From assembly GCF_001969445.1 (NCBI RefSeq), contig NZ_CP017297.1:3162001-3226000 (forward strand): a DNA stretch of 64,000 nucleotides. Reading direction: 5' to 3'. Position numbers and translations under genes: made by a program. This stretch comes from Brachybacterium sp. P6-10-X1 (GTDB taxonomy: Bacteria; Actinomycetota; Actinomycetes; Actinomycetales; Dermabacteraceae). Every line of letters starts with the position of its first letter. The stretch's first letter is position 1. The notes beneath the pieces were generated by a model. The model did no database searches. It saw nothing but the letters and a program-made list of their open reading frames with translations, and had not been told where the DNA came from. This document shows, one piece after another, positions 1 through 64,000 of the stretch.

Positions 1-261
1 CACGCTGTACAGGCCGTCCTGTCTGCGCATCGGGTCGGTCACGGAGCGGGAGCGGTTCGCGAAGCCGACGATGCCCCAGTCGCCCTCCTCGGCCGCGAGC
101 GCCCGGGCGGTGTGCACCGCGGCATGGGCGCGGTGGAAGGCGCCGAGCCCGAGGTGGATGATGCCGGCGCGGGCGGGGTCGCGCGGAGCGGCGGCGCCGA
201 GCAGCGGGAGGCTGTCGAGGCGTGTGCGGCCGAGGGCGGGGACGGAGCCGGAAGACGACAC
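1..261 (-). CDS. Mannitol dehydrogenase / fructuronate reductase family protein (N-terminal part, runs off the window)
   Basis: Only the first 87 codons are present; the rest lies left of the window. The translation contains IIHLGLGAFHRAH near residues 34-46, then a WGIVGFANRS stretch, which is the N-terminal Rossmann signature of the long-chain polyol dehydrogenases (mannitol 2-dehydrogenase, D-arabinitol dehydrogenase, fructuronate/tagaturonate reductase). These NAD(P)-dependent enzymes interconvert a ketose or keturonate and a polyol or aldonate. The start is a GTG with an AGGAGG ribosome site at 267-272, five bases upstream. It is divergent from a GntP permease, which suggests sugar-acid or polyol catabolism. 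The substrate cannot be decided from the N-terminus alone. Confidence 0.85.
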   Translation of the reverse strand, partial: MSSSGSVPALGRTRLDSLPLLGAAAPRDPARAGIIHLGLGAFHRAHAAVHTARALAAEEGDWGIVGFANRSRSVTDPMRRQDGLYSV

Positions 262-331
262 GTGGACCTCCTGGTCGATGCCCGGTCGCACGGTGGTGCG
301 CGCGTCAGCGGTGCGCACCGGACACCTGACG

Positions 332-361
332 AGCCTATTTTGCGATTCGGAACACTAGTTT
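332..361. promoter_or_regulatory. Candidate promoter and operator of the divergent dehydrogenase/permease pair
   Basis: Read on the minus strand, TAGGCT (337-332) fits the actinobacterial TAnnnT -10 box and would start transcription about 60 bases before the GTG. Next to it is an imperfect palindrome, AACACTAGTTTT, centred on ACTAGT (10 of 12 positions symmetric). A GntR- or LacI-type repressor would be expected for such genes, but none is encoded nearby, so the assignment is tentative. Confidence 0.35.
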
Positions 362-626
362 TGTGGACCGTAACAGCGTATCAAGGCGGTGGGGGAATCC
401 TCGATGCGGTCCACGGTAGGCGGTTCGGGGCGAGGGCGGCGCCCGGCGGGCTCCCGGGGCCCCTGAGTTCCGAGTCACGCCGCGAGGGTGGCCAGGTCGA
501 GCGGGTGTGATCGCGAGCGCTGGAGCGACACGCACCGTGGGCGCTGCCGGTTCCACTGATCCGGCCCGCTGCTGAAGCGCATCGGTGGAATCGATGAGCG
601 TGTTGCGGAGACCCGGGCGTGAGGGC

Positions 627-708
627 GGCGACCCCGGCCCGCCCCGGCGGCCTCCGGCCGGCCCGCCCCGGCGACCCCGGCCCGCCCCGGCGGCCTCCGG
701 CCGGCCCG
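627..708. repeat. Tandem duplication of a 39-base G+C-rich unit
   Basis: Two identical 39-base copies (627-665 and 670-708) are separated by four bases, giving a period of 43. Each copy contains GGCGACCCCGGCCCG and GGCGGCCTCCGGCCGG. It is non-coding, 275 bases upstream of the permease start, and probably arose by slippage. Confidence 0.85.
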
Positions 709-982
709 TCGGCGGCGTCCGCCCGGCCCCCGGGGGCGACGGGGCGGCGCCGAGAGGCTGAATGAGTCCTCGCCGGTGCGAACCGGTACCGTGCCCCGCT
801 GGTGGTCCCGCTCGGAGGGTGCCGTGGTCGCGCCCGACGGGGCCCGTGCCCGTCGCCCCGCCGCGCGGACGATTCCGCCGAAGGCCCGTGCGCCGCGGGC
901 CGCACTGACCCCGGCGTCACCTCGAACCGACGGTGCGGCCGACTTCGGCGGCCCCGCCCCATCCCGACGAAAGCGAGCAGAC

Positions 983-2392
983 ATGGACTGGATACAAGAG
1001 ACCGGATGGGAGAGCTGGCTCGGTGCCGGCGGGCTGATCGCCGTGGCCGTCGCGGCCGTGGCCGCGCTGCTGGTCATGGTGATCAAGCTCAAGATCCACG
1101 CGTTCCTCGCCCTGATCCTCGTCAGCCTGTTCACCGCTGTGGCCGCGGGGATCCCGGCCGGGCAGGTGGTGCCGACCATGATCTGGGGCTTCGGGGACAC
1201 GCTCTCCAGCGTCGCCCTGCTGGTCGCGATCGGCGCGATGCTCGGGGCGATGGTCGAGACCTCCGGCGGCGCGCGGGCGCTCGCGGAATGGATGATCCGA
1301 CTGTTCGGGGAGAAACGCGCTCCCTTCGCGCTGGGCGTGTCCGCCCTGTTCATCGGCTTCCCGATCTTCATGGACGCCGCATTCGTGCTGATGGTCCCCA
1401 TCATCTATGCCGTGGCCCGGCGGCTGGGCGGGAACCTGCTCGCCTTCGGCATCCCGGTCGCCGCGGCCCTGTCCGTCATGCACGTGTACCTGCCGCCCCA
1501 TCCCGGGCCGGTCGCCGCCACCACGTTCCTCGAGGCGAACCTCGGGTACGTGATGATCCTCGGCCTGCTGCTGGCCTTCCCGACCTGGTTCATCTCCGGC
1601 CACCTGTGGGGCATGTTCGTCTCCCGGCGCCACCGCATCAACGTGCCGGACACGGCCTTCGCCGGGCTCACCGGCGACGAGGAGGAGGTGACGAACCCTC
1701 CCGGCCCTGCGACCGTCCTGCTGATCCTGATCCTGCCGCTGATCCTGATCCTGCTCAATACCGGGTTCGACGCCCTCGGGAGCATCGGCGCCGTCGACCC
1801 GGACTCGGCGATCGTGCAGGTGATGCGGATGGTCGGGGAGACCCCCATCGCCCTGCTGATCACGGTGCTGTTCACCGTCATCGTGCTCGGTTTCCGACGC
1901 GGCAAGAGCGGCACCACCATCGAGAAGACGATGGACAACGCCCTCGGCCCGGTCTGCGCGGTCATCCTGATCACCGGCGCCGGCGGCATGTTCGGTGGCG
2001 TGCTGCAGGCCACCGGCATCGGCGACGCGCTCGCGGACTCGCTGGCGAGCATCGGCATCCCCCTGATCCTCGCCGGCTACCTCATCGCCGTGGCGCTGCG
2101 CCTGGCCCAGGGCTCAGCCACCGTCGCTCTGACCACCTCCGCCGCCCTGATCGCCCCCGGCATCATCGGCGGCGACTTCAGCGGGATCGAGACGGCCTGC
2201 ATGGTGCTGGCACTGGCGGCGGGCTCGGTGTTCGCCGGGCACGTCAACGACTCGGGCTTCTGGCTCGTCGGCCGACTGCTGGACATGGACGTGAAGACCA
2301 CCCTGCGGGTGTGGACCGTCCAGCAGGCGATCGAGTCCGTGGTCGCCTTCGCGATCGTGCTGGCCGTTTACGGGGTGGTCAATCTGTTCTGA
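983..2392 (+). CDS. GntP-family gluconate/sugar-acid permease
   Basis: A 469-residue, very hydrophobic protein with about 12-14 membrane segments, the usual GntP length. The segment IGFPIFMDAAFVLMVPI (about residues 125-141) and the LAQGSATVALTTSAAL and HVNDSGFWLV stretches near the C-terminus are typical of gluconate:H+ symporters. It would import gluconate or a related aldonate or hexuronate. The ATG at 983 is chosen because the hydrophobic domain begins directly after it; the open frame extends further upstream but without membrane-protein character. The ribosome site is weak. No gluconate kinase is next to it, but a polyol/keturonate dehydrogenase is transcribed divergently, so the substrate may be a sugar acid reduced or oxidised by that enzyme. 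Confidence 0.92.
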   Translation: MDWIQETGWESWLGAGGLIAVAVAAVAALLVMVIKLKIHAFLALILVSLFTAVAAGIPAGQVVPTMIWGFGDTLSSVALLVAIGAMLGAMVETSGGARALAEWMIRLFGEKRAPFALGVSALFIGFPIFMDAAFVLMVPIIYAVARRLGGNLLAFGIPVAAALSVMHVYLPPHPGPVAATTFLEANLGYVMILGLLLAFPTWFISGHLWGMFVSRRHRINVPDTAFAGLTGDEEEVTNPPGPATVLLILILPLILILLNTGFDALGSIGAVDPDSAIVQVMRMVGETPIALLITVLFTVIVLGFRRGKSGTTIEKTMDNALGPVCAVILITGAGGMFGGVLQATGIGDALADSLASIGIPLILAGYLIAVALRLAQGSATVALTTSAALIAPGIIGGDFSGIETACMVLALAAGSVFAGHVNDSGFWLVGRLLDMDVKTTLRVWTVQQAIESVVAFAIVLAVYGVVNLF

Positions 2393-2460
2393 TCGCCCCG
2401 GGCCGCCGCGCCGACGAGCCGGGCCGCCGCACCACCCTCGAGCCGGCCCTCCCCGCGACG

Positions 2461-2499
2461 GGCCGGGGCCCGGGCGCCGTCGTGCCCCGGGCCCCGGCC
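2461..2499. terminator. Bidirectional terminator hairpin
   Basis: A perfect 14-base stem (GGCCGGGGCCCGGG at 2461-2474 with its complement at 2486-2499) with an 11-base loop sits between the convergent permease and oxidoreductase genes. It lacks a U-tract, as is common for actinobacterial hairpins. Confidence 0.7.
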
Positions 2500-2516
2500 G
2501 CACGTCGTCGCAGCTC

Positions 2517-3605
2517 TCAGCGTGCGGGGGCGCGCAGCACGCGGGCCTGCTGCTGGGCCGTCAGCGCCAGTTCGACGGCCTTGAAGGCGTGATCCTGGGT
2601 CATGGCGTTCTCGGTGCGGTGCAGCACGTCCAGGACGAGTTCGCCGAAGAACGGGTAGCCGACCTTCCCGGTGGCGTCGATGCGGTGCTCTCCCTCGGCG
2701 TCGACCAGGATGACCTGGCCGCCGCCGTTGTCGGTGGTGACGTCGACGTACTTGCGCAGCTCCATGTACCCCTCGGTGCCGAGGATGAAGGTGCGGCCAT
2801 CGCCCCAGGTCCGCAGCCCGGCAGGGGTGAACCAGTCCACTCGCACGAAGCCGCTCGCCCCGGAGGACAGGGCGATGTGGGCGTCGCCGTAGTCGTCGAG
2901 CTCGGGGTGTTCGGCGTGGCCGAAGTTGCCGATGGAGCTGGAGAGGATCTCGGCGTCGTCCGAGCCGGTGAAGGTGAGCATCTGCTCGAAGTTGTGGCTG
3001 CCGATGTCGGTGAGGATCCCGCCGTAGCGGGCGCGCTCGAAGAACCAGTCGGGGCGAGTGGACGGATCGCCCATCCGGTGGGGGCCCATGCCCTGGACCT
3101 GGATCACCTCACCGATCGCACCGCGGTCGATGTACTGCCCGGCCAGCACGGCGGCCTCCACGTGGAGGCGCTCGGAGTAGTAGACCATGTACTTCTTGCC
3201 GGTGCGCTGCACGGCGGCCCGGGCCTCGGCGAGCTGGTCGAGGGTGGTCAGCGGGGTCTTGTCGGTGAAGTAGTCCTTACCGGCCTCCATCACGCGGATT
3301 CCCAGCGGGGCGCGGTCGGCGGGCACCGCGGCGGCGGCGACCAGCAGCACCTGCTCGTCGGCGAAGATCTCCTCCTCGCTGCCGGCGATCCTCACCTCCG
3401 GGAACTGTTCGGCGAAGGCCTGGGCGCGCTCGGGCTGGGGGTCGTAGACCCACTTCGGAGTGCCGCCGGCGCCGATCAGCCCCTGCGTCATCCCATGGAT
3501 GTGGCCGTGGTCGAGATGCATGACGGCGAAGACGAACTCGCCGGGCTCGACGACCGGCTTCGGCATCGCGGCGGGGGCGTAGTTGGCTCCTTCGGAGACA
3601 GCCAT
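2517..3605 (-). CDS. Gfo/Idh/MocA family oxidoreductase with a non-canonical nucleotide-binding loop
   Basis: 362 residues. The second half has the MocA-type alpha/beta domain (GGILTDIGSHNFEQM and a sheet-rich C-terminus), so the fold assignment is good. The N-terminus is unusual. Where most relatives have GxGxxG after the first strand, this protein has a histidine-rich stretch, VMHLDHGHIHGM, at about residues 28-39. The usual EKP motif is replaced by TDKTPLT near residue 115. The family normally oxidises or reduces sugars and cyclitols with NAD(P); here cofactor binding may differ. The start ATG has GAAAGGAC upstream. It is a single gene, convergent with the GntP permease and divergent from the next gene. 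Confidence 0.88.
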   Translation of the reverse strand: MAVSEGANYAPAAMPKPVVEPGEFVFAVMHLDHGHIHGMTQGLIGAGGTPKWVYDPQPERAQAFAEQFPEVRIAGSEEEIFADEQVLLVAAAAVPADRAPLGIRVMEAGKDYFTDKTPLTTLDQLAEARAAVQRTGKKYMVYYSERLHVEAAVLAGQYIDRGAIGEVIQVQGMGPHRMGDPSTRPDWFFERARYGGILTDIGSHNFEQMLTFTGSDDAEILSSSIGNFGHAEHPELDDYGDAHIALSSGASGFVRVDWFTPAGLRTWGDGRTFILGTEGYMELRKYVDVTTDNGGGQVILVDAEGEHRIDATGKVGYPFFGELVLDVLHRTENAMTQDHAFKAVELALTAQQQARVLRAPAR

Positions 3606-3982
3606 GGGGGTCCTTTCGACGGTGATCGGTGGTGATCAGGATTCTGCGTGACGGGGCCGGGCGGGGGGAGGGCCGACCAGAAGACGAGCGGAGACGCCGA
3701 CGAGCCGGGGAACGGTCGGTGGGACGGGGTGGGGCAACCGGCCGCATCGTCGCGGGTGGGCACTCGGGCCGCAGAGGGCCGTCCCAGGAGTGTCCTGCAC
3801 CACTCGCTCGGGGGCAGTGAGGTGCCGGATGTTGCCAGGGGCCTGGGGCCTGGGGTCGGGGCCGAGGACCACGGGCCGGGGTGGACGGGCACCACAGGTG
3901 GAACGGCGCCGGCACGAGCTGTCCGCGCCGCAGACGACCCGTGCGGGGCGGACCCGGGTCCCCGCCTTGCTAGCGTGCAGGC
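3606..3982. other. Divergent intergenic region, nothing further recognised
   Basis: About 380 bases between two divergent genes. Apart from the ribosome site of the leftward gene and the -10 box of the rightward one, I see no gene, RNA or strong repeat. Confidence 0.5.
3971..3976 (+). promoter_or_regulatory. -10 box of a probable leaderless transcript
   Basis: TAGCGT is separated by only six bases from the GTG at 3983, so transcription should begin at or next to the start codon. No Shine-Dalgarno sequence is present. No good -35 element is visible. Confidence 0.5.
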
Positions 3983-4648
3983 GTGGCCCTCTTCTCCCGC
4001 TCCCTGACCGCGCTGCTCACCGCGGTCGCCGAGCTGCCCGATACGGCCTTCGCCCAGCCCTCCGGGTGTCGCGGCTGGCTGGTGCGGGACCTGGTGTGCC
4101 ACCTGGTCATCGACGCCCAGGACGTGCTGATGACCCTCGCCACTCCGGCCGAGACCGCTCCCACCCACGACGCGCTCAGCTACTGGGCCCCGTCGTCCGC
4201 CATGCCGGACGGCACGGACCCCTATGACGCGCTCACCGTGCGCCTGGCCGGGGCCTATGAGGACCCGCGGCTGCTGCGCGACCATCTCGAGGACGTGGGC
4301 GGCGCGGCCGGCCGGGCCGCCCTGCTCGCCCACCCCGAGCTGCCGGTGAGCACCCAGGGAAAGACCCTCACGGTGCGGGACTACCTCGGCGCCTACGTGC
4401 TCGAGTGGACGCTGCACCACCTCGATCTGGTCGCGCACCTGTCGGCAGCCGCCGCTCCGCCGCACGAGGGGACGGCCGCCGCTCGGGAGATGCTCGAGCG
4501 CAGATTGCGGGTGAACCTGCCTGCGACCTGGGTCGACGCCGATGCGCTGGGGGTCGCCACGGGCAGACGGCCCGCGACCGGGGCCGAGCGCGCCGAGCTG
4601 GACGCCCTCGGCGTCCGCGGCCAGATGCTGCCGCTCTCGCTCGGCTGA
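3983..4648 (+). CDS. Maleylpyruvate isomerase-family, mycothiol-dependent-type enzyme
   Basis: 221 residues with the four-helix DinB/MDMPI N-terminal fold. Evidence is GWLVRDLVCHLVIDAQD near residues 31-47, in which a histidine follows the W..DLV motif, and a second conserved segment, YVLEWTLHHLDLVAHL, near residues 138-153, which supplies further metal-ligand-like histidines and an aspartate. Relatives are actinobacterial metal-dependent enzymes or thiol transferases that use mycothiol; for most the substrate is unknown. The GTG start has no ribosome site but a -10 box just upstream. It is a single gene. Its stop codon lies inside a 23-base tandem repeat. Confidence 0.82.
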   Translation: MALFSRSLTALLTAVAELPDTAFAQPSGCRGWLVRDLVCHLVIDAQDVLMTLATPAETAPTHDALSYWAPSSAMPDGTDPYDALTVRLAGAYEDPRLLRDHLEDVGGAAGRAALLAHPELPVSTQGKTLTVRDYLGAYVLEWTLHHLDLVAHLSAAAAPPHEGTAAAREMLERRLRVNLPATWVDADALGVATGRRPATGAERAELDALGVRGQMLPLSLG

Positions 4649-4708
4649 CCAGGCTCCGCGGACTCGGCTGACCGGGCTCCGCGGACTCGGCGGACCGGGC
4701 CCCGCGGA
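4640..4708. repeat. Three tandem copies of a 23-base unit spanning a stop codon
   Basis: Copies at 4640-4662, 4663-4685 and 4686-4708 share CTCGGCTGACCGGGCTCCG, with one to three differences between them. The first copy includes the last codons and the TGA of the isomerase-family gene, so the coding sequence seems to have seeded the repeat. Confidence 0.85.
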
Positions 4709-4882
4709 CCAGGTGCTGCCGGCCTCTCGCCGGACCTCGCGACGTCCCGTCGTGACCTCGGACAACTCCCCGGGGCATGGCCCGTCGGCCCCGACTATCG
4801 TGGACGAGAACTCCACACCGCAGTGCCCGCGCTCGAGGCGCACCGGCCCGGTGCTCGGCTGCGGGCCCGGGAAAGGTTGATC

Positions 4883-6454
4883 GTGATCGAGGTCCTCGAG
4901 GGGAGCCCGCTGCTCACGCTGTTCCTGGTCGTCGCCACCGGGGCGGTGCTGGGCGCCGTCCCCTTCGGTCGCGTCCGCTTCGGCGCCGCCGGCGCGCTGT
5001 TCACCGGTCTCGCCCTCTCGGCCGTCGCACCCCACCTGGGCGCCGGCATGGACATCGTGCAGTCCCTCGGGCTCGCCCTGTTCGTCTACACCGTCGGGAT
5101 CTCCGCCGGCGCCGCCTTCTTCGCCACCCTGAACCGGCAGCTGCCGCTGCTGGCCGCGGCGACGGTCAGCACCGTCCTGGCGGCGATCGCGACGATCGTG
5201 CTGGGGCATGTGCTGGGGATCGCCAGGGACCTGTCCCTGGGGCTGTTCACCGGCGCGCTGACCGCGGCACCCGCTCTGGATGCGGCCGGGCGCGTGACCG
5301 GGAACTCCGCGCCCTCGGTGGGCTACGCCTTCGGCTACCCGATCGGCGTGATCGTCGGGATCGTGCTGGTCTCCACGGTCGTCTCGCGCAGCTGGCCCGG
5401 CCGCAAGGACACCCCGTCCCTGGCCGGCACCGGCTTGACCTCCACGACCGTGCACGTGCTGCATCCGGTGAACCTGCGCGACGTCCCGCAATGGAGCCAG
5501 CAGCAGGTGCGCTTCTCCTACCTGCGCCGCGAGGGCACGGTGCGGGTGATCGTGCCGGGGGAGGACCTGCTGGCCGGCGACGAGGTGGTCGCCGTCGGCA
5601 TGCCGGAAGCGGTCGAGGCGGTCACCCGGGATCTGGGCGAGCACAGCGACCAGCACATCGCGCACGACCGCTCGCTGGTGGAGTTCACGCGGCTGACCGT
5701 CTCCAACCCCGATCTGGCCTCGCGGTCGATCGCCGAGCTGAACCTGTCGGTCCGCTTCGGGGCCGTCGCGACCCGGGTGCGGCGCGGTGACCTCGAGCTG
5801 CTCGCCCGCGACGACCTGGTGCTGGAGCCCGGCGACCGCCTCGCCGTGGTCGTGGACCGCTCGCGGCTCGATGCCGTCCACGCCGTCCTCGGCGATTCCG
5901 ACCGCAAGGCCAGCGAGCTCGACGTGCTCTCGCTCGGGCTCGGCCTGGTGCTCGGCTTCGCGCTCGGCCTGGTGACGGTGCCGATGCCGGGCGGCGGCAG
6001 CTTCTCCTTGGGGCCGGCGGCGGGCCCCCTCCTGGTGGGCATGGTCCTGGGCGCGCTGCGCCGCACCGGGCCCGTGGTGTGGGCCCTGCCGGGCAGCGCC
6101 AACACCACGCTGCGCCAGCTCGGCCTGCTGCTCTTCCTGGCCGGACTGGGCCTGACGGCAGGGCCCGACGTCGCCGCCGTGCTCACCTCCCCGACGGCCT
6201 GGCGCGCCGCCGTGCTGTCCGTGGCCGTCGCCGCGATCAGCTGCATCGCGATGCTGCTCGCCGCGCGGTGGGTGCTGGACCTGTCCGCCCCGCGGGCCGC
6301 CGGGGCCGTCGCCGGCTTCCTCGGCCAGCCCGCGGTGCTCGAGGCCGCCAACGCCAAGCGCGCCGACGAACGCATCGAGACGGCCTATGCCACCCTCTTC
6401 GCCTTCTCCATCGTGGTGAAGATCCTGCTGGTCCCGGTGATCTGGAACCTGTAG
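4883..6454 (+). CDS. AAE-family (aspartate:alanine exchanger type) transporter with two TrkA-C domains
   Basis: 523 residues in the arrangement membrane domain (about 1-170), two cytoplasmic RCK/TrkA_C domains (about 190-355), second membrane domain (about 360-523). The first half contains FVYTVGISAGAAFF and LTAAPALDAAGR, and the second repeats the topology with GPLLVGMVLGALRR and FLGQPAVLEAANAK. This duplicated plan is the signature of AspT/YidE/YbjL-type proteins, which exchange amino or dicarboxylic acids. The substrate is not predictable here. The GTG start is preceded by GAAAGG (4871-4876) at six bases; an upstream in-frame ATG at 4823 has no ribosome site. Single gene. Confidence 0.88.
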   Translation: MIEVLEGSPLLTLFLVVATGAVLGAVPFGRVRFGAAGALFTGLALSAVAPHLGAGMDIVQSLGLALFVYTVGISAGAAFFATLNRQLPLLAAATVSTVLAAIATIVLGHVLGIARDLSLGLFTGALTAAPALDAAGRVTGNSAPSVGYAFGYPIGVIVGIVLVSTVVSRSWPGRKDTPSLAGTGLTSTTVHVLHPVNLRDVPQWSQQQVRFSYLRREGTVRVIVPGEDLLAGDEVVAVGMPEAVEAVTRDLGEHSDQHIAHDRSLVEFTRLTVSNPDLASRSIAELNLSVRFGAVATRVRRGDLELLARDDLVLEPGDRLAVVVDRSRLDAVHAVLGDSDRKASELDVLSLGLGLVLGFALGLVTVPMPGGGSFSLGPAAGPLLVGMVLGALRRTGPVVWALPGSANTTLRQLGLLLFLAGLGLTAGPDVAAVLTSPTAWRAAVLSVAVAAISCIAMLLAARWVLDLSAPRAAGAVAGFLGQPAVLEAANAKRADERIETAYATLFAFSIVVKILLVPVIWNL

Positions 6455-6552
6455 CGGGGGTACGCGGGCCCGGCCGGACGGGTGTCCGGGCGGCCGGGCG
6501 CGCCGCTGCCCCGCGCTCCGGCGGCCGAGGCGGCGTCGCGTCGCCGGTCAGA

Positions 6553-7632
6553 TCAGACGGTGATGCGCACGTCATCCAGGGCGACCGCCGCAGGCCGCCG
6601 GACGGTGCTGGTGATCTCCTCACGAGATCCGCTGCGGGAGGACTCCAGAACCGCGTTCATCACCTCGAGCACGTGCTGTCCGAGCGCTCCGCCGGCCCGC
6701 AGCTCACTGCCGCGCACCGCCATGTCCTGCAGGCCGATGCCGCGGGACGCCTCCACGTAACCGGCGGCCACGGGCAGCGTCTCCCAGGCGTCACCGCCCA
6801 GTCGGCGGACCTCCACGTCCCCGTCGAACCGGTTCGGATCCGGCACCGCGAGCGTGCCCCCGGTGCCGTGGATCTCGATCGGGTGGATCGTGGTGGCGAC
6901 CGCGTCGAAGCTCATGACCAGCGTGGACAGCACCCCGGACTCGTGCACCAGCACTCCGGTGACGTGGGTGTCGGTGCTGACCGGGATGGTCTCGCCCTCG
7001 CGTGGGCCGGAGCCGATGGTCCGCTCGCTGCGCAGACGGCTGGAGGCCCCGATCACCGCGGAGACCGGGCCCAGCAGCGTGACCAGGGCATGGATGTAGT
7101 ACGGGCCCATGTCCAGCAGCGGGCCGCCGCCGGGGACGTAGTAGAAGTCCGGCTGCGGGTGCCAGCGCTCGTGCCCCGGGGTGACCATGGTGGCCATCGC
7201 CGCGATCGGGGTGCCGATGGTGCCGTCGTCGATCGCGGAGCGCGCCGTCTGGGTGCCGGTGCCCAGCACGGTGTCCGGGGCGCTACCGACGACCACGCCG
7301 GCCGCGGCGGCGGCCGCGAGCACCCGCTGCCCCTCCTCGGTGGTCACCGCGAACGGCTTCTCCGAGTAGACGTTCTTGCCGGCGGCGATCGCCCGCAGGT
7401 CCACGTCCGCGTGCGCGGCGGGGATGGTCAGGTTCAGGACCGTGTCCACCTCGGCGTCGACGATCAGCTCGTCGACGCTGAGCGCCCGCACCCCCTCGCG
7501 ACCCTCGGCGGCGGCCTCCGCGCGCGCCCGGTCCAGGTCGGCGACCGCCACCAGCTGCACGTCGGGCAGCTGATCGAAGCTCGCCAGGTACTGCCGCGAG
7601 ATGACTCCGCAGCCGATCATGCCGACCTTCAT
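6553..7632 (-). CDS. Gfo/Idh/MocA family oxidoreductase (third gene of the trio)
   Basis: 359 residues. The N-terminus VGMIGCGVISRQY gives a clear Rossmann dinucleotide-binding motif, SEKPFAVT is the EKP motif near residue 93, and GGGPLLDMGPYYIHAL carries the conserved D/H region of the catalytic domain. It probably oxidises or reduces a sugar or sugar derivative with NAD(P). The ATG overlaps the stop of the ThuA gene by four bases (ATGA), and a GGGGGC-type ribosome site lies within the end of that gene, so the two are translationally coupled. It is the last gene of a three-gene block, itself downstream of a sugar importer. Confidence 0.92.
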   Translation of the reverse strand: MKVGMIGCGVISRQYLASFDQLPDVQLVAVADLDRARAEAAAEGREGVRALSVDELIVDAEVDTVLNLTIPAAHADVDLRAIAAGKNVYSEKPFAVTTEEGQRVLAAAAAAGVVVGSAPDTVLGTGTQTARSAIDDGTIGTPIAAMATMVTPGHERWHPQPDFYYVPGGGPLLDMGPYYIHALVTLLGPVSAVIGASSRLRSERTIGSGPREGETIPVSTDTHVTGVLVHESGVLSTLVMSFDAVATTIHPIEIHGTGGTLAVPDPNRFDGDVEVRRLGGDAWETLPVAAGYVEASRGIGLQDMAVRGSELRAGGALGQHVLEVMNAVLESSRSGSREEITSTVRRPAAVALDDVRITV

Positions 7633-8459
7633 CGGGTCGCCCCCTTCGTGCTCTGCTCGCCGCGCCCGCCCTGGCCGGTCTGCCCGCCGTGGTCGCCGTA
7701 GGGCTGGTCGCTGCCGCGCGCGGCCCACAGCAGGCCCCGCTCGATGATCGTGCGGACGTTCTCGTCCTCGAGCACCTCGACACGGTGCCCCGGGGTGGAC
7801 ACGAAGATCCGCCCCTCGCCCCATTGCCGGGTCCAGACCGCCGGGGAGGTGATCTCGCGATGCCACGGGTCCCACTCGCGCACCTTCTGGGTGGTGGTCG
7901 CGAGCACGTCGACGTAGTCGTCGGACAGCACCCAGTACTGCTCGGTGACCAGGTCGAAGTCGCTGATGCCCCGGGTGATGGGGTGGTGGGACGCCGCCGG
8001 GAGCATGTTCACGGTGTACGGCACGTAGTTGTCGGCCTGCTCGCCCCGACGCTCCTCGGGATGCTTGCCCGGGTGGCAGCCGAACTGGCCGCCGATCAGG
8101 GTGAGGTAGTCGGACTCGTGGCGATAGGAGTCCGCGATGCCGCCGTGCCAGCCGGCCAGACCCGTGCCCGCCTCGACCGCCGCCCGGAGCCCCTCGAACT
8201 GGGGTCGCTCGATGCTGGACATGGTCACGCACTGGAGGATCAGGTCCACTGTGGCCATGTATTCGGCGTCGGCATAGATCGCGGGGGATTCCTCGACCCG
8301 CACCGTGAAGCCGTTCTTCTCGAGGAAGGGGATGAACATGTCGGTCGCCTCGACGGGCTGGTGCCCGTCCCAGCCTCCGCGCACGACGAGGGCGGTGCGG
8401 GGCGCGGGGTCCTCCTCGAGGAAGATCCGGGTCGAGGCGGTGGTCCGGGGGTCGGTCAT
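7629..8459 (-). CDS. ThuA domain protein (trehalose-utilisation family)
   Basis: 276 residues. A class I glutamine amidotransferase-like fold of the ThuA family is indicated by AGWHGGIADSYRHESDY and LIGGQFGCHPG (about residues 118-150), VTEQYWVLSDD, and GEGRIFVSTPGH near the C-terminus. ThuA proteins accompany sugar oxidoreductases in disaccharide catabolism; their reaction is poorly defined. Both ends overlap neighbours by four bases (ATGA), so the gene lies in the middle of a tightly coupled operon with two Gfo/Idh/MocA oxidoreductases. That pairing matches the ThuA-ThuB arrangement, with a second oxidoreductase added. Confidence 0.9.
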   Translation of the reverse strand: MTDPRTTASTRIFLEEDPAPRTALVVRGGWDGHQPVEATDMFIPFLEKNGFTVRVEESPAIYADAEYMATVDLILQCVTMSSIERPQFEGLRAAVEAGTGLAGWHGGIADSYRHESDYLTLIGGQFGCHPGKHPEERRGEQADNYVPYTVNMLPAASHHPITRGISDFDLVTEQYWVLSDDYVDVLATTTQKVREWDPWHREITSPAVWTRQWGEGRIFVSTPGHRVEVLEDENVRTIIERGLLWAARGSDQPYGDHGGQTGQGGRGEQSTKGATR

Positions 8460-9775
8460 CGGGTGTGCTCCTGCGTGGTGGGGGACTGGGAGGTGGTGGG
8501 GGCGCTGGTCGCCGCGGCGCCTGGGGCGCTCGGGTCGCCGGCCGGGGCATCGCCCGGGGCGTCCGCGGCCGCGGGGGGGACGTCCTGCCAGCGCGAGCCG
8601 TCGGCCGAACTGCCCTCGACGGCGGCCAGGACGCGCTGGACCTGCAGCGCCTCGTCGAACGACGGGGACGGGTCCGTGCCCTCGCCGATCGCCCGCACGA
8701 GGTCGGCGATCTCGTGGGTGAAGGTGTGCTCGTAGCCCAATCCGTGCCCGGTGGGCCACCACGCCGCCGCGTAGGGGTGCTCGGGCTCGGTGGTCAGCAC
8801 GCGGGTGAAGCCCTGCCGGCCGCCGGGGGCGGTCGCGTCGTAGAGCTCCAGCTCGTTCATCCGCTCGAAGTCGAAGGCGATCGACCCCGCCGAGCCGTTG
8901 ATCTCGACGCGCATCGCGTTCTTGCGGCCCTGCGCCATGCGGGTGGCCTCGAAGGATCCCAGCACGCCGCCGGCGAAGCGGGCGGTGAACAGGGCGAGGT
9001 CGTCGACCGTGACCTGCCCCCGTTCGCCGGAGACGTCTCCGGTGCCGCCGAGACCCTGGGCGGTCCCGGCCGCCGGGCGCGTCTCCACCACGGTCTCCAG
9101 CGTGCCCGCGACCGCGGCGATGTCCTGTCCGGTGATCCACTGGGTGAGGTCGATGATGTGGGCACCGATGTCGCCGAGCGCCCCGGAGCCGGCCGTGTCC
9201 TTGTCCAGGCGCCAGGTCATGGGGGCGTCGGCGTCGGAGAGCCAGTCCTGGAGGTACTGGGCGCGCACCTGCCGGATCTGCCCGACGAAGCCCTCGGCGA
9301 CGAGCCGACGCGCGTAGGCCAGGGCGGGGGTGCGGCGGTAGGAGAACCCGCAGATCGACCGTACCCCGCGGGAGCGGGCCTCGGCCGCTGCGGAGGCCAT
9401 CCGCTCGGACTCCTGGACGGAGTTCGCCAGCGGCTTCTCGCACAGCACGTGCTTGCCGGCCGCGAGGGCGGCCAGGGCGATCTCCGCGTGGGTGTCCCCG
9501 GGGGTGCAGATGTCGATCACGTCGATCTCGGGGTCCTCGACGAGATCCTGCCAGCGGGTGGTGGTCCGCGCGAAGCCGTAGCGCTCGGCGGCCGCGGCCA
9601 GCGAGCTCTCGGTGCGCCCGGCGAGGGTGGACAGCACCGGGGTGAGCGGCAGGTCGAAGAAGCGGTGGGCGGTGCGCCAGGCGTGCGAGTGGGCGGCGCC
9701 CATGAAGCCGTAGCCGACCATGCCGATGCGCAGCGGTCGGGTGGAGGTGGAAGGGGTGGTCACTGCAGGTCTCAC
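8456..9775 (-). CDS. Gfo/Idh/MocA family oxidoreductase (first gene of the trio)
   Basis: 439 residues, long for the family because of an Ala/Pro/Thr-rich tail of about 40 residues. IGMVGYGFMGAAHSHAW (about residues 17-33) is the nucleotide-binding motif, LCEKPLANS the EKP motif, and GSGALGDIGAHIIDLTQW the active-site region. The start is uncertain. A GTG at 9775 has GAGGAG only two bases upstream, while a second in-frame GTG four codons later sits about 14 bases from it. It heads the oxidoreductase-ThuA-oxidoreductase block. An acidic/Thr-rich tail is unusual and may be disordered. Confidence 0.9.
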   Translation of the reverse strand: MRPAVTTPSTSTRPLRIGMVGYGFMGAAHSHAWRTAHRFFDLPLTPVLSTLAGRTESSLAAAAERYGFARTTTRWQDLVEDPEIDVIDICTPGDTHAEIALAALAAGKHVLCEKPLANSVQESERMASAAAEARSRGVRSICGFSYRRTPALAYARRLVAEGFVGQIRQVRAQYLQDWLSDADAPMTWRLDKDTAGSGALGDIGAHIIDLTQWITGQDIAAVAGTLETVVETRPAAGTAQGLGGTGDVSGERGQVTVDDLALFTARFAGGVLGSFEATRMAQGRKNAMRVEINGSAGSIAFDFERMNELELYDATAPGGRQGFTRVLTTEPEHPYAAAWWPTGHGLGYEHTFTHEIADLVRAIGEGTDPSPSFDEALQVQRVLAAVEGSSADGSRWQDVPPAAADAPGDAPAGDPSAPGAAATSAPTTSQSPTTQEHTR

Positions 9776-9815
9776 GGCTCCTCGGGAGATGAACGGTGGA
9801 GGGCGGCGGCGGCCG

Positions 9816-9831
9816 ACGGGAACGTTCCCGT
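9816..9831. promoter_or_regulatory. Perfect 16-base palindrome, likely LacI-type operator
   Basis: ACGGGAACGTTCCCGT is fully symmetric with a central CG step, the usual form of LacI-family operators. It lies in the 85-base gap between the last permease gene and the oxidoreductase/ThuA block, where it could control an internal promoter. It differs in sequence from the CGAAA-type sites further right. Confidence 0.5.
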
Positions 9832-9860
9832 GAGCCGCCGCTGTCCATGCTATGCGGTGG

Positions 9861-10673
9861 TCACTTGCCGGCGCCGGCGGTCATGCCGCTGACCAGGTAT
9901 CGGCGGCCGACCGCGTACAGGATCACGATCGGGATCGACGACAGGGTCACGGCGGCCATCACGACCGGGATGTTCGTGGCGTACTCGCCCTGGAAGGACC
10001 ACAATGCCAAAGGGAGGGTCCTCTTGTCCGGGCTCTGCGTCAGGATCAGCGGGAACAGGAACCCGTTCCAGGACAGCAGCGCCTGGTAGACGGCGACGGT
10101 GACGAGCGCCGGGCTGGTCATCGGCAGGGCGAGTCGCCACATCTTCTGCCACTCGGTGCATCCGTCGATGTCCATCGCCTCGAACAGCTCCTTGGGCACG
10201 TCACGCATCGAGTTGGCGATGATGAGGATGCTCAGCGGGAGGCCGAAGGCGATCCCCGGGAGCATCAGCGCCGCCAGCGAGTCGTACATGTGCAGGCGGA
10301 TGATGATCAGGTAGATGGGGACGATGGTGGCCTGCACCGGGATCGCGAGCCCCAGCAGGAACAGGTTGCGCACCGGAGTGAAGAGGCGCCGATGGCCGCG
10401 GACGATCGAGTACGAGGCCATGAAGGACATGATCACCATCGGGACCACGGTGCCGACGGCGACGACCACGCTGTTGACGAGGTACATCCCGAAGTCCGCT
10501 TCGAGGACCGCGATGAAGTTCTCGATGACGGGCGGGATGGCCGGGACCACGGGGTTCGAGCCGAAGTAGGCGGCCATCGACTTGAAGCTGGTGATCAGCA
10601 CGAAGTAGATGGGCAGCAGTACGACGAGCAGCCAGAGCCAGCCGAGGGTGCCTCCGAGCCAGTTCCTCTTCAT
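9861..10673 (-). CDS. Carbohydrate ABC transporter permease (MalG/inner-membrane type)
   Basis: 270 residues, six membrane segments. The EAA loop ELFEAMDIDGCTEWQKMWRL (about residues 165-184) docks on the ATPase; here the usual AAxxDG begins with EAMDIDG. It is the second permease of an importer whose binding protein and first permease are immediately upstream. A GGAAGGAG ribosome site overlaps the end of the preceding gene and the start lies one base after that gene's stop, so it is co-transcribed. No ATPase gene is present; a shared MsiK-type ATPase elsewhere is expected. Confidence 0.93.
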   Translation of the reverse strand: MKRNWLGGTLGWLWLLVVLLPIYFVLITSFKSMAAYFGSNPVVPAIPPVIENFIAVLEADFGMYLVNSVVVAVGTVVPMVIMSFMASYSIVRGHRRLFTPVRNLFLLGLAIPVQATIVPIYLIIIRLHMYDSLAALMLPGIAFGLPLSILIIANSMRDVPKELFEAMDIDGCTEWQKMWRLALPMTSPALVTVAVYQALLSWNGFLFPLILTQSPDKRTLPLALWSFQGEYATNIPVVMAAVTLSSIPIVILYAVGRRYLVSGMTAGAGK

Positions 10674-10674
10674 G

Positions 10675-11622
10675 TCAGGCTCCTTCCATCTGGCTGGCGC
10701 CGGCGTCCTTGCCGCCCAGGCGCTGCACGCCCAGGGCGAGGCCGAGGCCGATGACGACCAGCAGCACCGCGAGGCCGCTGGCGACGCCCATCTCGTTGCC
10801 GCGGAATCCGGTCAGGTACATGTCCAGCGGCAGGATCCGGGTGGCGACTCCCGGCCCGCCCTGGGTCAGCACGAAGATGAGGTCGAAGTAGGTCAGGGCG
10901 CCGACGACCATCAGCGTCGAGCTGGTGATCATCGTGTACTTCAGCTGCGGGAGGGTGATCGAGAGGAACTGGCGCACGCGTCCCGCCCCGTCGATCTGGG
11001 CCGCCTCGTACATGCTCTGGGGGATCTGGCGCACGGCCCCCTGGTAGATGAGCGTGTGGAACGGGATGAACTGCCAGGCGATGACGAACAGCACCACGTA
11101 CCAGACCAGGGTGGTGTCCCCCAGCCAGTTCAGGGCGAAGGAATCCAGGTTCAGCCCGCTGGCCAGGCCGAAGTTCGGGTCCAGCAGGGACTTGTAGGTG
11201 ATGGCGATCGCGGCCGACGACAGCAGCAGCGGCAGGAAGTACAGCACGGCCAGCACGTTCCGGTAGCGCTGCGGCCCGGCGAGGAAGGCCCCCAGCAGGA
11301 TGCTGAGCGGAGTCTGCGTGAGCCAGGTGGCGACCACCATCAGCAGCACCAGCACCAGCCCGTTCCACGTCGAGCTGCGGGTGAGCACCTCCTTCCAGCT
11401 CGTCAGACCCGTGAACTCGATCGGGCCGATCCCGTTCCAGGTGGTGAACGACAGGGCGATGACCCCGATCAGGGGCAGCAGAGCGAAGACGCCGAACATC
11501 ACCAGGGCCGGCAGGGCGAACAGGACGTGGGACAGCTGGGGCCGGTCCCTCGTCGGTCGGCCTGTGGTGGACGGGGCATCGTCCCGGGAGGCGGGCAGGT
11601 GCGAGGTGGCGGTGGTGGTCAT
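10675..11622 (-). CDS. Carbohydrate ABC transporter permease (MalF/first permease type)
   Basis: 315 residues with a short charged N-terminus and six membrane segments. The EAA motif is SMYEAAQIDGAGRVRQFLSI, near residues 212-231. The ATG at 11622 is taken because it follows the binding-protein stop by two bases; the longer open frame upstream overlaps the binding-protein gene and has no family similarity. It forms the channel of the importer together with the following permease. Context (ROK regulator, xylA, xylB to its right) suggests xylose oligomers or a related pentoside as substrate, which is inference only. Confidence 0.93.
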   Translation of the reverse strand: MTTTATSHLPASRDDAPSTTGRPTRDRPQLSHVLFALPALVMFGVFALLPLIGVIALSFTTWNGIGPIEFTGLTSWKEVLTRSSTWNGLVLVLLMVVATWLTQTPLSILLGAFLAGPQRYRNVLAVLYFLPLLLSSAAIAITYKSLLDPNFGLASGLNLDSFALNWLGDTTLVWYVVLFVIAWQFIPFHTLIYQGAVRQIPQSMYEAAQIDGAGRVRQFLSITLPQLKYTMITSSTLMVVGALTYFDLIFVLTQGGPGVATRILPLDMYLTGFRGNEMGVASGLAVLLVVIGLGLALGVQRLGGKDAGASQMEGA

Positions 11623-11624
11623 GC

Positions 11625-12950
11625 TCAGCTCGCCGATGCGGCGTTCATGGTCTCGGCGAACTGCTCCGGCGTGATCGAGCCGAGGAAGAGCTGCTCGGTG
11701 TTGACCAGGAGCTCCTCGGCGACGGTGGGCTGGAGCGCCTGGTCCCAGGACTGGGTGAAGTCCGGGGCCTCCTGGATCGCAGCGTAGATCCACTCCAGAT
11801 AGTCGGAGTCCTCGCTCGCGGCCATGGCATCGTCCTGACCGGTGACGACGGGGACTCCGCCGGTGGCGATGATGGACTCGGCCACCGCATCGGTCATCAC
11901 GCCGTCGGTGAAGTAGGCCCGGGCGACCTCCTTCTCCTCGTCGCTCGCGTCGGCGGAGATCGACAGGTAGCCCGCCGGGTTGCCGACGAGGTTGGCCAGA
12001 TCGCCCTTGCCGCCCTCGATGGTGGGGAAGGGGTCGTAGCCGAGCCGGCCGTCCTGGACGAAGCCGTCCCCGCTGGTCTTCATCGAGCCGTAGGTCCAGC
12101 CGCCCTGGAGCATCATCGCGGCCTGGTCGGTCCACAGCAGCGCCTGGTCGCTGTTGGAGTCGGCGGCCATGGACTGGAACCCGTCGACGAAGGCCTTCGC
12201 GTCGATCAGCTCCTCGACCTTCTTGCCCATCTCCACCACAGCGTCGTCGAGCCAGGCGTCGGGCTCCCCGGCCGCGATCCGCTCGAAGACCTCCGCGCCG
12301 CCGATGCGGTCCAGCAGGTACTCCAGCCACATCATCGAGGTCCAGCGCGACTGGCCGGCCAGGGAGATCGGGGCGACGCCGGCGGAGTTCGCCTTCTCGA
12401 CGATGCTCATGAGGTCGTCCCAGGTCGTCGGCGCCTCGGCGCCGATGTCCCCGAGGACGGTCTTGTTGTGGAACAGGATGATCGGCTGGGTCGACTCGTT
12501 GGGGATCGCGTAGATCTTGTCGTCGACGGTGGCGGCGCCCCAGACGGCCTCCACGAAGCGATCCTTGACCTCGGAGTTCTCCTCGAAGAACGAGGTGAGG
12601 TCCTCCACCTGCTCGGCGGCGGCGTAGGTGCGCAGACCGCCGCCGCCCCAGCCGTAGATGATGGTCGGCGCCTCGCCGGCCCCGATCGCGGTGCGGATCT
12701 TCTGCTTGTAGGCGTCGTTCTGGAAGAACGTGAGGTCGACGGTGCCCTGGTCGAGCTCGTTGAAGGCGTCCACGGCGCCCTGGGTGATCCCCTCACCGGG
12801 CTCGCCGGAGAGGTCCCAGTAGGTGGCGGTGTTGCCACCACCGCCGCCGGAGCCGCCGGGACCGGAGGTGCCGCATCCGGCGAGGGCGAGGGCGGAGGCG
12901 CCGGCCGTGGCGCCCAGCAGGGTCCGGCGGGAGAGCTGGAGGTTCTTCAT
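11625..12950 (-). CDS. Extracellular sugar-binding lipoprotein of the ABC importer
   Basis: 441 residues. The N-terminus has SRRTLLG, consistent with Tat or Sec export, followed by the lipobox LAGC with Cys26 as the lipidated residue, then a Gly/Ser linker. The mature part has the features of family 1 solute-binding proteins, including an ATYWDLSG start, the EAPTIIYGWGG segment and the TTWDDL loop near residue 175. It captures the sugar outside the membrane and delivers it to the two permeases encoded directly downstream. It is the first gene of the operon, with a 380-base regulatory region upstream holding two inverted repeats. Confidence 0.93.
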   Translation of the reverse strand: MKNLQLSRRTLLGATAGASALALAGCGTSGPGGSGGGGGNTATYWDLSGEPGEGITQGAVDAFNELDQGTVDLTFFQNDAYKQKIRTAIGAGEAPTIIYGWGGGGLRTYAAAEQVEDLTSFFEENSEVKDRFVEAVWGAATVDDKIYAIPNESTQPIILFHNKTVLGDIGAEAPTTWDDLMSIVEKANSAGVAPISLAGQSRWTSMMWLEYLLDRIGGAEVFERIAAGEPDAWLDDAVVEMGKKVEELIDAKAFVDGFQSMAADSNSDQALLWTDQAAMMLQGGWTYGSMKTSGDGFVQDGRLGYDPFPTIEGGKGDLANLVGNPAGYLSISADASDEEKEVARAYFTDGVMTDAVAESIIATGGVPVVTGQDDAMAASEDSDYLEWIYAAIQEAPDFTQSWDQALQPTVAEELLVNTEQLFLGSITPEQFAETMNAASAS

Positions 12951-13013
12951 GACCTACTCCTGATGTCGACGGTGACGGGGTGCAGCGGTGCGAGGGTCGA
13001 GAGGCGCACCCAG

Positions 13014-13032
13014 GTAAGTGTGCCTAACTTAC
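13014..13032. promoter_or_regulatory. Inverted repeat GTAAGT-N7-ACTTAC upstream of the sugar importer
   Basis: Six-base perfect arms (13014-13019 and 13027-13032) lie 64-82 bases before the binding-protein start. The TAAGT/ACTTA core resembles the TTAGT/ACTAA element next to xylA but with shorter spacing (7 versus 11 bases), so binding by the adjacent ROK protein is possible but not shown. Confidence 0.4.
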
Positions 13033-13035
13033 AAA

Positions 13036-13072
13036 CCGAAAGTTCTGGGGTCAAGAGAGTTCGAACTTTCGG
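13036..13072. promoter_or_regulatory. Ten-base inverted repeat CCGAAAGTTC / GAACTTTCGG
   Basis: Perfect arms at 13036-13045 and 13063-13072, 17-base spacer, about 90-120 bases upstream of the binding-protein gene. Each arm contains a CGAAAG half-site like those at the GH3 and LplA-like promoters. The rest of this 380-base gap (12951-13331) contains no gene. Confidence 0.55.
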
Positions 13073-13331
13073 GATCGCTGCACCGGGGGCGCCGCATCTC
13101 GGGAGGGAGGTCTGCGCTGGACATGGCCCTGATCAGCCGGTCGCGCCCACGATGGTCACAACATGATGTCGACAGGTATCCGAAAGATTTTGCGCCGACC
13201 GGCCGATCGATTGCGGGATCGAGACGGGAGCATCAGGGGCGGGAGGAGCGGGCACGTGCGGCGCACTGCGTTCGGCGCGCAGCGGCAGACCCGGGAGCTC
13301 GCCGTCGTCGCTCGAGCCTTCGCGCGGCGCG

Positions 13332-14507
13332 TCAGTCCGCCGGGCCGACGGTGCGAGCGATCCAGGCGCCCGGGGAATCGAGGATCGGCCAGATCGCCGC
13401 GCGGGCGGCACCCCACAGCGCCGGCGCCTCGAGGTCGTCGGACCGCTCGATGACGACCTCGTCGACCTCGGCCGCGAGCGCATGGCGGTCCACCGTCTCG
13501 CGGATGAACGGGGCGATCTCGCCGGCGATCGGGCCGAGGTATCCCGAGAGCACCACGGTGGACAGGTCCAGGACGTTCAGCGCATTGGCCAGGGCGAGGC
13601 CGAGGGAGCGACCGATGGTTCCGATGACCTCCGCACGGTCGGTGCTGCGCGAGAGCTCCTCGACCAGCTCGTCGATCAGGACGTCGGTGCGCAGGCCGGC
13701 CCGCTCCCGCAGGGCGTGGTACGAGATGTAGGCCTCCAGGCAGCCGCGCCGGCCGCAGCGACACAGGGCGCCGCCCGGCTCCACGACCGTGTGTCCGAAC
13801 TCCCCGGCCCAGCCGTGGACCCCGTCGAGCACCGTGCCGTCGAGGACGATCGCGCCGCCGACGCCGGTGGAGCCCCGCACGTACATGAACGACTGCTCGG
13901 GCCGCCGGGCGATCTCGGTGAGCACGGACAGGCGGATGTCGTTGTGCACCTGGACGGGCACCCCGTCCAGCTGAGGGGTCCGGGCGAGCTCGAGGCCCAG
14001 GGGGACGTCCGTCCAGTCGAGGTTCGGGGCGGCCAGCACGGACTGCCCGTCGGGCGACATGCGTCCGGGAACGGCGGCGCAGACACCGACGAGGGTGGCC
14101 CCGGGCACGTCGGCCCGCGCCCGGTCGACGAGCCGGGCGCAGGCTCGGGCGGTCTCCTCGACGGCGTCCGCATCCACCCGGAGGTACTCGGTGTGCATGC
14201 TGAGCTGGCGACCGGCCAGATCGATCCCGAGGCAGGAGATGTGCTCGGCGGCGATCTCGAGTCCGATGCCGAGCACGGTGCCCTTCGCGGGCTGCAGGGG
14301 GACCATCGGGCGACCGCTGCCCTGCGAGACGGGGGCGTGCTCCTCGACGAGCCCGGCGGAGATCAGCTCCTCGACCAGCTTGGAGACCGTGGGTTTGGTC
14401 AGCTGCGTGGATCGGGCCAGCGTCGCCCGGGAGATCGGTTCGGTCGCCGTGGCCACGGCGCGCATGACGACCGAGAGGTTGTGCTCGCGCAGGTGCGTGG
14501 ACTGCAT
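13332..14507 (-). CDS. xylR: ROK-family transcriptional regulator, probable xylose repressor
   Basis: 391 residues. A winged helix-turn-helix comes first (ISRATLARSTQLTKPTVSKLVEELI, about residues 25-49), then a ROK/actin-like sugar-binding domain with GIGLEIAAEHISC, FMYVRGSTGVGGAIVLDG and the zinc motif CRCGRRGCLEAYIS (about residues 250-263). Such proteins are repressors released by xylose or another monosaccharide. It is divergent from xylA with an inverted repeat between them, the classic xylR-xylA arrangement; the name rests on that context. It may also act on the importer genes that follow it on the same strand, whose upstream region has related repeats. Confidence 0.88.
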   Translation of the reverse strand: MQSTHLREHNLSVVMRAVATATEPISRATLARSTQLTKPTVSKLVEELISAGLVEEHAPVSQGSGRPMVPLQPAKGTVLGIGLEIAAEHISCLGIDLAGRQLSMHTEYLRVDADAVEETARACARLVDRARADVPGATLVGVCAAVPGRMSPDGQSVLAAPNLDWTDVPLGLELARTPQLDGVPVQVHNDIRLSVLTEIARRPEQSFMYVRGSTGVGGAIVLDGTVLDGVHGWAGEFGHTVVEPGGALCRCGRRGCLEAYISYHALRERAGLRTDVLIDELVEELSRSTDRAEVIGTIGRSLGLALANALNVLDLSTVVLSGYLGPIAGEIAPFIRETVDRHALAAEVDEVVIERSDDLEAPALWGAARAAIWPILDSPGAWIARTVGPAD

Positions 14508-14545
14508 GGGGACCCTCTTCGTCGGGCGGTCTGTGGCCGGGTGGC

Positions 14546-14591
14546 TTGTGATCCGAGGGCAGACCGTCGTATGTTAGTTACTCAAACATAC
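14546..14591. promoter_or_regulatory. xylR-xylA divergent operator and promoter
   Basis: GTATGTT (14569-14575) and AACATAC (14585-14591) form a 7-base inverted repeat with nine bases between; an overlapping TTAGT/ACTAA pair is also present. TATGTT occurs as a TAnnnT -10 box on both strands inside the repeat. TTGTGA at 14546-14551 lies 18 bases from the rightward copy and could be the xylA -35. A repressor bound here would block both promoters, implying autoregulation. Confidence 0.6.
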
Positions 14592-14706
14592 TAAGCGGCT
14601 CGAGGACAGGGGTTCCCCGGAATCACCGGTTCTGCTGCGGGCATCGTATGACGACGCCCCGGGCCGCGAGGGACCTGACGAGGCCGTCCGACCAAGGAGC
14701 TCGACC

Positions 14707-15900
14707 ATGACTGCACCCACCCCCACCCGCGAGGACAAGTTCTCCTTCGGTCTGTGGACCACCGGCTGGGAGGCCCAGGACCAGTTCGGGTCCGCCTCCC
14801 GCCCGCCGCTGGAGCTGAGCGCCCACATCCGTCGGCTCTCCGAGCTCGGTGCCTGGGGCTTCACCTTCCACGACAACGACGTGGTCCCCTTCGACGCGAC
14901 CGCTGCGGAGCGCTCGCGGATCATCGACCAGCTGAAGAAGGTCACCGAGGAGACCGGCCTGGTGATCGAGATGGTCACCACCGACACCTTCGCCCATCCC
15001 GTGTTCAAGGACGGCGCGTTCACCTCCAACGATCGCGACGTGCGCCGCTTCGGCCTGCGCAAGGTGCTGGCCAATGTGGACCTCGCCGCCGAACTGGGCG
15101 CGAGCACCTTCGTCATGTGGGGTGGCCGTGAGGGCGCCGAGTACGACGGCTCGAAGGATCTCTTCGCCGCGCTCGAGCGCTACCGCGAAGGGATCGACAC
15201 CGTCGCGGGCTACATCAAGGACAAGGGCTACGACCTGCGCATCGGCCTCGAGCCGAAGCCCAACGAGCCCCGCGGCAACATCTTCCTGCCCACCGTCGGC
15301 CACGCGTTGGCCTTCATCGAGCAGCTCGAGCACGGCGACATCGTGGGGATCAACCCCGAGACCGGTCACGAGCAGATGGCGACGCTGAACTACACCCACG
15401 GTCTCGCCCAGGCGCTGTGGTCCGAGAAGCTGTTCCACATCGACCTCAACGGGCAGCACGGCCCGATGTACGACCAGGACCTCGTGTTCGGCCATGGCGA
15501 CCTGATCAGCGCCTTCTTCACGGTTGACCTGCTCGAGAACGGGTTCCCGTCCAAGCCCGGTGCCTACGAGGGCGCCCGCCACTTCGATTTCAAGCCCTCG
15601 CGCACCGAGCACGAGAAGGGCCAGTACGACGCGGCGGCGGCGAACATGGAGATGTACCTGATGCTCAAGGAGCGTGCGATCGCGTTCCGTCAGGACGCCG
15701 AGGTGCAGGAGGCGCTGAGCTACTCCGGCGTCGACGAGCTCGCGCAGCCCACCATCGCCGAGGGCGAGTCCCTCGCGGACCTGCTCGCGGACCGCTCCAC
15801 CTACGAGGAGTTCGATCCCGACAAGGCCGGCGAGCGCAACTACGGCTTCGTGCGCCTGCAGCAGCTGGCCCTGCAGCATCTGCTCGGCTTCCGCGCCTGA
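14707..15900 (+). CDS. xylA: Xylose isomerase
   Basis: 397 residues, the length of the class I actinobacterial enzyme. It interconverts D-xylose and D-xylulose in the cytoplasm using two divalent metals. Key residues are all visible: His55 and Asp58 in FHDND, the [13 protein letters not shown] substrate loop, Glu182 and Lys184 in [11 protein letters not shown], Glu218 and His221 in NPETGHEQ, and Asp256/Asp258 in MYDQD. AAGGAG (14694-14699) precedes the ATG. It is followed by a terminator-like hairpin and, 300 bases later, by xylB, and is divergent from a ROK repressor, so xylose induction is expected. Confidence 0.98.
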
Positions 15901-15939
15901 GGCCGGCCCGGGGCGGCTCGGGCCCCCGCCGGGCCGGCC
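15901..15939 (+). terminator. Hairpin directly after xylA
   Basis: Perfect 11-base stem, GGCCGGCCCGG at 15901-15911 pairing with 15929-15939, loop of 17 bases, no U-tract. It begins at the xylA stop codon and would separate or attenuate transcription into xylB. Confidence 0.55.
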
Positions 15940-16050
15940 CGGGCCGCGGACCACCCCGGGCCGCGGACCGGCTCGATGCCTGGGTGGGGTCCGGCAGGTC
16001 CTGCGTCCTCGGACGGTGCTCGCGGGGATGCCGGATGCGCTGGTGGCAAT

Positions 16051-16140
16051 CGCGTCCACTGGCGATATAGGAGCAAGGCCCCTCGATATCAGGCTCCCTC
16101 GATATCAGGCTTGCCTGCTCGTATAACGCCAGTGGATGCG
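16051..16140. repeat. Palindromic intergenic repeat, copy A
   Basis: The ends are inverted: CGCGTCCACTGGCG at 16051-16064 is answered at 16127-16140 by the complement of CGCATCCACTGGCG. Inner arms carry TATAGGAGCA and TGCTCGTATA. Between the arms is a perfect 16-base tandem duplication (16080-16095 and 16096-16111, CCCTCGATATCAGGCT). The outer sequence recurs at 47241-47314. It lies between xylA and xylB, inside no gene. Confidence 0.8.
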
Positions 16141-16201
16141 AACGCGCCCCGTACGCTAGCTCGCACGCCCCTCTCCGCCCACGACCCGCAAAGGATCCCC
16201 G

Positions 16202-17599
16202 ATGGCCCCCACAGTTCTCGGCATCGACTCCTCCACCCAGGCCACGAAAGCTCTGCTCGTCGACGCCGAGTCCGGGGAGGTGCTCGAGGAGCGCCGCGCC
16301 GCCCACCCCGAGGGCACCGAGGTCGACCCGCGGGCCTGGCTCGCGGCGGTCGACGAGGCGGCATGCCCCCTGCTCGAGCGGGCCGAGGCGGTCTCCGTCG
16401 GCGGGCAGCAGCACGGCATGGTGCTGCTCGATGACCGGGGCGAGGTGGTGCGGGACGCCCTGCTGTGGAACGACACCCGTTCCGCCCCGCAGGCCGAGGC
16501 CCTCATCGAGGAGATGGGCGGCCCCGAGGCATCGGTCGCGGAGATCGGCAGCCTGATGGTCGCCTCCTTCACGGCCTCCAAGCTGCGCTGGGTGCGCGAC
16601 GAGGAACCCGACACGGCGCAGCGGGCCGCGAGCGTGCTGCTGCCCCACGACTACGTCTCCCGGCACCTGGCCGGCGGGGGAGAGGCCTTCACCGATCGCG
16701 GCGACGCCTCCGGCACCGCGTACTACTCCACGGCCACCGAGGAGTGGAAGCCCGAGCTGGTTCAGCTGGCGCTGGGCCGTACCCTCGAGCTGCCCCGCCT
16801 TCCCGACGCGCCGCAGGAGATCATGGCCCGCACACCGGACGGCGCCGCGATCGCCGCGGGGACCGGCGACAACATGGGCGCCGCGCTCGGACTGTCCCAG
16901 AGCGAGGGCGACGTCTCCGTCTCGATCGGCACCTCCGGGGTGTGCGCGATGGTCAGCCCCACCCGCCCGAACGATTCGACCGGCGCGGTGACCGGCTTCG
17001 CCGATGCCACCGGCCGCTTCCTCCCGATGGCCACCACCATCAACGCCGCGCGCATCCTCGACGCCGGTCGCTCCCTGCTGGGGGTGAGCCACGAGGAGAT
17101 GGCCGAGCTCGCCCTGGCCAGCGTGCCGGGAGCGCACGGTGTGACGCTGCTGCCCTACTTCGACGGCGAGCGCACCCCGAACCGCCCCGAGGCGAGGGCG
17201 ACGCTGACCGGTATGAGCACGTCCACCACCCGCGAGGACGTCGCCCGCGCCTATGTCGAGGGCCTGCTGTGCTCCTTGGCCGACGGCATCACCGCGCTCG
17301 AGGACATCACCGGAACCGCCGCCGCGCGGATCACCCTGATCGGCGGCGCGGCTCGGAGCGAGGCGGTCCAGCAGCTCGCCCCCGCCGTCTTCGGCCGGGA
17401 GGTCACCGTGGCCCCGGCCGCGGAGTACGTGGCGCTCGGCGCCGCCCGCCAGGCCGCCTGGGCGCTGTCCGGCCAGCAGGAGCCGCCGGCCTGGGAGATC
17501 TCCGGCAGTCGGGTCGTCGGGGCCGATCCCACTCCGGAGGTGCTCGATGCCTACCGCGACCTGAAGGATCGCACCGAGGGCTGGACCCACCCGGCCTGA
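16202..17599 (+). CDS. xylB: Xylulokinase
   Basis: 465 residues, FGGY kinase fold in two actin-like domains. The N-terminal phosphate loop is LGIDSSTQATKALLVD (about residues 5-20). GGQQHGMVLLD near residue 62 is the substrate-binding QHG motif, the central region holds GTGDNMGAALGL and SIGTSGVCAM, and LIGGAARSEAVQQL near residue 380 is the C-terminal ATP-binding signature. It phosphorylates D-xylulose to xylulose 5-phosphate, which enters the pentose phosphate pathway. AAAGGA precedes the ATG. It completes xylose catabolism with xylA but may have its own promoter because of the hairpin and repeat between them. Confidence 0.95.
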   Translation: MAPTVLGIDSSTQATKALLVDAESGEVLEERRAAHPEGTEVDPRAWLAAVDEAACPLLERAEAVSVGGQQHGMVLLDDRGEVVRDALLWNDTRSAPQAEALIEEMGGPEASVAEIGSLMVASFTASKLRWVRDEEPDTAQRAASVLLPHDYVSRHLAGGGEAFTDRGDASGTAYYSTATEEWKPELVQLALGRTLELPRLPDAPQEIMARTPDGAAIAAGTGDNMGAALGLSQSEGDVSVSIGTSGVCAMVSPTRPNDSTGAVTGFADATGRFLPMATTINAARILDAGRSLLGVSHEEMAELALASVPGAHGVTLLPYFDGERTPNRPEARATLTGMSTSTTREDVARAYVEGLLCSLADGITALEDITGTAAARITLIGGAARSEAVQQLAPAVFGREVTVAPAAEYVALGAARQAAWALSGQQEPPAWEISGSRVVGADPTPEVLDAYRDLKDRTEGWTHPA

Positions 17600-17703
17600 G
17601 CCGTCGGCGCTCCCGGCTCGACACGGACCCTGCCGATCTGCCAGGAACCCCTCCCTGCCGGACACGGAGCCACCGGTCCGAGCCCTCGGACCTCCACCCG
17701 GAG

Positions 17704-17733
17704 CACCTCCCCTGAAACTTTCAGGTGGAGGTG
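17704..17733. terminator. Hairpin after xylB containing a TGAAACTTTCA core
   Basis: CACCTCC (17704-17710) pairs with GGAGGTG (17727-17733), and inside it CTGAAA pairs with TTTCAG around a single C. It could terminate xylB transcription. The inner TGAAACTTTCA is also the same shape as the ACGAAACTTTCGT site at 22244-22256, so it may double as a regulator site. Confidence 0.5.
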
Positions 17734-17771
17734 TTCTGTCGTGAACGCCATGATGCCCAGGTGATAGAGCA

Positions 17772-17832
17772 TTGACCGCGATACTCGGACTGTTCTAACC
17801 TGACGACGCCCGAAAGCTTAGAGAAAGCTTTC
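17772..17832 (+). promoter_or_regulatory. Promoter and LacI-type operator of the GH3-GH10 operon
   Basis: TTGACC (17772-17777), 18 bases, then TAACCT (17796-17801) form a good actinobacterial promoter. Just beyond the expected start point lie CGAAAGCTTA and then the perfect palindrome GAAAGCTTTC (17823-17832), a position suited to repression. The GH3 start codon is 70 bases further. Confidence 0.6.
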
Positions 17833-17901
17833 ACAAAGAGTCAGAAAATGTCGGGCGATGCGAGTCCTCGCGCGCTCGACGGTCGTGCGAAGGAGCACCT
17901 C

Positions 17902-20283
17902 ATGACCGTTGATCCGTGGAGGGATCCCTCGCTGAGCACCGCACAGCGCGCCGAGGCGCTGCTGGCAGACCTCAGCCCCGAGGAGAAGATCGCTCAGCTC
18001 GGCAGCTACTGGAAGCGTCCCGAGATCGGCGACGCCGAGGGCTTCGCCCCGATGCAGTCCACCTTCGACGCGGACCGCGATCCTTTCGAGGAGGCGGTCC
18101 AGCATGGGCTGGGGCACATCACCCGGGCCTACGGCAGCGCACCGCAGACCGCCGAGGAGGGCGTGGAGAACCTCCGCCGGATGCAGCGCGCGGTCACCGC
18201 GGGCTCCCCGCACGCCATCCCCGCGATCGCCCACGAGGAGTGCCTGACCGGGCTCATGGCCCACGAGGCGACCACCTATCCTGCGGCCATCGCCTGGGGC
18301 GCCTCCTTCGCCCCGGAGCTGATCGGCGAGATGGCCGGCCGGATCGGGGCGGACATGCGGGCGCTGGGCACCCACCACGGGCTCTCCCCGGTGCTCGACA
18401 TCGTGCGCGACTACCGCTGGGGCCGTATCGAGGAGACGATGGGCGAGGACCCGTACCTCACGGGCGTCCTCGCCGCCGAGTACGTCAAGGGGCTCCAGGG
18501 CGCCGGCGTCATCGCGACCCTGAAGCACTTCGCCGGCCACGCCGCCTCCCGCGCCGGCCGCAACCACGCACCCGTCTCCATCGGCATGCGCGAGCTGCAC
18601 GAGATCGACCTGGTGCCCTTCGAGATGGCCGTGCGGCGGGGAGGGGCCCGCTCCGTGATGAACTCCTACGCCGACCTCGACGGCATCGCCCCCGCCGCCA
18701 GCCGGTGGCTGCTCACCGAGCTGCTCCGCGAGACCTGGGGCTTCGAGGGCACGGTGGTCTCCGACTACTGGGCCGTCAACTTCCTGCAGTCCATGCACCG
18801 CGTCGCGGGGACCACGCGCGACGCGGCCGTGACCACGCTGCGCGCCGGGATGGACGTCGAGCTGCCCGAGACCAACACCTTCCCGGAGCTGCTGGACGCG
18901 ATCGCGGCCGGGGAGCTGGAGACCGAGGTGCTCGATGCCGCAGTGCGCCGCGTGCTGCGCCAGAAGGTCGAGCTGGGACTGCTGGACCCCGACTTCGACC
19001 CCGCCACCACCGGCGAGGCCATCGACCTGGACCCGGCCGAGAACCGGGACCTCGCCCGGCGCCTGGCCGAGGAATCGATCGTGCTGCTGCGCAACGAGGA
19101 CCAGACCCTGCCGCTGGTCGCACCGAGCCGCATCGCCCTGATCGGCCCCAGCGCCGTCGAGCCGCGCAGCTTCCTGGGCTGCTACAGCTTCACCAACCAC
19201 GTGCTCTCGCGCCTGGAGGACAAGGGGACCTCGGTCGCCGTGCCCTCCCTGGCCGAGGCGCTGGCCGATGAGTTCCCGGCCGCCGTGCTCACCACCGTCG
19301 CGGGCACCGACTTCACCGGGACCGACACCTCCGGCATCGCCGCGGCCGTCACCGCCTCGGAAGCCTCCGACGTCGCCGTCCTCGCCGTCGGGGACATCGC
19401 GGGCCTGTTCGGGGCCGGCACCTCCGGGGAGGGCTGCGACGTCGCCGATCTGCAGCTGCCCGGTGCCCAGCACGAGCTCGTCGAAGCCGTCCTGGCCACC
19501 GGCACCCCGGTGGTGCTGGTGCTGGTCACCGGCCGGCCCTACGCCCTCGGGGACTACGTCGACCGCTGCCACGCGATCGTGCAGGCCTTCATGCCCGGGG
19601 AGGAGGGCGGCAGCGCGCTCGCCGGCGTGCTCTCGGGCCGCGTGAACCCCTCCGGACGCCTGCCGATCGGCATCCCCGGCGGCATGGGCGGCCAGCCCGG
19701 CACCTACCTCGCCCCGGTCCTCGCCTGGGTCAGCGACGGCATCTCGAACATCGACCCCAAGCCACTGTTCCCCTTCGGCTTCGGACTCGGCTACGCGCCC
19801 TTCGAGTACTCCGACCTGCGCCTGTCGGCCGACGAGATCGCCGCCGACGGGACCGTCGAGATCTCGGCGACCGTCACCAACGCCGGCGACCGCGACGGCA
19901 AGGAGGTCGTCCAGCTCTATCTCAGCGATCCCGTCGCCTCCGTGGTGCGGCCGCTGAAGCGCCTGGTCGGATTCACCAAGGTCGCCCTCGCCGCCGGCGA
20001 GAGCGCCGAGGTCACCTTCCGGCTCCACACCGACCGCACCTCCTTCGTGGGGGAGGATCATCGGCGGATCGTCGAGCCGGGCGAGTTCCGGGTGCGGGTG
20101 GGCGCCTCCAGCGAGGACTTCACCCTCGAGGGCTCCTTCCGCGTGGTCGGGGACGCGCGGGTGGTCGGTGACGGGGAACGGGTGCTGGAGACCCCGGTGG
20201 ATGTGCGTCCTGACGCACCCGGCAGGATCGATGCCTCCGTGCTGGCGGGAACTGCCGGCTCAGCGCCGGCCGGGGCCGAGTGA
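17902..20283 (+). CDS. Glycoside hydrolase family 3 beta-glycosidase (beta-xylosidase/beta-glucosidase)
   Basis: 793 residues without a signal peptide, so intracellular. Domain order: GH3 TIM barrel (about 1-330), alpha/beta sandwich (about 375-600), fibronectin III-like domain (about 650-740). KHFAGH (residues 208-213) and VVSDYW with Asp288 as the catalytic nucleophile are characteristic. It removes sugar units from the non-reducing end of imported oligosaccharides. The ATG at 17902 has AAGGAG (17890-17895); the open frame extends upstream into the operator and is not used. Its stop overlaps the start of a GH10 xylanase by four bases, pointing to beta-xylosidase or mixed pentosidase activity. 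Confidence 0.92.
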   Translation: MTVDPWRDPSLSTAQRAEALLADLSPEEKIAQLGSYWKRPEIGDAEGFAPMQSTFDADRDPFEEAVQHGLGHITRAYGSAPQTAEEGVENLRRMQRAVTAGSPHAIPAIAHEECLTGLMAHEATTYPAAIAWGASFAPELIGEMAGRIGADMRALGTHHGLSPVLDIVRDYRWGRIEETMGEDPYLTGVLAAEYVKGLQGAGVIATLKHFAGHAASRAGRNHAPVSIGMRELHEIDLVPFEMAVRRGGARSVMNSYADLDGIAPAASRWLLTELLRETWGFEGTVVSDYWAVNFLQSMHRVAGTTRDAAVTTLRAGMDVELPETNTFPELLDAIAAGELETEVLDAAVRRVLRQKVELGLLDPDFDPATTGEAIDLDPAENRDLARRLAEESIVLLRNEDQTLPLVAPSRIALIGPSAVEPRSFLGCYSFTNHVLSRLEDKGTSVAVPSLAEALADEFPAAVLTTVAGTDFTGTDTSGIAAAVTASEASDVAVLAVGDIAGLFGAGTSGEGCDVADLQLPGAQHELVEAVLATGTPVVLVLVTGRPYALGDYVDRCHAIVQAFMPGEEGGSALAGVLSGRVNPSGRLPIGIPGGMGGQPGTYLAPVLAWVSDGISNIDPKPLFPFGFGLGYAPFEYSDLRLSADEIAADGTVEISATVTNAGDRDGKEVVQLYLSDPVASVVRPLKRLVGFTKVALAAGESAEVTFRLHTDRTSFVGEDHRRIVEPGEFRVRVGASSEDFTLEGSFRVVGDARVVGDGERVLETPVDVRPDAPGRIDASVLAGTAGSAPAGAE

Positions 20284-21512
20284 GCGGGCCGTCCGTCGGG
20301 TCCGACGTGAGGTCCGCCCGGGTCGAGGATGCTCGGGTGCGGATCGTGGACGAGCACGGTGAGCCGATGGTGGGCGCCGACGTCGAGGTCGAGCAGATCC
20401 GGCATGCGTTCGGCTTCGGGTGCACGGCCTTCGAGCTGCGGCCCGATGAGCCCGATGCGTGCACGTCCCTGTGGCTGGACCTGTTCACCATGGCCACGCT
20501 GCCGTTCTACTGGCGATGGTTCGAACCCGCTCCGGGCGCTCCCGACACCGAACGGCTCCGACGCCTGGCCGGATTCCTGCACGCCCGGGGCGTGACCCTC
20601 AAGGGGCACCCGCTGCTGTGGCACACCCTCGCCCCGTCGTGGCTGCTCGACCTCGATGCGCAGGACGTCGAGCGGGCGATCACCACCCGGATCACGCGGG
20701 AGGCCTCGGACTTCGCAGGCCTCATCGACCAGTGGGACGCGATCAACGAGACGGTGATCCTGCCGACCTTCGAGGCGGAGGACAACGCCGTCACCCGGCT
20801 CGCCCGGGCCCGTGGGCGGATGCATGTCATCCGCCTCGCGTTCGAGACGGCGCGGGCCGCGAACCCGCACGCCCGTCTGGTGTTGAACGACTTCGATCTC
20901 TCCTCCGCCTTCGAGGACGTCATCGAGGAATGCCTGGACGCAGGGATCGACATCGGCGCCATCGGGCTGCAGACCCATATGCACCAGGGTTTCCGGGGAG
21001 AGGAGCAGATCACCGAGGTCATCGAGCGCTTCTCCCGCTTCGGTCTGCCGATCCAGCTGACCGAGACCACGCTGGTCTCCGGCGATCTCATGCCGTCCCA
21101 CATCGTCGACCTCAACGACCACGTCGTGGAGTCCTGGCCGACCACGCCTGAGGGGGAGGACCGGCAGGCCGATGAACTGGTGCGGCACTACCGCACCGTC
21201 CTCGCCCGACCCGCGGTCGAGTCGCTGACCTATTGGGGCCTGGGGGACGCGGGAGCGTGGCTGGGGGCGCCGGCCGGCCTGGTCCGTGCGGATGGGTCGC
21301 CCAAGCCGGGCTACCACGCGCTGAAGCAGCTGATCCGCGACGAGTGGTGGATGGGCCGCCACGTGCTTCGCACTGACGACGACGGAGCGGTCGCGGTCCG
21401 TGGCTTCGCCGGCGACTACGAGATCGGCGTCGCAGGGCAGAGGTCACAGATCTCGATCCCGCGCGGCGGGGGATCGGTGGAGCTCACTCGGCCTGCGCCG
21501 TCTCGTCCGTGA
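20280..21512 (+). CDS. Glycoside hydrolase family 10 endo-1,4-beta-xylanase, intracellular
   Basis: 410 residues, no signal peptide and no carbohydrate-binding module. The GH10 barrel shows FGFGCTAFEL early, GHPLLWHTLAPSWL, WDAINE with Glu157 as acid/base, the NDFDL motif and IQLTET with Glu262 as nucleophile. A short beta-rich segment precedes the barrel and another follows it. It should cleave xylo-oligosaccharides after import, feeding the GH3 enzyme and xylA/xylB. The GTG start overlaps the GH3 stop (GTGA), so translation is coupled. Its last 29 bases overlap the end of the opposite-strand DUF624 gene. Confidence 0.93.
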   Translation: MSGPSVGSDVRSARVEDARVRIVDEHGEPMVGADVEVEQIRHAFGFGCTAFELRPDEPDACTSLWLDLFTMATLPFYWRWFEPAPGAPDTERLRRLAGFLHARGVTLKGHPLLWHTLAPSWLLDLDAQDVERAITTRITREASDFAGLIDQWDAINETVILPTFEAEDNAVTRLARARGRMHVIRLAFETARAANPHARLVLNDFDLSSAFEDVIEECLDAGIDIGAIGLQTHMHQGFRGEEQITEVIERFSRFGLPIQLTETTLVSGDLMPSHIVDLNDHVVESWPTTPEGEDRQADELVRHYRTVLARPAVESLTYWGLGDAGAWLGAPAGLVRADGSPKPGYHALKQLIRDEWWMGRHVLRTDDDGAVAVRGFAGDYEIGVAGQRSQISIPRGGGSVELTRPAPSRP

Positions 21513-22176
21513 GGACGAACCTCTCGGTCAGCAGCTGGGCGACGGGCTTCTCCGAGACCCAGAGGGCGAAGGTCAGGAGTGATCCGGTCACCAGGAGCAG
21601 GAATTCGCCGATCACGAGGATCAGCCCCAGCGTCAGCACGCCCAGCGAGATCAGCGCCAGCGTCGACAGCGGCTTGGTCAGCAGGGTGAACGCCGTCAGG
21701 CGGTAGACGTCGATGGTCCGGAAGGAGAAGGCCGAGACGATCGACAGTGCCCGTGTCAGGACCAGCAGGGCGAGGACCGCCAGCACCCCGAAGACCGCGT
21801 TGAGGGCGCGGGTGTCCGCGGCATCCCCGTGAGCGATGTTGAACAGGAGCAGCCCGAGCACCAGCAGCGCGGGCCCGCCCACGGACATGCTGTCGCGCAG
21901 ATTCACCCGATAGCCGTGCAGGAAGCGGCGCGCCGGGACCAGCTCGTCATCCGTGCTCCGGGCCCTCCAGGTGTACAGGGCCCCCGAGATCGCCGGCAGC
22001 AGCGGGAGCGCGGCGATCGCGAACAGCAGCGCGTTCAGCTCGCCCTGGGCGATCAGCGTCCAGACCACAATCGTGGGCGCCGAGGTGAGCACGAGCATCA
22101 CGTCGATGACGAGGAACCAGTAGACGGTCTCGGTGATCTCGGTGAAAAGACCGCGTGATCGGCGAGGTGGCGCCAT
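21484..22176 (-). CDS. DUF624 (YesL-like) membrane protein
   Basis: 230 residues with about five to six membrane segments. The pattern of an N-terminal VYWFLVIDVMLVLTSAPT segment, a central charged YTWRARSTDDELVPARRF loop and a C-terminal SEKPVAQLLTERF tail fits the YesL/DUF624 family. Family members sit beside Lpl-type sugar importers; their function is unknown and may be an accessory to uptake. AGGAGG lies just upstream of the ATG at 22176; a longer frame upstream has no ribosome site. Divergent from an LplA-like gene, and tail-to-tail overlapping with the GH10 gene. Confidence 0.82.
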   Translation of the reverse strand: MAPPRRSRGLFTEITETVYWFLVIDVMLVLTSAPTIVVWTLIAQGELNALLFAIAALPLLPAISGALYTWRARSTDDELVPARRFLHGYRVNLRDSMSVGGPALLVLGLLLFNIAHGDAADTRALNAVFGVLAVLALLVLTRALSIVSAFSFRTIDVYRLTAFTLLTKPLSTLALISLGVLTLGLILVIGEFLLLVTGSLLTFALWVSEKPVAQLLTERFVLTDETAQAE

Positions 22177-22243
22177 GAGTCCTCCTGGACGGTGTCCGAG
22201 ACGGTGTCCGACGGTCTGCCAGGACCCTAGCATGCCATCGAAA

Positions 22244-22256
22244 ACGAAACTTTCGT
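22244..22256. promoter_or_regulatory. Operator-like palindrome ACGAAACTTTCGT
   Basis: Perfect 6-base arms around a single C, located 68-80 bases upstream of the DUF624 start. On the minus strand a TAGGGT -10 box follows it. The same CGAAA/TTTCG pattern occurs at the GH3, LplA-like and LacI promoters, suggesting one repressor for all of them. Confidence 0.6.
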
Positions 22257-22400
22257 GACGATCGTGTTCGAAGTTGCAAGACTGTTACCTGCCGATTCGG
22301 TGGCTGTGCGTGCTGGGTGGCCGCGAGATTGAGGTGTATGACCTGGTCATGGCAGCTCCAATCCTCGACCGCGGCGTCGCGGGCGTATTTGTGGGATCTC

Positions 22401-22457
22401 TTGACCTACGTTACTCTCGCCATTAAGTTAAGTGCAACAACGAAACTTCAACGAAAG
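22401..22457 (+). promoter_or_regulatory. Promoter of the LplABC-like operon with two CGAAA half-sites
   Basis: TTGACC (22401-22406), a 17-base spacer and TAAGTT (22424-22429) make a near-ideal promoter. CGAAAC (22441-22446) and CGAAAG (22452-22457) follow at once, overlapping the likely start point, as at the GH3 promoter. The leader to the start codon is about 240 bases and holds no gene. Confidence 0.6.
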
Positions 22458-22675
22458 TCTCGGTAATGCAGTCGGTGCCGCGATGCTGCGGTACCCAGCA
22501 CGATCGGGGCCCGCGCTCTCCGTGCAGGAGTGCTGCCGGCCCCACCGGCGGCCCGACCGGCCCGTCCTTCCGCCCTCGTGGCGGCGGATGAACCGATGAG
22601 GGCACGTCGGGCATCCGTTCCGATGCCTCCGCCGCACCGTCCCGGTGCTGCGACCATCCCGATGAGGAGACGGCA

Positions 22676-24352
22676 ATGACGCTCAACCCCTTCCACCTCT
22701 CGCAGTCCCGACGAGGTTTCGTCGGTCTCTCCGCTGCCGCATTCGGCTCGATCGCCCTCGCCTCATGTGGTGCGAGCAGCGCCGAGGACGAGCCCGTCGA
22801 CGTCGACGCGCAGAACGTCGGCGCCATGGAGGACTTCGCCGCCGACACCCAGTTCACGGCGACCGAGCCGATCGAGGTCGGCATCCTGTGGACGGACTGG
22901 CCGGAAGTTCCGGTCGAGGAATCCTGGAGGATCTTCGACCACATCAAGGAGCTCACGAACGTCGAGCTGAAGTTGACGCATATCCCGTTCAGCGACCACG
23001 AGGAGAAGCGCAGCCTGCTGATCAGCGCAGGCGACGCGCCGACCCTCATCCCCCTGGTCTATACGGGAGAGGACTCTCCGTACGTCTCCTCCGGGGCGGT
23101 GGTCCCGATGAGCGATTACGTCGAGCACATGCCCAATTTCCAGAAGTACGTCAAGGAGTGGGAGCTCGGCCAGATGATCGAGAACATCAAGCAGGCCGAC
23201 GGGAAGTACTACATGCTCCCCGGCCTGCAGGAGGTCTCCGTCCCTGTCTTCTCCCTGGTCGTGCGCAAGGACGTCTTCGAGGACGTCGTCGGCGCCGTCC
23301 CCACCACGTGGGAGGAGCTGCGAGACGGGCTGCGCGCCGTCAAGGAGGCGTACCCGGACTCGGTGCCGCTGGCGGACGGGTTCGAAGCGCAGTCGATGCT
23401 CAACTACGCCGCGCACGCCTTCGGCACCATCGCCGGCTGGGGCTTCGGCGGCGGCTATATCGACTCCGAGGGGGACGAGCTCGTCTACGCGCCGGCGACC
23501 GACGAGTACAAGTCGCTGGTCGAGTACTTCCACTCGCTGGTCGAGGAGGGGCTGATCGACCGCGAATCGCTCACCGCGTCCAACGACGGCTCCGGTGCCG
23601 CGGACGTCAGCGAGAAGTTCGCCAACGAGCTGTGTTTCGCGGCATCCGGTTCCTCCGGGACGGCCATCGAGTTCGCCCAGGCGCTGAACGAGACCGTCGG
23701 CGAGGGGAACTTCGAGGTCTCTCTGATCCCACCGCCGGCCGGCCCGGCCGGTGATCACGTCGAACCCCGCAACTTCTGGCACGGCTTCATGCTCAACTCC
23801 GACATCACCCAGTCCGAGAACTTCCTGGCCACCCTGCAGTTCACCGACTGGCTGTACTTCAATCCCGCCGCTCGGGAGATGCTGCGATGGGGTATCGAGG
23901 GAGAGACATACACGAAGGCGGACGACGGCACGATCGAGCTGAAGGACGGGTTCGCGATGGAGTCGTACAACATCAACAGCGGCGCCGAGGTCGACATCAA
24001 CGCCGACCTCGGGTTCGCGACCTTCCCGGCGGAGTCGACCGAGTCGCGATCGCTCAAGGAGTCCTACAGCACGCCGGAGTTCGTGCAGTACATCGAGGAC
24101 GTGCTGTCCACCCGCGATCCGCGGGACCCGATCCCGCCGGTTCCCCTGGAGGAGGCAGAGCTCGAGAAGGCCTCCCTCATGTCGACCCCCCTGAAGGACG
24201 CCGTCGACACGGCGACGCTGCAGTTCATCATGGGCGAGCGCGACTTGGGCGAATGGGACGATTTCGTCGCCGAGCTCGAGGCCGCGGGCATGTCCCGCTA
24301 CATGGAGCTCATCAACACTGCGCGCTCCCGCTTCGTCGAGGCGAATGGGTGA
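22676..24352 (+). CDS. Extracellular solute-binding lipoprotein, LplA-like
   Basis: 558 residues, the long LplA subtype of sugar-binding proteins. The signal has SRRGFVG (Tat-like) and the lipobox LASC with Cys31 lipidated. The mature protein begins with an acidic linker and shows VEVGILWTDWPEV-type ligand-lobe strands, ISAGDAPTLIPLVY, and the TTWEEL loop near residue 222. It binds an oligosaccharide at the cell surface for two downstream permeases. GAGGAG precedes the ATG. The flanking GH3, GH10 and DUF624 genes suggest a xylan-derived ligand. Confidence 0.9.
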   Translation: MTLNPFHLSQSRRGFVGLSAAAFGSIALASCGASSAEDEPVDVDAQNVGAMEDFAADTQFTATEPIEVGILWTDWPEVPVEESWRIFDHIKELTNVELKLTHIPFSDHEEKRSLLISAGDAPTLIPLVYTGEDSPYVSSGAVVPMSDYVEHMPNFQKYVKEWELGQMIENIKQADGKYYMLPGLQEVSVPVFSLVVRKDVFEDVVGAVPTTWEELRDGLRAVKEAYPDSVPLADGFEAQSMLNYAAHAFGTIAGWGFGGGYIDSEGDELVYAPATDEYKSLVEYFHSLVEEGLIDRESLTASNDGSGAADVSEKFANELCFAASGSSGTAIEFAQALNETVGEGNFEVSLIPPPAGPAGDHVEPRNFWHGFMLNSDITQSENFLATLQFTDWLYFNPAAREMLRWGIEGETYTKADDGTIELKDGFAMESYNINSGAEVDINADLGFATFPAESTESRSLKESYSTPEFVQYIEDVLSTRDPRDPIPPVPLEEAELEKASLMSTPLKDAVDTATLQFIMGERDLGEWDDFVAELEAAGMSRYMELINTARSRFVEANG

Positions 24353-24383
24353 ACGATCCCACCGACGACGAAGGGACCCTTCC

Positions 24384-25358
24384 ATGACGACGACCAAGAC
24401 ACGGAGGGCCGCGACGCAGGATGCGGTGTCGAGGCCGGCGCCGCTCAAGCGGCGGCCCGGCTCCTGGAAACGCACGCTGAAGCGCGACTGGCCGCTGTAT
24501 GCCTTCGTCGTGCTGCCCCTGATCTATCTCGCGATCTTCCGCTACGTGCCGATGCTCGGCAACGCGATCGCCTTCCGCCGGTTCCGTCCGGGCGGCAGCA
24601 TCTTCGGCGAAGAGTTCGTCGGCCTGTTCTACATCAAGCTGTTCATCACCGACCCCGCGTTCTGGAACGTCTTCGCGAACACGGCGATCATCGGCACGAT
24701 GACCCTGGTGGTCTGCTTCCCGCTGCCGATCATCCTGGCGCTGATGCTCAACGAGGTCCGCCGTCGGCACTTCAAGCGGATCGTGCAGTCGATCAGCTAC
24801 CTGCCGCACTTCCTCTCCGTGGTGATCGTGGTCGGCATGATCTACCAGCTCCTGTCCCTGCAGGGCACGGTGAACCAGCTGGTCGAAGCCTTCGGCGGGG
24901 ATGCGATCTCGTTCCTGCAGCAGGCCGAGTGGTTCCGCTTCATCTACGTGGCCTCCGAAGCCTGGCAGACCGTCGGCTGGGGCACGATCCTCTACCTGGC
25001 GGCGCTGACCGCGGTGGACGATCAGTTGTACGAGGCGGCCCGCATCGACGGCGCCAATCGCTGGAAGCAGACCTGGCACGTGACGCTCCCCGGCATCCGG
25101 CCGACGATGGTGACGCTGCTGATCCTCAACATCGGCAACTTCCTTCAGGTCGGCTTCGAGAAGGTCCTGCTGCTGTACAACCCGATGACGTATTCGACCG
25201 GCGACGTCATCTCGACCTACCTCTACCGGGTGGGTCTGGTGTCCAACAACCTCAGTTACGCGGCCGCCATCGGCCTGTTCCAGGCGATCATCGGATTCGT
25301 GATGGTCATGGGCGCGAACATGATCTCGAAACGACTGGTGGGGACGAGCCTATGGTGA
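24384..25358 (+). CDS. Sugar ABC transporter permease, LplB-like
   Basis: 324 residues, six membrane segments after a basic N-terminus. WPLYAFVVLPLIYLAIFRYVP is the first helix, and the EAA loop is QLYEAARIDGANRWKQTWHV (about residues 214-233). The ATG at 24384 is chosen for the GAAGGGA ribosome site (24370-24376); a slightly longer in-frame start at 24345 overlaps the previous gene. It pairs with the next permease. No ATPase gene accompanies the system. Confidence 0.93.
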   Translation: MTTTKTRRAATQDAVSRPAPLKRRPGSWKRTLKRDWPLYAFVVLPLIYLAIFRYVPMLGNAIAFRRFRPGGSIFGEEFVGLFYIKLFITDPAFWNVFANTAIIGTMTLVVCFPLPIILALMLNEVRRRHFKRIVQSISYLPHFLSVVIVVGMIYQLLSLQGTVNQLVEAFGGDAISFLQQAEWFRFIYVASEAWQTVGWGTILYLAALTAVDDQLYEAARIDGANRWKQTWHVTLPGIRPTMVTLLILNIGNFLQVGFEKVLLLYNPMTYSTGDVISTYLYRVGLVSNNLSYAAAIGLFQAIIGFVMVMGANMISKRLVGTSLW

Positions 25359-26293
25359 TCGAATCGATGCAGGCGGAGGCCCGCAGGCCCGACCCTGTCG
25401 TCCGACGGAGCACGGCGATCAAGGATTCCCGGTCCTACCGGATCTTCACCGTGTTGAACATGACCGCGCTGCTGATCATGTGCGCGATCATGCTCTACCC
25501 GTTCGTCATGCTGCTCGCTCAGTCGTTCAGCTCGGCCGGGGCGATCAACGCCGGCAAGGTGAGCCTGTTCCCCGTCGACTTCAACCTCGACACCTACCGG
25601 GCGGTGGCGCGCAACGAGGACTTCTGGCGCAGCTACGGGAACACCGTGCTGTACACCGTCCTCGGCACGACGATCGCGATGGCATTGACCACCACGTATG
25701 CCTGGGTGCTGTCGAAGAAGCATCTGCGAGGCCGTAGCCTTCTGATCGGCATCGCCGTCTTCACGATGTTCTTCAACGGCGGCATCGTGCCGAACTATGT
25801 CCTGATCTCCTCGCTGGGCATGAAGAACACGATGTGGGCGGTGATCCTCCCGCCAGCACTGTCGGTGTTCAACCTCCTGGTCATGAAGGCCTTCTTCGAG
25901 AACCTGCCGAATGATCTGGAGGAGGCCGCGCAGATCGATGGACTCTCCTGGTTCGGCATCTTCTTCCGGATCGTGCTGCCGCTGTCGAAGGCGGTGATCG
26001 CCACGATGGTCCTGTTCTACTCGGTGCAATACTGGAACGACTGGTTCAACGCCTTCCTGTACCTGGACAAGACGGATCTGTTCCCCGTGACGCTGTTCCT
26101 GCGGAACCTGATCGCCGGGGCCTCGACGGCGGCATCCGAAGGTGCCGCCGCGTCCGGCGGGAGCGTCGACGCGATCAACGCCAACATCCAGTCGGTCACG
26201 ATGATCCTCATCCTGATCCCGATCCTGTGCGTGTACCCGTTCGTGCAGCGGTACTTCGTCACCGGCGTCATGCTCGGCTCCGTCAAGGGCTGA
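25352..26293 (+). CDS. Sugar ABC transporter permease, LplC/YtcP-like
   Basis: 313 residues with six membrane segments. The EAA loop is DLEEAAQIDGLSWFGIFFRI (about residues 189-208), and the C-terminus has the FVQRYFVTGVMLGSVKG ending common in this subfamily. The start overlaps the previous permease stop by seven bases, so the two are co-translated. It forms the second half of the channel for the LplA-like binding protein. Confidence 0.93.
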   Translation: MVIESMQAEARRPDPVVRRSTAIKDSRSYRIFTVLNMTALLIMCAIMLYPFVMLLAQSFSSAGAINAGKVSLFPVDFNLDTYRAVARNEDFWRSYGNTVLYTVLGTTIAMALTTTYAWVLSKKHLRGRSLLIGIAVFTMFFNGGIVPNYVLISSLGMKNTMWAVILPPALSVFNLLVMKAFFENLPNDLEEAAQIDGLSWFGIFFRIVLPLSKAVIATMVLFYSVQYWNDWFNAFLYLDKTDLFPVTLFLRNLIAGASTAASEGAAASGGSVDAINANIQSVTMILILIPILCVYPFVQRYFVTGVMLGSVKG

Positions 26294-26776
26294 GACGACA
26301 TGCCCCGATATCGAGCGGGGGCCTGCGGCCGTCGGCGGATGGACGCTTCGGGCTCAGAGGCGGTCGCGCAGCCGGTCGAGCTGGCGGTCGAGCTGGCGGC
26401 GCTGCTGGAGCGAGCCGCCGCCCTCGTGGTGGGACCGACGCGGTGCGCGCCGTCGATGCCGCACGGACGCTGCCGGGGGCCGACAGGCGTGTCGCGGGCA
26501 GCAGCCAGGGGCGGCGGGCTCGGGGGACTCCTGCCGCGGGTCAGCGATCCGGGGGCGGCGGGACCGGGGCCGGCCGGGTCCCACGACCCGGACACGACCA
26601 GAAAAGGAACGAAAACTGTCGGAAAACTATGATTTGGTTTACGCTATGGGGAGTGGCATCCGCGGTCACGGCGATCGGGTGCGGAGAGCGCGCCGCCGGG
26701 CGGATATCCTCCACAGGACGATGCCGTGATGGTGCCGCGCTGTGACGGTGCCGCGATCGACGGGGAGGATGTGGAG
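26294..26776. other. Intergenic region before the LacI regulator
   Basis: About 480 bases. The first 300 are G+C-rich with no gene I can support. The last part turns AT-rich and holds the promoter and operator-like site listed separately. No clear terminator for the importer operon was found. Confidence 0.5.
26609..26633 (+). promoter_or_regulatory. Candidate autoregulatory site and -10 box of the LacI gene
   Basis: ACGAAAACTGTCG (26609-26621) resembles the ACGAAACTTTCGT palindrome with one inserted A and one mismatch. It directly precedes TATGAT (26628-26633), a strong -10 box. This would place the LacI gene under its own control. Confidence 0.4.
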
Positions 26777-27820
26777 ATGCCGGAGGACGGTTCGCGGCAG
26801 GGCCGCGTCACCTTGAAGGACGTCGCCGAGCGGTCCGGGGTCTCTCTCGCGACCGCCTCGAAGGTCATGAACGGGCGGGCCGACGTACGCGACTCGACGC
26901 GCGAAGAGGTGGCCGCCGCCGCGCGGACGCTCGGCTATCAGCCCAAGCGGCGCGAGACCGACCGCCGACGCTCCGTGATGATCCACTTCGACACCCTCAC
27001 CAGCCCCTACGCGCTCCAGGTGCTCGAAGGCGCGGAGCAGTCCGCCCGCCGGGCCGATGTCGACCTGCTGGTGGTGAGCGTGGACGAGCGCGGCCCCGGC
27101 TACCAGGGCCCGACCCGGGCGATGATGGCGGACCTCTCCGCCCGCGGGGTGGAGGGGCTCATCGCCGTGACCTCGCCGGTCGGCCCGCAGCACGCCCGCT
27201 GGAGCCGAGACCTCAAGCTGCCGCTGATCGCCATCGACCCTGTGACCATCGGTCCCGACACCAAGGGCATCGTCGCGATCTCCGCAACCAACTGGGAGGG
27301 CGGCAACAGCGCCGTCCAGCATCTGCTCGACCTCGGGCACCGGCGGATCGGCATCATCGGCGGCCCGGAGGAATCCGTTCCCGCCCGGCAGCGCGTCCAG
27401 GGGTATCACAGCGCCCTCGCCCAGGCCGGGGTCCCCGTGGACCCCGCGCTCATCGAGCACGGCAGCTTCGGCTACGAGGACGGTCAGCGCAGCGCGGAGA
27501 CGCTGCTGGACCTGCCCGAGCCGCCCACGGCGATCTTCGCGGTGGCAGACACCCTTGGCGTCGGCGTGCTGCGGGCCGCCCGCCGGCGCGGGGTTTCCAT
27601 TCCGGAGGACCTCAGCGTGGTCAGCTTCGACGACACCATGATCGCCAGCTGGACCCATCCGCAGCTCACGGCCGTGCGCCAGCCGCTGTTCTCGATGGGT
27701 CAGGTCGCCGTGGAACGCCTGCTGGCGCTGTCCTCGGACCCGGGTCTGTTCGCCCACCCGTTCAAGCTCGAGACCCAGGTGATCGAGCGGGAGTCGACCG
27801 CACGGGCCGCAGAGAGCTGA
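26777..27820 (+). CDS. LacI-family transcriptional regulator
   Basis: 347 residues. The N-terminal helix-turn-helix and hinge read VTLKDVAERSGVSLATASKV then MNGRADVRDSTREEV and LGYQPKRR. The periplasmic-binding-like core has LGHRRIGIIGGPEESVPARQR and VSFDDTMIASWTHPQLTAVRQP. It should be a sugar-responsive repressor. The ATG at 26777 is favoured because GGGGAGGA (26762-26769) is seven bases away; two upstream starts are too close to or beyond it. As the only LacI protein in the window and adjacent to the xylan importer, it is the best candidate for the CGAAA-type operators. Confidence 0.93.
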   Translation: MPEDGSRQGRVTLKDVAERSGVSLATASKVMNGRADVRDSTREEVAAAARTLGYQPKRRETDRRRSVMIHFDTLTSPYALQVLEGAEQSARRADVDLLVVSVDERGPGYQGPTRAMMADLSARGVEGLIAVTSPVGPQHARWSRDLKLPLIAIDPVTIGPDTKGIVAISATNWEGGNSAVQHLLDLGHRRIGIIGGPEESVPARQRVQGYHSALAQAGVPVDPALIEHGSFGYEDGQRSAETLLDLPEPPTAIFAVADTLGVGVLRAARRRGVSIPEDLSVVSFDDTMIASWTHPQLTAVRQPLFSMGQVAVERLLALSSDPGLFAHPFKLETQVIERESTARAAES

Positions 27821-28428
27821 CGTCGCGCTCGGACTCACCCCCGAAGCCGGGCGCCCGGAGGGCCCAGGCACCCGTCCGTCTGCCCCGGGGATGGGCCACT
27901 GTGGCTCGGATGTGCGACGCACGGTAGGGAGCACAACTTCTCTCATGGCTGGCATCGAACAATTGGGTGACCACTGAAAGCGATTGTTGTAAGCGTCCCA
28001 TTTCGGACATCAAGGGCGTTCCCCCTGATGTCAATGCAATCCTCGGGCTCGCCACCTGGGCAGTCGCTGAAAATCATGTATGGCGAGCTCGGTGCGGCTG
28101 ATTCAAGCTTCGTTACCCGGTCGTGACCCGACGGATATGACCGTTTCGACCGCCTGGTAGGGCGTTGCGTGCATGCGTATCGCCAGGTCGTGGGCTCCTT
28201 TGACGTTTGTGCCTCCGACGCGGACCACACTTGCGGGGCGCGTGAAGGTCGTGTATCACGCGCGTTGAGGAAATTCTCAGGAAAGAACGCGTCAACCCTT
28301 GACGGACTCTCTTTCCTCCATGTTGGCTGGGTACGTTGACGATCAGGACCAGGCGGAATTCTTCGCTCACCTCTTCGACGATCGTCAGCAAAATAATGCC
28401 CGGTGACGTCGCGCGAGAGAGGGAAACC
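27821..28428. other. Long AT-richer intergenic region upstream of the surface protein
   Basis: About 600 bases of lower G+C content than the genes around it. It contains TGAAAGCGATTG (a half-site resembling LacI operators), and near the right end TACGTT (28331-28336) as a possible -10 box for the surface-protein gene. No open frame with family features was recognised. The composition suggests an acquired or strongly regulated upstream region. Confidence 0.5.
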
Positions 28429-31400
28429 ATGCTTGATCCCGAACGAGGACCACTCGTCAACCCACCCCCACCTCGACGACGGCGCCCTTGGCGACGCCGG
28501 GTCGCTCGCGGTGCAGCGCTCGGGGTGGCGGGTGCTCTTCTGACCGCTGGCCCCGCCTCAGCGCTCGGCCTGAACACGTACCCCGACGAGCCGACGGAAT
28601 CCGAGGCCAGCGTCGTGGGGATGTCGCTCGGGGACGAGGACATCATCGGCCTCGGGCAGTCCCAGGCCGGTTCCGACTCGAACCCGGGCCCGAACACCGA
28701 AGCGTTCAACGGCGCCATCGGTGGCAACGAGGTCGTCGACTTCGGCTCCGGGTACCAGATCCCGCTCGATGAATTCCTCGAGTTCGGTGAGGTCGGGACG
28801 ATCCAGAGCCAGTCGACCGCGACGGACGCCCAGAACGGCGAGGCCATCACTGGTATCGCCGGGGCCGATGGCGGGCTCACCCTCGATGGCACGGACGGCG
28901 AATTCGGCACGGCCCGGATTGATCTCCTGTCCATCGCCAAGGCCAGCGGGGCCGACACGATCACCGATCAGATGATCGATCAAGCCGATCTGAGCTTCGG
29001 GCTCGGCGGTGCGTGGGTCGAGTCGGTCAACGGTGAGTTCCAGGATCCCGACGCCGTGGGCGAGATGGGCCAGTACCGCGTCGGCGATATGAAGCTCGAA
29101 CTCCACTCCCCGGCCGTCCAGGCCGCCGGCGACGGACTCAGCGACGCAGCCGGACAGATGGAGCAGGAGGTCACCGGCACCATCAACGACAGCCTGGACC
29201 TGGCGGGTGCACTGCCGGTCCCCGGTCTCACGGTGGACACCGAAGTCTCCAGCACTCTGCAGGAGGACGTCCTCGACGCCACCCTCCTCGGACCGATCGC
29301 CACGGATGACGGCCTCGCCGAGATCAATCTCAGCGAGGGCACCGTCGTGGTCGACCTGGGCCGGATCGGTGGCAACGACGACGGTCTCATCGATCGTCCC
29401 GTCGGCATCAACAACCAGAACCCGAACACCGAGCTCATCGATGACGAGACCTACCCGTTCATCGCGAGCAGCGTGCACGATGTCATCGACGAGACCGTCG
29501 ACCTCTCCGTCGGGACCGCGATGGACTCTCTGGAGAGCGTGAGCATCAGCTCTTCGGTGTCCGCCCCCGACGGCACCACGGCCTCGTGGGACATGACGCT
29601 GGCCGGAGAGGTCACGAACTTCGAGTGCGCCCCCGGCGGTCTCACCGGAGCGGCGACCTGCGCGGCCCTCGAGGGCGCGATGAGCGCCATGGGGCCGATC
29701 ATGACTCCGATCAACGAGACGATCACCAACCCCGAGGGCGTGATCTACGAAGCGTTCACCACCATCAAGACCGACCTGATGACGGTCCCGGTGCGCGCCG
29801 CTCTGGATCCCTTCCTCGAGCTGATCGCCAACAACCTGTTCTCGGTGCAGATCAACCACCAGGAGACGCAGACCTGCCAGATGCCGGATGGCTCAGAAGC
29901 AGTCTCGGGCCTCGAGGTCTCGGCATTGAGCATCGGCGTCCTGGACGGCACATCACGCTTGGGCATCGGCAACGCCGGCGTCCGGGTCGATGCGTGTGAT
30001 CTCGCCGCCACGGACCCCCTGATCGGCGCTTCGAGCCCGGCTCCGGCGGGTGGCGAGTCCACTCTGACCGGTGAGGGCTGGACCCCGGACACGGACGTGT
30101 CCGTGCAGCTGACCGATCCGGACGGCAATGCCGTCGGTGATCCGGTCACGGTCACCACCGACGAGAACGGCGCCTTCCCCGAGGGCTCCGTGCTCCCGAT
30201 CCCGGAGGGTGTCGAGCCCGGTGACTTCACGGTCGTCGCGACGGATCCCGAGGGCAACGAGGCGACCGACACGCTCGAGATCACTCCGGCGGATTCGGCC
30301 GATGAGGCGACCCTTGAGGCGTCCTCGCCGGTCCCGGCCGGTGGTGAGTCCGACCTGACCTCCGAGGGCTGGACTCCGGGCACGGACGTGTCGGTGCAGC
30401 TGACCGATCCGGACGGCAACGCCGTCGGCGATCCGGTCACGGTCACGACCGATGAGAACGGTGCCTTCCCCGAGGGCACGGTGCTCCCGGTTCCCGAGGG
30501 CACCGAGCCCGGTGACTTCACGGTGACCGCGACGGATCCCGAGGGCATCGAGGCGACGGACACCCTCGAGGTCGTCGCGGCGGACGCCCCGCTGGTGGAT
30601 GCGTCCACCCCGGCCCCGGCCGGTGGCGAGTCCACTCTGACCGGTGAGGGCTGGACCCCGGACACGGACGTGTCCGTGCAGCTGACCGATCCCGAGGGCA
30701 ACCCCGCCGGCGATCCGGTCACGGTCACCACGGACGAGAACGGTGCCTTCCCCGAGGGCACGGTGCTCCCGATCCCTGAGGACGCGACGCCGGCTGATGG
30801 GTACACCGTCACCGCGACGGATCCCGAGGGCAACGAGGCGACCGACACGCTCGAGGTCACCCCGGCGGATTCGGCCGATGAGGCGACCCTTGAGGCGTCC
30901 TCCCCGGTCCGCGTCGGTGATGACTCCGAGCTCGTCTCCGAGGGCTGGACCCCGGACACGGACGTGTCGGTGCAGCTGACCGATCCGGACGGCAACGCCG
31001 TCGGCGATCCGGTCACGGTCACCACGGACGAGAACGGTGCCTTCCCCGAGGGCACGGTGCTCCCGGTTCCCGAGGATGCGACGCCGGCTGATGGGTACAC
31101 CGTCACCGCGACGGATCCCGAGGGCATCGAGGCGACGGACACCCTCGAGGTCGTCGCGGCGGACGCCCCGCTGGTGGATGCGTCCACCCCGGCCCCGGCC
31201 GGTGGCGAGTCCACTCTGACCGGTGAGGGCTGGACCCCGGACACGGACGTGTCGGTGCAGCTGACCGATCCGGACGGCAATGCCGTCGGCGATCCGGTCA
31301 CGGTCACCACCGATGAGAACGGTGCCTTCCCCGAGGGCTCCGTGCTTCCGATCCCGGAGGGTGTCGAGCCCGGTGACTTCACGGTCGTCGCGACCGATCC

Positions 31401-33471
31401 CGAGGGCAACGAGGCGACCGACACGCTCGAGATCGTCCCGGCCGATGCAGCCGAGGCCACGATCGACGCGTCCTCGCCGGTGCGCGTGGGCGATGCGTCC
31501 ACGCTCGCTTCTGAGGGCTGGGCCCCGGACACCGAGGTGTCTGTCCAGCTGACTGATCCCGAGGGCGATGCCGTCGGCGATCCGGTCACGGTTACCACGG
31601 ATGAGAACGGTGCCTTCCCTGAGGGCACGGTGCTCCCGATCTCCGAGGATGCGACGCCGCGTGAGGGCTACACCGTCACCGCGACGGATCCCGAGGGCAA
31701 CGAGGCGACCGACACCATCGAGGTGGTGGCGGCCGATGCCGAGCTGTTCTCGCTGGATGCCTCCTCGCCGGCTCCGGCCGGTGGCGAGTCCACCCTGGAA
31801 TCGGCGGGCTGGGCCCCGGAGACCGAGGTGTCCGTCCAGCTGACCGATCCGGACGGCAACGCCGTCGGCGATCCGGTCACGGTCACGACCGATGAGAACG
31901 GTGCCTTCCCCGAGGGCACGGTGCTCCCGGTTCCCGAGGATGCGACGCCGGCAGATGGGTACACCGTCACCGCGACGGATCCTGAGGGCAACGAGGCGAC
32001 GGACAATCTCGAGGTCACTCCGGCGGATTCGGCCGATGAGGCGACCCTCGAGGCGTCCTCTCCGGTGCGCGTCGGTGACGACTCGGAGCTCGTCTCCGAG
32101 GGCTGGGCCCCGGAGTCCGAGGTGTCGGTGCAGCTGACCGATGCCGAGGGCAATGCCGTCGGCGATCCGGTCACGGTCACGACCGATGAGAACGGTGCCT
32201 TCCCCGAGGGCACGGTGCTCCCGATCCCCGAGGGCACCGAGCCCGGTGACTTCACGGTCACCGCGGTCGGCCCCGAGGGCAACGAGGTCACCGACACCAT
32301 CGAGGTCGTCGCGGCGGATGCGCCGCTGGTGGACGCCTCGCCGGCTCCGGCCGGTGGCGAGTCCGACCTGACCGGTGACGGCTGGACCCCGGACACCGAT
32401 GTGTCCGTCCAGCTGACCGATCCCGAGGGCAACCCCGTCGGCGACCCGGTCACCATCACCACCGATGAGAACGGTGCCTTCCCCGAGGGCTCCGTGCTTC
32501 CGATCCCCGAGGATGCGACGCCCGGCGATGGCTACACCATCACCGCGACCGATCCCGAGGGCAACGAGGCGACCGACACGCTCGAGATCACTCCGGCGGA
32601 TTCGACCGAGGCCACGATCGACGCGTCGTCCCCGGTGGCTGTCGGCAGCGACTCCGAGCTGGTCTCCAGCGGCTGGGCCCCGGATACCGAGGTCTCGGTG
32701 CAGCTGGCTGATGCCGAGGGCAATGCCGTCGGCGATCCGGTCACGGTCACCACGGATGAGAACGGTGCCTTCCCCGAGGGCACGGTGCTCCCGATCCCTG
32801 AGGATGCGACCCCGGGCGAGGGCTACACCGTCACGGCGACGGATCCTGAGGGCAACGAGGCCACGGACACCCTCGAGGTGACTCCGGGCGAAGGCTCCTG
32901 CGTCAGCAATCAGACTGTCGCGATCGAGCCGGATTCCGCCGAGGCCGGTGCAACCGTGACCGTCTCGGGCAGCGGGTTCGCCCCCGGTGCCGCGACGGTC
33001 GCGCTGGTCGACGCCGAGGGCAACCAGGTCGGAGCCACGGTGGAGATCGAGGTCGGTGACGACTGCGGCTTCGTGAGCGAGGTCACGGTCTCTGAAGATG
33101 TCGCTCCCGGCGACTACGAGCTGATCGTCACCGATGGTGACGGCAACTCCGCCTCGGACGCCATCACGGTCACCGAGGCGCAGGGCGGCGGTGATCCGGC
33201 GCCGGGCGGCGAGGATGACTCGACCGTCGGCGGCGGCTCGGGCGATGGCAGCGGCTCCGGCGACGGCGACGATTCGTCCTCCGGCTCCGGCGACGGCGAC
33301 GATTCGTCCTCCGGCGCCGGTGCGGGCGACGATGGCGACGAGTCCGGGACCGGGACCGGCGGCGACCTGGCGCATACCGGGTTCGACGTCCTCCCGGTGG
33401 CGGCTGTCGCTGCGCTGCTCACCATGGCCGGTGCTGCCGCACTGGTGACGCATCACCGTCGGAAGGTGTGA
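28429..33471 (+). CDS. Giant repeat surface protein with LAHTG sortase signal
   Basis: 1680 residues. A basic stretch (RRRRPWRRR) and a hydrophobic segment ending at Ala45 form the signal peptide. Residues about 46-525 are a unique domain rich in Ser, Asp and Gly, like choice-of-anchor-type surface proteins (family name tentative). Ten near-identical repeats of about 85 residues follow, then one divergent repeat with two cysteines, then an acidic Gly/Ser/Asp linker. LAHTG at 1647-1651, a membrane helix and HHRRKV end the protein. LAXTG is the class E sortase motif of high-G+C actinobacteria, so the protein should be attached to peptidoglycan. The ATG at 28429 follows GAGAGGG; an earlier ATG at 28396 is possible. 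An amine-oxidase-like gene follows. Confidence 0.9.
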   Translation: MLDPERGPLVNPPPPRRRRPWRRRVARGAALGVAGALLTAGPASALGLNTYPDEPTESEASVVGMSLGDEDIIGLGQSQAGSDSNPGPNTEAFNGAIGGNEVVDFGSGYQIPLDEFLEFGEVGTIQSQSTATDAQNGEAITGIAGADGGLTLDGTDGEFGTARIDLLSIAKASGADTITDQMIDQADLSFGLGGAWVESVNGEFQDPDAVGEMGQYRVGDMKLELHSPAVQAAGDGLSDAAGQMEQEVTGTINDSLDLAGALPVPGLTVDTEVSSTLQEDVLDATLLGPIATDDGLAEINLSEGTVVVDLGRIGGNDDGLIDRPVGINNQNPNTELIDDETYPFIASSVHDVIDETVDLSVGTAMDSLESVSISSSVSAPDGTTASWDMTLAGEVTNFECAPGGLTGAATCAALEGAMSAMGPIMTPINETITNPEGVIYEAFTTIKTDLMTVPVRAALDPFLELIANNLFSVQINHQETQTCQMPDGSEAVSGLEVSALSIGVLDGTSRLGIGNAGVRVDACDLAATDPLIGASSPAPAGGESTLTGEGWTPDTDVSVQLTDPDGNAVGDPVTVTTDENGAFPEGSVLPIPEGVEPGDFTVVATDPEGNEATDTLEITPADSADEATLEASSPVPAGGESDLTSEGWTPGTDVSVQLTDPDGNAVGDPVTVTTDENGAFPEGTVLPVPEGTEPGDFTVTATDPEGIEATDTLEVVAADAPLVDASTPAPAGGESTLTGEGWTPDTDVSVQLTDPEGNPAGDPVTVTTDENGAFPEGTVLPIPEDATPADGYTVTATDPEGNEATDTLEVTPADSADEATLEASSPVRVGDDSELVSEGWTPDTDVSVQLTDPDGNAVGDPVTVTTDENGAFPEGTVLPVPEDATPADGYTVTATDPEGIEATDTLEVVAADAPLVDASTPAPAGGESTLTGEGWTPDTDVSVQLTDPDGNAVGDPVTVTTDENGAFPEGSVLPIPEGVEPGDFTVVATDPEGNEATDTLEIVPADAAEATIDASSPVRVGDASTLASEGWAPDTEVSVQLTDPEGDAVGDPVTVTTDENGAFPEGTVLPISEDATPREGYTVTATDPEGNEATDTIEVVAADAELFSLDASSPAPAGGESTLESAGWAPETEVSVQLTDPDGNAVGDPVTVTTDENGAFPEGTVLPVPEDATPADGYTVTATDPEGNEATDNLEVTPADSADEATLEASSPVRVGDDSELVSEGWAPESEVSVQLTDAEGNAVGDPVTVTTDENGAFPEGTVLPIPEGTEPGDFTVTAVGPEGNEVTDTIEVVAADAPLVDASPAPAGGESDLTGDGWTPDTDVSVQLTDPEGNPVGDPVTITTDENGAFPEGSVLPIPEDATPGDGYTITATDPEGNEATDTLEITPADSTEATIDASSPVAVGSDSELVSSGWAPDTEVSVQLADAEGNAVGDPVTVTTDENGAFPEGTVLPIPEDATPGEGYTVTATDPEGNEATDTLEVTPGEGSCVSNQTVAIEPDSAEAGATVTVSGSGFAPGAATVALVDAEGNQVGATVEIEVGDDCGFVSEVTVSEDVAPGDYELIVTDGDGNSASDAITVTEAQGGGDPAPGGEDDSTVGGGSGDGSGSGDGDDSSSGSGDGDDSSSGAGAGDDGDESGTGTGGDLAHTGFDVLPVAAVAALLTMAGAAALVTHHRRKV
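30019..32890 (+). repeat. Ten tandem ~255-base coding repeats in the surface protein
   Basis: Each unit encodes a beta-rich domain with APAGGES or VRVGDDS at the start, GWTPDTDVSVQLTD, DPVTVTTDENGAFPEG and ATDPEGNEATDTLE. From the third unit on, two subtypes alternate (APAGGES type, then VRVGDDS type), as do the linkers (TPADSADEA, then VVAADAP). This implies amplification of a two-domain unit of about 170 residues. High DNA identity makes expansion or contraction likely. Confidence 0.92.
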
Positions 33472-33499
33472 GCGAACACCATCCGATGAGGCAGTAACA

Positions 33500-33536
33500 G
33501 GAATGGTGGCGGCCCGTTGCGGGTCGCCACCATTCC
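33500..33536 (+). terminator. Strong terminator hairpin after the surface-protein gene
   Basis: GGAATGGTGGCG (33500-33511) pairs perfectly with 33525-33536; the 13-base loop has a further CCCG/CGGG pair. It lies 30 bases after the stop codon. Confidence 0.8.
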
Positions 33537-33579
33537 GCTGTCCACAGACATCAACGCGTCGGACCCAAGAAGGGTCAGC

Positions 33580-35004
33580 ATGTCGGCCGGCAGGTCGTAC
33601 TGGGAGAGGTCGATGAAGTCGATGAAGTCCGTGAGCAAGCGCAGGATCGCCGTGGCGGCGCTTCTGGCGATCTGCGCCGGGGTACTCGTGTGGGTCGTGG
33701 CCGTCGGCCCCCAGGGATCGCCGCCCGACGCGTCGGAGGAGCAGACGACGGCGGCTGCGCCCGCGGCCGAGCTGGACTGCGGCGAGGGGCAGGAGATCTC
33801 CAGGTCCCTCTCGAGCGGGGCGACCTGGTCGATGTGCTGGTCCATCGACCCGGACATGGGCCTCGTCGTCTCCGACATCCACCTGACCCCGCCCGGCGAG
33901 GAGCCGATCAGCATCATCGACTCGCTGTCGCTGTCGCAGCTCGAGGTGCCGTACGACGACGGCGGGCGCAACACCCATGACATCACCGAATCCGGGTTCG
34001 GCGGCACCAAGATGAAGACCCTCGGCGAGGACATCTGCACCGGGAGCATCCTCGACGCGGACATCCCGAACATCGGCGACGGCACGTACGGCGAATCGGA
34101 GACCCGGGGCGTGCTGTGCTCCTCCGAGGTCGACGGCGGCGTCGCCTACCATTCGAGCGACGCCGTCGCCCCCGCCGCGACCCGGAAGACGGATCTGCAG
34201 CTGTTCACCGTGTCCCGCGTCGGCTGGTACGAGTACATCACCGAGTACACCTTCGGCGCCGACGGCTCGATCGACGTGCAGCTCGGCGCGACCGGGGACC
34301 TCTCGCCCGTGGACTACAGCGACGAGGAGCACGGATGGGACGTGGGGGAGGACGAGCACGCCACCAGCCACTCGCACAACGCGGTCTGGCGCGTGAACTG
34401 GGCCCTCGGCGGCGACGGGGGGATGCAGGTCCAGCAGTTCGATGCCGAGCGCACCGGAGAGATGGGGGACGAATCGGCGGAGCTCACGGGGCAGCTCACG
34501 TCGCTGACGCACCCCACGACCGCGAAGTGGCAGGATCGGCGCTGGTGGAGGGTGCTCAATCCCGAGGTGCTGAACGAGGACGGCCATCCGATCTCGTATC
34601 AGATCGAGATGGAGAAGACCGATTCGTTCGTCTTCGCCGATGTCCTCGCCGACGCCGGAACGGATGCCCATGCCCACGCGCACGAGACGGGATACGACGT
34701 CGCCTTCACCAACTTCGACGAGTGCGAGCGCTTCGCCGTGAAGAACACCGGCGACTGCGGGGACGGGGTCGAGGACTTCGTGGACGACGGCGCCGAGGAG
34801 ACGCTGGACGACGTCGTCTCCTGGGTGGCCGTCGGATATCACCATGTTCCCCGCGACGAGGACCAGTCTCCGATGGAGATGCACTGGCAGGGGTTCGCCC
34901 TGCAGCCTCGTGATCTGACGGCTCAGCGGTTCGACGTCCCGGAGGGCCACGAAGAGGTCAACGGGGTCCCGGACTCCGAGTGGCGCGAGTCGCCGACGGG
35001 GTGA
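33580..35004 (+). CDS. Membrane-anchored or secreted copper amine oxidase homologue, shortened and with altered cofactor motif
   Basis: 474 residues. A basic N-terminus and one hydrophobic helix (about residues 23-42) export or anchor it. The rest matches the catalytic domain of copper/topaquinone amine oxidases in order: LSLSQLEVPYDDG, a D134-containing segment at the catalytic-base position, CSSEVDGGVAYHSSD, RVGWYEYITEYTF, the HSH pair (His264, His266) followed by VWRVNWALGGDGG, and YHHVPRDED with His422 as third copper ligand. Tyr217 is at the topaquinone position, but the nearly invariant Asn before it is Trp216. The N2/N3 domains are missing (typical length is about 640). ATG 33580 has AAGAAGGG upstream; ATG 33613 is an alternative. 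Activity is uncertain. Confidence 0.75.
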   Translation: MSAGRSYWERSMKSMKSVSKRRIAVAALLAICAGVLVWVVAVGPQGSPPDASEEQTTAAAPAAELDCGEGQEISRSLSSGATWSMCWSIDPDMGLVVSDIHLTPPGEEPISIIDSLSLSQLEVPYDDGGRNTHDITESGFGGTKMKTLGEDICTGSILDADIPNIGDGTYGESETRGVLCSSEVDGGVAYHSSDAVAPAATRKTDLQLFTVSRVGWYEYITEYTFGADGSIDVQLGATGDLSPVDYSDEEHGWDVGEDEHATSHSHNAVWRVNWALGGDGGMQVQQFDAERTGEMGDESAELTGQLTSLTHPTTAKWQDRRWWRVLNPEVLNEDGHPISYQIEMEKTDSFVFADVLADAGTDAHAHAHETGYDVAFTNFDECERFAVKNTGDCGDGVEDFVDDGAEETLDDVVSWVAVGYHHVPRDEDQSPMEMHWQGFALQPRDLTAQRFDVPEGHEEVNGVPDSEWRESPTG

Positions 35005-35164
35005 TCGGGCCGCGCCTCCGCCTGCCGTGGCGGCGCGGGCGGGAGCCCGGCCGCCACCTGCTGGAGCTGCAGCCTCTGGCAGCAACAGGCCGTTGAACAC
35101 GCCGCCGCCAGGACCGCATCTGTCGGCCTCGCCGCCGTGATCCGTCGGGCAGCGACGGATCGCG

Positions 35165-35616
35165 GTTGCTCGGCGCGCTGCGCCGGCAGCTCCACGTGCG
35201 TCCGTACGGGCAGATGGTCGCGCGGGAGGGCTCCGTCGAGACGGAAGCCGTCGACGCGCGCGTCGAGCACGCGGACGTCCTGGCTGAGCAGGATCCCGTC
35301 GATGCGGAACTCAGGGATTCGCGCATCCTCGAAGGCGCGGAACGTGCCTCAGCTCGGGCTGAGCCGCTTCTCCGCGGCGAGCCAGGAGTCCTGCTGCTCG
35401 GAGTCCTCCACCAGCACCGCAGAGGCCGGGGAATCCTGGGCCACGGAGTTGAGATCGCCGGTGACGATCGTGGGCAGTCCCAGCAGATGGACCTGCCGGA
35501 GGAGGTCGGCGATCAGCGTGGAGGCCCAGCAGGTCCGGACGGTCGCGGGCGAGCATCTCCTCGATCGCGGGGGCGCGGTCTGCCCAGTGTCCGGGGTCGC
35601 CGGGGGAGGCCGCCAT
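35165..35616 (-). pseudogene. Decayed endonuclease/exonuclease/phosphatase-family gene
   Basis: Three pieces of one family are visible. HWADRAPAIEEMLARDRPDLLGL follows an ATG with AGGAGG at 35616. After a frameshift and the loss of roughly 120 residues comes LPTIVTGDLNSVAQDSPASA. After an in-frame TGA at 35351-35349 comes GTFRAFEDARIPEFRIDGIL and later PRDHLPVRTHVEL. These match the start, the TGDLN motif and the RID.IL / DH.PV end of the DNase I-like fold. The gene cannot make a complete enzyme. Confidence 0.75.
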
Positions 35617-35782
35617 GGCCTCCTGGGATCAGAACGCTGAGTGTCCGATCCTTCAAGGGTGACGAGCGCACTGATTCTTCTCATGCCCGTTCGTGAGGCG
35701 GCCCGTCCCCTCCCGGGACGATGCCTGGAATCGCAGGGTGCGCGGGCGCACTGCGCTGTGAGGCGGTCGGGTTCGGTGCCCC

Positions 35783-36676
35783 TCACCCCCGCGCGAGGAT
35801 CGCGTCGGCGAAGATCTCGGTGACCTCGGGGACGAGCTGGAGGTTGAACAGGGGCTCGAACAGCTCGGCCTCCAGCAGCACCAGGCCGTGCGGGGCGGAG
35901 TCGACGGTGTCGATCCGGCCGTACAGCGGCAGGGGCAGGCCGGTCACCTCTTCGACCGCAGCCAGCACCGTCCCGGCGAACGCCTGCTCCTGCGCGGTGG
36001 CCTCGAGGACCACGGGGCTCTCCTGGTAGGCGCCGCCGCGCAGGCCTCCGCCGCGCTGGAGCAGGGCTCCCTTCGCGATCGCGTGGGTGACCTGACCGTC
36101 GACCACATAGAGCGCCTTCTCCCGGCCCTCGGAGAGCTCCGGCACCTCGGGCTGCAGCATCACGACACCGCCCTCGGTGAGGATCGCGCGACCGAGCTCG
36201 AGCGCGGCGGGGGAGTGGCGGGCGAACAGGCCCGTGTGCCGTGCTCCCGCGCCGACGGTCGGCTTCACGACCACGTGCGGCGTCGAGGCCGCCTGGGACG
36301 TCAGCGCGGTTTCGAGGGTGGACATCTCGTGGTGGTAGCTCGTGGGCACGACGGGAACGCCGACGCCCTCGAGCTGGGCGAGATAGCGCTTGTCCATGTT
36401 CCATCGCACCAGCTCGGGCTCGTTGAGCACGGCGGTGAGCGCATCGACCCGCTCCAGCCAGGCCGCGAACTGCGCGGGCCGCCCGGCGTAGTCCCAGGGG
36501 CTGCGGAGCACGAGCAGGTCGAAGGCGGCCCAGTCCACGGTCTCGTCGTGCCAGACGGTGAGTTCGGCGTCCGCACCGCGACGCCGGAGCGCCTCGCGCA
36601 GCGGCGCCGCGTCGAGATGGGGATCGGCCGCGGTGAAGGTCGTGGGATCGGTGACGACGAGGCCGATGCGGGTCAT
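35783..36676 (-). CDS. ATP-grasp domain protein (RimK-like)
   Basis: 297 residues. The first third is a preATP-grasp alpha/beta domain (IGLVVTDPTTFTAADPHLDA). The central HVVVKPTVGAGARHTGLF segment with its lysine and glycine-rich loop is the ATP-binding part, and YGRIDTVDSAPHGLVLLEAELFEPLF carries the R..D and E.N/E-type metal ligands near the C-terminus. Family members ligate an amino acid or similar group to a carboxylate using ATP, and relatives occur in small antibiotic pathways. The substrate is unknown. Start: ATG preceded by TAAGGT seven bases upstream, so it is probably leaderless; in-frame starts further upstream lack support. Single gene. Confidence 0.82.
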   Translation of the reverse strand: MTRIGLVVTDPTTFTAADPHLDAAPLREALRRRGADAELTVWHDETVDWAAFDLLVLRSPWDYAGRPAQFAAWLERVDALTAVLNEPELVRWNMDKRYLAQLEGVGVPVVPTSYHHEMSTLETALTSQAASTPHVVVKPTVGAGARHTGLFARHSPAALELGRAILTEGGVVMLQPEVPELSEGREKALYVVDGQVTHAIAKGALLQRGGGLRGGAYQESPVVLEATAQEQAFAGTVLAAVEEVTGLPLPLYGRIDTVDSAPHGLVLLEAELFEPLFNLQLVPEVTEIFADAILARG

Positions 36677-37256
36677 GGGCCTGACCTTAGCAACGGTGGG
36701 TGCCCGCGATGTCGACCGGGAGGCGGGGCGAGCTGGGCGGGCTCGAGGGGCGGGGCGCCCGGGCCTCCGCGTGTGGGGTTTCCGATCACGAGGGCGGGCC
36801 CGCGACGATGGCACGGACGACACCGGGCCCCTGCACGGCCCACGCAGGCGGCTGACCACTCCGTGTGCTGCATCACCATGCAGGGCGAGCTGACAGCGTC
36901 GGAATCTGCTTGTCCGACAATTACTTTTGACGCTCTGACCTGCACGTGTGAGCGTTCACGGGTATCTCCAGCTGGCAATCAGAGTCCTCGTGTGCGAGTA
37001 TCTATGCGGCCCTAAGGGTGCTGGTGATGCGCAGGACCGCCTTCGCGACGAGGTCGAGTTCTGCAGCAGTCGTCGAGAGGCACATCCCCGGAGCAGGCGC
37101 GAGGCGCCGCCCGGGTCGACGTCGGACGGCACGCGCTCCAGGGCCGCCTGCCGGTGGCCCGCTGAAGGGACCCCTGACGTCAGCGCGCCATCGCGCCGGC
37201 GTCGCGGTGCACCGGCCGAGAGTGACCGGAATGCCCGCGATGAAAGGAAGTACGCA
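36677..37256. other. Divergent intergenic region upstream of the symporter
   Basis: About 580 bases. The 36880-36980 section is AT-richer and carries the palindrome below. The open frame upstream of the symporter start has no family similarity and is not considered coding. Confidence 0.5.
36910..36920. promoter_or_regulatory. Candidate GntR (FadR-type) operator TTGTCCGACAA
   Basis: Five-base perfect arms around one C, fitting the TnGTnnnACnA pattern bound by FadR-subfamily GntR regulators. It is about 340 bases before the symporter GTG. No GntR gene is nearby. Confidence 0.35.
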
Positions 37257-39005
37257 GTGCCGCCCGCGCCCACAGGAGAGACCTCCCAGCTCGGAACCAT
37301 CGGAGTGATCCTCCTTCTGCTGCTGTTCTACGGCGGCACGATGTGGATGTCCGTGGCGATCTCCCGCAGGAAGGAGAACGCCGACGACTACATGACCGCC
37401 GGCAACAAGATCGGCTTCGGCGTCTCCGCCGCCTCCATGACCGCCACCTGGATCTGGGCGTCCTCGATGTACGCCTCGGTGACCGCGGGCTACACCTACG
37501 GCGTCTCCGGCCCCATCCACTACGGGCTCTGGGGCGCGCTGATGATCCTGTTCATCTACCCCTTCGGCAAGCGGATCCGGAAGGTCGCACCCAAGGCGCA
37601 CACCCTCGCCGAGGTCATGTACGCCCGGCACGGCCGCTCCTCGCAGCTGATGCTCGCCGGCTCCAACGTGCTCGGCTCGGTCATCTCGTTGACCTCCAAC
37701 TTCATCGCTGGTGGCGCGCTGATCGCGATGCTCTCCCCGATGAGCTTCGGCAACGGCATCGTCATCATCGCCGGCGGCGTGCTGCTCTACACCCTGTGGT
37801 CCGGCTTCCGCGCCTCCGTGCTGACTGACTTCGCACAGGTCATGGCCATGCTCGGCGCGGCGGTCGTGATCATCCCGGCCGTCTTCTTCGTCGTCGGCGG
37901 TCCGTCGATGTTCGCCGACGGCGTCGCCGCCGGCCATGTCACCCCGCAGCAGGAGAGCTTCTTCTCCTCCGAGGCCTTCATGAACCAGGGCGCCCCTTAC
38001 ATCGCCGCGGTGCTCGCCTACGCGATCGGCAACCAGACCATCGCCCAGCGCCTGTTCGCGGTGCGCGAGGACCTCATCAAGCCCACCTTCGTCACCGCCA
38101 CCATCGGCTACGGCGCGACCGTGATCGGCATCGGCATGCTCGGCGTGATGGCCCTGTACCTGGGCATCGAGCCCATGAACGGCGACATCAACAACCTGAT
38201 GCCGCAGATGGTCGGCACCTACCTGCCCGTCGGCCTGATCGCATTGGCCTTCATCATGATCATCGGCTCGCTGTCCTCCACCGCCGACTCCGACCTGTCG
38301 GCGCTCAGCTCGATCGTGATGACCGACATCTACGGCCAGTCCGTCGGTCGCCAGAAGGTCGACCCCAAGAAGATGCTGCTGATCGGCCGCCTCACCATGG
38401 TCGTGGCGACCGCCGCGGCGCTGTACTTCGCCACCGCGCAGTTCAACATCCTGGATCTACTGGTGTTCGTCGGCGCCCTGTGGGGCTGCCTGGTCTTCCC
38501 GGTCATCGCCTCCTTCTACTGGAAGAAGGTCACCAACAAGGCGTTCACCGTCTCCGTGATCGCGGCGCTCGCCGTCTTCCTGCCGGTGCGCTTCGCGCTG
38601 ATCCCTCTGGTCGGGCCCTGGGCGCTGTTCGTCGAGCTGCTCGCGATCGTCGGCGTCGGCGTGGTGCTGGGCATCATGTCCTTCGGCTTCTTCGGCCTGC
38701 GCCCGGCGGTGATCATCGGCGCGATCGCGACGATCGCCGTGCTGCCCTTCGGCTTCGACTACCTGCGCGACTACGAGACGCTGTCCGGCTCGCTGGTCGC
38801 CTACTCGGTCTCGTTCCTGGTCTGCTACCTGATGAGCGTCCGCTCGAAGCAGGACTTCGACTTCTCGGTGATCCGCAGGGTCACCGGCGACTTCGACGAG
38901 GAGGACGAGAGCGTCGGCTCCATCGCGGGCGATCCTGCCTCCGACGGCTCCGCGACGGACGGTCCGTCCCCGGCCGCCGAGGGCGCCGGCACCACCGACC
39001 GCTGA
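37257..39005 (+). CDS. Sodium:solute symporter (SSS family)
   Basis: 582 residues with about 13-15 membrane segments. ISRRKENADDYMTAG after the first helix and the GPIHYGLWGALMILFIYPFGKRI and APKAHTLAEVMYARHG stretches are SSS features, and the TYGVSGP...AHT pattern recalls the urea-transporter (Dur3) branch. GSLSSTADSDLSALSS near residue 335 is the sodium-site helix. The tail is acidic and hydrophilic. The GTG at 37257 is chosen for GAAAGGAAG six bases upstream. A 42-codon membrane protein follows 71 bases later and is probably its partner. The substrate is unknown. Confidence 0.9.
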   Translation: MPPAPTGETSQLGTIGVILLLLLFYGGTMWMSVAISRRKENADDYMTAGNKIGFGVSAASMTATWIWASSMYASVTAGYTYGVSGPIHYGLWGALMILFIYPFGKRIRKVAPKAHTLAEVMYARHGRSSQLMLAGSNVLGSVISLTSNFIAGGALIAMLSPMSFGNGIVIIAGGVLLYTLWSGFRASVLTDFAQVMAMLGAAVVIIPAVFFVVGGPSMFADGVAAGHVTPQQESFFSSEAFMNQGAPYIAAVLAYAIGNQTIAQRLFAVREDLIKPTFVTATIGYGATVIGIGMLGVMALYLGIEPMNGDINNLMPQMVGTYLPVGLIALAFIMIIGSLSSTADSDLSALSSIVMTDIYGQSVGRQKVDPKKMLLIGRLTMVVATAAALYFATAQFNILDLLVFVGALWGCLVFPVIASFYWKKVTNKAFTVSVIAALAVFLPVRFALIPLVGPWALFVELLAIVGVGVVLGIMSFGFFGLRPAVIIGAIATIAVLPFGFDYLRDYETLSGSLVAYSVSFLVCYLMSVRSKQDFDFSVIRRVTGDFDEEDESVGSIAGDPASDGSATDGPSPAAEGAGTTDR

Positions 39006-39076
39006 CCCCCACCACTGACCCCTTCGCCACCCCACGGCGGGGCCTCGCCCCGCCACCCTCTCGGAAGGAGAGACCC

Positions 39077-39205
39077 ATGACTGCTCTGCTGACCGCCTAC
39101 GTGCTCATGTGGCCGGTGCTCGTGTTCGGCATCCTGGTCACCATCGCCGGCGGCTTCCTGAAAGACGTCAAGGAAGCCCGCAAGGCGGGCCGCTCGGTCA
39201 TCTGA
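39077..39205 (+). CDS. Small membrane protein, putative transporter small subunit
   Basis: 42 residues: one hydrophobic helix (about residues 4-27, LLTAYVLMWPVLVFGILVTI) and a basic tail, KDVKEARKAGRS. GGAAGGAGAG lies five bases before the ATG, a very strong ribosome site for so short a gene. Proteins of this size and shape follow sodium:solute symporters in many actinobacteria and are thought to be accessory subunits. It shares a transcript with the symporter and is followed by a terminator. Confidence 0.85.
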   Translation: MTALLTAYVLMWPVLVFGILVTIAGGFLKDVKEARKAGRSVI

Positions 39206-39304
39206 CCCGTCCGGACAGGCTCTGGCCGGCCCCGGCCGGCCCTGGGCGACGCAGCACGTCGGCAGGGCCCGAGTCGGCGCGTACGGCAGCTCCGGCACCA
39301 CGAC

Positions 39305-39341
39305 GGCGCCCGCCGCTCCCGAACCGGGGGCGGCGGGCGCC
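39305..39341. terminator. Terminator after the symporter operon
   Basis: GGCGCCCGCCGC (39305-39316) pairs perfectly with 39330-39341, with a CCC/GGG pair inside the 13-base loop. It lies between convergent genes. Confidence 0.75.
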
Positions 39342-39513
39342 CTCGTGTGTGCTGTCGGATCAGGCCGACGACCGGACTGAGCGGAAGGGAGCGGATGTCA
39401 CAGCGCTTCGTGGTCCCGGTCTCTGATCCGAGCTCCCCATGGCCGGGCAGAGAGATGGTGGCGCTTCCGATGCGCCCTGGCTGCATGATGCCCAGGACGT
39501 GGTGGCGGCTCTG

Positions 39514-39972
39514 TCATCCCGGCGCGCTGCTCGCTCGCAGTGCGGGGAGCGACTCGGCGAGCGGGCGGAGCTCCGGTGTCTCGAGTGCTTCGTCGAGTGC
39601 GTCCTGCAGTGCTTCGTCGTGCGTGGGTCGAGCGCGCTCGAGCAGTGACCATCCGTCCGGCGTGAGCTCCGTGTAGATGCCTCGTCGATCGTCCTGGCAG
39701 AGGATCCGCGTGAGGTAGCCCCGGTCCTCGAGCCTGGTGACGAGCCGCGTGGTGGCACTGTTGGAAAGGGCGGCGGCGTGGGCGAGCTGCTGCATCCGCA
39801 TGTGCCAGCCGTCCTGCCTGCTCAGCGCGTCCATCACGCTGAACTCCACCACGGAGATCGCGTGCTCGCTCTGCAAGGCACGCTCGAGCCGAGTCTCGAT
39901 CAGGCTGTGCAGGGCCGTGAGAGTTCGCCAGCCGCGCGCCCGGATCTCGACAGCGTCGTCCGCAATACCCAT
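39514..39972 (-). CDS. MarR-family transcriptional regulator
   Basis: 152 residues. The winged helix is LAHAAALSNSATTRLVTRLE then DRGYLTRILCQDDRRGIYTEL, with the DR-R beta-wing of MarR proteins near residue 95. AGGAGG precedes the ATG at 39972. It is divergent from an MFS exporter with a near-perfect palindrome between them, the standard layout of a MarR repressor controlling an efflux pump and itself. The ligand is unknown. Confidence 0.9.
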   Translation of the reverse strand: MGIADDAVEIRARGWRTLTALHSLIETRLERALQSEHAISVVEFSVMDALSRQDGWHMRMQQLAHAAALSNSATTRLVTRLEDRGYLTRILCQDDRRGIYTELTPDGWSLLERARPTHDEALQDALDEALETPELRPLAESLPALRASSAPG

Positions 39973-40046
39973 GGATGCTCCTCCTCGTGTTGCTCGGAAC
40001 TCTACCAGCTTGCGCCTATAGGCGGCGCGTGCAAGTATCTGTGGCT

Positions 40047-40069
40047 GCGTGTGCAACAGTTGCACACGC
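40047..40069. promoter_or_regulatory. MarR-type operator: 11-base perfect inverted repeat
   Basis: GCGTGTGCAAC (40047-40057), a central A, then the exact complement at 40059-40069. It lies in the 128-base gap between the MarR and MFS genes, 31 bases before the MFS start. A weaker half-site, CGTGCAAG, is at about 40027-40034. Confidence 0.75.
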
Positions 40070-40100
40070 TTCCAATCCCTGTGTTCGAGGAGCATGTCTC

Positions 40101-41294
40101 ATGCCTGTAGCTCTCTTCGCCCTGGCCCTCGGCGGCTTCGGCATCGGGCTCACCGAGTTCGTCATCATGGGCTTGCTGCCCGAGGTCGCGGCTGATTTCG
40201 GCGTGACCGAGACGGTCGCCGGCTACCTGATCTCCGGCTATGCCCTGTCCGTCGCGATCGGCGGCATCGTGCTGACCACCGCACTCGGGAAGATCGATCG
40301 CAAGAGGGCTCTGCTGTCCCTGTTGCTGCTGTTCATCGTCGGGAACATGCTGTCGGCACTGGCCGATACGGACGCCCTGATGATGCTCGGCCGAATCATC
40401 GCTGCGCTCTGCCACGGTGCCTTCTTCGGCATCGGCGCGGTCGTCGCCGCCGACCTCGTCGCTCCCCATCGGCGCGGACAGGCGATCTCGATCATGTTCG
40501 CCGGGCTGACCATCGCCAGTGTCGCCGGCGTGCCGCTGGGCACCTTCCTGGGGCAGGCTGCCGGCTGGCGCGCGACCTTCTGGGCGATCACCGTGATCGG
40601 CGTGATCGCGCTGATCGGCATCGCGGTGCTCGTCTCGGCGACCCCCGCTCCCGAGCGCACCGGCAGCGTGCTGGGCGAGTTCCGCATCTTCCGCAACACC
40701 CAGGTGTGGCTGTCGATCCTGGTGACGATCCTCGGGTACGGCGGAATGTTCGGAGCCTTCACCTACATCGCCTTCACCCTCACCGGCGTGAGCGGCTTCA
40801 GCGCCGGCGCCGTGCCGTGGCTGCTCGTCCTCTTCGGCGCAGGTCTGTTCCTCGGGAACCTGCTGGGCGGCCGCTTCGCCGACAAGTACCTGTTCGCCAC
40901 TCTCGTCACCGTCCTGGCGGTGCTCGCCGTGGTCCTGGCCGTGTTCGCGCTCGCTGCGACATCCCAGGTCGTCACGGTGATCGCGCTCGTCCTGATGGGT
41001 GGGTTCGGGTTCGCGACCGTGCCGGGACTGCAGATGCGCATCATGAACCACGCCTCGGCCGGGCCGAGCCTCGCCTCGGGCGCGAACATCGCAGCGTTCA
41101 ACCTCGGCAACGCCTTCGGCGCCTGGGTCGGAGGCCTCACCCTCGCCGCCGGGCTCGGATTCACCGCCCCGCTGTGGGGCGGCGCCGCGATCACCCTGGT
41201 CGGACTCGCCGTCTACCTCGTGGCCGGGCGCCTGCGCGGCGGCGAGATCGCGCCGCGCCCTGCCAGCGTGAGCGAGCCGTCGCTCGCGCTCTGA
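40101..41294 (+). CDS. MFS transporter of the drug:H+ antiporter type (DHA1)
   Basis: 397 residues, 12 membrane segments. The N-terminus LALGGFGIGLTEFVIMGLLP and the loop 2-3 region TTALGKIDRKRALL, which is the reduced DHA1 motif A, fit the AraJ/chloramphenicol-exporter branch. GAGGAG is eight bases before the ATG. Divergent from MarR and followed 41 bases later by an aldo/keto reductase, so the pair may detoxify and export a reactive compound. Confidence 0.9.
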   Translation: MPVALFALALGGFGIGLTEFVIMGLLPEVAADFGVTETVAGYLISGYALSVAIGGIVLTTALGKIDRKRALLSLLLLFIVGNMLSALADTDALMMLGRIIAALCHGAFFGIGAVVAADLVAPHRRGQAISIMFAGLTIASVAGVPLGTFLGQAAGWRATFWAITVIGVIALIGIAVLVSATPAPERTGSVLGEFRIFRNTQVWLSILVTILGYGGMFGAFTYIAFTLTGVSGFSAGAVPWLLVLFGAGLFLGNLLGGRFADKYLFATLVTVLAVLAVVLAVFALAATSQVVTVIALVLMGGFGFATVPGLQMRIMNHASAGPSLASGANIAAFNLGNAFGAWVGGLTLAAGLGFTAPLWGGAAITLVGLAVYLVAGRLRGGEIAPRPASVSEPSLAL

Positions 41295-41335
41295 CCCCAC
41301 CACGTCACGCACCCACCAAGAGAAAGAGAAAGACC

Positions 41336-42166
41336 ATGTCGACAAACATTCCCGCCATCACCCTCAACGCAGGCATCCAGATGCCCCAGCTCGGATTCGG
41401 CGTCTTCCAGGTCCCCGATGACGACGCCCAGGGCGCCGTCGAGAGCGCCCTGGCGAGCGGGTACCGCGGCATCGACACCGCAGCGATCTACGGCAACGAG
41501 ACGGGGGTCGGGCGCGCGCTGGCATCCGCCGACGTAGCGCGCGAGGACGTCTTCGTCACCACGAAGCTCTGGATCGAGGACCACGGTCGAGAAGCCTCGC
41601 GAGTGGCGCTGGAAGCGAGCCTCGAGCGCCTCGGCCTGGATCATGTGGATCTCTACCTGATCCATTGGCCGACCCCCGCCACGGACGCCTACCTCGACAC
41701 CTGGCAGGGATTCGAGGATCTCGCCGCCGCCGGCCTGACACGCGCCATCGGAGTCTCGAACTTCCTTCCGGAACACCTGGAGCGTGTGGTCGCCCTGGGC
41801 GGCACGGTGCCCGCCGTCAACCAGATCGAGCTGCACCCCGCCCTGCAGAACCGGGAGACGGTGGCCGCGAACACCCGGCTGGGAATCGCCACGGAGGCCT
41901 GGAGCCCTCTGGCGCAGGGCGCGGTGCTGAAGGATCCGGCTGTTCTCGCCGCGGCCTCGACGCATGATGTCTCACCCGCTCAGATCGTCCTCCGGTGGCA
42001 CCTGCAGCACGGCAACATCGTGATCCCCAAGTCCGTGACGCCCGAGCGGATCGCCGCGAACCTCGATGTCTTCGGCTTCGAGCTCGATGATGCGGAGATC
42101 GCCCAGCTCGATGCACTGGAGAGGAACGGACGCACCGGCCCGCACCCTGCGGAGTTCAATGGCTGA
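41336..42166 (+). CDS. Aldo/keto reductase (2,5-diketo-gluconate reductase type)
   Basis: 276 residues, the normal AKR barrel length. The catalytic tetrad is visible: Asp and Tyr in GIDTAAIYGNE, Lys in VTTKLW, His in YLIHWP. IGVSNF, NQIELHP, and IPKSVTPERIAANLDVF form the NADPH pocket. It reduces aldehydes or ketones with NADPH. It lies 41 bases after the MFS exporter with an AAAGAGAAAG purine tract before the ATG, and is therefore likely co-transcribed under MarR control. The true substrate is unknown. Confidence 0.92.
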   Translation: MSTNIPAITLNAGIQMPQLGFGVFQVPDDDAQGAVESALASGYRGIDTAAIYGNETGVGRALASADVAREDVFVTTKLWIEDHGREASRVALEASLERLGLDHVDLYLIHWPTPATDAYLDTWQGFEDLAAAGLTRAIGVSNFLPEHLERVVALGGTVPAVNQIELHPALQNRETVAANTRLGIATEAWSPLAQGAVLKDPAVLAAASTHDVSPAQIVLRWHLQHGNIVIPKSVTPERIAANLDVFGFELDDAEIAQLDALERNGRTGPHPAEFNG

Positions 42167-42180
42167 TCAGGGGCGCATGG

Positions 42181-42219
42181 ACAGGGGGAACGCACTGCGG
42201 ATCGGTGCGTTCCCCCTGT
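42181..42219 (+). terminator. Terminator of the MFS-reductase operon
   Basis: A 14-base perfect stem, ACAGGGGGAACGCA (42181-42194) with 42206-42219, and an 11-base loop, beginning 14 bases after the reductase stop. Confidence 0.85.
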
Positions 42220-42458
42220 ATCCCACCGAAGAGCATCACTGCATCGACACAGGTTGCGTGGGTGACGTGGCACCCTGACCGCGGCCTGCACGAAGCGTCA
42301 CCGCCATCAGGATTTCCTGGCGCTTCTCGAGCAGTTCTCCTGCGGCTGCCCCTCTGAGGTGCTGCGCCTGGTGAGGGACGACTGCGCCGCCCACAGGACG
42401 CCGGAGGCCCGGGAGCGGCTGACGGCGTGTACGGCACGACCGCAGCCGGTGGATAGCA

Positions 42459-42536
42459 TCAGAGAAGGGAGTTCCAGAGGGAGTAGCCGACCAACGACGA
42501 GACGCCGACGGTGAACAGCGTGCTCAGCCATGCGGC
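42459..42536 (-). pseudogene. Possible C-terminal remnant of an EamA-type transporter
   Basis: On the minus strand the frame reads AAWLSTLFTVGVSSLVGYSL then WNSLL before a stop, which resembles the penultimate helix of EamA/DMT transporters. No further matching sequence is found on either side. This is a weak call. Confidence 0.3.
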
Positions 42537-42540
42537 GGAC

Positions 42541-42762
42541 GTCAGGTTCGAGAAGGCGGCGAGGGTGTCACGTGAGCTGCTGGAGGCCTCCGACATGAGC
42601 ATCGAGCGGATCGCCTCGGACTCAGGATTCGGGACGAGCGCTTCGCTGCGCCAGTTGTTCCACCGGGCCCTGGGGGTCTCTCCCCAGGCATATCGAAACA
42701 CCTTCCGAGGGGCGGAGGTCACCCCGAACGGAGCACCAAGATCCCCCGGAACCGCAGCGTGA
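42541..42762 (+). pseudogene. Truncated AraC/GlxA-type regulator (C-terminal helix-turn-helix only)
   Basis: The translation ARVSRELLEASDMSIERIAS followed by DSGFGTSASLRQLFHRALG and SPQAYRNTF is the second helix-turn-helix of GlxA-like AraC regulators. The amidotransferase-like domain and the first helix-turn-helix, about 250 residues, are absent, and no alternative piece lies upstream. The 42170-42988 stretch around it contains no intact gene and looks like a graveyard. Confidence 0.7.
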
Positions 42763-42988
42763 GGGCGCATACGGACGACAGCCCGTGACGTCTCGATGGA
42801 GACCGCCGGGTGGATGCGGTCCCGAGCCCACCACAGGAGGGACCCTGACGACGACGAACTCGCGGCCGCCGTCGCCGGCCTCCGCCCTCACGGCCGAGGA
42901 CGCCACCGTCGCGCGGTGCCTCGGGTGCCTCGTCAGAATCTGCTGAGCCCTCCGGTGCCTGCGGGCTCGGGCCGGCGGGCGCGTTCCG

Positions 42989-44029
42989 TCAGTTCCCGAC
43001 GCCGCTGTTGGCGTAGGCGTCCTTGAGGATCTCGAGCGAGGCCATGGCCTCGCCGGGACCGATCCAGAACGGGTCGGGGCCGTCCAGGGAGGCGTAGAAG
43101 TCGCGGATCAGCTCCTCGTGGGAGACGCCCCAGTAGGCCCGGCCCCCTGCGGTCGCGACCCGGTCGGAGTAGGTGTCCACGCGGCCGTCGGCCCAGCGCA
43201 CGGTGAGCCCGCCGCCGCGCCCGGACCGCACCTCGAGGTAGGCGTTCTCGGTGGCCACCTCGAACTCGACCGGGCGCGCCACCGGCGCCGTGAGCGTGGC
43301 GTAGAAGGTGGTGGTCACTCCCGAGGCGTGGTGGAGCACCAGATCCGCCGTGTCCTCCACCTCGGTGACCGAGGCGAACTTCTTCTGGGAGACCAGCCCC
43401 TCGGTGCGCTCGACCGGACCGATCAACCACTGCACCAGGTCCAGGGTATGGATCGCCTGGTTGATCAGCAGCCCACCCCCGGCGTTCTCCCACCGGCCGC
43501 GCCACGGCTTGGCCGCGTAGTAGTCGCCGGTGCGGCTCCACACCACCGAGGCCCACGCGCCCTGCACCGCGCCGAGCTGTCCGCTCGCGAGCAGGCGCGC
43601 CAGCTCCTGGCCGGCCCGGTTGTAGCGGTTCTGGAAGCAGATGCCGATCTTCGGCGCGCCCGCACCGCCGTCGGCCCGCGGTGCGGTCACCGCGCCGAGC
43701 GCGTCCACCAGGCGGGAGCCCTCGGCGAGGGTATGGGCGAGCGGCTTCTCCTGGAGCACGTGCACCCCGCGCTCGAGCGCCGCCAGCGAGGGGCCGACGT
43801 GCTGGTCGTGCGGGGTGGTCACATGAACGCAGTCCGGTCCCAGCGCGTCGATGAGCTCCTCGACGGTGGGATACGTGGGCAGACCGGTCTCGGCAGCGGC
43901 CCGGCCCCGGGCTGCGGGATCGCGGTCGGCGATGCCGACGAGCTCGAGGCCGTCGATCGCCTCGATCGCTCCGACGTGGACGACGGACACGTCCCCGTAG
44001 CCGACCAGACCGATACGTCGCTGGGCCAT
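42989..44029 (-). CDS. Gfo/Idh/MocA family oxidoreductase
   Basis: 346 residues. RIGLVGYGDVSVVHVGAI carries the nucleotide-binding loop, LQEKPLAHT is the EKP motif near residue 95, and GGGLLINQAIHTLDLVQWL is the catalytic-helix region with the conserved H-LD. GAGGAGGCG precedes the ATG at 44029. It follows an aldo/keto reductase by 135 bases on the same strand and may share its transcript. Both enzymes would act on sugar-like carbonyl or hydroxyl groups; no transporter is adjacent. Confidence 0.92.
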   Translation of the reverse strand: MAQRRIGLVGYGDVSVVHVGAIEAIDGLELVGIADRDPAARGRAAAETGLPTYPTVEELIDALGPDCVHVTTPHDQHVGPSLAALERGVHVLQEKPLAHTLAEGSRLVDALGAVTAPRADGGAGAPKIGICFQNRYNRAGQELARLLASGQLGAVQGAWASVVWSRTGDYYAAKPWRGRWENAGGGLLINQAIHTLDLVQWLIGPVERTEGLVSQKKFASVTEVEDTADLVLHHASGVTTTFYATLTAPVARPVEFEVATENAYLEVRSGRGGGLTVRWADGRVDTYSDRVATAGGRAYWGVSHEELIRDFYASLDGPDPFWIGPGEAMASLEILKDAYANSGVGN

Positions 44030-44164
44030 GTGCTGCGCCTCCTCGCCGCTGCGGTGCGGCACGTGGGTGAAAGGGTCTCCGTCCCATCCTTGCCGGTCGG
44101 CGCAGTTCACGGTAGAGGTTGCCGCGCGGTGCCTGGCGGGCCGGTGGTCAGGCGGTGCCGCGGC

Positions 44165-45100
44165 TCAGGGCACGATCCACCCGGCCGCGCGGAACAGCTC
44201 GTACCACTCGGGCCGGGTCAGAGGGATCTCGGAGCCGGCGGCGGAATCGGTCACCCGTTGCGGGGTGGTGGTGCCGAGGACCACCTGCATCTGGGCCGGA
44301 TGGCGGGTGATCCACGCCGTCGCGATCGCCTCGGGGGAGACCTCGTACCGTGCGGCCAGGCGGTCGATGACGGCGTTGAGCTCCGCATAGTCCGGATGGC
44401 CCAGGAACACGCCGTCGAAGAACTTCGCCTGGAACGGCGACCACGCCTGGACCGTGATGTCGTGGAGGCGGCAGTAGTCCAGGATCCCGCCGCCGTCGCG
44501 GACGATCGCCTGGTCGGTGCCCTGCATGTTCGCCGCGATGCCCTGGGCGACGAAGGTGGAGTGCGTGATCGACAGCTGCAGCTGGTTGGCGACGATCGGC
44601 TGATTCAGATGTTTCGCCAGCAGGTCGATCTGGCGCGGGGTGTGGTTGGAAACACCGAAGTGGCGCACCTTGCCGCTCGCGTGCAGCTCGTCGAAGGCAC
44701 GGGCGACCTCCTCGGGCTCGACCAGCGCGTCGGGCCGGTGCAGCAGCAGGATGTCGATGCGGTCGGTCTGCAGGGCTCTCAGCGACCCCTCGACGGACTC
44801 GATGAGGTGCTCGTAGGAGTAATCGAAGTACGGACCCTCGGGGACGATCCCGGCCTTGGTCTGGATCGTCACCTGATCCCGCTCGGAGGGCGTCAGCTGC
44901 AGGGCCTGGGCGAAGCGCTCCTCGCAGCGGTGCGCGGAACCGCCGTAGATGTCGGCGTGGTCGAGGAAGTCGATACCGGCGTCCCTGGCGGTGCGCACCA
45001 GGGTGCGGATCTCGTCGTCGGACTTCTCGGCGATGCGCATCAGCCCGAGCACGACGTTCGGCGCGGAGATATCGGTGTGCGGCATGGCGAGATGCTTCAT
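44165..45100 (-). CDS. Aldo/keto reductase (YdhF-like)
   Basis: 311 residues. Tetrad residues: Asp and Tyr in FLDHADIYGG, Lys in IQTKAG, His in LLLHRPD. HFGVSNHTPRQIDLL and VVLGTTTPQRV form the cofactor pocket. This subgroup reduces a range of carbonyls with NADPH. GAGGT is six bases before the ATG. First gene of a likely two-gene operon with the Gfo/Idh/MocA oxidoreductase to its left. Confidence 0.92.
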   Translation of the reverse strand: MKHLAMPHTDISAPNVVLGLMRIAEKSDDEIRTLVRTARDAGIDFLDHADIYGGSAHRCEERFAQALQLTPSERDQVTIQTKAGIVPEGPYFDYSYEHLIESVEGSLRALQTDRIDILLLHRPDALVEPEEVARAFDELHASGKVRHFGVSNHTPRQIDLLAKHLNQPIVANQLQLSITHSTFVAQGIAANMQGTDQAIVRDGGGILDYCRLHDITVQAWSPFQAKFFDGVFLGHPDYAELNAVIDRLAARYEVSPEAIATAWITRHPAQMQVVLGTTTPQRVTDSAAGSEIPLTRPEWYELFRAAGWIVP

Positions 45101-45276
45101 GGGATGACCTCAGATCGCTGGGGGTGTCGCGGGGACCTGGTCGCCGGGACCGGGCGCGGCGTCGTCGCGGTACGACGGTGCGGGGACGAGCCTATGCCCG
45201 GCGGCAGACGGAGCGCACCTCCGCGCGAGCGCTTTCCACCCTTCGGGACGAGGATGCTCTCCTGCCTGCCTCTGCT

Positions 45277-45282
45277 TAGGCT
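45277..45282 (+). promoter_or_regulatory. -10 box of a leaderless transcript
   Basis: TAGGCT is seven bases before the GTG at 45290; no ribosome site is present. Confidence 0.5.
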
Positions 45283-45289
45283 GGACCCG

Positions 45290-46570
45290 GTGACCACGCC
45301 CTACCCCTCCTCCCACGTCCCGCCCGTCACGCCGCACCGTGAGACGGCAGGAGCCCGGATCACGTTGACCCTCGCCTCGTTGGCGATGATCGGGCCGTTC
45401 AGCATCGACACCGTCTTCCCGGCCTTCACGCGCATCGGCGCGGAGTTCGGCAGCGATACGGTCGCCCTCCAGCAGCTGGTCTCCGCCTACCTCGCCGCCT
45501 TCGCGATCATGTCGATCTTCCACGGTCCCCTCTCGGACGCGCTGGGCCGCAAGAAGGTCATGATCGGCGGGCTGGTGATCTACCTGATCGGCATGCTCGG
45601 CAGCGTGCTCGCCCCCACGCTCGGCAGTCTGATCCTGATGCGCGTGCTGCAGGGGATGAGCGCCGGCGCGGCCACCATCGTCTCCCGCGTGGTCATCCGT
45701 GACATGTTCTCCGGGACCGAGGCCCAGCGCCTGATGGCCCGGGTGATGATGATCTTCTCGGTCGCTCCCGCGATCGCGCCGATCCTGGGCGGCTGGCTCC
45801 TGCTGCTGGGGGACTGGCGGTGGGTGTTCACGGGGGTGGGCCTGTACGGACTGATGGTGCTGCTGGCGGCCACCCGATTGCCGGAGACGCTGCCGCGCGA
45901 GGCCCGCACCCCCTTGCGCGTGGGAGCGCTGCTGGGGTCCCTGCTGCACGTGGGACGCTCCCCGGTGATGCTGCGGGTGGCTGCCGCCTCGGCCTTCGGC
46001 TTCGCCTCCCAGTTCGTGTTCATCGCCGGCGCGTCGATCGTGGTGGTGCGCCTGCTGGGCCTGGGGGAGCAGGACTTCTGGGTGCTGTTCCTGCCGTTGA
46101 TCCTCGGCATGACCTCCGGCGCCTGGCTGGTGGGTCGCGCCGCGGACGTGATGGACCGCGCGCGCCTGATCAGCTTCGGCTTCGTCGGCACCGTGCTCTC
46201 GACCGGCCTGAACCTGGCGCTGGTCAGCATCGCGCCGACGTTCACCGGCGGACTCAGCTGGTCGCTGCTGCTGGCCGTGGTCGGGCCGATGCTGATCGCC
46301 TTCTCGGTGGCGCTGCTGTTCGCCCCGATCCAACTGGAGGTGCTGGACCTGTTCCCCCATGAGCGCGGTGCCGCCGCCTCGCTGGGCACCTTCTTCGGCC
46401 TCGTGCTCAACGCGCTGCTGGCCGGTGTGGTCGCTCCGCTGGTGACCTCGAGTCTTCAGGTCCTCGCTCTCACCGCACTCGGCTTCGCCGTGGTGGGCAC
46501 GGCGCTGTGGGCCTGGCACCTGCGCGCCGTCCGTGCCCCGGCAGAGAGCCGCGTTCCTGTCCCGAGCTGA
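45290..46570 (+). CDS. Bcr/CflA-type multidrug MFS transporter
   Basis: 426 residues, 12 membrane segments. FSIDTVFPAFTRIGAEFGSD at the first loop and GPLSDALGRKKVMIGGL (motif A) followed by RVLQGMSAGAATIVSRVVIRD are diagnostic of the Bcr/CflA drug-resistance branch. The GTG start is chosen because the family N-terminus begins here and a TAnnnT box precedes it; the open frame continues far upstream, antisense to two other genes, without meaning. Substrates cannot be predicted. Single gene. Confidence 0.9.
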   Translation: MTTPYPSSHVPPVTPHRETAGARITLTLASLAMIGPFSIDTVFPAFTRIGAEFGSDTVALQQLVSAYLAAFAIMSIFHGPLSDALGRKKVMIGGLVIYLIGMLGSVLAPTLGSLILMRVLQGMSAGAATIVSRVVIRDMFSGTEAQRLMARVMMIFSVAPAIAPILGGWLLLLGDWRWVFTGVGLYGLMVLLAATRLPETLPREARTPLRVGALLGSLLHVGRSPVMLRVAAASAFGFASQFVFIAGASIVVVRLLGLGEQDFWVLFLPLILGMTSGAWLVGRAADVMDRARLISFGFVGTVLSTGLNLALVSIAPTFTGGLSWSLLLAVVGPMLIAFSVALLFAPIQLEVLDLFPHERGAAASLGTFFGLVLNALLAGVVAPLVTSSLQVLALTALGFAVVGTALWAWHLRAVRAPAESRVPVPS

Positions 46571-46583
46571 CCGCGGCCGCCAT

Positions 46584-46637
46584 GGGGTCGCGAGGGGCCG
46601 CGGTCTCCGTGGGGTCGCGAGGGGCAGCGGTCTCCGT
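46584..46637. repeat. Two tandem copies of a 27-base unit
   Basis: Copies at 46584-46610 and 46611-46637 differ by one base and begin GGGGTCGCGAGGGG. They lie just after the Bcr/CflA stop codon. Confidence 0.8.
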
Positions 46638-46711
46638 GGTGGCACGGACCACCACCACACTCCATCATTCGGTTGATCCCCTGGTCATGCATGATTCCTA
46701 GAGTCGAAGAC

Positions 46712-47161
46712 ATGACACGACTGCTGAACACCGCCTTCGCCTACATCCTCCTCGGACTCGCCTCCGGACTCTTCTATCGGGAGTTCGTCAAAGCCACCGA
46801 CAACGTCGGGACGCACACCCAGCTGAACACCCTCCACACCCATCTGCTCGTCCTCGGCATGGTCATGTTCCTGCTGATCCTGGCGCTGGACGCGATCTTC
46901 TCCCTGACCGGTCGGCGCTCCTTCACGGTCTTCTTCTGGACCTACAACGTGGGTCTCGTGGTCACCGTGGCGATGCAGGCCGTGCGCGGCATCCTCACCC
47001 TCGACGGCCAGGACCCGACGACCACCAGCGCCGCCATCCCCGGCATCGCAGGGCTCGGCCACATGCTCCTTGCCGTCGGGCTGATCGCCCTGTTCCTCGC
47101 CCTGCGCGGCGGGATCAAGGACCGCCTCACCGCCGGCGAGAAGGACGCCGTCACCGTCTGA
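46712..47161 (+). CDS. DUF2871 membrane protein
   Basis: 149 residues, four membrane segments. LLNTAFAYILLGLASGLFYREF followed by LNTLHTHLLVLGMVMFLLIL matches the start of DUF2871 proteins, with the HTH histidines in the second helix. Function is unknown; the histidine pair could bind a metal or heme. The ATG is preceded by TAGAGT (46699-46704) at seven bases and no ribosome site, so it is leaderless. A long hairpin (47241-47314) follows. Confidence 0.82.
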   Translation: MTRLLNTAFAYILLGLASGLFYREFVKATDNVGTHTQLNTLHTHLLVLGMVMFLLILALDAIFSLTGRRSFTVFFWTYNVGLVVTVAMQAVRGILTLDGQDPTTTSAAIPGIAGLGHMLLAVGLIALFLALRGGIKDRLTAGEKDAVTV

Positions 47162-47240
47162 CCGCTCCGGGGTCTCTCCCGTGACGCGAGTTCTCCTCCC
47201 TGCAGCGAGTTCACCCTTCAGCGAGTTCACCGGTGCCCGT

Positions 47241-47314
47241 CGCGTCCACTGGCGTCATACGAGCAGGCTCCGCCTTATACGGCGGAGCCTGCTCGTATAG
47301 CTCCACCGGATGCG
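47241..47314. repeat. Palindromic intergenic repeat, copy B, forming a long hairpin
   Basis: Arms 47241-47274 and 47281-47314 pair at 28 of 34 positions with a 6-base loop; the inner 18 pairs, ATACGAGCAGGCTCCGCC, are perfect. The outer CGCGTCCACTGGCG is identical to the left end of the copy at 16051. It may also terminate the DUF2871 transcript. The preceding 47180-47230 stretch has a short GCGAGTTCAC direct repeat. Confidence 0.8.
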
Positions 47315-47499
47315 AGCGGTCGGGGTCCCTGCGAACGATGTCGAGTGCCCCGTGTCGCGCCCGGACCGGTCTGGGCGGCGACCCGAGGCGCCGTTCACCT
47401 GCTGTTTCCTCGGCCCTACCTGTCCGCCGGGTAGAGTCCGACGAACCCGCACGGCATCACCGCGCCCGGTCAGGCCACTGATCCGCCCACCCGAACCGC

Positions 47500-47613
47500 C
47501 GACCTGCCCAGCCGAACCACTGATCCGCTCCGCCGAACCGCCGAACCAATCGACCTGCCCAGCCGAGCTATCGACCTACCCAGCCGAGCCACCGACCTGT
47601 CCAGCCGAACCAC
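47500..47613. repeat. Degenerate 21-base tandem repeat upstream of glpX
   Basis: Units at 47551-47571, 47572-47592 and 47593-47613 are contiguous, with a further copy at 47500-47520. All contain CGACCT-CCAGCCGA with small differences. They fill most of the glpX upstream region; no gene is evident in 47315-47665. Confidence 0.75.
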
Positions 47614-47665
47614 CGGCCCGCACCAGCGAGGCACCACGACCCCGACGACGATGACGGAGGCCCTC

Positions 47666-48676
47666 ATGACCACTCCTTCCAGCACCTCGACTCCTTCCGA
47701 CCCCTCGACCGCTCCCGACCGCAACCTCGCCCTCGAACTGGTGCGCGTCACCGAGGCGGCCGCCATCGCCGGGGCCCGCTGGGTCGGAGCCGGGGACAAG
47801 AACACGGCCGACGGCGCCGCGGTCGACGCCATGCGCTCCTTCATGGATACCGTGCGGATGGACGGCACCGTCGTCATCGGCGAGGGGGAGAAGGACGAGG
47901 CGCCGATGCTGTTCAACGGCGAGAGCGTCGGCGACGGCTCCGGCCCCCACGTCGACGTGGCCGTCGACCCCATCGACGGCACCCGGCTGACCGCGCTCGG
48001 GTACAACAACGCCCTGTCGGTCTTCGCCGTCGCCGAGAAGGGCAGCATGTACGACCCCTCGGCCGTGTTCTACATGGAGAAGATGGTGGTGGGGGCCGAG
48101 GCCGCCGAGTTCGTCGACCTGCGCCTGCCGGTCGCTCAGAACATCGCCCTGGTCGCGAAGGCCAAGGGCAAGCCCATCAGCCAGGTCACCGTGTGCGTGC
48201 TGGAGCGTCCGCGCCACGAGCCGTTGGTGGCGGAGATCCGGGAGGCCGGTGCGCGGGTCAAGTTCATCATGGACGGAGACGTCGCCGGGGCGATCGCGGC
48301 GGCCCGCGGGGCCGGCGTGGACATGCTGCTGGGCACCGGCGGCACCCCGGAGGGCATCATCGCCGCCTGCGCGGTGAAGGCGACCGGCGGGATGATCCAG
48401 GGGCGCCTCGCCCCGATCGACGACGCGGAGCGGCAGAAGGCGCTCGACGCCGGCCACGATCTGGATCGGGTGCTGACCACCTCCGATCTGGTCACCTCGG
48501 ACAACTGCTACTTCACCGCCACCGGAATCACCGACGGGGACCTCGTGCGCGGGGTGCGCTACGAGGGCGGTCGCATCATCACCGAGTCGATCGTCATGCG
48601 CTCCACCTCGGGCACCGTGCGCCTCATCGAGGCCGAGCACCGACCGGAGAAGTGGGCGCGCTGGATCGCCGAGTGA
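47666..48676 (+). CDS. glpX: Fructose-1,6-bisphosphatase, class II
   Basis: 336 residues, normal GlpX length. [16 protein letters not shown] (about residues 66-81) and [10 protein letters not shown] (about residues 100-109) are the metal-binding motifs, and [19 protein letters not shown] the phosphate-binding region. It removes the 1-phosphate of fructose 1,6-bisphosphate in gluconeogenesis. The ATG at 47666 is preferred because ACGGAGG ends five bases before it; an in-frame ATG 15 bases upstream has no ribosome site. Single gene. Confidence 0.95.
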
Positions 48677-48768
48677 CAGGTCCTCGGTGCGGCGGGCCCA
48701 TCCTCTGCGCGGCGGGGCAGGTCATCGCCGTGGCGAGCCCGCACGGTGACCGACCTGCTGAGTGACAG

Positions 48769-48862
48769 GTCACCGACCGGTGACGCCCCAGGTCGTCCGC
48801 GCTGTGAGGGATGCCGCACGGCGTGATGCTGTGACCCGCACTGCACCAGGAGTCACCGTGAC
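48769..48862. promoter_or_regulatory. Cluster of GTCACC/GGTGAC inverted repeats between glpX and the Nudix regulator
   Basis: GTCACCGACCGGTGAC (48769-48784, 7-base arms) and GTCACCGTGAC (48852-48862, 5-base arms) share the same half-site, and further GGTGACC/GGTCACC copies lie just upstream. The second is 13 bases before the -10 box TAGGGT (48875-48880). They may be binding sites of the adjacent NrtR-like protein, or part of a glpX terminator. Confidence 0.4.
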
Positions 48863-48886
48863 CATAACCAGTTCTAGGGTGACCCC

Positions 48887-49576
48887 ATGGCCTCCTCCGT
48901 CGAAGACATCCGCGTCGCCGTCGACCTCATCGTCCTGACCCTGCGGGACGATGCCCTCAACGTGCTGCTGGTCCGGCGCGACGACGAACCGCACCGCGGT
49001 GCCTGGGCGCTCCCGGGCGGATTCATCGAGTACGAGGAAGATCTCGAGGACGCCGCCTACCGCGTGCTGTCCGACGAGGCCTCCCTCGGCAGCGGCGCCG
49101 TGCACCTGGAGCAGGTGCGCACCTTCGGGACCCCGCACCGCGACCCGCGCGGCCGCGTCGTCTCGGTGGCGTTCATGGCCCTGGGTGCGGATCTGCCGGA
49201 TCCGGAGCGCGGCGAGGACGTCGCCGACGCCCGCTGGTGGAGCGTGGACGACCTGACCGAGATCGAGCTCGCCTTCGACCACGCCGACGTGCTGGGCTGC
49301 GCCGTCGAGCGCGCCCGCGCCAAGCTCGAGTACACGACCCTCGCCGTCACCTTCCTGCCCGAGGAGTTCACGATCTCCCAGCTGCGCGGGGTCTACGAGA
49401 GCGTGTGGGGCACGACGCTGGACGCCGGCAACTTCCACCGCAAGGCCACCCGCACGGACGGATTCCTCCTCGAGCTGGACAAGCACGCGGCCCCCACCGG
49501 CGGCCGTCCCGCCCGCCTGTACGGCGCCGGCGCAGGCACCGCCCTGGTCCCGCCCCTGCTTCGCTCCGGCCAGTAA
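48887..49576 (+). CDS. Nudix-domain protein with C-terminal winged helix, NrtR-like regulator
   Basis: 229 residues. The N-terminal Nudix fold (about 1-145) is followed by a winged-helix region with FTISQLRGVYESVWG and the NFHRKATRTDG segment, the standard NrtR ending. The Nudix box is degenerate: the REUxEE core reads RVLSDE, with the first Glu lost and the second replaced by Asp. So it is likelier to sense ADP-ribose-type ligands and regulate than to hydrolyse them. The ATG follows TAGGGT by six bases with no ribosome site (leaderless). No NAD-biosynthesis gene is next to it, so targets are unknown. Confidence 0.85.
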   Translation: MASSVEDIRVAVDLIVLTLRDDALNVLLVRRDDEPHRGAWALPGGFIEYEEDLEDAAYRVLSDEASLGSGAVHLEQVRTFGTPHRDPRGRVVSVAFMALGADLPDPERGEDVADARWWSVDDLTEIELAFDHADVLGCAVERARAKLEYTTLAVTFLPEEFTISQLRGVYESVWGTTLDAGNFHRKATRTDGFLLELDKHAAPTGGRPARLYGAGAGTALVPPLLRSGQ

Positions 49577-49728
49577 CGGGGCCGCGGCCGACGCTCCCGC
49601 GCGCGGCGGTCGATTCATCGTGGCGCTGCAGCGTGGCGCTGCTGCGCGGCACTTCTGCGTGGCACGGCTGCCTGGCACCGCTCCGGGGGAGCGCGCCGCG
49701 TCGACGCCTGCCGTGACAGGATCGGCCT

Positions 49729-50901
49729 GTGATCATCGACGCCGCTCAGCCGCCTCCTGACCCCCAGCAGGACACGATCGCCGCCGCCTACCGCGCGCAC
49801 CGCGACCGCGTCCACGCCGTCGCCCGAGCGATCCACGCCGACCCCGAGCTCGCCTTCGCGGAGCACCGGGCCCACGACCGGTGCGCGGACCTGCTCCAGG
49901 GGTCCGGTTTCATCCTCGAGCGCGGCCTCGCCGAGCTGCCCACCGCCTTCCGTGCCACCATCGGCTCCGGCTCCCTGGTCGCCGCGCTGTGCGTGGAGTA
50001 CGACGCGCTGCCCGGCATCGGTCATGGCTGCGGGCACAACATCATCGCCGGCTCCTCGCTCGGCGCGGCCCTCGCCCTGGCGGACCTCGTCGACGAGTTG
50101 GACGTGACGCTGCAGGTCATCGGCACCCCGGCCGAGGAGCACGGCGGTGGCAAACAGCTGCTGATCGACAGGGGCGTCTTCGACGGCGTCCACCTCGCAC
50201 TCATGGCCCACCCCACGCCGCACACCGACACCTATGACGTGCTGGGCTCGGCCAGCCAGGCCGTCGGCCGCTGGCGTGCCACCTACACCGGTCGCGGCGC
50301 GCACGCCGCCGCCCATCCGGCCGACGGGATCAATGCGAACGACGCCGCGGTGATCGCACAGGTCGCCGCCGGTCTGCTGCGCCAGCGGATCAAGGACGGC
50401 CAGCGTCTGGCCCTGGTCCCGCAGCAATCCGGTGTCACCAACATCGTCCCCGAGACCGCGGTGGTCGACCTCGAGTGCCGTGCGCTGACGATGCCCGAGT
50501 TCGAGCTCGCGATCGACCCCTCCGAGCCCGTCTACGAGCCGTTGGATCAGGACGAGGTGCTCGGCACCGCGTGGAACGAGGCGATGGCGGCGCTCGGCCG
50601 TCCCCTGGCCGGCTCGCTCGGCGTCAGCAATGCCTCGACCGACATGGGCAACGTGTCCCGACGGGTGCCGGGGCTGCACCCATTCGTCGGCATCACCGGC
50701 GCGGAGGCCGCCCTGCACACCCGGGAGTTCGCCGGGCACGCCGCGAGCGCGGAGGGGTACCGGCTGATGGACGACGCCGCCGTCGCGCTGGCGTGGGTGG
50801 TCCGCTCCGTCGCCGCCGATCCCACCCAGCGTGCCGCAGTGCGCTCCCGCGCCGCCGAGCTCGAGGGTGCCCACCGCGCCCGCGCCGCCGTTCGGGACTG
50901 A
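49729..50901 (+). CDS. M20 family amidohydrolase/peptidase (AbgB-type)
   Basis: 390 residues. Metal-site motifs: ALCVEYDALPGIGHGCGHN (about residues 85-103), GTPAEEHGGGK with the catalytic Glu pair, and MAHPTPH. The lid domain begins with GRGAHAAAHPADGINAND. The family hydrolyses amide bonds of N-acyl amino acids or p-aminobenzoyl-glutamate. The stretch between CRALTMPEFE and YEPLDQDEV looks about 25 residues shorter than in usual relatives. GTG start, preceded by CAGGAT at six bases (leaderless-like) and no ribosome site. Convergent with the esterase gene. Confidence 0.85.
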   Translation: MIIDAAQPPPDPQQDTIAAAYRAHRDRVHAVARAIHADPELAFAEHRAHDRCADLLQGSGFILERGLAELPTAFRATIGSGSLVAALCVEYDALPGIGHGCGHNIIAGSSLGAALALADLVDELDVTLQVIGTPAEEHGGGKQLLIDRGVFDGVHLALMAHPTPHTDTYDVLGSASQAVGRWRATYTGRGAHAAAHPADGINANDAAVIAQVAAGLLRQRIKDGQRLALVPQQSGVTNIVPETAVVDLECRALTMPEFELAIDPSEPVYEPLDQDEVLGTAWNEAMAALGRPLAGSLGVSNASTDMGNVSRRVPGLHPFVGITGAEAALHTREFAGHAASAEGYRLMDDAAVALAWVVRSVAADPTQRAAVRSRAAELEGAHRARAAVRD

Positions 50902-50947
50902 TCGCGTCGGGCCTCGCCCGTCCGGCGCGGGGGCGGCGGCCCGGTCC

Positions 50948-51922
50948 TCAGCGGCCCCCGGTGTGGTGCTCCAGGAACTCCAGCTGGAGACGTCTGTGCT
51001 GCCACTGGCCGTGCTCATGCCCGTCGTACGGGTAGGTGCGCAGGATCTTCCCGGCGCCCGCGTAGGCCTCGTAGGCGGCCATGACGCCCTGGGGCGGGCA
51101 CACCGGATCCTGCAGGCCGACGGCGAACAGGGCGGGAGCCCGGGCACGGGAGGCGAAGTGCACCCCGTCGAAGAACGACAGGGAGGCGAAGACCGCCTCC
51201 TCGTCCCCGCGCCGGGTGCGCAGGTAGTCGCGGATCTGGCGGAACGGTCCTTCCGTGGCCGTGTCCACCGCGCGAGGAATGTCGCACAGCAGCGGCACCT
51301 CGATGAGAGCGCCCGCGATCCCTTCGCAGAGCGCCGCGGCGGCCAGAGCGGTGGCGCCACCCTGGCTCCCGCCGGCCACGAAGACGTGCTCGGTCCCGGG
51401 CGTCTCCAGACGGCGGACGGCGCCGATCGCGCACACGGCATCGACGAACAGGCGGCGGTAGTAGTAGGACTCCGGGCGGTGGATCCCCATCGTCATGCGG
51501 CCGACGATCTGTGGACCGCTGCCCACGGGGTCCGGGGTGTCGCCCACCGAGGCGGGGCCGGACTGGCCGCGGTTGTCCATCACGAATGTCGTGTACCCGG
51601 CGCTCGGCAGCACCGTCCACTGCTCGGGCAGTCCGCGACCGGTGTTGTTGCCGAGGAACTGGACCACGGTCCCGCGCGATCCGCCGTGGGCGGGGGTCAG
51701 CAACCATCCCTTCACGGGGTGCCCGTCGAACCCGCGGAAGGTCACGTCCTGGACGACGATGCCGCGCAGGGGAGTGGTCACCGTCTCGAGGCGGGCGACG
51801 CCGCGGCCCGCGTGCTCCGCGATCGTCGCCTGCCAGAACTCGTCGAACCCATCGGGTCCGGTGGGGGCGGGGCTGTCCGGGGGCGGGACTGCCTCGGGTG
51901 CCCGGTCGGTCGGCGGCTCCAT
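50948..51922 (-). CDS. Acetyl-xylan esterase / cephalosporin-C deacetylase family (CE7)
   Basis: 324 residues, alpha/beta-hydrolase. GFDEFWQATIAEHAG near the N-terminus and VRGFDG-type strands are CE7 features. The nucleophile elbow is AGGSQGG (Ser near residue 186), the acid is in GLQDPVCPP (about 271) and the histidine in DGHEHG (about 301). CE7 enzymes remove acetyl groups from short xylo-oligosaccharides and related sugars inside the cell; there is no signal peptide. GAGAGGA precedes the ATG at 51922. A GGGTC pentamer repeat sits 14 bases before the start. Divergent from a sugar importer, which may bring in the acetylated substrate. Confidence 0.88.
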   Translation of the reverse strand: MEPPTDRAPEAVPPPDSPAPTGPDGFDEFWQATIAEHAGRGVARLETVTTPLRGIVVQDVTFRGFDGHPVKGWLLTPAHGGSRGTVVQFLGNNTGRGLPEQWTVLPSAGYTTFVMDNRGQSGPASVGDTPDPVGSGPQIVGRMTMGIHRPESYYYRRLFVDAVCAIGAVRRLETPGTEHVFVAGGSQGGATALAAAALCEGIAGALIEVPLLCDIPRAVDTATEGPFRQIRDYLRTRRGDEEAVFASLSFFDGVHFASRARAPALFAVGLQDPVCPPQGVMAAYEAYAGAGKILRTYPYDGHEHGQWQHRRLQLEFLEHHTGGR

Positions 51923-51935
51923 CGGGCATCCTCTC

Positions 51936-51980
51936 GGGTCGGGTCGGGTCGGGTCGGGTCGGGTCGGGTCGGGTCGGGTC
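51936..51980. repeat. Nine perfect GGGTC pentanucleotide repeats
   Basis: A simple-sequence tract directly upstream of the esterase ribosome site (GACCC in its sense direction), followed by imperfect units to about 52000. Pentamer tracts expand and shrink easily and change promoter or leader spacing. Confidence 0.9.
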
Positions 51981-52149
51981 AGGTCGGGCCTGGTCGGGCC
52001 GGCCCAGTGCGGTGCCCGACCGCGGAGTCGCTTCACGATAGGGCTACACAAGATGTGCATCAAGGGTTGACGAGTGGCGATGCTGATGCAAAAGTTGTGC
52101 ACCGTCTCCGGACCTCGACCCACGCACCGCCGCGTCGGAAGGATCTCGC

Positions 52150-53460
52150 ATGCCCCTCGCATCCGGACGCTCCCTGAGTCGTCGGCGGTTCGCCGGTGCG
52201 CTCGGAGCCGCTGCGGGAGCAGCCGCCGTCGCCGGCTGCTCGTCCACCGCGGCGAAGGACATGGACACCCTGCAGGTCTGGGGTGGCATCCCGGCCGAGA
52301 GCGGCCCCCAGGCGCTGATCGACAAGTTCCACGAGCGGTACCCGGGCACCCACGTCACCTACACCCGTTACGTCAACGACGACCGGGGGAACCTCAAGGT
52401 GAACACGGCGCTCCAGGGCGGCGTCGACATCGACGTCTTCTTCACCTACGGCGTCCCGAACCTCACCATGCGCGTCGATTCCGGCCTGGCCGCCGACGTC
52501 GGCGATCTCGTACGGGCCACCCCTGAGCTGGAGATCTTCCTGGACACAGAGGATCCGAAGGCCCTCATCGACGGGGACGAGATCACGGCGCTGGCGACGA
52601 CCCGGATCCCGCAGATGGTGCTGTTCAACGAGACTCTCAGGGAGCGCGCGGGGATCGAGCTGCCCACGACATGGACCGTCGAGGAGTATCTCGAGGCCAT
52701 CCGGGCGCTCGCCGGCGACGGGAAGTACGGCACCTATCTGCTGCCCGACCTCGCCCGCATCGAGCTCGGGCCGAACTATCGGTACACCCCGGAGGGCGAC
52801 TCCAACTTCTCCCACCCCGCGTTCCTGCGCCACTTCGACCTGGCCGCGGAGCTGATCCGCGACGGCGTGCTCTATCCCTGGTCACAGGCCCTGGCCCGTC
52901 AGCTCGAGGCGTACCAGCAGAACAATTTCATCGCCGAGGACTTCGGACTGTGGACCACGGCCCCCTACTCCCTGCGGTTCCTCACCGACCAGGAGGAGTA
53001 CCCCCACGACTTCACGGTCGCCGCCGCGCCGGTGCCGACGCTGGATGGACATGAGTGGAACACCGGGGAGTACGGAGCCTTCATCCAGATCAACTCGAAG
53101 AGCCCCAAGCAGGAGCTGGCCTGGGAGTTCTGCAAGTTCTGGCTGCTGGAGGGGGCCGAGGACCTGGTCCATGCCGGCTACATCTCCCTGCTGGGCGACG
53201 TCGACGACGAGCAGCTGCTGGCCGGGATCCTCGGCGAGGACGCGGAGGAGTTCTTCGACGTCGACTCCTTCCGACGGACCCTCTTCGAGGACGAGCCGAG
53301 GATGCACCTGGACACCGAGCTGACCGCGTACACCGAGATCACCCAGAAGTACGAGCAGCAGCGCGATGTGTGCTGGCTCCTCGAACGCACCCCGGCCAAG
53401 GCCATCGACACCGTCGACAAGAACGCCCAGGCACTCATCGACCGGTTCGAGGAGGACTGA
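52150..53460 (+). CDS. Extracellular sugar-binding lipoprotein of a third ABC importer
   Basis: 436 residues. SRRRFAG in the signal region is Tat-like and the lipobox is VAGC with Cys30. The mature protein has LQVWGGIPAESGPQALIDKF, GGVDIDVFFTYGVP and the TTWTVEEYLEAI loop of family 1 binding proteins, plus an acidic C-terminal lobe. GAAGGAT lies before the ATG. First gene of an importer with two permeases, an RpiR regulator and a FAD enzyme downstream. The ligand is unknown; the esterase opposite suggests an acetylated or otherwise decorated sugar. Confidence 0.92.
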   Translation: MPLASGRSLSRRRFAGALGAAAGAAAVAGCSSTAAKDMDTLQVWGGIPAESGPQALIDKFHERYPGTHVTYTRYVNDDRGNLKVNTALQGGVDIDVFFTYGVPNLTMRVDSGLAADVGDLVRATPELEIFLDTEDPKALIDGDEITALATTRIPQMVLFNETLRERAGIELPTTWTVEEYLEAIRALAGDGKYGTYLLPDLARIELGPNYRYTPEGDSNFSHPAFLRHFDLAAELIRDGVLYPWSQALARQLEAYQQNNFIAEDFGLWTTAPYSLRFLTDQEEYPHDFTVAAAPVPTLDGHEWNTGEYGAFIQINSKSPKQELAWEFCKFWLLEGAEDLVHAGYISLLGDVDDEQLLAGILGEDAEEFFDVDSFRRTLFEDEPRMHLDTELTAYTEITQKYEQQRDVCWLLERTPAKAIDTVDKNAQALIDRFEED

Positions 53461-53461
53461 C

Positions 53462-54427
53462 ATGGCGACCGTCGACACGAGCATCAGGGCGGCCGAGGAG
53501 CCGGGCGGGACCGGGGGCGACCGACCGCGACGACGGGGACGGGCGCCGTCGGAGCCGTCGCCGTACGTGGGATGGCTCTTCATCGCGCCGAACCTCCTCG
53601 GCGTCCTGGCATTCACCTTCGTCCCGCTGATCTCGGTGGTGCTGCTCTCCTTCACCCAGTGGAACCTGGTGTCGGGCATCGCCGGCATCGAGTTCGTGGG
53701 CCTGGACAACTTCATCGCCGTGTTCCGGGACCCGACCTTCTGGCGCAGCCTCGTGATCACGATCCTGTACGCCGGGGTCGCCGTGCCGCTGACCCTCGTG
53801 GTGGGCCTCGCGCTCGCCCTGGCGCTGAACCGCGACCTCCCGGGCCGAGGCCTGCTGCGCGCCGCCTTCTTCGTCCCGTACATCGTGAACATCGTCGCGA
53901 TCGGCATGACCTGGCAGATGCTCCTGGATCCGGGGGCCGGCCTGGTCAACCAGTTCCTCGGCTTCCTCGGGGCGGAGAACCTGCCGCAATGGTTCGCCTC
54001 CTCGCACTGGGCCCTGCCCGCCCTGATCCTGGTGACGATCTGGTCCCAGGCCGGGTACGCGAACCTCATCTACCTCTCCGCGCTGCAGGACGCTCCCGTC
54101 CAGCTGTACGAGGCGGCTCGCATCGACGGCGCCGGGCCCTGGGCGTCGTTCCGCGCGATCACCTGGCCGTCCCTGCTCCCCACCACCGTGTTCCTGCTGG
54201 TCACGCTGTTCGTCGGGATCTCGCAGACCTTCGGCATGATCGCCCTGATCACGAACGGCGGTCCCGGGAGCTCCACCACCACGCTGTCGTTCTACATGTA
54301 TCAGACCAGTTTCCAGTTCTACCGGTTCGGCTACGCCTCCGCGGTGGGCCTGGTGACCTTCATCGGCATCTTCGCCATCATGATGCTGATGTGGCGAGCC
54401 CAGCGAGGGAGGGCGCTGCATGACTGA
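53462..54427 (+). CDS. Sugar ABC transporter permease (first)
   Basis: 321 residues with a charged N-terminal tail of about 35 residues and six membrane segments. EAA loop: QLYEAARIDGAGPWASFRAI (about residues 216-235). GAGGAGG overlaps the end of the binding-protein gene and the ATG is one base after its stop. Works with the next permease. Confidence 0.94.
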   Translation: MATVDTSIRAAEEPGGTGGDRPRRRGRAPSEPSPYVGWLFIAPNLLGVLAFTFVPLISVVLLSFTQWNLVSGIAGIEFVGLDNFIAVFRDPTFWRSLVITILYAGVAVPLTLVVGLALALALNRDLPGRGLLRAAFFVPYIVNIVAIGMTWQMLLDPGAGLVNQFLGFLGAENLPQWFASSHWALPALILVTIWSQAGYANLIYLSALQDAPVQLYEAARIDGAGPWASFRAITWPSLLPTTVFLLVTLFVGISQTFGMIALITNGGPGSSTTTLSFYMYQTSFQFYRFGYASAVGLVTFIGIFAIMMLMWRAQRGRALHD

Positions 54428-55382
54428 CGCGACGAGAACCGACCGGAGCGGGCAGGCGGGGCGCGGAGCCGGAGGCCCCGGCCCCGGCACGGGCCCCGGA
54501 CGGAGCGTGGGCCCCGGACCCGGCGTCGGCATGGACGAGCGGCAGGCGCTGCGTGCGCGCCGCGACCGCGTGCGCCGATGGGCCTGGGGCATCCCGCTGT
54601 GGCTCCTCGCGCTGCTGTTCCTGCTGCCCTTCGCCTGGATGATCTCCACGTCCCTGAAGCCGGATCTGGAAGCTTTCCGGATTCCCATGCAGTGGATCCC
54701 CGACGAGCCGCGCTGGGAGAACTACACGGAGGTCCTGTTCGGGGAGAACTCGATCCTCGTCCCCTTCGGGAACTCCGTGTTCGTCGCCGTGCTCCGCGTG
54801 CTCGGCGAGCTGAGCACCGCGACCCTGGCGGGGTACGCCTTCGCCAAGCTCCGCTTCCCCGGGCGCGGAAAGGTGTTCATCGCCTACCTCGCCACGTCCC
54901 TGATCCCGGCGCAGCTGCTGCTGGTCCCGCGCTTCGTGTACTTCGAGAAGCTCAGCCTGTACGACACGCTGTGGGCGCTGATCCTGCCGGGCATGTTCAC
55001 CGTGCTGGGAACCTTCCTGATGCGCCAGTACTTCGTCTCCCAGCCGGAGGAGTTCGCCGAGGCGGCGCGGATCGACGGTGCGAGCGAGTTCCAGATCTTC
55101 TTCCGGATCTACCTTCCCAACGCCATGTCGATGATCAGTGCTCTGGCGATCCTCACCTTCGTCTGGTCCTGGAACGACTACGAGACCCCTCTGGTCTTCC
55201 TCTCGAGCCCGGAGAACTACACCCTCCCCGTGGGGCTGACCAGCTTCACCGACGAGAACGGGGCGATGGCCGCCGGTCTCTCGATGGCGGCGTCGGTCAT
55301 CTCGATCGTCCCGATCCTGCTGGTGTTCCTGGTCTTCCAGCGCCGGTTCGTGCGCGCGATGACCGAGAGCGCCCTGAAGTGA
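54420..55382 (+). CDS. Sugar ABC transporter permease (second)
   Basis: 320 residues. A Gly/Pro/Arg-rich tail of about 50 residues precedes the six membrane segments, longer than usual. EAA loop: EFAEAARIDGASEFQIFFRI (about residues 217-236). The ATG overlaps the previous stop by eight bases, so translation is coupled. As in the other two systems in this window, no ATPase gene follows. Confidence 0.94.
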   Translation: MTDATRTDRSGQAGRGAGGPGPGTGPGRSVGPGPGVGMDERQALRARRDRVRRWAWGIPLWLLALLFLLPFAWMISTSLKPDLEAFRIPMQWIPDEPRWENYTEVLFGENSILVPFGNSVFVAVLRVLGELSTATLAGYAFAKLRFPGRGKVFIAYLATSLIPAQLLLVPRFVYFEKLSLYDTLWALILPGMFTVLGTFLMRQYFVSQPEEFAEAARIDGASEFQIFFRIYLPNAMSMISALAILTFVWSWNDYETPLVFLSSPENYTLPVGLTSFTDENGAMAAGLSMAASVISIVPILLVFLVFQRRFVRAMTESALK

Positions 55383-55491
55383 TCCGCGGGCCCCGACCGC
55401 CTCGAGCACACTGGACGTCGATCGAGGCAGCAGGCCCATGGCCTGCCTTCGACGCCAGCAGCCCCCGAGAACGCACAAGGACGAGCACCCG

Positions 55492-56397
55492 ATGAGCACT
55501 CCCGCCGACACCACCGCGCCCTCGGCCCTGCAGCGCCTTCGCGAAGGCCTGCCCGGGCTCAACCCGGGCGATCGGCGGATCGCCGAGACGATCCTCGCCG
55601 ATCCGCTCGGCGCCGGGGACTCCTCGATCACCACTGTTGCCGCAGCTGCCCGGATCTCGCCCGCAGCTGTCTCCCGGTTCGCACGCAAGCTCGGATATGC
55701 GGGGTTCCCGGCCCTGAGGGCAGCGATCGCGCTCGACAACGGCCGGGCCGCCCAGTCCGGGTGGGAGCGGGACATCGGCACGGCGATCACCCCGGCGGAC
55801 ACGTCCCAGGACGTGCTGGACATCCTGGCCGGCACCGCGGCCCGCGCGCTCCGCGACGCCGCCGCAGTCATCGACCTGGTGCAGGTCGAGCGCGCGGCGG
55901 AGGCGATCACCGGCGCCGAGCGGGTGCATCTGCACGGGGAGTGGGGGGACTCCATCGCCGTGCGGGAGCTGTATCTGAGACTCCAACGGATCGGTGTCGC
56001 GGTGTGGTGCCACGAGACCGGACCGCACACGCTCGACCTGGTCGCGCGCACTCTCACCGCGCGCGATGTGGTCCTGGTGCTCAACCGCTCCGGCGACGAC
56101 GAGACCGCGCTGCGGCTGGTCCGGGACGCCGCGCGGGCCGGCACGACCACGATCGCGGTCCACGGGGCGCCAGGTTCCGCGCTCGATCAGGCGGTCGACA
56201 TCGCTGTGTACACCGGTATCCGGAACGGCTCCGTGTGGACGCAGCATTTCGCCGGCCGCGCCAGCGACACCCTGCTGACCAGCATGCTCTGGCTGCTCGT
56301 GGCACAGCGGCGCTCCGCCGACCCCACCATGCGCTTCGTGGACGACGGGACCCTCGAGCCGCACCTGTCGGCCCCGCCGCGCGACACCGACCGCTGA
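55492..56397 (+). CDS. RpiR/MurR-family transcriptional regulator
   Basis: 301 residues. An N-terminal helix-turn-helix of the RpiR type (LNPGDRRIAETILADP, then ITTVAAAARISPAAVSRFAR and KLGYAGFPALRAAI) is followed by a SIS domain (about 110-270) with VHLHGEWGDSIAV and VVLVLNRSGDDETAL, which bind a sugar phosphate. It sits between the importer and a FAD-dependent oxidoreductase and likely controls both. A sugar-phosphate effector implies that the imported substrate is phosphorylated or is an amino or acid sugar. Confidence 0.9.
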   Translation: MSTPADTTAPSALQRLREGLPGLNPGDRRIAETILADPLGAGDSSITTVAAAARISPAAVSRFARKLGYAGFPALRAAIALDNGRAAQSGWERDIGTAITPADTSQDVLDILAGTAARALRDAAAVIDLVQVERAAEAITGAERVHLHGEWGDSIAVRELYLRLQRIGVAVWCHETGPHTLDLVARTLTARDVVLVLNRSGDDETALRLVRDAARAGTTTIAVHGAPGSALDQAVDIAVYTGIRNGSVWTQHFAGRASDTLLTSMLWLLVAQRRSADPTMRFVDDGTLEPHLSAPPRDTDR

Positions 56398-56429
56398 CCT
56401 CGCTCATCACCCCTGCAGGAAGGACCCCC

Positions 56430-58658
56430 ATGCTCACCGAAACCGTCACCACCGACATCGTCGTGGTGGGAGGAGGCCTCGCCGGCGTCTGTGCGGCGAT
56501 CGGAGCCGCACGGCAGGGCAGCAGGGTCGCGCTGGTCCAGAACCGGCCCGTCCTCGGGGGGAACTCCTCGAGCGAGGTGCGGGTATGGGTCTGCGGCGCC
56601 ACGGCGCACGGCATCCATCTGTTCGCGCGCGAGACCGGGATCATGGGCGAGCTGTACGTCGAGAACCAGTTCCGCAACCCCGACGGGAACCCGTACTACT
56701 GGGACCTGCTGCTGCTCGAGAAGGTCCGCGCGGAGCACGGCATCGAGCTGTTCTTGAACACCGAGGTCTCCGAGGTCGCGGCCGACGGTCCCGCCGACGC
56801 GCGCGAGATCCGGTCGGCCACGGGATGGATGAGCGGCTCCGAGCGGAGGATCACCTTCCGCGGCGGGACCTTCATCGACTGCAGCGGCGACGGCTTGCTC
56901 GGGCACCTGGCCGGGGCGGAGTCCATGCGGGGCAGCGAGCCGCGCGAGACGTTCGGGGAGTCCTGGGCCCCGGAGCGGCCGGGGGAGGACATGCTCGGAT
57001 CGACGATCCTGTTCTACACCAAGGACGTCGGGCACCCGCAGAAGTTCGTCGCCCCGCCCTTCGCGGTCGACATCGCGGCCACCTCGATCCCGCAGAACCG
57101 GGTGATCCGCGAGACCATGAACGGCTGCGACTTCTGGTGGATCGAATGGGGCGGCGACCTCGACGTCGTTCACGAGAACGAGCGGATCCGCGATGAGCTG
57201 CAGGCGGTCTGCTACGGACTCTGGGACCACATCAAGAACTCCGGGCAGTACGACGCGGACACGCTCAGCCTCGAGTGGGTGGGCGCGGTGCCCGGCAAGC
57301 GCGAGTACCGTCGATTCGTCGGCGACCACGTCCTCACCCAGGGCGACGTGCTCGGGCAGACGGAGTTCGAGGACCGGATCGGTTTCGGCGGCTGGTCGAT
57401 CGACCTCCACCCCGTCGGCGGGGTGTACGCCAGTGAGAAGGGGTCGCGGCACTGGCACCCCGACGGCAACTACCACATCCCGGTGCGCGCGCTGTACTCC
57501 CGCAACGTCTCGAACCTGTGGATGGCCGGCCGCGACATCAGCGCCAGCCACGTCGCGTTCGGGAGCACCCGGGTGATGGCCACCTGCGGCGTCCTCGGCG
57601 AAGCCGCCGGCATCGGTGCCGCGGTCGCGGGCCGGCTCGGGGTGGGCCCTCGTTCCCTCGCCGCCGATCACCTGCCCGAGCTGCACCGGGCGATGGTGCG
57701 CGCCGACGCCTCGCTGCTCGGCGTCGTCGACGACGACCCGGCGAACCTCGCGCTCGCCGCCGAGGTGAGCTCGTCCTCCCGCAAGTCGACGCTCGCCTCG
57801 ACGCGGAGCACCCGGCGGATCGCCCTGGACCACGACCTCGCTCTCGTGCTGCCGGTCGATCCGATGCTGGCCGAGGTGGAGATCCTGGTCGACGCCGCCG
57901 AGGACACCGAGCTCCTCGTCGAGCTGCACAGCGTGGGCAAGCCGCAGAACTACCTGCCCGCGGCCCGCGAGCGCAGCGTCGTGGTGCCGGTCCGCCGGGG
58001 ACGGTCCTGGGCGCGGGCCGAGCTGGGCTGGGAGCCCGACGGCGCCCAGAACGCGGTCGTCGTGCTGCGGAGGAACCCCCTGCTCGAGGTCCATCAGGGC
58101 GAGCGGGCAGAGCCGGGGACCGTCACGATGAGGCACCGGGATCTGCCGCCGGGGGAGGAGAGCCCCGAGCAGTGGCGGTCCTGGAAGGAGACCCTGCACG
58201 GGACCGGCATCTGCTTCCGCGCGACCGCCCCGACCCGCGCGTTCGGCCCCGAGCAGGCGGTCGGCGGCTATGCACGGCCCTACGGCGGTCCCGCCCTGTG
58301 GGTCTCCGCCGACGCCGCCGAGGACCCGCAGCCCTGGCTGCAGCTCAGCTGGTCGGCCCCGCAGGAGATCGCGACGATCGACCTCGTGCTCGACGACGAC
58401 GTGAACGAGGACCTCATCAACCTGCACCACCACCGCACCCCGGGCGACACGATGCGGACCCTGGTGCGCACAGCCCGCCTGGAGGCGCTCGTCGGCGCGC
58501 AGTGGCAGGAGATCGCGCGGCTCGAGGAGAACCGCGAACGCCACCGGAGCTTCCCCTTCGAGCGTCCGGTGCACACCGCCTCCCTGCGTGTCGTGGTCGA
58601 GGACACGAACGGAGCACCGTCGGCGCACCTCGTGGCGCTGCGCGCGTACGGGGACTGA
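56430..58658 (+). CDS. FAD-dependent oxidoreductase (FAD_oxidored type) with C-terminal extension
   Basis: 742 residues. IVVVGGGLAGVCAAIGAARQ (about residues 9-28) and RPVLGGNSSSEVRVW form the FAD-binding start. GGTFIDCSGDGLLGHLAG and NLWMAGRDISASHVAFGSTR close the domain, ending with ATCGVLGEAAGIGAAV near residue 400. The remaining 330 residues are beta-rich with a discoidin-like feel (LQLSWSAPQEIATIDLVLDD), possibly carbohydrate-binding. No signal peptide. Such proteins occur in glycan-use loci of many bacteria, but no reaction is firmly established. AGGAAGGA precedes the ATG. Last gene of the importer-RpiR block. Confidence 0.85.
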   Translation: MLTETVTTDIVVVGGGLAGVCAAIGAARQGSRVALVQNRPVLGGNSSSEVRVWVCGATAHGIHLFARETGIMGELYVENQFRNPDGNPYYWDLLLLEKVRAEHGIELFLNTEVSEVAADGPADAREIRSATGWMSGSERRITFRGGTFIDCSGDGLLGHLAGAESMRGSEPRETFGESWAPERPGEDMLGSTILFYTKDVGHPQKFVAPPFAVDIAATSIPQNRVIRETMNGCDFWWIEWGGDLDVVHENERIRDELQAVCYGLWDHIKNSGQYDADTLSLEWVGAVPGKREYRRFVGDHVLTQGDVLGQTEFEDRIGFGGWSIDLHPVGGVYASEKGSRHWHPDGNYHIPVRALYSRNVSNLWMAGRDISASHVAFGSTRVMATCGVLGEAAGIGAAVAGRLGVGPRSLAADHLPELHRAMVRADASLLGVVDDDPANLALAAEVSSSSRKSTLASTRSTRRIALDHDLALVLPVDPMLAEVEILVDAAEDTELLVELHSVGKPQNYLPAARERSVVVPVRRGRSWARAELGWEPDGAQNAVVVLRRNPLLEVHQGERAEPGTVTMRHRDLPPGEESPEQWRSWKETLHGTGICFRATAPTRAFGPEQAVGGYARPYGGPALWVSADAAEDPQPWLQLSWSAPQEIATIDLVLDDDVNEDLINLHHHRTPGDTMRTLVRTARLEALVGAQWQEIARLEENRERHRSFPFERPVHTASLRVVVEDTNGAPSAHLVALRAYGD

Positions 58659-58759
58659 ACCGCCCGACCGCAGCCCCGCGGTCGTGGCGAGGAGCCGGGC
58701 CTCGTGGCCGCTCGAGCGCTCGTGGCGAACGCCCGGCCGGGGGAGGGGGTTCCTCACAT

Positions 58760-58777
58760 GATGATTGAAAGTTCATC
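58760..58777. promoter_or_regulatory. Candidate operator upstream of the VOC gene
   Basis: GATGA (58760-58764) and TCATC (58773-58777) are inverted around TTGAAAGT. The AT-rich patch in G+C-rich surroundings, 50 bases before the start codon, suggests a promoter with a regulator site. Confidence 0.35.
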
Positions 58778-58826
58778 GAAGCGGAGGCATGATGGGCGGG
58801 ACGACATCGATCGAAGGGATCGCCCC

Positions 58827-59774
58827 ATGACCGCCTCGCCCCTGACCGTGCCCGGCGACTCCGGCGCGACGGACGGCCAGCACCTCTCCGCCGACCTCGC
58901 CATGGATGCCGTGACCCTCCACGTCGGCGACCTCGAGCTCATGAGCTCCTACTACGAGAACGCCCTGGCGCTGGCCCCGATCGAGGAGAAGGCCCGCGTG
59001 GACGGCGAGGTCCACCGCGTCCTCGGCCGCGGCGCCGTGCCCTTCGTGCGCCTGGTCGCCACGCCCGGTCTGCCTGCCGTCGATCCCCGCCAGGCGGGAC
59101 TGTTCCACACGGCCTTCCTCTTCGAGGACCAGGCGTCCCTCGCCGGCACCGTGCTGCGCGCCGCCCAGGACCCCCGCTCCCGCTTCGTCGGCAGCAGCGA
59201 CCACCTGGTCTCCGAGGCCTTCTACTTCGCCGACCCCGAGGGCAACGGCATCGAGCTGTACCGGGACCGCCCTCGCGATCAGTGGACCTGGTCCGGCGGT
59301 CAGGTCGCCATGGACACCCTGTTCCTCGATCCCGACGAGTACCTGCGCAGGCACCTGACCGACGACGTCGCCACCAGCCCAGGTCTGCGCCCCGGCATCG
59401 TCGGCCACGTCCACCTGCAGGTCGGCGACGTCGACGCCGCGCGGGCGTTCTACGTCGAGACCCTCGGCTTCGAGACCACCGTCGGCACCCACCCCGGCGC
59501 TCTGTTCGCGGCGGCCGGCGGTTACCATCACCACGTCGCCATGAACAGCTGGAACAGCCGCGGCGCCGGCCCGCGCGCCACCAGCCTCGGCCTGGCCGAC
59601 GTCGCCATCACCGTCCCCGGCCGCGACGACCTCGACGCGTTGACCGGCCGTCTGACGGCGGCTCGCAGCCAGTTCGCCGACGACGGCCGCTCCGTGAGCG
59701 TCACGGACCCGTGGGGCACGCCGGTGACCATCTCGCTGCCCGGCACCAGCACCGAGGAGCTGCTCGCCCGCTGA
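58827..59774 (+). CDS. Two-domain VOC-family protein (catechol dioxygenase-like)
   Basis: 315 residues holding two tandem glyoxalase/VOC domains (about 25-150 and 165-310). The first has VTLHVGDLELM, GLFHTAFLFED and GNGIELYRDRP, giving the His-His-Glu metal set. The second has GHVHLQVGDVDAA and YHHHVAMNSWNSRG but ends in WGTPVTISLPG without the expected Glu. This arrangement is that of CatE/YfiE-type proteins, often under MarR control and linked to quinone or catechol stress. The ATG follows GAAGGGAT by seven bases. Single gene. Confidence 0.88.
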   Translation: MTASPLTVPGDSGATDGQHLSADLAMDAVTLHVGDLELMSSYYENALALAPIEEKARVDGEVHRVLGRGAVPFVRLVATPGLPAVDPRQAGLFHTAFLFEDQASLAGTVLRAAQDPRSRFVGSSDHLVSEAFYFADPEGNGIELYRDRPRDQWTWSGGQVAMDTLFLDPDEYLRRHLTDDVATSPGLRPGIVGHVHLQVGDVDAARAFYVETLGFETTVGTHPGALFAAAGGYHHHVAMNSWNSRGAGPRATSLGLADVAITVPGRDDLDALTGRLTAARSQFADDGRSVSVTDPWGTPVTISLPGTSTEELLAR

Positions 59775-59916
59775 CGCGCAGCACCGCACGACGCCGACGG
59801 GCCTCGCTGATGCAGCTCCAGGGGCGGGCATCTCGGCGAGCGCCCGGGTGGTGACACACTGGCCGTATCGCCCGTCGCTGCCCTGCCAGGCCGACTCACC
59901 GCCGACCAGGAACCTT

Positions 59917-60003
59917 ATGCCTTCCGAGCTGCTGCACCCCGCTCCCGCCGTCACCTCCCGCCGCGTGCTGCCCGCGCCCGCCCCGAAGGTGGCCCGCCGA
60001 TGA
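59917..60003 (+). CDS. 28-codon mini-gene translationally coupled to the ABC protein
   Basis: An ATG with AGGAA five bases upstream opens a 28-residue frame rich in Pro, Ala and Arg (MPSELLHPAPAV at the start, KVARR at the end). Its TGA overlaps the ATG of the following gene (ATGA), and that gene has no ribosome site of its own. It may be a leader peptide that controls entry of ribosomes into the ABC gene. No family is recognised. Alternatively the true start of the ABC protein lies elsewhere. Confidence 0.5.
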   Translation: MPSELLHPAPAVTSRRVLPAPAPKVARR

Positions 60004-62438
60004 GCTCCGCCCCCACTCCGGACGATCCCACCCAGGACGTCGCCCCGGGTGATCCCGCCGAGGGGATCCCGTCGGGCGATCCCGCCGGAGACGCCGCCGC
60101 CCGCTCGTCGCAGCTCCGTGCCGAGCAGCCGGCGCCGCCCGAGGACGCGTGGGTCCAGGACGCGCCGTCGGCCCCCGCAGATCCCGCATCCGGCGCCGAC
60201 GACGCCGAGCACCCGGACGATCCGGACCGGGATCCCCCGGGGGTCGACAGCGAGCGTGTGCGGGCCTTCCCGGTGCCGGTCACGATGTCGCCGCGGGCCA
60301 AGAAGCACGGCTGGGCGCGGGAGTCACTGCTCCCGGGGTGGTCCTCGACGGACGCGACAGCACCGGGGAGCGGGCGGACCCCTGCCGCGGAGCCGCGTTC
60401 GACGACGGATACCGCAGCGCCGGTCGGCGCGACGAGCACGTCCGGGCCGCGCGTCCCGGACGCGCCCGACCCCGCGCCGACGATCCCGGCGCCCGGATCC
60501 GGTTCCGCGTCCGTCCCCGCCCCGGGATCCTCGACGGCGTTCGCGCCTGCCGACGGCCCGGCGCCCGAGGCGTCCGCCGACGATCCCGCCGCCGGCACCT
60601 CCGCTGCCGAGGCCCTCGCCGACGAGCCCGCGCCCGGCGGGCCGCTGCAGCCGGTCGTGCAGGTCCTCGGCCCCTCGCTGCGCACCCATCGTGCGGCGCT
60701 GATCACCGGCGGCTCGGCCCTGCTGTTGAGCGTGTGGATGCTGATCGCCCTGCCCTTCCCGCTGAAGTACGCCCTCGACGCCGCGGTCGCCTCCACCGGC
60801 GCGGACCTGCCCGCCCTCGCCGGCATCCCCGACCCGGACCGAACGCTGACGATCAGCGCCATCGTCTTCGGCGTGCTGCTGCTGGTGCAGGTCGCGACCC
60901 GGTTCACAGCGCTCGCCGCCCTCGGCCGGGTCGGCACCCGCATCGCCACCGACCTGCGCACCCGACTGCTCGGGCACTTCCATTCCCTGACTCCGCAGGC
61001 CGATGACCCCGCCTCCGTCCCGTCGCGCCGCGACGGCGCGAGCGAGCCGGAGGCGGTGCGGCCGCTGATCGACGACGTGGCCACGCTGCGCGATGTGCTC
61101 GCCCATGCCGGCCCCCGCGTCGCCGCCGGTGCCCTGACCCTGCTGTCCCTGCTGATCATCACGGTGATCGCCGCGCCGTTGGCGGCGCTGGTGCTGGTGG
61201 TGACCGGAACGGTCCAGGCGCTGGTCGCCACGCTCGTGCTGCGTCGCCGCCGCGCGGCCCGGCTGAGGGCCCGGACCGAGGCGCGTCTGCTCGCCGAGAC
61301 CGCCGACGAGCTGGTCGCCGCGACCGGCACCATCCAGTCCTACGGCCTGGAGTCCCGCGCCGAGCGCGGGCTCGCCGAGGCCGGGGAGCGGGACGGCCGC
61401 GCCCTGACCCGGGCGCGCCGCACCGATTCCCTGCTCCAGCTGGCCACCCAGGTCATCGCCGGTGCCGGCGTCCTGGCGACCCTGCTCCTGGGCGGGGCGC
61501 GGGTCGCGGACGGCACCATGACCCCCGGCGACGTCGTGCTCGTCCTCGCCGATCTCCTGATCATGATCCTGGTACTGCGCGAGCTGCTCGAGCACACCGG
61601 GGCCCTGCGGCCGGCCCCGGAGGCCGGGCGCCGCATCGCCGAGCTGCTCGACCGTCGGGCCGGGATCACCGATCCGGAGCGCACCCAGGGGGTCGGCCGC
61701 GTCGGCGGGGAGATCGTGTTCTCCGCCGTCGACACCGCGGGCGGGACCGGCGGGCCGCTGTTCGAGACCGTCTCCCTGGTGGTCCCGCGCGGCCAGCACG
61801 TCGCCCTGCTGGACGGCACCGGGGCCGAGGCGGCGGCACTGATCTCCTACCTGCTGCGCTTCGACCAGCCCGACACCGGCCGGGTGCTGCTCGACCGCTT
61901 CGACACGCGCACCCTGTCCCTGGCCGACCTGCGCCGCCAGATCGCCGTCGTCCAGCGCGAACCGGTGCTCTTCACCGACACGGTGCGGGAGAACATCCGC
62001 GTCGGCCGCCCCGAGGCGAGCGACGCCGAGGTCGAGCAGGCCGCCCGTCGCGCCGGCATCGACGACGTCATCGCCCGGCTCGAGGCCGGCTTCGACACCG
62101 TCCTGCGACGACGCGGGGACGTGCTGTCCGACGGGCAGCGACGCCGGGTCGCGATCGCCCGGGCGCTGCTGCGCGATGCCCCGATCGTCGTGCTCGAGGC
62201 CGCCGATGCGGACCTCTCCGTCGCTGAGCGTCACCCCGTGATGGCGGCCCTGGCGACCCTCGGGGAGGGTCGGACCGCGATCGTCAGCAGCCGTGACCCC
62301 GAGACCGTCTCCACCCTGGACCGCGTGCTCTGGTTCGAGGCCGGGCAGATCCGCGAGGACGGCGCCCCGTCGACCCTGGCCGCGGATCCGGACTCCCGCC
62401 TCGCGCGCTGGCTGCGGAGTCAGGGGGAAGGCGTCTGA
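60000..62438 (+). CDS. ABC exporter-type half-transporter with an inactivated ATPase domain
   Basis: 812 residues: a disordered Pro/Ala/Asp-rich region (about 1-225), a six-helix membrane domain (about 230-540) and a nucleotide-binding-like domain (about 565-812). The last aligns without gaps to normal domains but has lost its catalytic residues. Walker A reads LDGTGAEAAAL (604-614) in place of GPTGAGKST, removing the Lys. Walker B reads VVLEAADADL (730-739), removing both the Asp and the catalytic Glu. The switch His is Ser764. LSDGQ (709-713) and the Q-loop (VVQREPVLF) remain. It should not hydrolyse ATP at its own site and may need a partner or have another role. Its start overlaps the mini-gene stop. 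Confidence 0.9.
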   Translation: MSSAPTPDDPTQDVAPGDPAEGIPSGDPAGDAAARSSQLRAEQPAPPEDAWVQDAPSAPADPASGADDAEHPDDPDRDPPGVDSERVRAFPVPVTMSPRAKKHGWARESLLPGWSSTDATAPGSGRTPAAEPRSTTDTAAPVGATSTSGPRVPDAPDPAPTIPAPGSGSASVPAPGSSTAFAPADGPAPEASADDPAAGTSAAEALADEPAPGGPLQPVVQVLGPSLRTHRAALITGGSALLLSVWMLIALPFPLKYALDAAVASTGADLPALAGIPDPDRTLTISAIVFGVLLLVQVATRFTALAALGRVGTRIATDLRTRLLGHFHSLTPQADDPASVPSRRDGASEPEAVRPLIDDVATLRDVLAHAGPRVAAGALTLLSLLIITVIAAPLAALVLVVTGTVQALVATLVLRRRRAARLRARTEARLLAETADELVAATGTIQSYGLESRAERGLAEAGERDGRALTRARRTDSLLQLATQVIAGAGVLATLLLGGARVADGTMTPGDVVLVLADLLIMILVLRELLEHTGALRPAPEAGRRIAELLDRRAGITDPERTQGVGRVGGEIVFSAVDTAGGTGGPLFETVSLVVPRGQHVALLDGTGAEAAALISYLLRFDQPDTGRVLLDRFDTRTLSLADLRRQIAVVQREPVLFTDTVRENIRVGRPEASDAEVEQAARRAGIDDVIARLEAGFDTVLRRRGDVLSDGQRRRVAIARALLRDAPIVVLEAADADLSVAERHPVMAALATLGEGRTAIVSSRDPETVSTLDRVLWFEAGQIREDGAPSTLAADPDSRLARWLRSQGEGV

Positions 62439-62702
62439 CGCGAGCGGCGGACGACGGCCCCTGACGCGAGAGGCCGACGGCACCTGACCCGAGACGTCGC
62501 GGGACCCTCGTCCGCACTCCACCGTGCGGCCACCTCCCCGTCACCCGGGAGGGTGAGGCTGGGGCCACTGTCCGAGCCCCGCGGGGTCCGTCGGCCGGAC
62601 CGGTGAGCTCCCGGGGCAGCGCGAGAAAGCGGGTCCGCGATGTCGACCTCCCTCCGCGGCGCGGGTGTCGCCCGGCGCCGGACCGACGCGTCTGAGAAAG
62701 TC

Positions 62703-62735
62703 CTCATCGACGGCTCATCGTCCCCTCATGGCCTC
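62703..62735 (+). promoter_or_regulatory. Three 11-base direct repeats starting CTCAT
   Basis: CTCAT recurs at 62703, 62714 and 62725, exactly 11 bases apart, within CTCATCGACGG, CTCATCGTCCC and CTCATGGCCTC. Eleven-base direct repeats are the binding pattern of PhoP-type response regulators in actinobacteria. They lie 50-80 bases before the glycosyltransferase gene. The rest of the 62439-62782 gap shows no gene. Confidence 0.45.
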
Positions 62736-62782
62736 TTGTCATTCTCCTGGTGTTCATCGAGCACACAGGAGGTGGATGAGCC

Positions 62783-63985
62783 ATGGCGGCCACCACGATC
62801 GCGCTGTACTCCCACGACTCCGTGGGACTCGGCCACGCCCGCCGCAATCGGGCGCTCGCCTACACGCTGGCCGAGCACCTCCCGGCGCTGACCGGTACCC
62901 CCGTGCGCGGACTGCTGATCGCCGGGCACCCGGACGCCGGCCGCGATCCGCTCCCCGAGGGCTGGGACTGGCTGGTGCTGCCGGGCCTGACCCGTCGCGG
63001 TGACGGCTACGCTCCGCGCCGCCTCGGCACCGACGCCGCCGCCCTGCGTGACCTGCGCAGCGCCACCATCGACGCCGCGCTCGCCGCACTTCGCCCCGAC
63101 CTGCTGATCATCGACCGCCACCCCTTCGGCATCGACGGGGAACTGCTGCCCGTGCTGCGCCACCAGCACGCCCGCGGCGGCCGTGCCGTGCTCGGCCTGC
63201 GCGAGGTCCTGGATGCCCCGCGCGTGGCCGTCGCGGAGTGGGACCGGCTCGGCGGCGCCGAGCACGTGGCCCGCCACCTCGATGCGGTGTGGGTCTATGG
63301 CGACGAACTCGTCTACGACCCCCGTCGCACCGGGGAACTGCCGCGGCCGCTCGCCGAGCTCGCCACCGCCACCGGGTACCTCGCTCACGGCCGACCCGCC
63401 GCGCGTCCCTCCGCCCCCGGCCGGGCCCCCGTCGCTCCGGTGCCGCCGTACGTGCTGACGGTGCTCGGCGGCGGCTCCGACGGCGGGGAGCTCGCCCGAT
63501 TGGCCGTGGCCGCAGAACTGCCCGCCGGCCACCGTCACCTGCTGATCACCGGCCCCCAGATGGCCCCCGAGGAGATCGCCGGGCTGCAGGAGATCGCCGA
63601 TGAGCGCACCACGGTGGCCCGCAGCGCCCCCGACGTGCCGGAGCTGATCGCCGGAGCCTCCGCCGTGGTGTGCATGGGCGGCTACAACACGGTCGCCGAG
63701 CTGCTGGTCACCGACACCCCCGCGCTCGTGGTGCCCCGCAGCCGCCGCCGTCAGGAGCAGCCGCGCCGCGCCCTGGCCCTGGCCGCCGTCGGCGCCCTCG
63801 AGACCCGGCAGATCACCGACATCGCCGCCGACGACATCACCGCCTGGTGGCGCCGCGCCGTCACCGGCCGCACCGTCCGCGACGGCCTCGACCTCGACGG
63901 CCTGGTCGTCGTCCCCCCTCTGGCCGCAGCCCTGCTCCGGGCCGCCGCCCCGACCCCCGCTGAGGTGAGCATCCATGCTGTCTGA
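62783..63985 (+). CDS. MurG-like (GT28-fold) glycosyltransferase
   Basis: 400 residues, two Rossmann-like lobes. The N-terminal lobe starts IALYSHDSVGLGHARRNRAL, with the GLGH loop of MurG-type transferases. The C-terminal lobe has YVLTVLGGGSDGGELA, HLLITGPQM and VCMGGYNTVAELLVTDTPAL, the nucleotide-sugar site. The family is predicted to transfer a sugar to an unidentified acceptor. AGGAGG lies upstream of the ATG at 62783. The next gene overlaps its end by 11 bases, so a multi-gene glycan operon continues to the right. Confidence 0.88.
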   Translation: MAATTIALYSHDSVGLGHARRNRALAYTLAEHLPALTGTPVRGLLIAGHPDAGRDPLPEGWDWLVLPGLTRRGDGYAPRRLGTDAAALRDLRSATIDAALAALRPDLLIIDRHPFGIDGELLPVLRHQHARGGRAVLGLREVLDAPRVAVAEWDRLGGAEHVARHLDAVWVYGDELVYDPRRTGELPRPLAELATATGYLAHGRPAARPSAPGRAPVAPVPPYVLTVLGGGSDGGELARLAVAAELPAGHRHLLITGPQMAPEEIAGLQEIADERTTVARSAPDVPELIAGASAVVCMGGYNTVAELLVTDTPALVVPRSRRRQEQPRRALALAAVGALETRQITDIAADDITAWWRRAVTGRTVRDGLDLDGLVVVPPLAAALLRAAAPTPAEVSIHAV

Positions 63986-64000
63986 GCAGCCCCGCCGCAT
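63975..64000 (+). CDS. Start of a further gene, cut by the window end
   Basis: An ATG inside the last codons of the glycosyltransferase opens a frame (MLSEQPRR) that runs off the window, overlapping by 11 bases. Too short to identify; the overlap suggests another member of the same operon. Confidence 0.45.

Follow-up and report, generated by a model that had tools for sequence, protein, structure and literature searches.

Does the silent side of an ABC dimer need ATP, or mere contact? This is the question of what a degenerate site is for, and a gene of Brachybacterium sp. P6-10-X1, located in a 64,000-nucleotide stretch of DNA (the whole of which we refer to as the window), offers a natural test of it. 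The gene encodes an ABC half-transporter, which we refer to as the dead subunit, whose ATP pocket is lost entirely, which is under selection, and which usually occurs near an intact paralogue and sometimes alone. It appears to be a variant of the known degenerate-site ABC exporters, with a function that is predicted from sequence, and it probably acts as a non-burning partner or structural piece and not as the motor of a pump. A search of the open-access PMC literature found no paper on this protein.

Architecture of the dead subunit

The dead subunit is a genuine ABC-exporter half-transporter carrying a dead ATPase domain. Its 812 aa open-reading frame begins with ATG and runs in a single frame without internal stops (Table 1), as the first-pass annotation had claimed, and the membrane domain, described there as well formed, scored 69.6 bits, above the Pfam cut-off, as did ABC_tran at residues 589–732 (63.1 bits). 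By a simple hydropathy scan, every one of the 12 members now known from Brachybacterium has four to six long hydrophobic stretches. The structure predicted for the window's protein has the fold of an exporter half-transporter; its top PDB match in Foldseek was one of the chains of TmrAB, a heterodimer, with TM287/288 and MsRv1273c/72c also within its best 20 matches; Pfam and Foldseek matches alike give an exporter membrane domain and an NBD fold. In the AlphaFold model the mean pLDDT was 59–62 over core residues 391–410, which form the P-loop region.

The Pro/Ala/Asp-rich N-terminus, which had been singled out as unusual, is indeed present, but spans about 214 residues and not ~225, and its composition suggests that it is probably disordered. 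Short motifs recur within it amongst the nine members having >100 residues of N-terminal frame, although in one of these nine (G017) the EDAWVQDA-region motif was not found.

Table 1 Features of the dead-subunit locus, with positions in the window.
Feature	Position	Strand	Basis
Dead (pseudo-ATPase) ABC half-transporter gene	60000..62438	+	Open frame, Pfam domains, 11 relatives in other Brachybacterium genomes
N-terminal extension, Pro/Ala/Asp-rich, residues 1–214	60000..60641	+	Length variable among members, short motifs recur in frame
Conserved short motif around EDAWVQDA	60132..60176	+	Clear in 7/9 members, weak in G004
Conserved short motif AFPVPVTMSPRAKKHGWARESLL	60258..60332	+	Complete in 6/9 members; G014 FPVP only
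Membrane domain (ABC_membrane)	60705..61568	+	Pfam PF00664, residues 236–523, 69.6 bits, above cut-off
NBD fold, ATPase motifs lost	61704..62435	+	Pfam PF00005, 63.1 bits
Walker A remnant ALLDGTGAEAAALIS	61803..61847	+	Glu replaces Gly before Lys; Lys/Ser/Thr replaced by Ala
Q-loop position, Arg replaces Gln	61956..61958	+	Gln 37/37 canonical, Arg 12/12 dead members
Altered signature LSDGQ (paralogue LSGGQ)	62124..62138	+	Third position Asp 12/12 vs. Gly 37/37 canonical
Walker B and D-loop region IVVLEAADADLS	62184..62219	+	Catalytic Glu and D-loop Asp both gone
Switch (H-loop) position, Arg replaces His	62292..62294	+	His 37/37 canonical; Arg 11, Gln 1 of 12
GT28-type glycosyltransferase, first gene of downstream operon	62783..63985	+	Pfam PF04101, gene order in L009
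GT4 glycosyltransferase start, runs past window end	63975..64000	+	L009 map

Loss of the ATP motifs

We compared the 12 dead subunits with 37 canonical relatives: 17 from Brachybacterium (of which the G034 copy is divergent and the G026 copy is truncated at the end of a contig) and 20 from loci of other genera, picked from several dozen canonical-like matches in the order sample, leaving out other ABC proteins of the same order loci (e.g. G365_0, G384_1) that were unrelated or too short. The pattern of motif loss was present in 12/12 dead members and 0/37 canonical relatives, thus supporting for the whole group the systematic loss that had been proposed from the window's protein, in a gene that is intact and selected; every ATPase motif is lost or altered in all 12 members, save the Walker B Asp, which nine keep. 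Seventy NBD columns were conserved across the canonical relatives and 12 of these were lost in every dead member, nine among the 20 columns assigned by hand to ATP motifs and three among the other 50 (Fisher p = 3.3e-4, the columns not being independent).

The Walker A motif of the window's protein reads LLDGTGAEAAALIS, and the replacement of its Lys and Ser/Thr, as first reported, was borne out, all three residues being Ala. Across the members the P-loop Glu is present in 12/12, the Lys column consists of nine Ala and three Ser, and the Thr column is Ala in 12/12. Walker B of the window's protein is IVVLEAADADL, with Glu in place of Asp and Ala in place of the catalytic Glu. The catalytic residue is gone throughout (six Ala, three Asp, two Arg, one Gly), whilst the reported replacement of the Walker B Asp applies to the window's protein and two relatives (three Glu) but not to the nine members that retain Asp. 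The original D-loop Asp is lost in 12/12 (six Ser, five Ala, one Met), and so is the switch His, again as claimed, which aligns to Arg when the window's protein is set against the intact paralogue and is Gln in G014.

Two motifs had been read as kept, the Q-loop and LSDGQ. The first reading was mistaken: in a gap-free alignment VLPQES of the intact paralogue faces VVQREP of the window's protein, the Gln spotted by eye lies one position off, and the invariant Gln aligns to Arg in all 12 members. The second was right in part, as the fourth-position Gly and a second-position Ser or Thr are retained in 12/12, but the third position is Asp in 12/12 against the canonical Gly (37/37), hence the signature offered to any live site would read L-S/T-D-G. 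Judging from these residues, the dead NBD is very unlikely to bind or hydrolyse ATP; binding is argued against because the Walker A Gly-Lys and Thr are absent in 12/12.

There is virtually no prospect that a sequencing frameshift or a misalignment mimics the motif loss: the same pattern recurs in separately sequenced genomes, the window's motifs align gap-free to the intact paralogue, and no frameshift is involved in their loss. This reading was rejected, given that the relatives share the loss.

Distribution, conservation and selection

The dead subunit is present in 12 of 38 Brachybacterium genomes, and no dead relative was found in nine other genomes of the family. In samples of 396 genomes of the order and 394 of the class, in which about three best candidates per genome were scored, the best match listed outside the genus reached 526 bits in the order, compared with at least 743 bits for dead subunits, and the best outside match in the class reached 478 bits, with no dead relative. 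A scan for related loci recovered 14, three of them close relatives (L010–L012) and the other 11 matching at 24–38%; the five of those distant loci that were inspected (L013–L016 and L021) have a normal Walker A Lys. The dead subunits form one clade on a long stem; the loss of the ATP pocket predates the divergence of the 12 known members, and the dead form was then retained. Decay specific to this strain was rejected, the motif loss being common to 12/12 members, with normal motifs in none of them.

The dead gene is under purifying selection. Its core frame is open in 12/12 members and whole-core dN/dS was 0.046–0.094 in 7 pairs (of 10 chosen, the three left out each involving G028; many dS values were >1), whilst the intact paralogue gave 0.021–0.038 in 4 pairs (of 7 chosen). 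For the NBD of the dead gene, again in 7 of the 10 pairs, dN/dS was 0.041–0.083 in six (0.072 for G000–G028), with G001–G036 an outlier at 0.208. Open frames and low dN/dS in the 7/10 pairs computed set the gene apart from pseudogenes. The dead NBD is the best-conserved part of the dead subunit, 77/244 of its columns being invariant vs. 39/354 before the NBD (12 members), the reverse of the intact paralogue (135/255 in the NBD vs. 217/346 before it, in 15 sequences, leaving out G034 and G026).

A decaying relic of a duplicated exporter gene could explain why only 12/38 genomes have the dead gene, the long branches of G017, G004 and G016, the long NBD insert in G001 and G036, and the NBD outlier formed by that pair, but the open frames, the low whole-core dN/dS, an NBD more invariant than the membrane domain and a single clade on its long stem make this a very improbable account.

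Intact paralogue and gene neighbourhood

A GT28-GT4-GT4-ABC-kinase-UGD operon that is widespread in actinobacteria includes an intact ABC subunit, and the dead subunit is its paralogue. The two proteins share 38% identity over the exporter core and lie within one group of the exporter family; the intact one keeps its ATP motifs in 17/17 Brachybacterium sequences and in 20/20 loci of other genera, whereas the dead one does not. In the window's genome the intact gene is located at C1:3228436-3230454, about 4 kb downstream of the dead gene, and on the map beyond the window (L009) another GT4 comes first, then the intact ABC subunit, then a protein containing two stretches of APH-like kinase, and then UDP-glucose dehydrogenase.

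The first-pass annotation had raised the possibility that a second ABC half-transporter is always encoded next door. This holds in 9/12 genomes, all nine of those found to have both genes, which share one cluster with the intact gene a few genes downstream, but no orthologue of the intact subunit was found in the near-complete genomes G028 (99% complete) and G004 (100%), nor in G016 (81%). G028 is nested among species having both genes in an rpoB tree of 37/38 genomes (G016 gave no rpoB match, and three had under half of the columns), and its dead-subunit branch (0.12) is not lengthened, the branch to its sisters G001/G036 being 0.19. The intact subunit occurs, with no dead one found, in eight Brachybacterium genomes (seven, plus G034 with its divergent copy) and in the genomes of the 20 loci from other genera; two of the seven, G029 and G032, have a completeness of 74% and 84%. 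The two genes tend to occur together (Fisher p = 0.016 before correction for kinship), a tree-aware test, which counted G034 as lacking the intact gene, offering only 4 independent pairs.

In 7/12 genomes the first recognised gene to follow the dead gene encodes a dehydrogenase (at a distance of about 1.9 kb in G027), and in G028 and G004 no other gene of the operon was found next to the dead one. Together with a long extension bearing recurrent short motifs, and a membrane domain less invariant than the NBD, this would suit a regulator or scaffold that does not transport, and that either tethers the glycosyltransferases, kinase or UDP-glucose dehydrogenase to the membrane through its N-terminal extension or dampens the intact exporter through inactive dimers. 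We regard such a role as rather doubtful, as the exporter fold, retained according to Pfam and the model of the window's protein, goes beyond the needs of a tether, the dehydrogenase does not directly follow the dead gene in 5/12 genomes, including the window's, G017 showed neither of the extension motifs, and the frame of G027 starts only 8 residues before the core.

Comparison with known degenerate-site transporters

Heterodimeric exporters in which one site is degenerate represent a mechanism that is established in PMC7756269 and PMC12038006, and TM287/288, TmrAB and MsRv1273c/72c resemble the system described here in their half-transporter fold and in having an impaired subunit beside an intact one. 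According to the excerpt of PMC12038006, in MsRv1273c the catalytic Glu is changed to Asp and the switch His to Gln, and ATP still binds; unlike MsRv1273c as so described, the dead subunit has further lost its Walker A Lys, Q-loop Gln, signature Gly and D-loop Asp, and its intact partner is missing in some genomes. The first-pass remark that the change is usually confined to the Glu or His stands as a trend, but the excerpt of PMC7756269 gives for NBD1 of yeast Pdr5 a Walker A Lys changed to Cys, a Walker B Glu to Asn and an H-loop His to Tyr, the same three losses as in the dead NBD. Pdr5, of the PDR family, is a single-chain eukaryotic transporter of inverse topology, whereas the dead subunit, a single TMD-NBD half-transporter from a bacterium, lacks the NBD-TMD-NBD-TMD chain of that family. 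The partner NBD of Pdr5 bears the degenerate signature LNVEQ, and the paper on the Pdr5 structure describes ATP binding in the degenerate site (PMC8421411); here, in contrast, the intact paralogue keeps LSGGQ and it is the dead subunit's own signature that is altered. Human ABCG5/G8 likewise has its degenerate-site Walker A Lys replaced, but conservatively, by Arg, plus signature changes (excerpt of PMC7756269). The excerpts on MsRv1273c/72c, on Pdr5 and from a review of type I exporters all describe an impaired site that still binds ATP, the ATP at such sites being regarded as a glue for the NBDs.

Possible partners of the dead subunit

The most likely reading, which we put forward tentatively, is that the dead subunit forms a heterodimer in which it is the half that does not hydrolyse ATP, its usual partner being the downstream intact subunit. 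It would pair with the intact subunit and donate its membrane half and altered signature loop to a single live ATP site, whilst its P-loop Glu, Q-loop Arg and switch Arg would take over the role of ATP in stabilising its own empty pocket. This reading, proposed already at first pass as a heteromeric partner, fits the 9/12 genomes with the intact paralogue nearby. We favour it because both genes share one cluster in 9/9 genomes having both; because the dead and intact trees alike group G000/G009/G021, G001/G036 and G014/G026/G027, as expected of two genes inherited together (although this congruence may only mirror the species tree); because the signature retains its fourth Gly and second-position Ser/Thr; because the motif loss of the dead NBD goes with purifying selection and high NBD invariance; and because the best fold match is a TmrAB chain, heterodimers with one degenerate site being established in the excerpted literature.

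Several observations count against it. An obligate heterodimer is weakened by G028 and G004, where the dead subunit persists but the intact one is absent, and the intact subunit needs no such partner, since it is present with no dead one found in the eight Brachybacterium genomes and in those of the 20 loci from other genera. Genomes that have the dead subunit and genomes that lack it are not told apart by any column in the alignment of the intact subunit, the intact subunit keeps LSGGQ in 17/17 though this loop would face an empty pocket, and the dead signature Asp would sit near the partner's ATP.

G028 and G004 would be accommodated by a nucleotide-free homodimer, in which two dead subunits make a locked or ATP-independent channel, flippase or anchor. 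In such a homodimer, which we consider unlikely, the signature Asp might contact the Q-loop and switch Arg of the other subunit, with the P-loop Glu, to replace the ATP sandwich. The charges concerned are fixed (P-loop Glu, Q-loop Arg and signature Asp in 12/12, switch Arg in 11/12), the catalytic Glu column having meanwhile drifted, and the excess of invariant columns in the NBD over the membrane domain is opposite to the intact paralogue. Set against this, 5 of the 12 lost columns are invariant, near the NBD average, and thus no special selection is evident; the gene order favours the intact neighbour, and G014 has Gln and not Arg at the switch position. More generally, salt bridges between side chains (P-loop Glu, Q-loop Arg, signature Asp, switch Arg) could replace ATP in or across the former sandwich, giving a nucleotide-free, constitutively engaged NBD dimer with no hydrolysis of its own, as a homodimer or with the intact paralogue, a proposal with a low probability.

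As to the suggested link to the neighbouring glycosyltransferase, it stands as gene order only; under the favoured pairing with the intact subunit, a glycolipid or oligosaccharide made by the operon is the probable substrate for export.

Degeneration of the ATPase motifs

The dead subunit, an ABC-exporter half-transporter encoded near the end of the window, has 11 relatives in other Brachybacterium genomes, and we set these 12 sequences against 37 canonical relatives (17 of them Brachybacterium proteins, the other 20 encoded in further genera of the order). In all 12 the P-loop Gly preceding the Walker A Lys is Glu, the Walker A Thr is Ala, the Q-loop Gln is Arg, the third Gly of the signature is Asp and the D-loop Asp is absent. 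The Walker A Lys is replaced by Ala (nine) or Ser (three), the catalytic Glu by Ala (six), Asp (three), Arg (two) or Gly (one) and the switch His by Arg, or in one case Gln, bearing out the first-pass annotation, which had described Walker A, catalytic Glu and switch His as replaced. Loss of the Walker B Asp, also proposed there, was true of the window's strain, Asp being retained in nine of the 12 subunits and replaced by Glu in three; the Q-loop had been taken as kept and is not, whilst of the signature, also read as kept, the fourth Gly stands in all 12 and the third does not.

Dead subunit gene, its Pfam domains and other located features
Feature	Position	Strand	Length	Remarks
Dead ABC half-transporter gene	60000-62438 (window)	+	812 residues	ATG start, no internal stops
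Exporter membrane domain	residues 236-523			69.6 bits, above cut-off
ABC nucleotide-binding domain (NBD)	residues 589-732			63.1 bits, above cut-off
G/C-rich short tandem repeat	~51900-52050 (window)			repeated GRVGSG and TRPDP strings, overlapping frames
Dehydrogenase genes, genome G027	7641-8959 and 17277-18607 (locus L059)			each matches in two pieces, the first in two frames

The same two domains score higher in the intact paralogue (137.1 bits for the membrane domain, 113.8 bits for the NBD). Modelled with AlphaFold2 (alignment of 10 sequences, mean pLDDT 77, pTM 0.51), the core of the window's protein is predicted to fold as an exporter half-transporter with a strand-loop-helix P-loop (local pLDDT near 60), and its first Foldseek matches in the PDB were TmrAB and TM287/288, with MsRv1273c/72c 14th. 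The dead NBDs of G001 and G036 (L062, L063) carry an Ala/Gly/Ser/Thr-rich insert of almost 50 residues between the first strand and the P-loop, near the expected A-loop place, with the frame still open; by eye, the intact subunits inspected have no evident aromatic where the A-loop usually lies. Ahead of the core, a tandemly repeated unit like PAEPTFSPEDPAEPGSFPQDSA lengthens the N-terminal extension in L010, whilst in G027 the frame opens just 8 residues before the core. An EDAW motif in the extension resembles an acidic-Trp motif (e.g. EDAWHLG) in the C-terminal tail of the intact subunits of G000, G009, G021, G001 and G036.

Selection on the dead gene

The dead gene is under selection and is not decaying. 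Pairwise dN/dS across the core was 0.046–0.094 (7 computable of 10 pairs), against 0.021–0.038 for the intact gene (4 of 7), these ratios being rough because many dS values exceed 1; for the dead NBD alone, six pairs gave 0.041–0.083 and a seventh, G001–G036, gave 0.208. Constraint on the protein is strongest in the NBD, the domain stripped of its ATPase motifs, since 77 of its 244 columns are invariant compared with 39 of 354 ahead of it, the opposite order to the intact paralogue (135/255 and 217/346). Of the twelve columns lost in all 12 dead subunits, five carry one new residue throughout and another two do so in 11 of 12; this shows constraint, but with an NBD average of 77 of 244 it does not show that these sites are specially selected.

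Distribution and genomic context

The dead subunit was present in 12 of the 38 genomes of the window's genus, taken as Brachybacterium, and in none of nine other genomes of the family. With around three candidates per genome scored, none was found outside the genus among the matches listed for an order sample (396 genomes), or in a class sample (394 genomes). A related-locus search named Brachybacterium alimentarium, B. tyrofermentans and Brachybacterium sp. FME24 as close relatives; the window's own genome is a single 4.39 Mb contig. In a 52-row tree the dead clade (support 100) is nested in the exporter family of the intact operon's ABC subunit, neighboured by Brachybacterium and the nearest outside subunits, its exact placement being unsure because the stem is so long (1.77 changes per column).

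Downstream of the dead gene, after a gap of 344 bases and partly past the window end, lie genes for a GT28-type glycosyltransferase, two GT4 glycosyltransferases, the intact ABC half-transporter (672 residues, 38% identical to the dead protein across the exporter core), a 903-residue protein containing a pair of APH-like kinase stretches, and a UDP-glucose dehydrogenase, all overlapping or almost touching. This operon is widespread: the canonical ABC gene occurred in 20/20 fetched loci of other genera, accompanied by glycosyltransferase genes in all except G280, a short contig where just the ABC and kinase genes are visible. In 7 of 12 genomes (L054, L055, L056, L057, L058, L059, L061) the first recognised gene behind the dead subunit encodes a UDP-glucose dehydrogenase, and in G002 (L070) a dehydrogenase gene lies 5′ of GT28, without the dead gene. 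The split dehydrogenase matches in G027 reflect either sequencing error or decay.

Possible partnership with the intact paralogue

Pdr5 is described as a working transporter in which one NBD lacks the Walker A Lys, the Walker B Glu and also the H-loop His (PMC7756269), so that the extent of loss in the dead subunit is not without precedent. Unlike Pdr5, the dead subunit additionally lacks the Q-loop Gln, signature Gly and D-loop Asp, is a separate bacterial half-transporter and survives without its intact paralogue; among the heterodimeric degenerate exporters it is only a putative member. In a dead:intact dimer the single live site would combine the intact Walker A, Walker B, Q- and H-loops with the dead subunit's signature, an arrangement described for known degenerate-site exporters (PMC7756269, PMC12038006). 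Gene order and this precedent lead us to favour the heterodimer, tentatively, as the most likely single mechanism. Against it stand the Asp in the dead signature and the paralogue's unaltered LSGGQ. Other working ABC proteins vary at the third signature position, and in a closed site the signature, Q-loop and switch residues are all near enough for salt bridges.

Genomes without the intact partner also count against the heterodimer. Both genes occur, in one cluster, in nine genomes, and their presence is associated (Fisher p = 0.016, kinship not corrected for), which favours a link; a tree-aware test had only four pairs and decides nothing. The dead gene stands without the intact one in G028 and G004, and also in G016, a genome 81% complete in which it lies on a contig of 3.8 kb. 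No orthologue of the intact protein turned up in whole-genome searches of G028 and G004, the best match being the dead subunit (38%) and the next by score 31–33%, whilst the same search returned 75–84% matches in G001, G036, G017, G008 and G037. A homodimer of dead subunits, neither side of which would have a Walker A Lys, is unlikely to be an ATP-driven pump; we hold this reading less likely than the heterodimer, and a scaffolding role about as likely as the homodimer. On the rpoB tree G028 falls among species with both genes, so it has probably lost the intact operon and kept the dead gene, whose branch is not lengthened.

The intact gene was found without a dead one in G031 and G029 (both on short contigs), G037, G008, G032, G002, G025 and G034 (a divergent copy), and no column of the intact-subunit alignment separated genomes with the dead gene from those without. 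In favour of a link, dead and intact trees mostly group the same species, although this may just reflect the species tree. G001 and G036 have near-identical dead subunits, yet the rpoB tree pairs G036 with G028, and the dead-gene locus may have been exchanged between species.
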